From: Desulfovibrio sp.
GTDB taxonomy: Bacteria; Desulfobacterota; Desulfovibrionia; Desulfovibrionales; Desulfovibrionaceae
Length of the DNA stretch: 37,591 nt
Direction of reading: 5' to 3'
Assembly: GCA_031275955.1 (NCBI GenBank)
Contig: JAISNZ010000095.1
Location: 1-37,591, forward strand
The notes below the pieces were generated by a model, which was not told the DNA's origin, made no database searches, and saw nothing but the letters and a program-made list of their open reading frames with translations. The stretch's first letter is position 1; each line of letters begins with the position of its first letter. The position numbers and the translations under genes were made by a program. Shown one piece after another: positions 1-37,591 of this stretch.

Positions 1-24
1 TTCAGACGTGTGCTCTTCCGATCT
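1..24 (+). other. Illumina TruSeq adapter read-through (non-genomic)
   Basis: TTCAGACGTGTGCTCTTCCGATCT is identical to the 3' part of the standard TruSeq read-2 adapter (GTGACTGGAGTTCAGACGTGTGCTCTTCCGATCT). Confidence 0.95.
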
Positions 25-26
25 AC

Positions 27-176
27 ACGGACTGGAGCCGCTATGGGGGCGGCAATGTGGAAAATCCCGGCGCGTTACGCACGGAGTATACCGAATGGGG
101 GCAGGGCCGGCCCTCCCTCCGCCTGACCCTGCCGCCGCTGGCGGCCATGGCCTTTCTTCCGGCGGATGGTTCCTGA
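27..176 (+). CDS. glgB: 1,4-alpha-glucan branching enzyme, C-terminal fragment (5' truncated by contig end)
   Basis: Frame reads ..[49 protein letters not shown], resembling the GlgB C-terminus (YGGSNVGN..GRPYSLSLTLPPLA). Stop TGA at 174-176. Confidence 0.75.
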   Translation, partial: TDWSRYGGGNVENPGALRTEYTEWGQGRPSLRLTLPPLAAMAFLPADGS

Positions 177-259
177 GGGAAACGCGGTTTCTTTCGCTTC
201 AGCCGTGGCGGGAGCTCGTCCGGGCAAGCCTTCGCGCTCCGGCCTCCCGCGCCGGCTTT

Positions 260-281
260 CCTTCCGGGGGCATCCGGAAGG
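260..281. terminator. Hairpin between convergent glgB and M18 aminopeptidase
   Basis: CCTTCCGG-GGGCAT-CCGGAAGG, perfect 8-bp stem, no long T tract. Confidence 0.4.
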
Positions 282-291
282 GGGGACCGCG

Positions 292-1680
292 TCAGGCCCG
301 CAGGAAGGCCTGGAAAGCCAGGGTGGAGGCGTAGAGGTCGGCCTTGCTGGAGAGTTCAAAGGGGCTGTGCATGGACAGAATGGCCGGGCCGCAGTCAATG
401 ATATCCATGCCGTAGGCGGCCAGATACATGGCGACGGTGCCTCCGCCGCCGCTGTCCACCTTGCCGAGCTCCGCCATCTGCCAGGGGACGCCCTGTCTGT
501 TGAGGATGCCGCGCAGCCAGCCGACGTATTCGGGATGCGCGTCGTTGGCCATGTATTTGCCCCGGCTGCCGGTGAACTTACAAAAACAGGGACCGTGCCC
601 TATGGTGGCGGCATTGAGCTTCTCGTGCAGGTCCTGCCAGTCGGGATCAATGGCCGCGTGCACGTCGGCGGAAATGGCGCGGGAGGCCAGCATGCAGGTG
701 GAAAAACGGGTTCCTGGCTCCCAGGCGGCCAGGGCGTCCTGGACGCAGTACTCGAAAAAGCGGGATTTGGCTCCTGTGGAGCCTTCGGAACCGATTTCCT
801 CCTTGTCCCAGAACATCAGACACTGGGTATGGGCCGGAGCGGCGCGCGGCGCGTCCAGAAAGGCTTCCAGGGCAATGAAGACGCAGATGCGGTCATCCTG
901 GCCGTAGCCGCCGATGAGGGCGCCGTCCAGGCCCACAAAGCGGGCGGGACCGGCGGGCACGGCCTGGAGTTCGGCCGAGTAGAGATCTTCTTCCCTGACG
1001 GCGTATTTGCGGTGCAGCAGGGTCAGGATATGGTCCTTGACGGGATTTTCCCCGCCCTTCGCGCCGGAAGGGCCGGATTTTTTCCCGTCCCTGAGGGGGG
1101 CATGACCCAGGATGAGGTTCAGTTTTTCCGCCTCAAAGGCTTTGGACAGCGGCTGCCGCGCCTGGGCCGAGGCAAGGTGGGGCAGGAGGTCGGCGATGGT
1201 GAAGACGGGTTCGCCGGGCTCCTCGCCAAGAACGACGGAGACGCTGCTGCCGTCCTCGCGCACGATCACGCCGTGGAGGGCCAGGGGGCGGGCCAGCCAG
1301 TGATACTTCCGGATGCCCCCGTAGTAGTGGGTTTTGGCCTGGCCGACGGAGGCCTGTTCCTGCAGGGGATGCTGTTTCAGGTCCAGGCGGGGGGTGTCGG
1401 TATGGGCGCAGATGAGGCGCAGTCCCCGGGCCAGGGGCTGTCTGCCCCTGCGGGCGACGAAGAGGGTTTTTCCGCGCAGGGCGGCCGTGATCGTGTCCTT
1501 CTTTTTCCCGAATCCAGCGTCTGCAAGGCGTTCCTGGATGTAGGCGACTGTTTCCCTTTCGGTCTTGCAGCGGGAGAGAAAGGCCAGGTAGCGGTCGGCC
1601 AGGGCCTGCATTTTCCTGCCGTCCTGGGGGGAGGAGTAGACCTCCCAGCAGTTTTTCGTTGTGGAGGCGAAAGATTCCAT
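292..1680 (-). CDS. M18 family aminopeptidase
   Basis: 462 aa ORF with M18 features (ICAHTDTPRLDLK, DRICVFIALEAFL, FWDKEEIGSEGSTGAKS, DAHPEY, GKVDSGGGGTVA). Confidence 0.9.
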   Translation of the reverse strand: MESFASTTKNCWEVYSSPQDGRKMQALADRYLAFLSRCKTERETVAYIQERLADAGFGKKKDTITAALRGKTLFVARRGRQPLARGLRLICAHTDTPRLDLKQHPLQEQASVGQAKTHYYGGIRKYHWLARPLALHGVIVREDGSSVSVVLGEEPGEPVFTIADLLPHLASAQARQPLSKAFEAEKLNLILGHAPLRDGKKSGPSGAKGGENPVKDHILTLLHRKYAVREEDLYSAELQAVPAGPARFVGLDGALIGGYGQDDRICVFIALEAFLDAPRAAPAHTQCLMFWDKEEIGSEGSTGAKSRFFEYCVQDALAAWEPGTRFSTCMLASRAISADVHAAIDPDWQDLHEKLNAATIGHGPCFCKFTGSRGKYMANDAHPEYVGWLRGILNRQGVPWQMAELGKVDSGGGGTVAMYLAAYGMDIIDCGPAILSMHSPFELSSKADLYASTLAFQAFLRA

Positions 1681-1774
1681 AGGCTGAAAATCCTCTTGGG
1701 GGTGCAGGGGCTCAGCGCCGGGGCTTTGCCCGGGCGAACCCGTTAGATCCTGTCTTTCTGCCGGGAGAGCTTGC

Positions 1775-1789
1775 GGGGGCGGCGCCCCC
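1775..1789. terminator. Short GC hairpin downstream of asnS
   Basis: GGGGGC-GGC-GCCCCC stem-loop just 3' of the asnS stop on the minus strand. Confidence 0.35.
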
Positions 1790-1814
1790 TCAAGAGGGAT
1801 ACCTCAGCGGTTCC

Positions 1815-3194
1815 CTAAAAGTCCAGATTTTTCGGAGTCCGGGGAAAGGGGATCACGTCGCGGATGTTGGCGGCCCCGGTAAGCAGCATGAGCAGGCGCT
1901 CGAAGCCGAGCCCGAAGCCGGCGTGGGGGACGGAGCCGAATCGGCGCAGGTCCAGGTACCACCAGTAGTCCTTCTCCTCGCGCCCCAGTTCGCGCAGGCG
2001 GTTTTCCAGGACCTCCGGGCGCTCCTCCCGCTGGCTGCCGCCGATAAGCTCGCCGACCCGGGGCGCGAGGATGTCCATGGCGGCCACAGTGGCGCCGTCG
2101 TCGTTGGCGCGCATGTAGAAGGCCTTGATCTCCCTGGGGTAGTCGTAAACAATGACGGGGCGTTGGAAATACTCCTCGGTGAGAAAGCGTTCATGCTCGG
2201 TTTGCAGATCCGCCCCGAAAAAGACGGGGAAGGCAAAAGACGCCGCGCTTTCGCGGAGGATCTCCACAGCCCCGGCATAGGGGATGCGGGCAAAGGGGGC
2301 GTCTGTCAGGCGCTGGAGGCGATTAAGCAGGGAGGTGTCCACAAAGCGGTTGAAGAGGTCCAGATCCCGGGGGCAGCGGGTCAGCAGGCGGGAGACGATC
2401 TGCCGGATGAAATCCTCGCCGAGGTCCATGTCGTCCTCAAGGTCGGCGAAGGCCATTTCGGGCTCAACCATCCAGAATTCGGCGCAGTGGCGCGGCGTAT
2501 GGGAATTTTCCGCCCTAAAGGCCGGCCCGAAGGTGTAGACCCTGCCCAGAGCCAGGGCCATGTTTTCCGCCTCCAGTTGGCCGGAGACGGTAAGGGCGCA
2601 TTCGCGGCCGAAAAAATCGTCCTCGAAGGAGGCGGCTGCGGGCGGCAGGGTGGTGACGCGGAACATCTCCCCGGCGCCTTCGGCGTCGGAGCCGGTCAGG
2701 ATGGGGGTATGGACATGGAAAAACCCCTTTTCCCGGAAATATTCGTGGACGGCGAAGGCGGCTTCGGAGCGGATGCGGAACATGGCCCCGTATTTGTTGG
2801 TGCGGGGGCGCAGGTGCGCGATGGTGCGGAGGAATTCGTCCGAGTGGCGTTTCTTCTGCAGGGGGAAGGTTTCCGGGTCGGCCCCGCCGAAAAGGGTCAG
2901 GTCTTCGGCCAGGATTTCCCACTTCTGCCCCTTGCCGGGGGATTCCTCCAGGGAGCCGGTTACGGCCACGGCCGCGCCGGTGCTGACCGGATCGAGGCAG
3001 GCCCGGGCGCGGCTGGCGGAGGTGACGATGACCTGGATGTTGGCCAGACAGGAGCCGTCGTTGATCTCCAGAAAGGTCAGACCCTTGGCGTCGCGCCGGG
3101 TACGCACCCAGCCGCAGACGAGGATGTCCCGCCGGGGGGCGGAGGCGGCCAGGGCGGAGGCGACGAGGACGCGCCGGGCGTAGGCGGAGGGCAT
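1815..3194 (-). CDS. asnS: Asparagine--tRNA ligase
   Basis: Class II aaRS: FRAENSHTPRHCAEFWMVEPEMAF..., C-terminal GFGLGFERLLMLLTGAANIRDVIPFPRTPKNLDF. The ORF extends to 3221; start at MPSAYARR is likely. Confidence 0.93.
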   Translation of the reverse strand: MPSAYARRVLVASALAASAPRRDILVCGWVRTRRDAKGLTFLEINDGSCLANIQVIVTSASRARACLDPVSTGAAVAVTGSLEESPGKGQKWEILAEDLTLFGGADPETFPLQKKRHSDEFLRTIAHLRPRTNKYGAMFRIRSEAAFAVHEYFREKGFFHVHTPILTGSDAEGAGEMFRVTTLPPAAASFEDDFFGRECALTVSGQLEAENMALALGRVYTFGPAFRAENSHTPRHCAEFWMVEPEMAFADLEDDMDLGEDFIRQIVSRLLTRCPRDLDLFNRFVDTSLLNRLQRLTDAPFARIPYAGAVEILRESAASFAFPVFFGADLQTEHERFLTEEYFQRPVIVYDYPREIKAFYMRANDDGATVAAMDILAPRVGELIGGSQREERPEVLENRLRELGREEKDYWWYLDLRRFGSVPHAGFGLGFERLLMLLTGAANIRDVIPFPRTPKNLDF

Positions 3195-3236
3195 GGCGGC
3201 TCCTTGTAGGATTGTGAGCAATCTGTCTGATTTCTG

Positions 3237-3641
3237 TCACGTTCGAAGGAAAGTGCCGACATGTACGGTTTCATCCGGGAATGATGTCAGCAATTTCTGA
3301 TCATAGGTGAGGAGGGAAGTGTGGTACATGCGCGCCGCCGCGACGAACAGAGTGTCATAGGGCGAATGCCCGCTGCTGAAAGCCAGGGAGAGCGCCTCTG
3401 GCCACAGGCGTTCCACGGGAATCAGTTTTGTCCATAAGCGGGACGCATCGTCGTACACCTCGGCGGCCCTCTGCGCTGTGACTCCCCGTTTGCCGTATTG
3501 CCAGACGACATTCAGTAACTCCGCCTGAACAGACGCCGGAGAGTACAGGGCATCCGCCTTGTGGAGAGCCGCTATGGATTCTTCCCCGTATTCCGGCACC
3601 CCCAGCAAAGCGTAAGCCATGACCATTGTATCAATGATCAT
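3237..3641 (-). CDS. vapC: PIN-domain toxin, VapC-like
   Basis: MIIDTMVMAYALLG..., ...SGHSPYDTLFVAAARMYHTSLLTYDQKLL: PIN acidic residues. Start overlaps the upstream stop by 4 nt (ATGA). Confidence 0.8.
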   Translation of the reverse strand: MIIDTMVMAYALLGVPEYGEESIAALHKADALYSPASVQAELLNVVWQYGKRGVTAQRAAEVYDDASRLWTKLIPVERLWPEALSLAFSSGHSPYDTLFVAAARMYHTSLLTYDQKLLTSFPDETVHVGTFLRT

Positions 3642-3871
3642 GTTCTGCCTTGACGCCCAGAGGCAATCCACTCCTGAACATCCTGAGCTGAGGGCGGCGG
3701 GAATTCCGTCCATTTCGCCTGTATCTCGTCCAACAGCCGGTGCCGTGGAGTCAGCCTGTTAGCCAGTATTTCTCTGGCTTCCTGCTCCATAGATCGTCCG
3801 TTGCCGGCGGCGAGAGCTTTCAGACTCGCGACTATATCCGACGACAAGTTTCTGATTGTAATTGACGCCAT
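3638..3871 (-). CDS. vapB: FitA/Arc-like ribbon-helix-helix antitoxin, VapB-type
   Basis: MASITIRNLSSDIVASLKALAAGNGRSMEQEAREILANRL: classic FitA/RHH N-terminus, coupled to the PIN gene. Confidence 0.8.
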   Translation of the reverse strand: MASITIRNLSSDIVASLKALAAGNGRSMEQEAREILANRLTPRHRLLDEIQAKWTEFPPPSAQDVQEWIASGRQGRT

Positions 3872-4016
3872 AACTTGCTCCTTGGAGTGAGCATACCCGA
3901 CTGAGGAATCTTGTGCAAGCATTTTGATTGCACCCTGTTCTCACTTTGACCATTTTTTGTCCTGACGGCCGGCGATGCGCGGGGGTTGATCATGGAACCG
4001 GGCTGGATGTATGATT

Positions 4017-4116
4017 ACTGAAGCATTCAGTCATGTACCCCCGGCAAAGCCGAGGGCTTGAGATAGCGTGAACCGCTCAAAGCGGTTGAATATGTGAGCC
4101 GCCTAAAGGCGGCCAC
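4017..4116. repeat. Cluster of four consecutive short hairpins
   Basis: ACTGAA-GCA-TTCAGT (4017-4031); CCCCCGGC-AAA-GCCGAGGG (4038-4056, one mismatch); AACCGCT-CAA-AGCGGTT (4071-4087); GCCGCC-TAAA-GGCGGC (4098-4113). Confidence 0.6.
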
Positions 4117-4239
4117 CTAAAACAACTTTAACTGGGTCATTTTTACACGCCGCTCAACATCTTTTCCTCCTTACCGAATATATACCGGGAGAGGGGAGCG
4201 AAAATTACGGAGAAAAGTTCAGAATACGCCGACCTTGAT

Positions 4240-4269
4240 TTGCCTTGAGTGGGCGCATACAAATATAAT
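4240..4269 (+). promoter_or_regulatory. Candidate sigma70 promoter for the secreted propeller gene
   Basis: TTGCCT (4240-4245), 18-nt spacer, TATAAT (4264-4269), 43 bp before the ATG at 4312. Confidence 0.45.
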
Positions 4270-4284
4270 CGTGAAAATTGGTTG
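4269..4284 (+). repeat. 16-bp direct repeat, copy 1
   Basis: TCGTGAAAATTGGTTG, identical to 5528-5543. Confidence 0.7.
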
Positions 4285-4311
4285 ATTGAGGAAACTAGAG
4301 GAGACACCTGA

Positions 4312-5490
4312 ATGCAAAACGTAAATAGATCCAGTGTCGCTTTTCTGGCAGTGTGCTTTTTATTGGCCATCTTGCATTGCATGGCTCTGCCTGCCGTCGC
4401 TGCAAACGTTTGGTCATATCATGAAGAAAAATACGAAATCTATGCCCCGCGACTTTCTCACGACAACAACTATCTGGTATTTACCCGCAAGCTGCATTTC
4501 CCTGACGGGCATGAAGCGGAACTATTTTCAAAAAAATACGTACAGTATCTGTACGACTGGGCAAAAAACAACAAGCGCACCGAAGAACCAGAAGTAGTGC
4601 TGATGAAGCTCGCGGACAAAAGCCTGCGGGTTATAGGGCACGGCTGGGACCCTTGCTTTTCCTATGACCAGCGCAGTATTGCTTACGCGCGCCAAACAAA
4701 GTCCCTCGCCGGACTCCGGATACTCGGAACCACTCTGGCCGGCAATGAAATTTATGTATATGACATTGCCGACGACTCCGGAAAAACAGTGGCCAGACCG
4801 TCTTCCGGCTATTTTTCCTGGCCCGTGTTTACTGAAAACGGACAAATCCTGTTCGCCATATGCGATGCGGTGAACGGGGCCTGGGGGGGAAATATCGGGG
4901 TAGGCCTGGCGGACCCTGCCGAAGGGACGCAACGGGTCGTGTACAAACCATCGCAGGACTACGGATTGTATCATTTGCTCCGGACGTTTGAAATGCGGGA
5001 TGATCGGCTTTTTGTGCTGCGTATGCGACCGCTTAGCGCCGGGACGTATATGGCGGACAAGTATGCCTATGAACTCGTTGATGGCGCGGGGGGTGAATTG
5101 CTTTACAGTTGGGGCGATAAGCAGCCCGGTTATGAGGGGGGTAAATTCAGAATATGCCCGTCCGGAATTGAGGTTTATGACCGCGGCATGTGGCGTGAAC
5201 TTGGCGATACGCGGCCTGAAAATACAAAAACAGCGCCTAAAGGCCGCACCCGCATCTATTCAAGCCCTGATTGCGTGTATGAAGCCATAGTGCCGGACAG
5301 GTGTGGGACAGTCATGTTTACGATGCGCAGCGAGCCGGCGTTAAACTGGAAAACGCCAAAAGGGACGATCCAGTCCGTAACCTGGTCGCCGGATTCTTCC
5401 CGTGCTATACTGGTCATCAGTTACGGTATGGACTTGGGAGAAAAATTTACGTTTGACGAAATCGTCATTCTCACTCCGCGAGATAAGTAA
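4312..5490 (+). CDS. Secreted TolB-like beta-propeller protein of unknown function
   Basis: 392 aa, N-terminal signal peptide (AFLAVCFLLAILHCMALPAVAA), repeated propeller-like motifs (PRLSHDNNYLVFTR, PCFSYDQRSIAYAR, PVFTENGQILFA, VTWSPDSSRAILV). Confidence 0.65.
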   Translation: MQNVNRSSVAFLAVCFLLAILHCMALPAVAANVWSYHEEKYEIYAPRLSHDNNYLVFTRKLHFPDGHEAELFSKKYVQYLYDWAKNNKRTEEPEVVLMKLADKSLRVIGHGWDPCFSYDQRSIAYARQTKSLAGLRILGTTLAGNEIYVYDIADDSGKTVARPSSGYFSWPVFTENGQILFAICDAVNGAWGGNIGVGLADPAEGTQRVVYKPSQDYGLYHLLRTFEMRDDRLFVLRMRPLSAGTYMADKYAYELVDGAGGELLYSWGDKQPGYEGGKFRICPSGIEVYDRGMWRELGDTRPENTKTAPKGRTRIYSSPDCVYEAIVPDRCGTVMFTMRSEPALNWKTPKGTIQSVTWSPDSSRAILVISYGMDLGEKFTFDEIVILTPRDK

Positions 5491-5527
5491 CGCCTTCCAG
5501 GGCGTGCGTTTCGGCCGCCCGCCGCAC

Positions 5528-5543
5528 TCGTGAAAATTGGTTG
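5528..5543 (+). repeat. 16-bp direct repeat, copy 2
   Basis: TCGTGAAAATTGGTTG, identical to 4269-4284. Confidence 0.7.
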
Positions 5544-5845
5544 GTGGATGGCGCAATTATCCTGTTGTTGACACAGGAAGGCGTAAACTCAACCGCTTAC
5601 ACCAGCACAAGTTCCGCCTCTGGCTGTTGTCAAAAATGCTGGAATCAGTATCCACGCGAACTCCGCAAAATCCCGGCACCGCCACCTTCGGAAGCTGATA
5701 CTTCACTTTCTTCAGCATCCGAATACTACACCCGGACAAATCCTCATGCACTCCGCGGATTAACCATCTTAACCGGACGCGATGTTTTTTCTTTACAAAA
5801 CCCCTATAGTTGGCTGATAACCAATCGCGCGTCGGGGAACGGATC

Positions 5846-6052
5846 ATGTCTTTTCTTACCAAGGAACCAGCGGCCGCTGAAGAGCTTTGCAAGGTGGCTG
5901 TTTGCCGGGCATCCAGGGATGTCCGGGGCGCTGCTGGATTGCTTGAGGATATTATACATCTTGTTCCTCAAAATGAAGCTATGCTTCAACTGCTGAAAAG
6001 TTTCACAAAGAAAATACGACTCAAAACTACTGATTCCTGTGGGAATAAATAA
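5846..6052 (+). CDS. Small hypothetical protein (possibly a remnant)
   Basis: 68 aa MSFLTKEPAAAEELCKVAVCRASRDVRGAAGLLEDIIHLVPQNEAMLQLLKSFTKKIRLKTTDSCGNK; plausible helical composition, no recognisable family. Confidence 0.3.
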   Translation: MSFLTKEPAAAEELCKVAVCRASRDVRGAAGLLEDIIHLVPQNEAMLQLLKSFTKKIRLKTTDSCGNK

Positions 6053-6086
6053 ACCACGCGCTGTCACGCGAATATATTGCGAATCC

Positions 6087-6126
6087 TCATACCAATTAGC
6101 TTTCTATTGAAAGCAAAGGGGTATGA
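6087..6126. terminator. Two-part stem-loop just after tag
   Basis: Outer TCATACC/GGTATGA (6087-6093/6120-6126), inner GCTTTC-TATT-GAAAGC (6099-6114); next to the tag stop at 6131. Confidence 0.4.
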
Positions 6127-6130
6127 AATT

Positions 6131-6733
6131 TCAGATCGGCGGCAAGGGCGCGGGGACCGCCGCCAGGGCGCGGACCTGCTCGTAGCGAAAGCAGGTGGTC
6201 AGGTGGTCGTTGACCATGCCCGTGGCCTGCATATGGGCATAGACAATGACACTGCCCATGAAGGTGAAGCCCAGTCTCTTCATTTCCCTGGCGATGGCCC
6301 CGGACAGGGGACTGGAGGGAGGAACCTCTTCCTTGCTTTTCCAGGCGTTCTGCACGGGCTTTCCAGCTGTAAATCCCCAGAACCAGTTGCAGAAACTGCC
6401 ATGTCGGGCGGCGATGTCCAGAAAAAGGCGGGCATTGGCCACGGCGCTGTCGATTTTTTTGCGGTTGCGCACAATGGAGGCATCCGCCAGCAGCCGATCC
6501 ACATCCCGCTGCGTGAACCTGGCCACCTTCTCCGGATCGAATCCGGCGAAGCAGCGCCGGTAGCCTTCGCGCTTGTTGAGAATGGTGTTCCAGGACAGCC
6601 CCGCCTGCGCCGCTTCCAGGGTCAGGAACTCAAACTGGCCCGGATCGTCATAGCGGGGGACGCCCCATTCCTCGTCATGGTAGCGGATGGTCAGATCAAG
6701 GCCGGCGGCCCAGCCGCAACGCGTCTTTTCCAT
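6131..6733 (-). CDS. tag: DNA-3-methyladenine glycosylase I
   Basis: CGWAAGLDLTIRYHDEEWGVPRYDD..., LSWNTILNKREGYRRCFAGFDPEKVA, LGFTFMGSVIVYAHMQATGMVNDHLTTCFRY. Confidence 0.92.
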   Translation of the reverse strand: MEKTRCGWAAGLDLTIRYHDEEWGVPRYDDPGQFEFLTLEAAQAGLSWNTILNKREGYRRCFAGFDPEKVARFTQRDVDRLLADASIVRNRKKIDSAVANARLFLDIAARHGSFCNWFWGFTAGKPVQNAWKSKEEVPPSSPLSGAIAREMKRLGFTFMGSVIVYAHMQATGMVNDHLTTCFRYEQVRALAAVPAPLPPI

Positions 6734-6772
6734 GGCGAATCCCCTGCCGGAGAAAAGGCGTTGCCCTGCGCC

Positions 6773-7342
6773 TCAGATGCAGTCCTGCCATTTGGTCATT
6801 TTCCGGCGAAGATCTACGACTTCCCCGTCAAGAATGAAGGTGCCGTCCCCAACGGCATGAAAGGAACGCCCGTCAGGGGGCGAGGGGTTCCGCCAGGCCC
6901 TGACGCCCTGGAGAACAAAGAAGTTGTACTCGTCCGCAAGTTTCCGGTTTACCAGACGGCATTCAAGATTGCACAGGCATTCCGCCACCAGCGGAGCCTG
7001 AACTTCCTGCGCCGGCTGCGGGGTCAGCTGGAAGACGGAGAATTTGTCCATTGTTTCGCCGGAGCAATTGCCGATCTCCACCACCTGGGTCAGCAGGTCC
7101 GCGGGAGGAACGGCGACAACGCATTCGCCGGTCCCGACCAGCGCGGCATAGCTGAAATTCCAGGGGCCGAGGCAGATGCCGAGGGTGGGCTCAAAGCCCA
7201 TGGAGGCATGGCAACTGACGGTCATCAGATTGCTTTTGCCCTTGTGCCGCGTGGAGATCAGCAGAACTGGCCCGGATTCGACAAAGGTGAAGGCCCGGTT
7301 CAGCGGAAATGCGACCTGCCGCGGCGCCTTTTTCCCGGACAT
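6773..7342 (-). CDS. Flavin reductase family protein (FMN-binding split barrel)
   Basis: PVLLISTRHKGKSNLMTVSCHASMGFEPTLGICLGPWNFSYAALVGTGECVVAVP typical of the flavin reductase family. Confidence 0.8.
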   Translation of the reverse strand: MSGKKAPRQVAFPLNRAFTFVESGPVLLISTRHKGKSNLMTVSCHASMGFEPTLGICLGPWNFSYAALVGTGECVVAVPPADLLTQVVEIGNCSGETMDKFSVFQLTPQPAQEVQAPLVAECLCNLECRLVNRKLADEYNFFVLQGVRAWRNPSPPDGRSFHAVGDGTFILDGEVVDLRRKMTKWQDCI

Positions 7343-7421
7343 GAGATGTTTCTCCGCGGAATTCTTTCCCGCGCGGCCCCGGACGAAGGCCGGCCAGCGG
7401 CGATTTCCTGCTGAAATTGCG

Positions 7422-7892
7422 CTAATACGTCCATTTTCCCTTGATATACTTGATCAATTCAGTCAAGGGAGCCCGCCGCCGGACCGTGAAGGGACCGTTC
7501 AGGGCATCCGCCCGATTCCGGGCGGTGCAGACATATTCGACCTCGACATAGTCCAGATAGCCGACATAGGCCACGGCTTTGTTGTCTTCCGGCTGCCTGT
7601 ACGATGTGGCCAAGGTGTTCGGATCCACTTCAATATAGCGGGCCGTAAAGGTTCCGTCGGCGTTCTGGACCACCTCCTTTTTCGAGGCGGAAGGCAGCAC
7701 CGCGCGGTTGATGGAGGAGATGGTCTGCCGGGCGAAGGCGTCCAGTTTCTTCTGGACCTGATCGTCGGCAGAAGCGCTTTGGGGGGAAAGGAGTTTCTGG
7801 GGCGCCGACTTTCCTTCCACCGGGGAAGGCACGGCCAGGACAAGGCAGAGGGCCGCCGCGAAAAAGACGCGGCCGGGAAAAAAAGGCTTCAT
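7422..7892 (-). CDS. Secreted hypothetical protein
   Basis: Signal peptide MKPFFPGRVFFAAALCLVLAVPSPVEGKSA; no family recognised. Confidence 0.6.
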   Translation of the reverse strand: MKPFFPGRVFFAAALCLVLAVPSPVEGKSAPQKLLSPQSASADDQVQKKLDAFARQTISSINRAVLPSASKKEVVQNADGTFTARYIEVDPNTLATSYRQPEDNKAVAYVGYLDYVEVEYVCTARNRADALNGPFTVRRRAPLTELIKYIKGKWTY

Positions 7893-7978
7893 GAGTATAC
7901 CATTTTTCCTGTCAATATCCCGCCATTCCCCGCCGCCCGAGCGCGGGCGGGGCAGCCGGAACCGGCGTCCAGCATTGG

Positions 7979-8015
7979 AAAAAAGGCCCGGCGCGTCAGG
8001 CCGGGCCTTTTTTCA
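7979..8015. terminator. Bidirectional rho-independent terminator
   Basis: AAAAAAGGCCCGGC-GCGTCA-GCCGGGCCTTTTTT-like stem with flanking A/T tracts, 3' of the VWA-OmpA gene. Confidence 0.8.
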
Positions 8016-8026
8016 GCAAGAGGGAT

Positions 8027-9022
8027 TTAGCGGAAGTCGATTTCCGCGCGACGGTTCAGACGACGGCCTTCTTCCGTGCTGTTGTCGAACTTCGGCTGGC
8101 TTTCCCCGTATCCGCGCGTGGTAATCCTGGCGGCAGGGATACCCTTCTGGACCAGATAGGCCTTTACCGCGGCCGCGCGGCGTTCGGACAGACGCTGGTT
8201 GTATTCTTCGGAACCAACGCTGCAGGTATGTCCGCCGATTTCCACCTGGCTCTGGTTGATCAGCTTGGCCACTTCATCCAGGATGGGAGTGGATTCGCGG
8301 GTCAGCGAGGAGGAGTCAAAGGCGAACTGCACGCTGCGCAGCACAACGCCCCGGCCAAGGAAGACGTCCTGGACGAACTGTTCCACCGCGGCGTCGCTGG
8401 CGAGCAGATCGGCGGCCTTCACGGAAACGCTGCAGCTGGGCTGCAGAGCGCTGATGCTGTCAAGAGTGGCCTGCCCCGCCGGAGAATCCGCCAGGGAAAT
8501 CACATGAAGGCACAGGCCGGGATTCGCGCGCAGAGTGTCCTGCGCCGCGGCGAGGGGGTCATAGCCGGTATTGCTCTCGCCGTCGCTGACAAGGATAACG
8601 GCGGTGGGCCGGGGCAGGGAGCCATACAGCTTGTTGCTCCAGGTTTCAATGCCGTCGCCCATGGGCGTCAGCCGGGAAAACACTTCATAGGTGCCTTTCA
8701 AGGAAGCGATGCTCGCGCCGAATTCTCCCCTGTTGTACGGACGCTGGGCAAGGATTTCCTTGCTGGGCGCGAAGTAATGGATGCTGCCGGAATACCCCAG
8801 CTCCGGAATGCGATCGTTGATCTTGGTCAGGACGGTCTTGGCCAGGGCAAATTTGAGGGCCTTCAGTTCCTTGTGCTTCAGCATCATCGACCCGGAATAG
8901 TCGACGAGGAAATCAAAGCTGGAAACTTTGGCCTTCAGACCCGGGCTCGGCGCGGCCATGGCCGTTGCGGCAAAGACCAAAGTCAGAGCCAGGGCTACAG
9001 TGAGTAAAGAAAAACGTTTCAT
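8027..9022 (-). CDS. VWA-domain plus OmpA-like peptidoglycan-binding domain protein
   Basis: Signal peptide; FDFLVDYSGSMM MIDAS; C-terminal FDSSSLTRESTPILDEVAKLINQ...GGHTCSVGSEEYNQRLSERRAAAVKAYLVQKGI OmpA domain. Confidence 0.88.
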   Translation of the reverse strand: MKRFSLLTVALALTLVFAATAMAAPSPGLKAKVSSFDFLVDYSGSMMLKHKELKALKFALAKTVLTKINDRIPELGYSGSIHYFAPSKEILAQRPYNRGEFGASIASLKGTYEVFSRLTPMGDGIETWSNKLYGSLPRPTAVILVSDGESNTGYDPLAAAQDTLRANPGLCLHVISLADSPAGQATLDSISALQPSCSVSVKAADLLASDAAVEQFVQDVFLGRGVVLRSVQFAFDSSSLTRESTPILDEVAKLINQSQVEIGGHTCSVGSEEYNQRLSERRAAAVKAYLVQKGIPAARITTRGYGESQPKFDNSTEEGRRLNRRAEIDFR

Positions 9023-9165
9023 GCGCTCCTCCAGAAGGTAAAGTGAACGGGCGTGTAGGCGAAAAAATCACGTTTGCTGGTCCTCAGGGAATAGCCATTT
9101 CTTCGCCAAAACACAAGTTGTTATTCCCGTGCAGGTCATTATTTTCCTTATTTTCTTATGCCCCG

Positions 9166-10554
9166 TCACTCCGGCGATCCTGCCCCCCCGTTTTCCGTGG
9201 CGGCCGTCATAGCGGATTCAAGGGCTTCGTCAAGAGTCGGATGGGCAAAAAATACCGGCAGGGGCGCGTTTCTGCGCGCCTGCTTTTCCACCAGCAGGGC
9301 GGAGGCGCCCGCCAGATGGGAAACGTCGTGCCCCACGGCGCACACCGCCCGCAGACGCGAACCGGTCCAGAGCATTTTCACAAACCCCTGGGCCTGTCCG
9401 GAACTCTGGGCAATGGGATTTTCCGCCAGCATGGCCCGGGAAAGCTCATAGGCTTCCTGGTTCCGGGCAAGTTCCTTTTCCGTGGGCCCCACGCGCATGA
9501 CCTCCACAGAGCCGTAAAGGCAGGAAGGCACGGGCGGCGGCGAGTATGGGGCGCCGACCCGCCCGGCGGCATGGGCCACGGCGTACCTGGCCTGATGATC
9601 CGCCGCGTGGGCCAGCAGCGTGCGGCCGTTGCAGTCGCCCACGGCGTATATATTTTCGGCGCAACGCAGGGTCTCGTCCGTTTCCAGACTTCCGTTGGGA
9701 CGCAAGGCAAGCCCCGCCGCCTCCGTTCCCAGGCCGGCGGTATTGGCCCGTCTGCCCACGGCCAGGAGCGAGAGGGAAGCCGCAAGCTCTTCCCCGGATT
9801 CAAAAACCAGACGGGAGGCGCCGTCCGCCGTCGTCACCGAGGCGATCCTTTTGCCCGTATGGATGATCCAGCCTTCCCGGCGAAAATGCCGCTGCAGGAG
9901 ATCGCCCACATCCGGGTCCTCGGCGGGCAGAATCTGGGGCAACCCTTCCACAAGAAGAATTTTTGTCCCCAGCCGGTGGAAAAACTCCCCCAATTCCAGG
10001 CCGATGGCCCCGGCCCCGATGATCAGCAGACTTTCCGGCGCCTCCTTCAGATTCAGAACGCCCGCGGAAGAAAGCACCGTCTGTCCGTCCGGCCTGAGTC
10101 CCGGAAAGGAGGCCGGCACGGACCCCGCCGCCAGAATGCAGCGGGCGAAGGAAAGGGAGACCTCTTTTTCCCCGCCGGCCGGACTGACGCGGACGGATTG
10201 CGGCCCGGTAAAGACCGCCTTTCCCCGGAGCAGGGTCACCCCCGCTTCCGCCAGCTGCCTTTCCAGTCCCGCGCGCGACCCCTGGACAAAACGATCCTTG
10301 CGCGCCTGGAGGGCGGAAAGATTGAAAAGGACATCCCCCGAGGCCGTCCGGTATTTTTTCTGCGTCTCCAACAAGGGGAGAAGCCGGGTGCTCCCCAGAA
10401 GAAATTTTGTGGGAATGCAGCCGGTATTCAGGCAGGTCCCGCCCGGAAAGCCTGACTCCGCCAGAACCGTGGAGAATCCGGCCGCGGCGCCGTCCCGGGC
10501 GGCCCGGCTGCCTGCCGGGCCGCTGCCGATCACCAGAAGATCAACGCTCTTCAT
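9166..10554 (-). CDS. lpdA: Dihydrolipoyl dehydrogenase-like FAD/NAD oxidoreductase
   Basis: VDLLVIGSGPAGSRAARDGAAAG..., GGTCLNTGCIPTKFLL redox CXXXXC, GAGAIGLELGEFFHRLGTKILLVE, YAVGDCNGRTLLAHAA. Confidence 0.85.
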   Translation of the reverse strand: MKSVDLLVIGSGPAGSRAARDGAAAGFSTVLAESGFPGGTCLNTGCIPTKFLLGSTRLLPLLETQKKYRTASGDVLFNLSALQARKDRFVQGSRAGLERQLAEAGVTLLRGKAVFTGPQSVRVSPAGGEKEVSLSFARCILAAGSVPASFPGLRPDGQTVLSSAGVLNLKEAPESLLIIGAGAIGLELGEFFHRLGTKILLVEGLPQILPAEDPDVGDLLQRHFRREGWIIHTGKRIASVTTADGASRLVFESGEELAASLSLLAVGRRANTAGLGTEAAGLALRPNGSLETDETLRCAENIYAVGDCNGRTLLAHAADHQARYAVAHAAGRVGAPYSPPPVPSCLYGSVEVMRVGPTEKELARNQEAYELSRAMLAENPIAQSSGQAQGFVKMLWTGSRLRAVCAVGHDVSHLAGASALLVEKQARRNAPLPVFFAHPTLDEALESAMTAATENGGAGSPE

Positions 10555-10654
10555 AACTTTTGTACTCCTTACTGCCGGGCCGGAATCCGAAACAGACCGG
10601 GCGCCCTCTCAGAAGGGCGGGCCGCCCTTGCGCCCGAAAGACAAGCGGGCCGCC

Positions 10655-11068
10655 TCAAGGCGCATCCGGGCGGACGGGCAGGCCCAGTTTGGCGACCTCC
10701 CGCAACAGGGACTCTTTATGGATGGGCTTGACAATATAGCTGGTGGCTTCGCCCAGAAAAAAAGCGTCGTGCAGCTCCTCGGCGTCATCCAGGCCGGAGA
10801 CCATAATCACCTTGGCCCGCCTGTCGGAGCCGATGCCCAGCTCTTTTTCGATTTCCCGGATTTCCCGCAGGGCCTGCTGCCCGTCCATATGGGGCATGAG
10901 GATGTCCAGAGTCACCAGGGAATAAGGCTCGCCGTCCTTGTGGGCCTGGGAAAAGGCGGCCACGCACTCATCCCCGTCCACGGCCACATCCACCTCGCCG
11001 AAAGGACGCAACAGCCTCCGCATGAGCAGCCGCGCTTCAGAGTCGTCGTCAACCACGAGAAAACGCAT
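10655..11068 (-). CDS. Stand-alone response-regulator receiver protein (CheY-like)
   Basis: MRFLVVDDDSEARLLMRRLL...LVTLDILMPHMDG...IMVSGLDD...YIVKPIHKESLL. Confidence 0.85.
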   Translation of the reverse strand: MRFLVVDDDSEARLLMRRLLRPFGEVDVAVDGDECVAAFSQAHKDGEPYSLVTLDILMPHMDGQQALREIREIEKELGIGSDRRAKVIMVSGLDDAEELHDAFFLGEATSYIVKPIHKESLLREVAKLGLPVRPDAP

Positions 11069-11336
11069 GCAAAAAAACTCCTCTCCCCAAGTTATGAGCA
11101 GAATACACTTTAATCCCCCTTCAGCCCGAAGGTCAAGCGCTTATCCGGCCAGTCGCCTGCTCCTCCTTTTTGAGACTCCTCAGCGGTCAATTCATTTGTT
11201 ACCTGTACCGGTCATATCATGCGCTCGCGACACTCGCGGCACTTTGTCTTGAAATAGGGCTCGTTCTACCCTATCATGCCTCCCATATTCCGCGCGCCGC
11301 GCGGAAAGCCTCCGCCAACGCCGCTGCAGGTGCCGC

Positions 11337-12146
11337 ATGCGAAGTTCTGTTTGCCGTGTTCTTCTGGCCGGAATAGGTCTGATCCTCGCCGGCTGCGCCG
11401 CCGCCGGCACAGAGGAAAGCCTGGACGGGCCTGAAGCCCGGAGCCAGGCGGAAATGCTCCTGGATTTGCGTCTGGGCCATCTGGAAGACAGGCTGAACGC
11501 GGTGGAAACCGCTGTGGGCGAATTGCGCGAATCTCCGGAGAGGTTTCGCGGCAGGCCCCTTGCGGACGCCGCGCCGCGAGCCGCCGCCGGCACTGCGGCC
11601 TCCCCCGCGCCGCGGGCAAGGCCCGTCTCCGCCGGAGGCGCCCCTTCCCCCGGGGAGGCGCCGCCCTCCTCCCCGGCCCCTCCGATCCTGCCTGGAGGGA
11701 GACGGGTTGCCCCTGATCCCCCGGCAGCCCCCGCCGGGGCGGCCTCCTCCCCTTCTTCCCTCCCCTCCGCCGGAGGCGCGGAGCAGGCCGCCTATGACGC
11801 GGCTCTGCGTCTCTATGAGCGCCACCAACCGGACGCGGCCCGGGAAGCCTTTCAGAACTTTCTCCGGCAATACCCGCAAAGCGCCCTCGCCCCCAATGCC
11901 GTCTACTGGCTGGGCGAATCCCACTATGCCGCCGGCAGGCTGGATCTTGCCGTCATCCAGTTCAAAAAGGTGGCGGAAACATATCCGCGGCACGCCAAGG
12001 CCGCCGCGGCCCTGCTCAAGGCGGGCTATGCCTACGCGCGGCTTGGCGACAAAGAAAATGCCCGCTTTTACTGGCAGATCCTCCTCGACGATTTTCCGGA
12101 CTCCGCCCCGGCAGCCCTGGCCAGAAAGCGGCTGGCCGGGCTGTAA
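11337..12146 (+). CDS. ybgF: Cell division coordinator CpoB / YbgF-like TPR lipoprotein
   Basis: Lipobox LILAGCAA; coiled coil; Pro/Ala linker; C-terminal YbgF TPRs (AYDAALRLYERHQPDAAREAFQNFLRQYPQSALAPNAVYWLGESHYAAG). Confidence 0.85.
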   Translation: MRSSVCRVLLAGIGLILAGCAAAGTEESLDGPEARSQAEMLLDLRLGHLEDRLNAVETAVGELRESPERFRGRPLADAAPRAAAGTAASPAPRARPVSAGGAPSPGEAPPSSPAPPILPGGRRVAPDPPAAPAGAASSPSSLPSAGGAEQAAYDAALRLYERHQPDAAREAFQNFLRQYPQSALAPNAVYWLGESHYAAGRLDLAVIQFKKVAETYPRHAKAAAALLKAGYAYARLGDKENARFYWQILLDDFPDSAPAALARKRLAGL

Positions 12147-12165
12147 TTCCCTTTCCGGATCACCC

Positions 12166-13497
12166 ATGGCGGTCTTCACCCTTCTGAGCGACTCCGGACG
12201 AAAGGAACTCTGGGCTTGCCTGGCCTTGCGCCATGCCGCGGGCATCGGCCCGTTACGGAGCATGCGCCTTCTGGAAGCCTACGGCTCCGCTCTGGCCGCC
12301 GTCGAAGCCGCCCTGGCCGCCCCTGCCGCCTGGGCGGAAGAGGGCCTGATCCCTGAGGCAATCGCCCGGGACTTCTCCCGGAAACAATGGCTGGAAGCGG
12401 CCCGGGCCGAGTGGAACGCCTTGCGCCGTTCCGGGTTTTCCTTTCTGCTGCAGGGGGATCCTGACTATCCTCCCCTCCTGCGCGCCATCCCGGACGCCCC
12501 GCTCCTGCTCTACTATAAAGGGAATCTTGAACTCTTGCGCGCTCCGGCCGTCGGCGTGGTGGGATCCCGGGACTGCACCAGAGAAGGTCTGGCGGTGACC
12601 GCCTTCTTTGCCCGCGCCCTTTCCCGCGCCGGGGTGACGATCATTTCCGGGCTGGCCAGGGGCATTGACCGGGCCGCCCATCTGGCGGGCCTGGAGGGGC
12701 CGGGACGCTCCATCGCCCTCCTGGGAACCGGGATTGATCGCCTCTACCCCCGGCACAACGCGGATCTGGCGGAAAAAATGGAGACCCTGGGACTGCTCCT
12801 GTCCGAATTTCCCCCGGGAACGCCGGCCGCCCCGCATCATTTTCCCATCCGGAACCGCCTGATCAGCGGACTGGCCCGCGGCATCCTGGTGGTGGAGGCG
12901 GCCGCCCGGAGCGGCAGCCTGATCACCGCCCGCCTGGCCCTGGAACAGGGCCGGGAGGTTTTCGCCGTGCCCGGGCACACCATGGCCGCCGTGTCCGAAG
13001 GCTGCCGCTCCCTCATCCGGCAAGGGGCCAAGGCCGTATTTTCCGCCGACGACATCCTGGCGGAACTTGCTCCCCTGCTTCAGCCGGAGGTCCGCCAGGC
13101 CCTGGACAAACGCTTCGCGGAGGAGAACCGGCGCAAAAAAAAGCCCGTTCCCCGCCGCAAGGCCGATGATCGCCACGAAGAGGCCCTGGCCACGGCGGAA
13201 AGCGTCCTCCCGGAAGGAGATCTTCCCTGGCTGGCCCCCAAAGAGTCCGACCGGCGGGAAAAGGCCCGGCCCCCGGCCCGGAAGCCAACGCCCCGCCCGG
13301 ATCTGAGTCCGCCGGAAGAGGCCGTCCTGGAGGCCCTGCTCGCGGGAAGGACGCACATTGACGAGCTTGCCCGGCGTCTGGACCAGGAAGTGGCCCGCCT
13401 GAGCGGCCTTTTGCTGATCCTGGAAATGCGGGGCCTGGTGGTCCGCCTGCCGGGGGCGATCTATGCCCGGCCGGAGACAGGGCATGGCGCCGCCTGA
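12166..13497 (+). CDS. dprA: DNA-processing protein DprA
   Basis: VGVVGSRDCTREG..., IISGLARGIDRAAHLAGL, LGTGIDRLYPRHN, RNRLISGLARGILVVEAAARSGSLITARLALEQGREVFAVPG; C-terminal winged-helix-like region. Confidence 0.92.
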   Translation: MAVFTLLSDSGRKELWACLALRHAAGIGPLRSMRLLEAYGSALAAVEAALAAPAAWAEEGLIPEAIARDFSRKQWLEAARAEWNALRRSGFSFLLQGDPDYPPLLRAIPDAPLLLYYKGNLELLRAPAVGVVGSRDCTREGLAVTAFFARALSRAGVTIISGLARGIDRAAHLAGLEGPGRSIALLGTGIDRLYPRHNADLAEKMETLGLLLSEFPPGTPAAPHHFPIRNRLISGLARGILVVEAAARSGSLITARLALEQGREVFAVPGHTMAAVSEGCRSLIRQGAKAVFSADDILAELAPLLQPEVRQALDKRFAEENRRKKKPVPRRKADDRHEEALATAESVLPEGDLPWLAPKESDRREKARPPARKPTPRPDLSPPEEAVLEALLAGRTHIDELARRLDQEVARLSGLLLILEMRGLVVRLPGAIYARPETGHGAA

Positions 13498-14449
13498 CCG
13501 CCCGGTTCCGCCGGAATCTGTGGAGATGTTCCTGGCCCATCTGGAACTGGAAAGGGGATACTCCCCCGCCACAGTGGCGGCTTACGGCAATGATGTCCTG
13601 CAGTTTGAGGAGGTTCTGCTCCGGCAGGGGCTTTCCCTGGCCGAGCCGCAACGGGTGGAGCGCCGGCATGTGCGGAATTTTCTGGCTGACCTGCACCGCC
13701 TGGGCAGGCGCAAGACCTCCATGGGACGCAAGCTGGCCGCCCTGCGCTCCTTTTTCCGCTTCTGCGCCAGGATGCGCTTCATCACGGCTCTGCCCACAGA
13801 CGGAGTGGGCAACCCCCGCACGGAAAAACGGCACCCGGCCCTGCTCAATGTGGATCAGGCCTTTGCCCTGCTGGACACGGCGCCTTGCGGGAAACCCTCC
13901 GGAAAACGGCGGTCCCCCTCCGGCGAAGGCGCGGCAACGGCCCTGCAGGCCCGGGACATCTGTCTGGCGGAAATCCTGTACGGTTCCGGGCTGCGCGTTT
14001 CCGAGGCCCTGGCTCTCAACGCCGGCAGGCTGGAGACTGAGGCTAGAACCGTGCGCGTGCTCGGCAAGGGAGGCAAGGAGCGCCTGGCGCCGCTGACGGA
14101 CACCGCCCGGACCGCCCTGGCGAACTGGCTGTCCCTGCGCCCCCTCCTGGCGGCCCGGGGGGAACACGCCCTTTTCGTCGGGGCGCGCGGCAGGCGGCTG
14201 AACCGCCGCGAAGCCCAGCGCATCGTTGAAAATCTCTGCCGGAGGGCCGGGCTGCCGCACCCGGTTTCCCCCCACGGCCTGCGCCATTCCTTCGCCACCC
14301 ATCTCCTGGAAGCAGGCGCGGACCTGCGCAGCGTCCAGGAACTCCTCGGACACGCCCGGCTGACGACAACCCAGCGCTACACCCACCTGGATCTGGCCCG
14401 CCTGACGGCCGTATACGACAAGGCCCACCCCAAGGCCCGGGAAGAGTAA
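13484..14449 (+). CDS. xerC: Tyrosine recombinase XerC/XerD
   Basis: MFLAHLELERGYSPATVAAYGNDV..., GSGLRVSEAL, SPHGLRHSFATHLLEAGADLRSVQELLGHARLTTTQRYTHLD. Confidence 0.88.
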   Translation: MAPPDRPVPPESVEMFLAHLELERGYSPATVAAYGNDVLQFEEVLLRQGLSLAEPQRVERRHVRNFLADLHRLGRRKTSMGRKLAALRSFFRFCARMRFITALPTDGVGNPRTEKRHPALLNVDQAFALLDTAPCGKPSGKRRSPSGEGAATALQARDICLAEILYGSGLRVSEALALNAGRLETEARTVRVLGKGGKERLAPLTDTARTALANWLSLRPLLAARGEHALFVGARGRRLNRREAQRIVENLCRRAGLPHPVSPHGLRHSFATHLLEAGADLRSVQELLGHARLTTTQRYTHLDLARLTAVYDKAHPKAREE

Positions 14450-14493
14450 GGCACAGGAAAGACTGACGCCCTGGGGCTCCGCTCCGGACCCCG

Positions 14494-14516
14494 CCGGGGG
14501 GAAGGATTCCCCCCGG
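14494..14516. terminator. GC hairpin between convergent xerC and iorB
   Basis: CCGGGGGGAA-GGA-TTCCCCCCGG, perfect 10-bp stem. Confidence 0.45.
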
Positions 14517-14577
14517 ACCCCTCGTTTCGGATCGCTTTGCCCTATGTAAGGGGGATGCAGGGGAACCGTACGGCGTT

Positions 14578-15174
14578 TTATCGGGATTCCGGCCATTCCG
14601 CGCCTTTCGCGGCGGCGGCGAGGTTGGCGGGAACGAGTTTCGCGGGAAGGTAGGCGCGAATGGCGCTGGTCAGGGCCTCAAGGCCGAAGGGGAGGAGCCC
14701 CGAGGCGCAGAGAGCGCCCAGCATGGCGGCGTTGCCGCTCTGGGAGGAGCCGGCTGCCGCGCCGATGCCGCGGATGGGGAGAAACCAGGCCCTGGCGGCG
14801 ATTGCCCGGACAGCCTCCTGAATAGAGGACAGGGACGGCAGGCTTGCCTTGCCCGCGCTGACGGAGGAGGGGGGAAGAAAGTCCGTGGAAGAGAAAACAG
14901 CGCCGCCGGCTTTGAGGAAGGGCAGGCCGCGAAGGGTTTCCAGCGGCTCAAAGCCCAGAAGGATGTCGGCCTCTCCGGGGGAAAGGGTGGGGCTTTGCCA
15001 GCCGCCCAGAAGAATGGCGGATTCCACCACGCCGCCGCGCTGGGCCATGCCGTGGACCTCGCCGGAAACAACGGCCAGGTCCTGATCAAGGGCGAGGCGG
15101 GCAAAGAGGGTAGTGGCCGTGAGGGAACCCTGGCCGCCGACGCCGGTGAGATAGATGCGCAACCGGGTCTCCAT
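14578..15174 (-). CDS. iorB: Indolepyruvate oxidoreductase subunit beta
   Basis: METRLRIYLTGVGGQGSLTATTLFARLAL...EVHGMAQRGGVVESAILLGG; overlaps iorA by 1 nt (TAATG). Confidence 0.88.
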   Translation of the reverse strand: METRLRIYLTGVGGQGSLTATTLFARLALDQDLAVVSGEVHGMAQRGGVVESAILLGGWQSPTLSPGEADILLGFEPLETLRGLPFLKAGGAVFSSTDFLPPSSVSAGKASLPSLSSIQEAVRAIAARAWFLPIRGIGAAAGSSQSGNAAMLGALCASGLLPFGLEALTSAIRAYLPAKLVPANLAAAAKGAEWPESR

Positions 15175-17021
15175 TATGCCTCCCCCTTGCGGGCCTTGAA
15201 GGATGGGGAAATCTGCACGCAGACCATACAGCCGGAGCAGAGATCCGGATCAACGCCCATCTCGTCTCCGGACAGGCGGAAAGCCGGACAGGCGAGATTG
15301 GCGAAACAATGGCGGGCGCTCTCGTCCTGAACCGCCACATAGGCCGTCTGGCGTCTGGCGCGCCCGAGGGTCCTTCCGGCGAAGAGCACGCACGGCTCTT
15401 CAAAAATCAGCACCCGCACGCCGCTTTCCTCTTTCATCTCGCGGATCAGGCGCTGCAGGGCCTTCTGGTTGAGGGCGCGCGCCTTTTCCACGCGGCTGAC
15501 GCCGCAGCCGCGCACCACGGCTTCAATGTCCAGATGGACGCGCTGATCGCCCAGGACTTCCTGGGCCATGCCGGGGTTGGGCTGGTGGCCGGTCATGGCT
15601 GTGGTGCCGTTATCGAGAATGACGATCTGCAGATTGTGCCTGTTGAAAACGGCGTTGGCCAGGCCGGTCATGCCGGAATGGAAAAAGGTGGAATCCCCGA
15701 TGAAGGCCACCACGGGCTTGCCGGAAACGCGGGCAAAGCCGCTGCCGGCGGAGATGGAAGAGCCCATACAGAAGAGGAAATCCGCCGCGCGCAGGGGAGG
15801 GAGCAGGCCCAGGGTATAGCAGCCGATGTCGCTGGAATAGACGGCCTGATCACCGTAAACGGAGCGGACGGCATAAAAAACGGAGCGGTGGCCGCAGCCG
15901 GCGCACAGGTTGGGAGGCCGCTGGGCCAGTTCCTGCCCGGCGGCTCCGCCGGGAGGAGAGGGAGGACATTTGCCCAGAAGGGAACCCAGCGCCTCGCGCA
16001 CCAGGGGAGTGGAGTATTCCCCGAACCGGGTCAGGGTGCCGCTTTTGCCGGTGATTGTTACCGGAATCCCCCTTTCCTGGGCCAGGGCGCGCACGGCGGT
16101 TTCCACCAGGGGCTCCCCTTCCTCCAGGATGAGAACCCGGGAAAGGGGACGCAGGAAGCCTTCCAGGAGCGTGACCGGCAAAGGCCAGGTCAGGCCGAAG
16201 TCAAAGACCCGGACGGCATCCCGCCAGTTTTCGGCAAGCAAAACGTCATGGAGATAGGCGCGGCTGATTCCCGAAGCGATGACGCCCAGGGAAGACGTTG
16301 CGGAGCCTTGATCCGCCCGGTTGAAGGGGGATTCCTCCACCTTGCGGACCACAGCCTCCAGATTGGCCGCCAGGGCTTTGTGGCGCATCCGGGCCACGGC
16401 GGGCACGGGCACGAAGCGGCCGGGATTGCGGGCAAAGGCGACAAGGGGGGCGGGGGCGGGCAGGGAACCGAATTCCACGGGACCTCGCAGGTGGCTGACG
16501 CGGGTGGTGGTGCGCAAAAGGACGGGCTGCTCCGTTTCCCTGGCCAGAAGGAAGGCGGCCCTGGCCATGTCCTTGGCCTCCTGGGCGGTGGCCGGCTCAA
16601 AACAGGGCATCTGGGCGAAGCGGGCGTACGTCCGGTTGTCCTGTTCGTTCTGGCTGGAATGGCAGCCGGGATCGTCGGCGGAAAGGAGCACCAGGCCGCC
16701 GGGCAGGCCGGTGTACGTCATGGTCAGCAGTGGGTCGGCGGCCACGTTGAGGCCCACATGCTTCATGGTCACAAGGCTCATGGCCCCGGCCAGGGCGGAA
16801 CCGGCGGCGACCTCCGTGGCCACCTTTTCGTTGACCGAATATTCAAAGACGAAACGCCCGCTTCCGGCAAGGCTGGAAAAGAGATCCGGGACCTCTGAGG
16901 ACGGGGTGCCGGGATAGCAGGTAACAACATTGACGCCGGCTTCCAAAGCTCCGCGCACAATGGCCTCGTTGCCCAGCAGGAGGTGCCGCGTGCCCTTTGG
17001 ATCAAGCAGGGGATGGTTCAT
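15174..17021 (-). CDS. iorA: Indolepyruvate ferredoxin oxidoreductase subunit alpha
   Basis: GNEAIVRGALEAGVNVVTCYPGTPSSEV..., CAGCGHRSVFYAVR, IGDSTFFHSGMTGLANAV, C-terminal CSGCMVC. Confidence 0.93.
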   Translation of the reverse strand: MNHPLLDPKGTRHLLLGNEAIVRGALEAGVNVVTCYPGTPSSEVPDLFSSLAGSGRFVFEYSVNEKVATEVAAGSALAGAMSLVTMKHVGLNVAADPLLTMTYTGLPGGLVLLSADDPGCHSSQNEQDNRTYARFAQMPCFEPATAQEAKDMARAAFLLARETEQPVLLRTTTRVSHLRGPVEFGSLPAPAPLVAFARNPGRFVPVPAVARMRHKALAANLEAVVRKVEESPFNRADQGSATSSLGVIASGISRAYLHDVLLAENWRDAVRVFDFGLTWPLPVTLLEGFLRPLSRVLILEEGEPLVETAVRALAQERGIPVTITGKSGTLTRFGEYSTPLVREALGSLLGKCPPSPPGGAAGQELAQRPPNLCAGCGHRSVFYAVRSVYGDQAVYSSDIGCYTLGLLPPLRAADFLFCMGSSISAGSGFARVSGKPVVAFIGDSTFFHSGMTGLANAVFNRHNLQIVILDNGTTAMTGHQPNPGMAQEVLGDQRVHLDIEAVVRGCGVSRVEKARALNQKALQRLIREMKEESGVRVLIFEEPCVLFAGRTLGRARRQTAYVAVQDESARHCFANLACPAFRLSGDEMGVDPDLCSGCMVCVQISPSFKARKGEA

Positions 17022-17027
17022 GGACGG

Positions 17028-17717
17028 TTACTCCGGGGATACCTCCGCTGAGGGCTTTGCCGCCTTTTTTCGCAGGGCGGCGATTTTTTGCAGCCAGAAA
17101 TCGGCGTTGCCGGCCAGGGACTCTCTGGCGACAATCGCCTCGCAGGCGAGGATCGCCCGATCAAAATTGCCCAGGGCCTCGGCCAGAAGGACAATGCGCT
17201 CGTTCACAGCGGCCAGATCATATTCGGGAAGACCGGGAACAAGGGCTTCCAGCAAATCCAGGGCCTCCCGCTTTTTCTCCTGCGCCGCCAGGGCCTCGGC
17301 CATGGCCAGGACGGCGGTCACCCGCATGGTGGGGTCCAGCCGGGCAATCTGTTCCCAGGCGGCGTATTCCCTGGCAGGGTCCCGGACCTCCCGCGCGGTT
17401 TCGGCCAGGGCGAACCAGGCCGCCCCATGCAGGGCGGCTGGGGCGGTCTTCAGGTAGTCCTCAAGGGCGGCGATACGCTCCTGGCCGTGGCGGGAGGAGA
17501 GAAGACGCCCGAATTCCAGGCGCAGTTCGTCCCGGATGCGCGTCTGCCGCGCGTCGTAGAACCAGTACCCCCCAATGGCGAGAAGGAAGAGCATCACGCC
17601 CAGGGCAATAAGCCGGGCATGGGCAAGCAAAAACTGCAGCATGGGAGACGCCTCGGCGGCAACCTCTCCTTCTATTGAGCCGATCAGCGACGGCGTCTGC
17701 CTCTGTTTGGCCGCCAT
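17028..17717 (-). CDS. Tetratricopeptide-repeat membrane protein (YfgM-like)
   Basis: Single TM segment (LIALGVMLFLLAIGGYWFY) followed by helical repeats. Confidence 0.6.
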   Translation of the reverse strand: MAAKQRQTPSLIGSIEGEVAAEASPMLQFLLAHARLIALGVMLFLLAIGGYWFYDARQTRIRDELRLEFGRLLSSRHGQERIAALEDYLKTAPAALHGAAWFALAETAREVRDPAREYAAWEQIARLDPTMRVTAVLAMAEALAAQEKKREALDLLEALVPGLPEYDLAAVNERIVLLAEALGNFDRAILACEAIVARESLAGNADFWLQKIAALRKKAAKPSAEVSPE

Positions 17718-17766
17718 GCGGAATCTCCTTGCCCGTACACGGGAATTGTCTAAAAAAGGACCTTTG

Positions 17767-17802
17767 TCCCTCCCTAATCTCCCCTCCCTCCCTAATCTCC
17801 CC
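17767..17802. repeat. 18-bp exact tandem duplication, polypyrimidine
   Basis: TCCCTCCCTAATCTCCCC x2. Confidence 0.85.
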
Positions 17803-17884
17803 GGGGGAAAATGTCAAAACCTGAAAGCGGGGGGACGCCGCCGCCTCTCTGGCGCATCCGGGCCTTCTGGTATAGGCTGTCCGC

Positions 17885-18562
17885 ATGCGTTCCCGTCCCC
17901 TCATCGCCCTTTTGGGCGGCAGCTTCAATCCCCCGCACATCGGGCATTTCCGCATTGCCCTGGAGGTACAGGAAATCCTCGTCCCCCGCGAGATCCTGCT
18001 GATTCCCTGCGCCAGCCCTCCCCACAAGACCGGAGACAATCTTCTGCCCTTCTCCCTGCGGCTGGCCATGCTGGAGGCGGTGACGCGCGCCCTGCCAGGC
18101 CTGGGCGTCAGCCCTGTCGAAGCCGAACGCCCCGGACCCTCGTATACAGTGGATACCCTGACCGCTCTGGCCGCGCGGCATCCGGGAGAACGTCTGGCCT
18201 TCATCCTCGGAGGGGACGATTTCTCTCTGCTCCCCAGTTGGAAACTCTGGCGGAACATCCCGGAATTGGCCGACCTCATCGTTCTGCCCCGCCGCGCGGG
18301 AGCGGAAAAAATCTTTCTGCGCGCCGTCCGGGCCCGCTGGCCCGAGGCCGTTCCCCTGTCTTTCCCGTCCGGAATCCGCGCCTTCAGCCTGCCCCACGGC
18401 GGGCGCATTCTCCATCTGCCCCAGCCCCGGCTGGAAATCAGCTCCTCCCTCATCCGTTCCCGCTGGCTTGAGGGCAAAAGCCTGAACTTCCTCGTTCCCA
18501 AAGAGGTCGAAGAAATCCTGGACAAAAACGCGGCGGGCATTCTTCCCCTCTGGCGATCCTGA
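17885..18562 (+). CDS. nadD: Nicotinate-nucleotide adenylyltransferase
   Basis: IALLGGSFNPPHIGHFRIALEVQE..., SYTVDTLTAL, FILGGDDFSLLPSWKLW, ISSSLIRSR. Confidence 0.9.
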   Translation: MRSRPLIALLGGSFNPPHIGHFRIALEVQEILVPREILLIPCASPPHKTGDNLLPFSLRLAMLEAVTRALPGLGVSPVEAERPGPSYTVDTLTALAARHPGERLAFILGGDDFSLLPSWKLWRNIPELADLIVLPRRAGAEKIFLRAVRARWPEAVPLSFPSGIRAFSLPHGGRILHLPQPRLEISSSLIRSRWLEGKSLNFLVPKEVEEILDKNAAGILPLWRS

Positions 18563-18694
18563 ATCCCCGGAGCCCCCCTTCTCCTTCCGGCCGCTGTCCT
18601 TTATCAAAACTTCCTTTGTGGTACGAGACCCCGGCCTTCAGGCCCCCGCACCCCGCCCTGAAGGCCCATGCCGCCTTCTTGGTTCCTTTCCCTC

Positions 18695-19309
18695 TTACAC
18701 CATCCCCTGCTCCTGCATCCTCAGGTAAATGGCGCGGCTGGCCCAGGCATCGGTGGCGGCGTAACGGACCTGGCGGAGGGTGAGATCGCGGGCGGCCCAG
18801 TTGGAGCATTGTTCGCCCTTGGAAACCCGGACCCCGAGAAAAAAGGCGGCCAGGGCGCGGAGACTCTGATTCTGAAGATGATGACGGCGGGCGACGGCGG
18901 CGAGATCGACGACGCCGGCGGGAATAAAGGGGCAAAGTTTCTCCAGGGCGTGCATGTCCTCGTGTACGGCCACCCCGGCCTTGACGATATCGCCGGAGGC
19001 GAGAAGGTCCACCAGAGGGGAGGAAAAAGGCTGCCATTTGAGCTGGAAAAGATAAATTTCGTGCGCTCCGGCCAGTTGCACCAGGGAGGGGGAGTAGGAC
19101 TTGCCCCGGACAAAGCTGGGACGGGTTTCCGTGTCAAAACCGAGAACCCTTTCCCTGCTCAGGCGCTCACTGGCCTTTTTCATGTCCCCGGCCGTCCTGA
19201 TGAGGATCACTTTGCCGGGATAGTGAAAGAGCGGCAGGGTATTGATGTCGTCCCTGCTCAGTTTTCCGCCTTCTTCATCCGGCGTGACGGGATCAAACTC
19301 GTCCTTCAT
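18695..19309 (-). CDS. RNase D-like 3'-5' exonuclease
   Basis: LGFDTETRPSFVRGKSYSPSLVQLAG..., KAGVAVHEDMHAL, QVRYAATDAWASRAIYLRM (DEDDy). Confidence 0.82.
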   Translation of the reverse strand: MKDEFDPVTPDEEGGKLSRDDINTLPLFHYPGKVILIRTAGDMKKASERLSRERVLGFDTETRPSFVRGKSYSPSLVQLAGAHEIYLFQLKWQPFSSPLVDLLASGDIVKAGVAVHEDMHALEKLCPFIPAGVVDLAAVARRHHLQNQSLRALAAFFLGVRVSKGEQCSNWAARDLTLRQVRYAATDAWASRAIYLRMQEQGMV

Positions 19310-19447
19310 GCGGATGATTCCTGTTCCCCCGTCATTACTTCAACACTCTCCCGCGGCGCGCGCCGTCCTTTCCATCAGGGAAAACCGCCTGCACGCAGAT
19401 AAACATAAAAAATTCGCCGCGTAAAGTGAAGACCCCGTGCATTTTTC

Positions 19448-20338
19448 TTGGCATTATCCCGGCAATGGCATAGGATCACACATCCCCCCGTTCTTCAGCC
19501 AGAGGTCCGATCCGCCGTGGCAGCCTTCAACACCATCGCGCCCCAGAATGTCCGCCAGCACTTTGCCAGGGCGAAATCCCTCCTGAAGCGCAACGAAACC
19601 GTCAAAGCCCTGGACGCCCTCCTCACCGGCCTCGAGCTGTACGACCGCGGCAAGCTCCTGGCCAAGGCCCGCTTTGAAACAGAGGTGCTCATCCTTGAGG
19701 CTGTCACCGACATCCCCCGCCAACCGCTGGTGCGCAGCTTTTTTGAAAAGATCGCCCAATCCGGGAAAACCGCCGTCGCCTATCAGCCGGGAGAGGAGGA
19801 AAAACTCAAGACGACTCTCCAGATCATACTCAAAGGTCTGGAAAACATGGAAAAGGAAAAACAGCAGCAGGAACGGGACACCCGGGAAAATCGCCGGGAA
19901 AGCCTGCAGGCAAAGGGTCTTGCCTACCTCAAGGCCGGCGACGCCCCTCGCGGCAAGAGCGCCCTGCGCGTTCTGGCGGACGAGTTCGGCCATGAACCGG
20001 GCGTTCTTTCCCGGATCGGCCTCTGGCTTCAGGAAGCGGGACTGTACTTTGAAGCCGCCGAATTCCTGGAGCAGGCCATCGCCGATTTTCCCCGGGACAG
20101 CACGGCTTACGGCCCCGCCGCCGCCGTTTACATCACCCTGCGGGAATTTGAAAAGGCGGAAACCATTTATCTCAAGGCTCTCAAGGAATTCGGAAAACAC
20201 CCCCGCACCATGCTCAACCTTGCCAAACTCTACGTCAGCTGGAACAAAAAAGACAAGGCCTTTGAAGCCGCCAGGGAAGCGTACAAAGGCGATCCTTCCC
20301 TGGAAGAGGCAAAGGCCCTGATCGCTAAATTCGCCTGA
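19448..20338 (+). CDS. Tetratricopeptide-repeat protein
   Basis: Repeated TPR-like helices (ALRVLADEFGHEPGVLSRIGLWLQEAGLYFEAAEFLEQAIADFP...); start is a TTG. Confidence 0.65.
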   Translation: MALSRQWHRITHPPVLQPEVRSAVAAFNTIAPQNVRQHFARAKSLLKRNETVKALDALLTGLELYDRGKLLAKARFETEVLILEAVTDIPRQPLVRSFFEKIAQSGKTAVAYQPGEEEKLKTTLQIILKGLENMEKEKQQQERDTRENRRESLQAKGLAYLKAGDAPRGKSALRVLADEFGHEPGVLSRIGLWLQEAGLYFEAAEFLEQAIADFPRDSTAYGPAAAVYITLREFEKAETIYLKALKEFGKHPRTMLNLAKLYVSWNKKDKAFEAAREAYKGDPSLEEAKALIAKFA

Positions 20339-20359
20339 ACGGGAAAAAACACGGAGGAC

Positions 20360-20908
20360 ATGATGCAGACCGTCGCCGTCATTGTCGGAAGCCTGCGCAA
20401 GGATTCCATCAACAAGAAGCTGGCCCGGGCCGTCGCCCGGGAAGGCAGCGACCTGTTTCTCTTTCAGCAGACGCCCATTGATGATATTCCCCTGTATAAC
20501 CAGGATCTTGAATCAGACTTTCCGGCTCCCGTCCAACGGCTGCAGGCCGATATCACCGCCGCCGCCGCCGTGCTTCTGGTGACCCCCGAATACAACCGGA
20601 GCATCCCCGGAGTCCTGAAAAACGCCCTTGACTGGGCCTCGCGGCCTTACGGAAACCACAGCCTGTCCGGCAAGCCCGTGGCCCTCATGGGCGCCAGCGG
20701 CGGCGCCGTGGGCACCGCCGTGGCCCAGTTTCAGCTGCGCGGCATCATGACCATGCTCGGCAGCCGCCTCATCCCCCAGCCGGAACTCTATATCACGATG
20801 CGCCCGGATCTGATCGCGCCGGACGGAACCTTTGCCGATGCCTCCACCCGGAAATTCCTGCGCGGTTTTCTGGAAGGGATGCGGGACTGGCTGAACAAAC
20901 AAGTTTGA
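20360..20908 (+). CDS. NADPH-dependent FMN reductase
   Basis: VAVIVGSLRKDSINKKLARAV..., LLVTPEYNRSIPGVLKNALDWASRP, GKPVALMGASGGAVGTAVAQ. Confidence 0.88.
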   Translation: MMQTVAVIVGSLRKDSINKKLARAVAREGSDLFLFQQTPIDDIPLYNQDLESDFPAPVQRLQADITAAAAVLLVTPEYNRSIPGVLKNALDWASRPYGNHSLSGKPVALMGASGGAVGTAVAQFQLRGIMTMLGSRLIPQPELYITMRPDLIAPDGTFADASTRKFLRGFLEGMRDWLNKQV

Positions 20909-20982
20909 GCAGGGAAACGAGATGCTCTCCATGTGAGAACACACCCCCGGCGGGAATGAGGGCGCCAGGAAAGGTCCTTCCC

Positions 20983-21016
20983 GAGCCGGCAGACGCTCCG
21001 AGCCGGCAGACGCTCC
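20983..21016. repeat. 17-bp exact tandem duplication
   Basis: GAGCCGGCAGACGCTCC x2 in the convergent intergenic gap. Confidence 0.85.
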
Positions 21017-21041
21017 AGCGCGCGCGCCCGGGGCGCGGGCT

Positions 21042-21908
21042 TCAGCCAAGCAACGGTTTGAGGCGCCGCACCAGATCCTCGCGCAATTCCTCATCCTGCA
21101 GGGCAAAATAGATATTGGCCGTCAGGTATTCGGCCCAGTCGCCGGCGTCAAAGCGCATCCCCCGAATTTTGACGGCCAGAAGGCCCCGGGCGGAAGCCTG
21201 GCCCTGCAGGGCGTCCGTGAGCTGGATCTCGCCCCCGTGACCGGGAGAGATCTTCTCCAGGTGAACGAAAATCTCCGGCGTAAGCACATAGCGCCCGATG
21301 ATGGCCAGACGCGAGGGGGCCTGATCCACGCGGGGCTTTTCCACCAGCTTGCGCACCTGATAAATGCCCGGCGAAATCTCCTCGCCGGAGATGATCCCAT
21401 AGCGGCTGACCCGGTCCTGGGGCACCTCCATGACCCCGATAACAGGCAGCCTCTCGCTCTGGGCCACCTCAATGAGCTGCCTGATGCCGGGACTCATCCC
21501 GAACATGAGGTCATCGCCCACCATAACGGCAAAGGCGTCGTCATAACGGACCACGTCCTTGGCGCACAGCACCGCGTGCCCCAGGCCCAGTTGCCGTTTC
21601 TGGCGAATGGAGATGATTCTGACCATTTCCGCCACCTGGCGGATAGCGGCCAGGGCCTCTTCCTTTCCGGATCGCTCCAGCACCATCTCCAACTGCAGGT
21701 TGTAATCGAAGTGATCCTCAATGGCGCTCTTGTCCCGGTTGGTGATGAAGACCACATCCTCAATGCCCGCCTGAATGGCCTCCTCCACCACATATTGCAC
21801 TCCCGGCTTGTTGTAGACAGGCAGCATCTCCTTGGGGATGTTCTTGGTGGCCGGCAACGACCGGGTTCCCCATCCGGCAACGGGAATAACAACCTTGTGA
21901 ATATTCAT
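21042..21908 (-). CDS. galU: UTP--glucose-1-phosphate uridylyltransferase
   Basis: MNIHKVVIPVAGWGTRSLPATKNIPKEMLPVYNKPGVQYVVEEAIQAGIEDVVFIT; the ORF is open further upstream but this ATG is canonical. Confidence 0.93.
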   Translation of the reverse strand: MNIHKVVIPVAGWGTRSLPATKNIPKEMLPVYNKPGVQYVVEEAIQAGIEDVVFITNRDKSAIEDHFDYNLQLEMVLERSGKEEALAAIRQVAEMVRIISIRQKRQLGLGHAVLCAKDVVRYDDAFAVMVGDDLMFGMSPGIRQLIEVAQSERLPVIGVMEVPQDRVSRYGIISGEEISPGIYQVRKLVEKPRVDQAPSRLAIIGRYVLTPEIFVHLEKISPGHGGEIQLTDALQGQASARGLLAVKIRGMRFDAGDWAEYLTANIYFALQDEELREDLVRRLKPLLG

Positions 21909-21993
21909 GCAACCCCCTTGTCCTGCGGTTGACGACCTCATCTGCACGCTAGCACAGGAAGCGAAGAAAAAACAAGCCTCTCGGGGCGACCGC

Positions 21994-22160
21994 CAAGACT
22001 GCCGCATTTCCATTGCCGGTAAATGCGAGGGCATAGCCCCAGGGAGCGCCCTCCGCAGTCTTGCCCGCTTATAGCGTTTACGCTTGTGATTGTCACTTGA
22101 CGGTGAAGCGGATTCGTCCTGCGACAATTCCGCGGCAAGGATTTGCCGGTAAATCCTTGC
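21994..22160. repeat. Highly structured multi-hairpin intergenic element
   Basis: Three-way-junction fold: CAAGACTGC/GCAGTCTTG (21994-22002/22055-22063) enclosing CGCATTT/AAATGCG (22003-22009/22021-22027) and AGGGC/GCCCT (22028-22032/22048-22052). Then hairpin GCAAGGATTT-GCCGGT-AAATCCTTGC (22135-22160). Confidence 0.65.
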
Positions 22161-22228
22161 AGGGCAAAGGATACATTTCCAACGGCAATTTGCTCCGGCC
22201 TCGGCTTTTTTTGGACAATCGAAACCGG

Positions 22229-22267
22229 TGAAACATATATCTTGAAACGTATTTCTCCAATGTTTCA
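22229..22267. promoter_or_regulatory. Candidate enhancer (UAS) for the sigma54 activator
   Basis: Half-sites TGAAACAT (22229-22236), TGAAACGT (22243-22250) and inverted ATGTTTCA (22260-22267), upstream of the -24/-12 element. Confidence 0.55.
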
Positions 22268-22308
22268 GCCGCAATCAAATTTGTCCTATAATTGTAAACT
22301 ATTATATT

Positions 22309-22324
22309 TGGCATGCCTTTTGCT
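22309..22324 (+). promoter_or_regulatory. Sigma54 -24/-12 promoter of the TRAP-lyase operon
   Basis: TGGCAT-GCCTT-TTGCT, matching TGGCAC-N5-TTGCW except for one base, with canonical GG/GC spacing. Confidence 0.8.
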
Positions 22325-22389
22325 CAATAACTGCGCAAGGGGACAGACTGCAAACAGCCGGGGAAAAATTACCCTAAAAGGAGTATTTC

Positions 22390-23412
22390 ATGAGATGGTT
22401 CCAACGCTCTATCGTCCTGGCGGGAATTGTGTGCGCAGGATGTCTTTCTTTTATTTCAACTCTTCATGCTGCGGAAAAAAAAGTTGTTTCCTTTGCCAGC
22501 GGAATGGCTTCAACGCACGCCGGACATATTGCTTTTGAAAAGTTTGCCAAAGAAATAGAAAAGCGCACGAACGGCGAAATCATCGGTGTTGCCTACCCGA
22601 ACAATCAACTGGGAAGCGATACGGAGGCCATGCAAGCCATACAGGATCATACGCTTGTGATGACGATGACGGCAACCCCGCCGGTTGTGAGCTTTGCCCC
22701 AGCCATTGCCGTATTTGACCTTCCCTTCTTTTATTCTTCTCTTGAAGACGCCCGCAAAGTCATTGACGACCCTGAAGTTATCAGGCCCATAGAGGAAGGA
22801 TATAAAAAGGCCGGACTCATGAATCTTGGCCTGGTCCCTACAGGATTCCGCTGGCTTTCCTCTCGAAGGAAGCCCATCACCAAACTGGAGGAACTGAGAG
22901 GCTTCAAGCTCAGAATTTCCGAAAATCCGCAGCACAGGGCGTTGTGGACAGCTCTTGGAGCCTCGCCGACCCCCCTTGCCAACTCTGAGCGCTATACAGC
23001 CTTACAGCAGGGGACTGTGGACGGCCAGGAAAATGTTATGGAAAACGCCTTCAATACCAAGATGTATGAGGTTCAGGACTGTTTCATGAATACGAAGCAT
23101 ATCCTCTACGTCAGCACCTGGATTGGAGATCCGCAGTTTTATGCGTCCCTGACTCCTGAGCATCAAAAAATTTTTATGGAGTTGATGGGGCAGATGCTCG
23201 ATGATTTTCTGCAACTCTCCATCGCGCGGGAAAAAGAACTCCTGAAGGAACTCGAAACCAAATACAACAAGACGATTGTCCGCGAAATGCCGGCTGGGGA
23301 GTATGAACGCTGGGGCGCCCTTGCCCGCCCGGTCGTTGAGAAATTGATCCGCGCAAAAATCGGTGACGCCCTCGTGGACAGGGTTTACATTGTCCTCGGC
23401 AGAACGAAATGA
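22390..23412 (+). CDS. dctP: TRAP transporter substrate-binding protein, DctP family
   Basis: Signal peptide; GEIIGVAYPNNQLGSDTEAMQAIQ, FDLPFFYSSLEDA, LRGFKLRISENPQHRALWTALGASPTPLANSERYTALQQGTVDGQEN. Confidence 0.93.
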   Translation: MRWFQRSIVLAGIVCAGCLSFISTLHAAEKKVVSFASGMASTHAGHIAFEKFAKEIEKRTNGEIIGVAYPNNQLGSDTEAMQAIQDHTLVMTMTATPPVVSFAPAIAVFDLPFFYSSLEDARKVIDDPEVIRPIEEGYKKAGLMNLGLVPTGFRWLSSRRKPITKLEELRGFKLRISENPQHRALWTALGASPTPLANSERYTALQQGTVDGQENVMENAFNTKMYEVQDCFMNTKHILYVSTWIGDPQFYASLTPEHQKIFMELMGQMLDDFLQLSIAREKELLKELETKYNKTIVREMPAGEYERWGALARPVVEKLIRAKIGDALVDRVYIVLGRTK

Positions 23413-23442
23413 CTTGCCCTGGCCTGACAAGAAAGGAATTCT

Positions 23443-23913
23443 ATGAAAAAAATCCTGATGTGGATAAATGAATATTTTGAAACAAGTATAATTTCGATAT
23501 TACTTGTTATCATCACAGTTCTATGCACAATACAAGTTATCCTTAGATATTTATTTTCTCATACAATATACTGGATTGAAGAATTTGTCGTTTATTGTAA
23601 TGTATGGATAGGGTTTATAGGTTGTAGCTATGCCATACTAAAAGATAATAATCTTCGTGTTGATATGAGTGATTTTATTCAAAAATCTGCGGCAAAATTT
23701 TTGAAAATTATTGCTGATTTTATCACTTTCTTCTTTTATATATATATGATATATTGCGGTCTTGAAGTAATCAAGCGGTCTCTTGCATCAAACCAGTTAA
23801 GTCCGGCTGCTGAAATTCCTGTAGTTGTTCTATATGCATCCCTTTTTTTCGGTTCAGTATTCGCAGTGATACGATATATACAGCGTGTATATATTTCATT
23901 TACAAAGAAGTAG
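23443..23913 (+). CDS. dctQ: TRAP transporter small permease, DctQ family
   Basis: Four TM segments, TIYWIEEFVVYCNVWIGFIGCSYAILKDNNLRVD signature; between dctP and dctM. Confidence 0.88.
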   Translation: MKKILMWINEYFETSIISILLVIITVLCTIQVILRYLFSHTIYWIEEFVVYCNVWIGFIGCSYAILKDNNLRVDMSDFIQKSAAKFLKIIADFITFFFYIYMIYCGLEVIKRSLASNQLSPAAEIPVVVLYASLFFGSVFAVIRYIQRVYISFTKK

Positions 23914-23932
23914 CATAATGGAATAAATAAAT

Positions 23933-25216
23933 ATGCACGTTATACTAACTGTTCTTGCCGTTGCCCTGATCCTTAGCGTTCCGATAGGAATCGGCCTTGT
24001 TCTCAGTTCTATTTCCACATATTTCTTCGGCATAACGGAAATTATCAATCCCAATTATGTTTATAAAACCATTGTGGATGGCTTGAATTCATATCCCCTT
24101 CTGGCGATACCGCTATTTATTCTTTCCGGCCTCATCATGGCGCGGGGAGGAATCGCAAAAAAGCTTTTCGAATTCTTCGCCTATTTTACAGGCGGACGCA
24201 CAGCCGGCCTGCCCATCACAGGCATCATCACCTGCATGTTCTATGGAGCGCTTTCCGGCTCGGGTCCCGCCACCACGGCCGCCGTCGGCAGCATGGTCGT
24301 CCCGTACCTGGAAGGCCTCGGCTATAAGCGCAATTTCGTCGCCGCCATTATCGCCACGGCGGGCTCGCTCGGGATCATCATTCCTCCAAGCGTGCCCTTC
24401 ATCATTTACGCCCTGGCGGCGAACGTGTCGGTCGGCGAAATGTTCATAGCCGGGATAATCCCGGGATTCATCATCGCCGCCTGCCTTTCTTTATGCGCCT
24501 ATGCGCATTGCCGGCGCCACGGGGAGGACAAGGAACTGCTGCGCAAAAACTATGAGTCGATCCGGGCAATAGGCTTCTGGCCTCTGCTGAAAGACAGTTC
24601 CTGGGCGCTCATGACCCCCCTGATCATTCTCGGGGGCATTTACGGTGGAGTATTTACCCCGACGGAGGCGGCCACGGTTTCTGTCGTCTATTCGGTATTC
24701 ATCGGGTTGTTTGTCTATAAGACGATGACCATCAGGGATTTCCCCGGCATTCTCGCCCAAGCGGCGCACAGTCTCGCCCCGCTGCTGATGGTCATTGCCG
24801 CAGCGACCCTCTTCGGCCGGGTTCTCGCCCTGCTGCAGATACCCCAGATGATCACGGAGTTTCTCGGCGACAGCATTTCTTCCTTCTGGCTCATCTTCCT
24901 TATGAATTTGATCCTGCTGATAGCCGGGATGCTCGTAAACGTCACTTCGGCCATTCTTATCCTGACGCCCGTCCTGTTGCCGGCGGCCACAGCCATAGGC
25001 ATGGACCCCATCCATTTCGGCATGATGATGGTGGTCAACCTGTCCATAGGCCTGGTCACCCCTCCGGTGGGCGCCGATTTATTCGTGGCCTGCGGCATGT
25101 TCCGCGTCCCTATCGCAACTTTAACAAAGCATGTCATGCCCTTTCTCCTGTATTTTTTTATCGCCCTGGCTATTATTTCTTATATGCCAATCGTCAGCCT
25201 TGTGTTCATTCGCTAA
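23933..25216 (+). CDS. dctM: TRAP transporter large permease, DctM family
   Basis: PLLAIPLFILSGLIMARGGIAKKLFEF, GALSGSGPATTAAVGSMVVPYLEGLGYKRNFVAAIIATAGSLGIIIPPSVPFIIYAL, GMMMVVNLSIGLVTPPVGADLFVACG. Confidence 0.95.
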   Translation: MHVILTVLAVALILSVPIGIGLVLSSISTYFFGITEIINPNYVYKTIVDGLNSYPLLAIPLFILSGLIMARGGIAKKLFEFFAYFTGGRTAGLPITGIITCMFYGALSGSGPATTAAVGSMVVPYLEGLGYKRNFVAAIIATAGSLGIIIPPSVPFIIYALAANVSVGEMFIAGIIPGFIIAACLSLCAYAHCRRHGEDKELLRKNYESIRAIGFWPLLKDSSWALMTPLIILGGIYGGVFTPTEAATVSVVYSVFIGLFVYKTMTIRDFPGILAQAAHSLAPLLMVIAAATLFGRVLALLQIPQMITEFLGDSISSFWLIFLMNLILLIAGMLVNVTSAILILTPVLLPAATAIGMDPIHFGMMMVVNLSIGLVTPPVGADLFVACGMFRVPIATLTKHVMPFLLYFFIALAIISYMPIVSLVFIR

Positions 25217-25268
25217 GAGATCATTATTGGAGATATATACCGACAACCCTTGAAAAAAAGGATTTCTC

Positions 25269-26171
25269 ATGAAAACAATCAATGGCCTCTCCCCCGGAAA
25301 AGCTCTGCGCGAAATGCTGAAGCAGCCTGAAATCATCGTGGCTCCGGGATGCTACGACGCGCTGTCCGCCAGGCTCGTGGAGCAGGCGGGTTTTCCGTGC
25401 GCCTTTATGACGGGTTTCGGCGCGTCGGGTTCCATCCTCGGGCAGCCTGACTACGGGCTGATGACCATGACCGAGATGCTTTCCGTCTGCGCCAATATGG
25501 TCTCGGTGCTGAACATCCCCCTCATCGGCGATGTGGATACGGGGTACGGCAACCCGCTCAATGTGCACCGCGCAATCAGGGAATTCGAACGGGCCGGCGT
25601 GGCCGCTGTCCATATAGAGGACCAGTGCTTCCCCAAACGTTGCGGGCATATGGACAAGAAAGCGGTCATTCCCGCCCGGGAGCATGTGGAAAAGATCAAG
25701 GCCTGCCTTGACGCCCGCGAGGATATGCTGATCATCGCCCGGACGGATTCCCGGGCCACCCACGGCATCAACGAGGCCATTGACCGCGTCCTCGCCTACC
25801 ACGAGGCAGGCGCCGATATCGTCTACATAGACGCGCCCGCGTCTGTTGAGGAATTGGAGTTGATCGGCAAAAAGGCCAAGGGATACAAATTCGTCAATCA
25901 GACGGAAGGAGGCAAAACCCCTCTTCTCCCCACGGAGGAACTGCAGCGCCTTGGCTTCAATATCGTCATTTTTCCCTGCTGCACAATATTCACCGCGGCA
26001 AAGGCAATGCGGCAGACGCTTGCCCATCTCAAGGAAAAGGGCACGACGCGCGAATATATCGATCATATGACAACGTTCAAAGAATATACAGACATCGTTG
26101 GAATGCCCGTATTGCTCGAAATGGAACGCAGATACAAAGTTGACGAATTCAAAAGCGTTGCCGGAAATTGA
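25269..26171 (+). CDS. Isocitrate lyase/PEP mutase superfamily protein (2-methylisocitrate/dimethylmalate lyase-like), paralog 1
   Basis: APGCYDALSARLVEQAGFPCAFMTGFG, GDVDTGYGNPLNV, HIEDQCFPKRCGHMDKK, IARTDSRATHGINEAI, NQTEGGKTPLL. Confidence 0.9.
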   Translation: MKTINGLSPGKALREMLKQPEIIVAPGCYDALSARLVEQAGFPCAFMTGFGASGSILGQPDYGLMTMTEMLSVCANMVSVLNIPLIGDVDTGYGNPLNVHRAIREFERAGVAAVHIEDQCFPKRCGHMDKKAVIPAREHVEKIKACLDAREDMLIIARTDSRATHGINEAIDRVLAYHEAGADIVYIDAPASVEELELIGKKAKGYKFVNQTEGGKTPLLPTEELQRLGFNIVIFPCCTIFTAAKAMRQTLAHLKEKGTTREYIDHMTTFKEYTDIVGMPVLLEMERRYKVDEFKSVAGN

Positions 26172-26255
26172 CGGAGAAATTGACTTCCCGTTCCAAATCC
26201 GTCCCCGGGGCCGAGGTGGAAATGGATGCGGTTTTGATCTGAAATTCGCAGAAGA

Positions 26256-26282
26256 CGTAAGATCCGAATATGTTGTCTTACG
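26256..26282. promoter_or_regulatory. Hairpin in the gap between the two lyase genes
   Basis: CGTAAGA-(13 nt)-TCTTACG just before the ATG at 26298. Confidence 0.35.
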
Positions 26283-26297
26283 GCAAGGGGTAGGGAT

Positions 26298-27167
26298 ATG
26301 AATACAGCCGCGAAATTTCGCCGGTTGCTTGAACAGCCCGGAATCATCCGCGCGCCTGGCGCCTACGATGCCTGGTCCGCGAAACTGATCGCGAGGGCGG
26401 GTTTTCCCGCCGTGTATATGACCGGGTACGGCGTCTCGGCGAGCCTTCTGGGGAAACCGGACATCGGTCTGGTCAGTTCCACGGAAATGGCCGCCGTGGC
26501 GCGGAATATCTGTCTGGCCGCGGGAGATACGCCTGTTATAGCCGATGCGGACAACGGATATGGCGGCGCGCTGAATGTGCAGCGCACAGTCCGGGAATAC
26601 GAGGCGGCGGGCGTGGCTGCCATCCAGTTGGAAGATCAGGTTTTTCCAAAGCGTTGCGGGCATATGGAAGGAAAAGAAATTATCGGGCGCGGGGAAATGG
26701 CCGCCAAAATCCGGGCCGCCGCGCAGGCCAGATCCTCCGCGGACTTTTCCCTTATCGCCCGCACGGACGCCCGGGCGGTGACCGGTTTTCAGGATGCGCT
26801 GGACAGGTGCCGCGCCTACGCCGATGCCGGGGCGGATATCCTCTTTCTTGAAGCTCCGCAATCGACGGAAGAGATATATGCCGCCGCGGAAAGCCTGGGC
26901 AAACCGCTCCTGGCGAATATGGTGGAAAAGGGGAAAACCCCCCTCCTCCCCGGGAAAGAACTGGAGCGCATGGGCTATAAAATCGTCATTTATCCCGGGA
27001 CCGCCTTGTTTGCGGCCAGCAGGGCCATTGCCGACGCGCTGGACAGCCTTTGCGCGCATGACACCAGTTGCTACGAGCGTCAAGTCTCCTTTCCTGAATT
27101 CAATGAATGGATCTGCCTGCGGGAAGAGCGTCAGCTTGAGCAGGGATTCGGGGCGGCTTCATCCTGA
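26298..27167 (+). CDS. Isocitrate lyase/PEP mutase superfamily protein, paralog 2
   Basis: APGAYDAWSAKLIARAGFPAVYMTGYG, ADADNGYGGALNV, QLEDQVFPKRCGHMEGK, IARTDARAVTGFQDAL, NMVEKGKTPLL. Confidence 0.9.
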   Translation: MNTAAKFRRLLEQPGIIRAPGAYDAWSAKLIARAGFPAVYMTGYGVSASLLGKPDIGLVSSTEMAAVARNICLAAGDTPVIADADNGYGGALNVQRTVREYEAAGVAAIQLEDQVFPKRCGHMEGKEIIGRGEMAAKIRAAAQARSSADFSLIARTDARAVTGFQDALDRCRAYADAGADILFLEAPQSTEEIYAAAESLGKPLLANMVEKGKTPLLPGKELERMGYKIVIYPGTALFAASRAIADALDSLCAHDTSCYERQVSFPEFNEWICLREERQLEQGFGAASS

Positions 27168-27196
27168 AATTGCCCTCTGGCGGTTCACGCCTGACG

Positions 27197-27237
27197 CCCG
27201 TTCGCGATAAAACCGCCCTCATTTTATCGCGAACGGG
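27197..27237. terminator. Long perfect inverted repeat between convergent lyase and regulator genes
   Basis: CCCGTTCGCGATAAAA (27197-27212) - 9-nt loop - TTTTATCGCGAACGGG (27222-27237), 16-bp stem. Confidence 0.65.
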
Positions 27238-27259
27238 TAAGGCGCGATGGGAAAAGGCT

Positions 27260-29074
27260 CTATCTGCCCTTGCTTCTTCGCCAGAGGGTTGTGCGGCTTA
27301 TGCCCAGCTCTCTGGCGATGTCCGTCTTTTTTCTGGCGAGGGCGGGCGGGACGCGGCCCTCGCACAAAGGCAGATCAAGGTCGAGCAGCAGCGCGCCGGG
27401 CGTGCAGCCTTCGTGATACAGGGCGGTGGCCGCCTCGATCACGTTTCGCAATTCCCGCACGTTTCCCGGCCAGGCGTACGTCAGCAGCAACGAATTGGAA
27501 AAGAGCCCCTCCAGAAAGGTTTCATCAAATCCGGCATGATACATGTGGGCGAAATGTTTCGCCAGAATCAGCACATCCCCTTCCCGTTCACGGAGGGGAG
27601 GAAGGGTCAGGCGGAGAACGTTCACCCTGTGGAATAAATCCGGACGGAAAAGCTTTTGTTCCATTTGCCGCTGGATGTCCGCGTTGCTTGCGCTGATGAG
27701 CCGGACATCCACGGAAATAACCTGCGTCCCTCCCACGCGCAGCACTTCCCGCTCCTCCAGAACGCGCAGCAGCCGCGCCTGGACGCTCAGGGAAAGTTCG
27801 CCGATTTCGTCCAGAAAGATCGTTCCCCCGTGCGCCAGTTCAAAGAAACCGGGTTTCCCGCCGCACCTGGCTCCTGTGAAGGCCCCGTCTTCATAGCCGA
27901 ACAGTTCGCTTTCCAGCAACGTCGCGGGCAACGCGGCGCAGTTCACGGCAATGAAGGGTTTATGCGCGCGGGAACTCGCCAGGTGGATTCCTTGGGCGAT
28001 AAGCTCCTTCCCTGTCCCTGTCTCGCCGAAAATAAACACGGACGCCGAGGACGAGGCATAACGGTAGGCCCGTCTCCTGGCCTGGACGATAGCGCGGCTC
28101 TGGCCGATGATGTCGTCCAGGCGCGTGCGGGCCTGAAAAACGCCTCCTTCCTTTTTGCGCACCTTGGCCTCTGCCTTGCGGATGGTTTCCACATCATGAA
28201 ACGTCAGGACGCAGCCGTCCGCGCACCCATGTTCATCCACGATGGGCACCCGGTTCGTGATGACCGTAACCTTGCCGATTTTCTGGATCTGATTCAGCTC
28301 CGACTTTTTTTCCCTGATGACATGCAGGACGCGCGTGTTGGGAATGAGCGCGGAGACCCGCTGCGACAGCGCTGCTTCCGGCCGGATGCCGAGAATTTTC
28401 GCAGCGACCGGATTGCAGGTGGTGACAACGCCCTGCGCATCCGTGGCCATTATACCGCTGTAAGAATAGGTGATAATGGCATTCAGCCATTGGGCCTGGG
28501 ATCTGTCGCGCTGCCGCAAAAGCGCCATCTGGGCGGCGGCGTTGATGGCGCGGGTGATGCTGTCCTCGGAATAGATAAAGGAGGAACGCATTCCGCATTC
28601 CTCCGCGGCCTCCATGACCATGCTTCCCCCTATGACCTGCTCAACGCCCTGTTTTTTCAGCCTGTCCATCGTATGCAATAAACCGTCGCGGGTATAGTAG
28701 ATTTCCTGAAACAAATTCCCGACTATGCAGGGAAGCGATTCCTCCAGAAAGGGGATGCGCACATCAAAGGATAATACGGCTATCGGCCTCGCGGTATCAA
28801 GGCGGCCCATTGCCTGCAGTAAATCGAACCCGGTTATCTGGATAAGCAGAAGAGGGGTATGCAGATATTTGCTGAGCAGTCTGCCGTTCGCGCCTGAAGA
28901 GACGAAAACGTCGATTTCGCGGGAATCCTCAAGCCGTTGCGCGAATGAAAGCACGTCGTCAAGGCAGGAGGATTCGATGTGGACGTCCACTCCCGGCAGA
29001 TCCAGGAGAGAGGGGTGATCCGAGAGAAAGTTCGTGAGCGCGCGGTAGCTCATGATGGCGATTTTGGCCGACAT
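27260..29074 (-). CDS. PrpR-type sigma54-dependent transcriptional activator (PrpR_N, PAS, AAA+, Fis HTH)
   Basis: N-terminal PrpR_N-like region, PAS ([31 protein letters not shown]), [15 protein letters not shown] Walker [14 protein letters not shown] sigma54 loop, C-terminal [16 protein letters not shown]. Confidence 0.93.
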
Positions 29075-29117
29075 GCGGAGCGTTCCTCAAAAAATGAAAA
29101 AATGTCAGCTGCAAGCG

Positions 29118-30479
29118 TTAATCGCTGTAGCGCAGCTCCCGGGCGATGAGCCCGGCAAGATCGCCCGCCAGACGTTCCACCAGGGCCGCGTCCTCACCTT
29201 CCACCATGACCCGCGCCAGCGCCTCGGTGCCGGAATAGCGCAAAAGGACCCGCCCCCTGTCGCCAAGGGTGGCCCGGACATCCTGCAAGGCTTCCTGAAG
29301 GGCGGGAAGAGAGGCAAAGGGGCGCTTCTCCCTGACGGGAACATTGAGCAGGGTTTGCGGGAAGGGACGCAGCAGCCCGGCCAGTTCGGAAAGGGTGGCG
29401 TTTTTTTCGCGCATGACGCGCAGGATCTGGAGAGCGGCCAGAAGCCCGTCCCCGGTGGTGCCGTACTCCATGAAAACGATATGTCCGGACTGCTCTCCGC
29501 CCAGCATCGCCCCGTGTTCGCGCATGGCCTCCACAACGTGGCGGTCGCCAACATCGGTGCGCAAAAGGCTGCCCCCGTGCTCTTTCATGAAAATCTCAAG
29601 AGCCATGTTGCTCATCACCGTACTCACCAGGAGATTCCCCGGCAGACGGCCTTTTTCCAGAAGATCCAGGGCGCAGATGGCCATGATCGTGTCTCCGTCC
29701 AGGACGGCGCCCGTCTCGTCCACCACCACCAGGCGGTCCGCATCGCCGTCCAGGGCAAGGCCGATGTCGGCGCGCGTCTCCCGGACTCTGGCCGCGGCCA
29801 CTTCCGGGTACAGGGAGCCGCAGTGTTGATTGATGTTCAGACCGTCAGGCTCAACCCCTATGGAGACCACATCCGCCCCCAGTTCGCGCAGGGCCATGGG
29901 CGCGACCTTGTAATTGGCTCCATGGGCGCAATCCAGAACAATGCGCAGCCCGTCCAGGGTCAGCTGGGGGGGAAAGCTGCTCTTGATCGAGACGATGTAC
30001 CGGCCGGGGGCATCATTGATTTTGAAGGCCCGGCCAACGGCCGAAGGCCTGGGGTATTCGCATTCCCAACCAGGGTCGAGCACCATGCCGGCAATGGCGT
30101 CTTCCACCGCATCCTGAAGTTTGAAACCCTGGGCGTCGAAAAATTTGATGCCGTTATCTTCAAAGGGATTGTGCGACGCGGAAATGACAATGCCGAAATC
30201 AGCCCGCATGCTGCGGGTTTGAAAGGCGATGGCCGGAGTCGGCAGGGGGCCGACCAGAAAGACGTCCATGCCCGCGGCGCACAGGCCGGCGGTAAGGGCG
30301 CTTTCATAAATATACCCGGAAAGCCGGGTATCCTTGCCGATGACTACCCGGTGCCGGCGATCCCCTGTCCGGAAATGGACGCCCGCGGCCAGGCCCAGAC
30401 GCAGGGCGATGTCCGGCCGCATGGGGAAATGATTGACCTTGCCGCGCATCCCATCCGTGCCGAAGAGCCTCTCATCCAT
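29118..30479 (-). CDS. glmM: Phosphoglucosamine mutase
   Basis: [57 protein letters not shown]. Confidence 0.95.
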
Positions 30480-30509
30480 ATGCTGTCCTCGCGCCGGGGC
30501 GTTTCCCCT

Positions 30510-31532
30510 TTATTTGTCCTCTTCCCGTCCCAGAACAACGGAGACCTCCGCCGGTTCCACACTCAGCAGAAGGGCTCCGGGGGGCAAAGAAACCTCCACC
30601 GGCAGGACATAGGCCCCCGGAACAAATTTCGGCAGGAGGACGAAAGCTCGGATTTCCTTGCTGTCAGCCGCGGCAGCGGCCAGCCCCTCGGGAATGGCCG
30701 TCTGGATCCGGACCGTGGCGGGCCGGAGGGAAAAGGCGAAGGAAACAGGGGGCTGTACCTGGACAGGACGGCTCAGCCGGACCTCTTTCCGCTTCCAGTC
30801 CACGCTCACCACGGCGTCCACCGAGGCCGGCTCGGCCTCCATGCCGGCCGGCAGAGGCAGAGGGGCCCGCAAATCCCGCGCGCCAGGTTCCGTAACGCTG
30901 CCCAGGGGCAGGGGCACGACAATCTCCTCTATCTTCTCCATCTCCCGGGGCGGACCGCGCAGAATCACCTTTTCCGGTATCAGCAGAGCCTCGGCCTCCA
31001 GACCCTTGGGCAAGACCCCCCGGATATCCGGTTTGAGAGGAATTTCCCTGGTCTGCACGATCTCCGCCCGCAGGATGATTTCAGGCGGGGTGACCTCAAT
31101 GACCTTGAGTCCGCCGAAGAGTCCTGTCCGGGCAATAGCGATGGGCAGGGAGTTCTCTCCCGGCTCCAGGGAAGAAAGATCCATGGTAAAGACGTAGTCG
31201 CGGCCGCTCATGGCCCGCACCTGCCCGGCCGGTCCGCTGATGCGCACGGAAACCCTGTTGATCAGGCTGGGTCCCCGGATCAGCAGATCCTTGGGGATGC
31301 CTTTGTATTCCAGGCGCACATCCACCAGGGATTCCACGTTTTCCGTACCGCTGATGGCGAACCAGAGGGTCGCCGCCATGGCAAAGGCGAGGAAAAACTC
31401 CTTCCAGCGCACCCTCCCAAAAAGAGCGCGGATCCCTGCCTTCCCGTCCTTGCCCGCAAAAGAGGACAGGGCGGTCTCCTTCCCCGCCGCTCCGCGCAAA
31501 AGAGAGAGAAGTTTAGTCCAGTACCGGCTCAT
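30510..31532 (-). CDS. cdaR: YbbR-domain protein (CdaR-like)
   Basis: N-terminal TM (FFLAFAMAATLWFAISG), YbbR-like repeats; ATGA overlap with cdaA and followed by glmM. Confidence 0.82.
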   Translation of the reverse strand: MSRYWTKLLSLLRGAAGKETALSSFAGKDGKAGIRALFGRVRWKEFFLAFAMAATLWFAISGTENVESLVDVRLEYKGIPKDLLIRGPSLINRVSVRISGPAGQVRAMSGRDYVFTMDLSSLEPGENSLPIAIARTGLFGGLKVIEVTPPEIILRAEIVQTREIPLKPDIRGVLPKGLEAEALLIPEKVILRGPPREMEKIEEIVVPLPLGSVTEPGARDLRAPLPLPAGMEAEPASVDAVVSVDWKRKEVRLSRPVQVQPPVSFAFSLRPATVRIQTAIPEGLAAAAADSKEIRAFVLLPKFVPGAYVLPVEVSLPPGALLLSVEPAEVSVVLGREEDK

Positions 31533-32296
31533 GTCCTTTTCTCCAGGGCGGAGGCCAGGACTCGCGGCAATCTGTCGGCATCCAGGGCGCCGCTTAATTT
31601 GCCGCCCAGAGCGACAGCGGCCACGCCCCGCTCTTCGGAAACCACCACCACCACGGCGTCGCTTTCCTCGGTAATCCCCAGAGCCGCCCTGTGCCTGGTG
31701 CCGTAATCCCTCTCGGCCACCGCGGAGGACAGGGGCAGGATGCAGCCCGCCGCCACCAGCCGCAGGCCCCGGATCAGGGCGGCTCCGTCATGCAGGGGAC
31801 TGTTGGGCCAGAAAAGGGCAATCAGAAGCTCCCGGGAAAGTACGGCGTCCAGGACAACCCCCCGATCCGTGGTGTCCCGCAGGGCCACGTTGCGCTCCAG
31901 AACGATAAGGGCGCCGATCCTGCGCTGGGCCAGATACAGGGCGGCCTCGCTGACAATAGCGCTGACCGGGTTCAGGTCCTTTTTTCGGAACCGGGACAAA
32001 AAGCCCCATTGCCGGGAGCCGATGCTGGTCAGGGCCTGGCGGATGTCGCGCTGAAAGACGATCACCACGGTGAGGAAAAGCGAAGCGAGAACATTTTCCA
32101 GGAGCAGGTTCAGGGTGACAAGGCCGATCCGGGTGGACAGAAAATAGAGGACAATGATCAGGAGCAGGCCGTAGATGGCGGAAACGGCCCTCGTCTGCTT
32201 GACCATCAGGATCAGGTGGTAAAAGATCAGGGTCACCAGGGAGATATCCAGGATATCCCGCCAGCCGATGGAAAGAGAGGTCAAGGGAAAAGCCAT
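31529..32296 (-). CDS. cdaA: Diadenylate cyclase (DAC domain)
   Basis: TM N-terminus then GALIVLERNVALRD, LHDGAALIRGLRLVAAGCILPLS, GTRHRAALGITEESDAVVVVVSEERG. Start MAFPLTSLSIGW. Confidence 0.92.
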   Translation of the reverse strand: MAFPLTSLSIGWRDILDISLVTLIFYHLILMVKQTRAVSAIYGLLLIIVLYFLSTRIGLVTLNLLLENVLASLFLTVVIVFQRDIRQALTSIGSRQWGFLSRFRKKDLNPVSAIVSEAALYLAQRRIGALIVLERNVALRDTTDRGVVLDAVLSRELLIALFWPNSPLHDGAALIRGLRLVAAGCILPLSSAVAERDYGTRHRAALGITEESDAVVVVVSEERGVAAVALGGKLSGALDADRLPRVLASALEKRT

Positions 32297-32312
32297 GCCG
32301 CCCACCCGCGGA

Positions 32313-33284
32313 TCAGGAAATGTTTCCGGGGACGCTCCCGGCCGGGGACGTCCCGGGGGGAGGCGGAAAATCCAGAAGAGCGGACAGGGCGAGAGTGGCC
32401 CGGGCCGCGCGCGCGTCATGCACCCGGTGCACAGCCACCCCTTTGCGGGCCAGAAAGGCGGTTGCCACCTGGGTATGCAGGTCGCGTTCCCCGGTTGCAT
32501 AGCCCGTGATCGCGCCGAGGAAGGATTTGCGGGAGATGCCGAGGCAGAGCGGGCGGCCGAAGGCGGCCAGACGGTCAATGTCCCTCAGGATGCGCAGGGA
32601 ATGTTCCGGGGTCTTGCCGAATCCGATGCAGGGGTCCAGGCAGAGCCGCGTTTCCGGAAGCCCGGCCCGGACCAGAGTTTCCAGGCGTTCTCCGAAATAG
32701 CGCGCCAGGTCTTCCAGAACATCGTCATAGCGGGCCTTCTCCCGCATGTCCGCCGGCCGCGCGGGACTGTGTCCCAGGATACAGGCCGGCGCATAGTGGA
32801 CAAGAACCTCCAGAAGGGCGGGATCAAAGGTGCAGCCGGAGACATCGTTGATGATGTCCGCCCCCCGTTCCAGGGCCAGGACCGCGGTCTCGGCCCGAAA
32901 GGTGTCCACGGAGACCAGAAAGGGCACGGTCCGCTCCTGTCCGTCCGGGGCAAGGAGGGACAGGCCTGAAGGACGCTCTTCGGCGGAGCGGTCGCGCAGG
33001 GCCACGACGCGGTTCAGGACAGGGCGCAGGCGGCGCGCCTCCTCGTCCGGGCCGATGTCCGCGGCGCCCGGGCGGGTGGATTCCGCGCCCAGATCGAGAA
33101 TCCGGGCGCCCTCGTCCGCCAGCCGGCGGACCTGCTCCAGAGCCGCTTCCGGTTTGAGAAACCGGCCGCCGTCGGAAAAGGAATCCGGGGTGAGGTTGAC
33201 AATGCCGGCAATCAGGAAGGGGACAGGCGCAAGCGTCCTGTCCCCCCGGAAAGTCCATGGCGCTGTCGCAAAGGGAGACTCCAT
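32313..33284 (-). CDS. folP: Dihydropteroate synthase
   Basis: IAGIVNLTPDSFSDGGRFL, ILDLGAESTRPGA, IINDVSG, CLDPCIGFGKTPEHSLRIL, GISRKSFLG. Overlaps ftsH by 1 nt. Confidence 0.93.
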   Translation of the reverse strand: MESPFATAPWTFRGDRTLAPVPFLIAGIVNLTPDSFSDGGRFLKPEAALEQVRRLADEGARILDLGAESTRPGAADIGPDEEARRLRPVLNRVVALRDRSAEERPSGLSLLAPDGQERTVPFLVSVDTFRAETAVLALERGADIINDVSGCTFDPALLEVLVHYAPACILGHSPARPADMREKARYDDVLEDLARYFGERLETLVRAGLPETRLCLDPCIGFGKTPEHSLRILRDIDRLAAFGRPLCLGISRKSFLGAITGYATGERDLHTQVATAFLARKGVAVHRVHDARAARATLALSALLDFPPPPGTSPAGSVPGNIS

Positions 33285-35515
33285 CAGGAATCCGCCTTGG
33301 GCCTATCCGGTTTTTCCTCTGTTTCGGGCCTCTCCCCGGTTTCTTGCGGGGTCTTTGGGGCGGAATCCGCCTGCCTGGCCGCGCGGGAAAGGGCCGCTCC
33401 CAAAGGAGAGCGGGCCGCCGGAGCCTGGGGCGGGGCCGCGTCGCCGGGCTGCCGGGCCTGAAGATCCGCGGGGGGAGAATCCCCCTGCGGAGCGGGAGCC
33501 GGGGAAGATTTTTTCGGGACGCGCTCAGGGGAGTCCGCCGCCGCTCCGCCGCCGTTCGCGGAAGCTGAGGAACCGCCCGCTCCGCCGCCCTTGCCCCTGG
33601 CTTCCGCCGCGGCGTGGCGGCGCTCCTCCACCCGGCGGGATTCCTCCTCGCCCAGGGGCGGCAGGGATTCTCCCTTCATGATCAGGTCCACTTCCTCGCC
33701 GGAAAGGGTCTCGCGGTCCAGAAGGGCCCCGGCCATCCGGTGCAGAAGATCGATATTGTCGCGCAGCAGGGAAAGGGCCGTCTTCATGGATGTGTCGATA
33801 ATCCGCTTGACTTCCGCATCCACCAGTTGCGCGGTGGCCTCGCTGTGATCCCGGTTGGTGACCCATTCGCGGCCGATAAAGACCTCCTGGCTCTGGTCGC
33901 CGATGGCCATGGGGCCCACCGCCTCGCTCATGCCCAGTTGGCAGACCATGGCCCTGGCCATCTTGGTGGCCCGTTTGATGTCGTCGGAAGCGCCGGTGGT
34001 ATAGCGATCAAAGATCACCAGTTCCGCCGCCCTGCCGCCAAGAAGAATCGCGATCCGGTTCTCCAGCTCGGTGCGGCTGCTGCTGTAGCGGTCTTCCTCC
34101 GGCAGGGACATGGTCACGCCCAGGGCGCGGCCGCGCGGAATGATGGACACCTTGTGGATGGGGTCCGTCTCCGGCAGGATTTTGGTGATAATGGCATGCC
34201 CGGACTCATGGTAGGCGGTGTTTTTCAGCTCTTCAGGCGACTGCACCATGGTGCGCCGCTCCTTGCCCATGAGCAGCTTGTCCTTGGCGTTCTCAAAATC
34301 CCGCATGTTCAGGAGATCCTTGTTCTCCTTGGCGGCAAGCAGGGCAGCCTCGTTGACCAGGTTTTCCAGATCCGCCCCGGAAAATCCCGGCGTTCCCTTG
34401 GCCAGGACTTCCAGGTTCACGTCCTTGGCCAGGGGGGTGCGCTTGGCATGGACTTCCAGGATCTGCCTCCGCCCCCGGACATCAGGCGGCGGCACCACCA
34501 CCTGGCGGTCAAAACGGCCGGGGCGCAGCAGGGCCGGGTCCAGGACATCAGGACGGTTGGTGGCGGCAATCAGAATAACCCCTTCGTTGCCTTCAAAGCC
34601 GTCCATCTCCACCAGCAGCTGGTTCAGGGTCTGCTCCCGCTCGTCATGGCCGCCGCCCAGTCCAGCCCCGCGCTGCCGCCCCACGGCGTCGATTTCATCA
34701 ATGAAAATCAGGCAGGGAGCGTTTTTCTTTCCCTGGGCGAAAAGGTCGCGCACGCGGGAAGCGCCTACGCCCACAAACATCTCCACAAAATCGGAACCGG
34801 AGATGGAAAAGAAGGGCACCCCGGCCTCTCCGGCCACGGCCTTGGCCAGAAGGGTCTTTCCCGTTCCCGGCGGCCCCACCAGCAGGACTCCCTTGGGGAT
34901 GCGCCCTCCCAGCCGGGTGAATTTCTTGGGATTGGAAAGAAAGTCCACGACCTCGGCCAGTTCCTCCTTGGCTTCGTCCACGCCGGCCACATTGTCAAAG
35001 GTTATCTTGGCCGACTCCTGGGAAATCAGACGGGCGCGGGAGCGCCCGAAGGACATGGTCTTGCCTCCGCCCCCCTGCATCTGGCGCATGAAAAAAATCC
35101 AGACCCCGATGAGCAAAAGCATGGGCGCCCAGGAGGTCAGAAAAATGATGTACCAGGGCGAATCGTCCGGCGGGCTGGCCTTGATGGTGACCCCCTGCTC
35201 CAGAAGGCGTTCCACCAGTTTTCCATCCCAGGGAGGGGCGTAACTGGCGAAGGAAACCCCGTTCTTCAGCCTTCCCATCAGCTTCTGCCCCTGGATGGTG
35301 ACTTCCTGCACCTCCTGGCTGCCGACGCGCTGGAGAAATTCCGAATAGCTCATCTCCGGCGAACGGCTGGGCTGCTGATAAAACATGTTGAAGATCACAA
35401 GCATGCACAGGGCGCTGATGACCCAGATAAAAAGGTTGCGCTGGTTCAAATTTTCCTCCGCTGAGGCGTCAGCGCCCCGCGCGACGCCCTTTTCCTGTTT
35501 GGGCAAAGGTATCAT
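33284..35515 (-). CDS. ftsH: ATP-dependent zinc metalloprotease FtsH
   Basis: [56 protein letters not shown] zinc motif; long Pro/Ala-rich C-terminal tail. Confidence 0.97.
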
Positions 35516-35607
35516 GGCTTTCGTGTGTTGTCACACGGAGATCGGAGCGGACAAAGGATGCGCCGGGGGACCCCCCAGGGAACCGAGCCGTGCGGCACAG
35601 CGGAGGT

Positions 35608-35636
35608 ATTGTGGGGCCAGACGGCGCGCTTGTCAA
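35608..35636 (-). promoter_or_regulatory. Candidate sigma70 promoter of the ftsH operon
   Basis: Minus strand TTGACA (35636-35631), 17-nt spacer, CACAAT (35613-35608). Confidence 0.55.
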
Positions 35637-35671
35637 TGCCGCTTTTCGGTCACATGCCGCTTTTCGGTCAT
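35636..35671. repeat. 18-bp tandem duplication next to the ftsH promoter
   Basis: ATGCCGCTTTTCGGTCAC / ATGCCGCTTTTCGGTCAT (one mismatch at the last base). Confidence 0.85.
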
Positions 35672-35697
35672 CCTGCGCCGGCCGGAAGGCAGGGGCG

Positions 35698-37590
35698 TCA
35701 TTGCGTTTTGCCGCTCTCCCCCGGGGAGATCAGGCTGTTCAGGGCGCGGGCCGGCAATTCAAGAATGCCGCGCACCAGGCCAAAGACCGTGCTGCCCGCG
35801 GCCTGGGCGGTGTCGACAACCATGTGCGCGCCCCGCAGATACATGGAAGGGGAATCCAGACTGCCGTAAAAGCGCACCGGCACGGTAGGCACCTTGGCAA
35901 TGGTCACGTTGAGGTGGAGGTCCAGGGCGCGGCGGCCGAGATCCACCCAGCCGTCGCCGCTCATGTCCACCATCATGCCGCGGAGAACAAAATTGTCCGC
36001 CTTCAAAACGCCCTTGTCCATGGCCCCGCTGACGGAGGCGTGGGCAAAGGTGTTGCGCAGGCCGGCGGTTTCGCTGCCCAGAAAGGCGGGATAGACCCCG
36101 TCGGCGATTTTCAGGCTCCAGATGCCGGACAGGCCCGCATAGAGATCCGCGTCGCTGCGCATGGCCCCGGAGAGGTCGAAAAGGATATCCGCCGTGCCTC
36201 CGTAAGCATCCGCGCCGGTACTGTCCTGAATGACCCTGCCAAGGGCGATGCCGCGCATTTCGCCAAGGAGCTTGGAGAGGTACAGTTGCGAGCGCTCCGG
36301 CACAAAGCTGCCCTGGGCCAGGAGGGTGGAAACGCCGCCGTAAAAATCCGCGGTCTCGATCTGGAGGGAAAAACGTCCCCGCTGGAGGGCGGCCACAGTC
36401 CGGGAGTCGGCAAGATTCAGGCCGTGAAATTTGGCGGCCTTGGTGCTCAGCTCGGCTTCAAGGGAGAGGCCGCCGAGGAAGGAAAGATTCCAGGGCTCCG
36501 GAGAAGGAGGCTTGGCACGCTCCTCCGGAGTGGCGGGAGGGAAAAAGGTATCCAGGTTAAGCCGCCTGGAGGAGAGACGGAAAACCCAATGCGATCCCCC
36601 GGCCGCTTGCGCGGCCTTTTCCCGCGGCCCCTGTTGGCCCCCGCTGACGACAATTTCCCCCTCCAGGGGGTCCCCGTCCACCTGGAGGGCGAGATCGGCA
36701 AAGGTGACCCTGCCCCCGCTTCCGGTCACCCGGGCGGTCCCGGTCAGGGTGGCCGGCATCCGCACTCCTCCCGAGGGGAGAAGATTCCAGGCTTTGAGCA
36801 GAACGCGCGGAGCCAGCTTGAAATTGAGCGGGGCCGTGACCGTCACGCCGTCGCCCGCGGCCTCCACCCGGACCTGTCCGCCCACAAAGCCGCCAAGACC
36901 CTCAAAGGCCGTCTGATCCAGGGTCACAACATCCTGAAAAAGATTCCAGTCCAGAAGCGCGTTCATTTTTCCGGTCAACGGCACCCGTTCCGACCCCAGG
37001 GGCACGATGAGCGAACCCGTGAGGGCAAGGGCGCCGGAAACGCGTTCCACGCCCTGGCGCCCGCGATTCGTCTCCACAAACCCTCCGGGTCTGGGCGGCC
37101 AGGCCAGGACGCCGCTGAAAAGGCCCTCCAGGGCGTCCTGGCCCTCGGGGAACCAGGAAGTCCGGATCTTTGCCAGGGAGATATTCCAGTCCCCGGAAAG
37201 GGTGATGCCGTCCTCGCGCACGGAGTGCAGGAGCCCCTGTCCCTTTACCCGCGCCTGGGGAAAGTCGAGCCACCAGGGGTCCGCCTTCCGGCCGCCGATG
37301 ATTTTCAGGGGGGAAACCTCGGCATCCGCGGCCAGATGCCAATCATCCGCCCAATGCCCTTCCTCGTCCACCCGGATATCCAGGGCGAGGGAGCCGCTGA
37401 CCCTGCCCTGCACCCGGACGGAGTTTCCCTGGTTTTCCGGCAGATCCTCCAGCCCAATCCCCTGCAGGACATAGCGCATCCGCACCTGGCGGCGGGTGAT
37501 GTCCAGATGCCCCTCCAGCTCCCCCCCGAGGATCTTCCGCTCGGAAAAGGCTACTCTGGTGACGTTTCCTTCCCTGGGATGGACCCGCAC
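35698..37590 (-). CDS. AsmA/YhdP-like large envelope protein (5' truncated by window)
   Basis: Repeated beta-rich segments, C-terminal VSGAMDKGVLKADNFVLRGMMVDMSGDGWVDLGRRALDLHLNVTI...PVRFYGSLDSPSM typical of AsmA-like C-termini. Confidence 0.7.
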   Translation of the reverse strand: MRVHPREGNVTRVAFSERKILGGELEGHLDITRRQVRMRYVLQGIGLEDLPENQGNSVRVQGRVSGSLALDIRVDEEGHWADDWHLAADAEVSPLKIIGGRKADPWWLDFPQARVKGQGLLHSVREDGITLSGDWNISLAKIRTSWFPEGQDALEGLFSGVLAWPPRPGGFVETNRGRQGVERVSGALALTGSLIVPLGSERVPLTGKMNALLDWNLFQDVVTLDQTAFEGLGGFVGGQVRVEAAGDGVTVTAPLNFKLAPRVLLKAWNLLPSGGVRMPATLTGTARVTGSGGRVTFADLALQVDGDPLEGEIVVSGGQQGPREKAAQAAGGSHWVFRLSSRRLNLDTFFPPATPEERAKPPSPEPWNLSFLGGLSLEAELSTKAAKFHGLNLADSRTVAALQRGRFSLQIETADFYGGVSTLLAQGSFVPERSQLYLSKLLGEMRGIALGRVIQDSTGADAYGGTADILFDLSGAMRSDADLYAGLSGIWSLKIADGVYPAFLGSETAGLRNTFAHASVSGAMDKGVLKADNFVLRGMMVDMSGDGWVDLGRRALDLHLNVTIAKVPTVPVRFYGSLDSPSMYLRGAHMVVDTAQAAGSTVFGLVRGILELPARALNSLISPGESGKTQ

Positions 37591-37591
37591 C

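Follow-up and report, generated by a model that had tools for sequence, protein, structure and literature searches.

A PrpR-type sigma54 control region of a dctPQM-lyase operon in Desulfovibrio sp. and its probable convergent activator

The DNA preceding dctP in Desulfovibrio sp. contains a real and well-formed sigma54 control region of the PrpR type. We hold with high confidence that a dctPQM-lyase-lyase operon has its sigma54 promoter and upstream activating sequence here, and that the PrpR-like activator, whose gene is convergent with this operon, would control the region. The analysis covered a window of 37,591 nucleotides (the whole stretch of contig JAISNZ010000095.1), supplemented by genome-wide and comparative searches. 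What the sequence itself shows is the DNA elements, their non-random occurrence, the protein domains and the fact that, among the readable sites and activators of the genome, this pair is unique. The result is a clear-cut pair of regulator and promoter for an uncharacterised operon of carboxylate uptake and cleavage.

The promoter element TGGCATGCCTTTTGCT matches TGGCAY-N5-TTGCW, the consensus of sigma54-dependent promoters, exactly: TGGCAT (22309-22314) is followed by five nucleotides and TTGCT (22320-22324), giving the spacing GG-N10-GC. An earlier sequence-only reading had described a near-perfect TGGCAT-N5-TTGCT element here, and both its letters and its coordinates were exact. On a consensus-weighted scale the element scored 19.6, the best value in the window (runner-up 10.5), while the -24/-12 element of E. 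coli prpB scored 15.1 on the same scale. When the 481-bp gap between galU and dctP was shuffled 20,000 times with its dinucleotides preserved, an exact forward consensus match arose 28 times. Reckoned from the -12 C at 22323, transcription of dctP is predicted to start near 22335, and the leader would then be about 55 nt long. A single rpoN was found in the 83 % complete genome. The best candidate for an IHF site has two mismatches and was not convincing, and an Rfam search gave no match.

TGAAAC/GTTTCA, the known PrpR half-site, occurs three times 5' of the -24/-12 element, as in a PrpR-type upstream activating sequence. Half-sites 1 and 2 are direct copies, 14 bp apart from start to start, and the inverted half-site 3 begins 19 bp further on, leaving gaps of 8 and 13 bp between the boxes. 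Two direct and one inverted half-site had been claimed about 40-80 bp upstream; this arrangement was exact, the measured distance being 42-80 bp. The 14-bp unit TGAAACRTATWTCT forms a direct repeat (86 %), and ATGTTTCA at half-site 3 is an exact inverted copy of TGAAACAT at 22229. A trio within 33 bp was obtained in 4 of 20,000 dinucleotide shuffles of the galU-dctP gap and in 1 of 20,000 when the AT-rich part of the gap was shuffled; trio and sigma54 promoter together were obtained in none of 20,000 shuffles of the whole gap. Taken singly, TGAAAC shows no enrichment across the window (16 copies against 14.5 expected), and the significance rests in the clustering of the half-sites, not in lone TGAAAC counts.

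The genes dctP, dctQ, dctM and two lyase genes follow the promoter, all on the forward strand (Table 1). Both lyases carry PKRCGH, which we take to be the motif of Cys-dependent C-C lyases, and among solved structures they come closest to petal death protein, carboxyvinyl-carboxyphosphonate phosphorylmutase, 2,3-dimethylmalate lyase and methylisocitrate lyase. Both remain below the curated cut-off for the PrpB methylisocitrate lyase (TIGR02317; 274.6 and 285.3 versus 354.4 bits). The operon contains neither prpC nor prpD, and the PrpD family (PF03972) was not found in the 83 % complete genome. The hairpin between the operon and the activator gene is likely to be a two-way terminator.

Table 1 Features of the control region, the operon and the activator gene (window positions)
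Feature	Position	Strand	Remarks
CGAAAC, weaker copy, possible degenerate fourth half-site	22220..22225	+	From sequence
Half-site 1, TGAAAC	22229..22234	+	About -106 to -101 from predicted start
Half-site 2, TGAAAC	22243..22248	+	About -92 to -87 from predicted start
Half-site 3, GTTTCA on + strand	22262..22267	-	About -73 to -68 from predicted start
Sigma54 -24/-12 element TGGCATGCCTTTTGCT	22309..22324	+	Consensus match
dctP, TRAP solute-binding protein	22390..23412	+	RBS AAAGGAG at about 22379
dctQ, TRAP small permease	23443..23913	+	G+C 30 %
dctM, TRAP large permease	23933..25216	+	Family match
Lyase A, PEP-mutase/ICL superfamily, PrpB/dimethylmalate-lyase-like	25269..26171	+	PKRCGH catalytic-Cys motif
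Second lyase, PEP-mutase/ICL superfamily	26298..27167	+	PKRCGH motif
Perfect 16-bp hairpin, A/T arms; separates the operon from the convergent activator gene	27197..27237		z -7.1
PrpR-like sigma54 activator: PrpR_N, PAS, AAA+ with GAFTGA, C-terminal Fis-type HTH (HTH_8)	27260..29074	-	Domain matches

A GAFTGA-bearing activator had been proposed at the other end of the cluster, and its gene was confirmed there, convergent with the operon and 4.9 kb from the promoter. The PrpR_N sensor domain is well over the Pfam cut-off (96.8 versus 29.1 bits), and the N-terminal domain matches 2pju, the E. coli PrpR_N domain of known structure (E 8e-16). The protein further has an AAA+ domain with GAFTGA and a Fis-type HTH, the HTH_8 match being partial (21.7 versus a cut-off of 22). 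Its recognition helix reads ISRTTLWRR, compared to ISRTTFWRR in E. coli PrpR. As a propionate regulator it stays below the curated cut-off of the PrpR equivalog (TIGR02329; 408 versus 499.2 bits), and the methylcitrate-cycle genes prpC and prpD, which an equivalog would control, are not part of the operon. No half-sites were seen at the start of the activator gene itself. A close orthologue of the activator was found neither in 288 genomes of the family nor in 395 of the phylum, the best reaching some 32 % identity in the first 300 residues.

The half-sites fit what is known of PrpR targets. The Salmonella PrpR enhancer is CGTTTCATGAAACG, with 2-methylcitrate as the signal (PMC4987338 Table 1), and in the prpR-prpB gap of E. 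coli K-12 one GTTTCA and four copies of TGAAAC precede TGGCACACCCCTTGCT. The exact sigma54 consensus occurs at 9 sites in the 2.2 Mb assembly, compared to 2 for a reversed control pattern, and only one of the nine, the dctP site, has an upstream cluster of half-sites; no consensus sigma54 site follows any of the other half-site pairs inspected in the genome. The genome has about 16 clear sigma54 activators and one PrpR_N protein, and the TLWRR helix is found only in the PrpR-like activator, among those with readable C-termini; a few activators are cut off or unread at this end. Since the assembly is 83 % complete, these claims of uniqueness are provisional. That promoter and regulator can be paired from sequence alone, as the sequence-only reading had held, is soundly argued because the cluster and the TLWRR helix are each unique among the readable sites and activators of the genome, and the match to the PrpR half-site and the presence of rpoN support it as well. 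The neighbouring activator very probably serves the dctP control region.

It is improbable, judging from the same data, that another activator of the genome uses the half-sites of this sigma54-dependent promoter while the PrpR-like gene regulates something else. There are enough sigma54 activators to choose from, and the PrpR-like gene lies at some distance and in convergent orientation; however, the TLWRR helix is in no other activator with a readable C-terminus, half-sites of the PrpR type fit an activator of the PrpR type, of which the genome has just one, and the activator has no half-sites at its own start.

The pairing with the PrpR-like activator was also assessed in a survey of 80 PrpR_N-type activator loci, mostly from the same family, in which the type of helix was compared with the presence of TGAAAC clusters within 400 bp of either end of the activator frame. 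Clusters were found at 12 of the 17 loci with R[STI]T[LF]WRR helices versus 6 of the 63 others (P 1e-6), in a set of loci that are not independent and with a helix class (TLWRR type) that was chosen after the data were seen. Counted by genus the comparison was 6/9 versus 2/15 (P 0.02), and when clusters anywhere in the locus were counted the genus-level difference was not significant (6/9 versus 6/15, P 0.40). Eighty TRAP loci picked regardless of PrpR contained 8 clusters in 1.2 Mb. Five of the 17 activators with TLWRR-type helices have no adjacent cluster, and clusters also accompany a few other helices (L087, L100, L103, L131, L132). The association is thus to be taken as support for the pairing and not as proof. 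It supports a simple code, by which PrpR_N activators with a TLWRR-type helix would read TGAAAC; with it, targets could be assigned to many activators that have yet to be studied.

Some loci of this survey merit separate mention. PrpR_N activators adjoining TRAP genes (L056, L058, L075) or lyases (L059, L062, L063) carry helices of the S[RK]xSLWRK type and lack TGAAAC clusters, and they were not counted as support. The lyases beside the latter three are about 50 % identical to those of the window, and these loci are likely a sister regulon reading another half-site. TGAAAC clusters lie 5' of consensus sigma54 sites at four other PrpR_N loci (L089:10991-11109, L095:10877-10990, L087:10240-10441 and L132:8478-8607), where the genes behind them vary and appear by eye to include those for a CitE-like lyase, a KDG-permease-like protein, a 2-hydroxyacid dehydrogenase and a fumarate-reductase-like flavoprotein. 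TGCAAC/GTTGCA boxes are interspersed among the TGAAAC boxes in several such loci (L071, L077, L132, L032:1999), the prpB region of E. coli included, which is a hint that the half-site may in truth be TGMAAC.

Promoter, operon and activator together form a module of 7.2 kb between galU and glmM (window 21909-29117). In four genomes of the same genus (L253, L254, L256, L257) glmM and galU are direct neighbours with nothing of the module between them, so that it was either gained here or lost there. Its G+C content is uneven (dctQ 30 %, dctP 50 %, flanks 60-63 %). Such a joint gain or loss of operon and activator strengthens the pairing.

A close orthologue of dctP was found in only one of the 288 family genomes (G118, locus L164; 77 % identity). 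A DctP-based search of the genome contigs confirmed no further orthologue, and a scan with a DctM profile gave relatives of at most 50 % identity, none of them with lyases; the few activator matches beside these relatives were rejected, as only the shared AAA+ domain had matched. The operon of G118 has the same gene order and similar proteins (DctP 77 %, DctQ 60 %, DctM 79 % and lyase A 82 % identical), but differs in an extra lyase gene before dctP and an IclR-family gene just upstream. The gap upstream of the operon contains GTTTCAATATTTGAAAC and one further GTTTCA, and no sigma54-like site (best score 2.1). Consensus motifs of IclR regulators are GKTYCRY-W3-4-RYGRAMC or TGRAACA-N1-2-TGTTYCA (PMC8222616), and the GTTTCAATATTTGAAAC palindrome fits the group 1 motif with two mismatches outside the core. 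The sequence-only reading had proposed a search for the half-sites upstream of orthologous dctP genes, and the outcome is mixed: the letters do recur in G118, but there they form a palindrome of the IclR type, accompanied by an IclR-family gene (L164:6955-8030), and a sigma54 promoter is absent. As judged from these sequences, the sigma54/PrpR circuit is not conserved with the operon; the G118 circuit differs although the letters recur, and the locus should not be taken to show that a PrpR operator is conserved. Conserved operons can, then, carry different control circuits in related species. We regard it as a speculative idea, with little probability, that the operon came under two unrelated regulators, PrpR-type here and of the IclR family in G118, with the TGAAAC boxes retained and one operator alphabet serving both during the swap.

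The G118 orthologue, with GTTTCAATATTTGAAAC and its adjoining IclR-family gene, also suggests that the boxes in the window could be an IclR/KdgR-type operator instead of an enhancer, as motifs of the IclR family consist of GTTTC/GAAAC boxes. This is very improbable: the 8 and 13 bp between the boxes fit neither IclR consensus (PMC8222616), an IclR-type HTH was not found in the 83 % complete genome, and a near-perfect sigma54 site, which G118 lacks, is located 42 bp downstream. It is scarcely credible that the half-sites clustered by chance in AT-rich DNA and that transcription from the promoter does without them or depends on sigma70. The weak sigma70-like TTGTCC-16-TATATT at 22281-22308 is equally frequent in shuffles, whereas the trio is rare in shuffles of the gap and of its AT-rich part, and its letters are found again at E. 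coli prpB and at many PrpR_N activator loci.

For control by the convergent PrpR-like activator, we infer binding, activation, start site and ligand as follows. An intracellular ligand would be sensed via the PrpR_N domain, perhaps also via PAS, and the activator would oligomerise on the TGAAAC/GTTTCA half-sites, which lie between about -106 and -68 relative to the predicted start. Its AAA+/GAFTGA domain would then open the closed sigma54-RNAP complex at TGGCAT-N5-TTGCT, and the operon would import a carboxylate to be cleaved by the two Cys-type C-C lyases. 2-Methylcitrate is unlikely as the inducer because no PrpD family member was found and because the activator is below the PrpR equivalog cut-off. 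The lyases presumably point to a 2-hydroxy-dicarboxylate such as an alkylmalate, or to a product of one, and the ligand is more likely to be such an imported compound or its product than 2-methylcitrate.

Compared to known systems, the closest likeness is to prpR-prpBCDE of E. coli and Salmonella, which also has a PrpR_N-AAA+-HTH activator, TGAAAC/GTTTCA half-sites upstream of TGGCAY-N5-TTGCT, and as the first target gene a lyase with 35-40 % identity to both lyases of the window. The window operon differs in that TRAP transporter genes come first, prpC and prpD are missing from it (as is the PrpD family from the genome searched), a convincing IHF site is lacking, and the activator, which includes a PAS domain, is encoded convergently beyond the last operon gene. 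The spacing of the half-sites, 14 and 19 bp, differs from the 18, 10, 12 and 12 bp of E. coli and is also unlike the published Salmonella palindrome. PrpR, TRAP, dctP and TGAAAC are absent from the main text of the paper on sigma54 one-component regulons of Desulfovibrio (PMC4641369), but the organisation is that of these regulons, in which the activator gene is co-localised with the sigma54 promoter and the regulon consists of one to few operons. The control region is a well-formed case of a familiar bacterial circuit and not a new kind.
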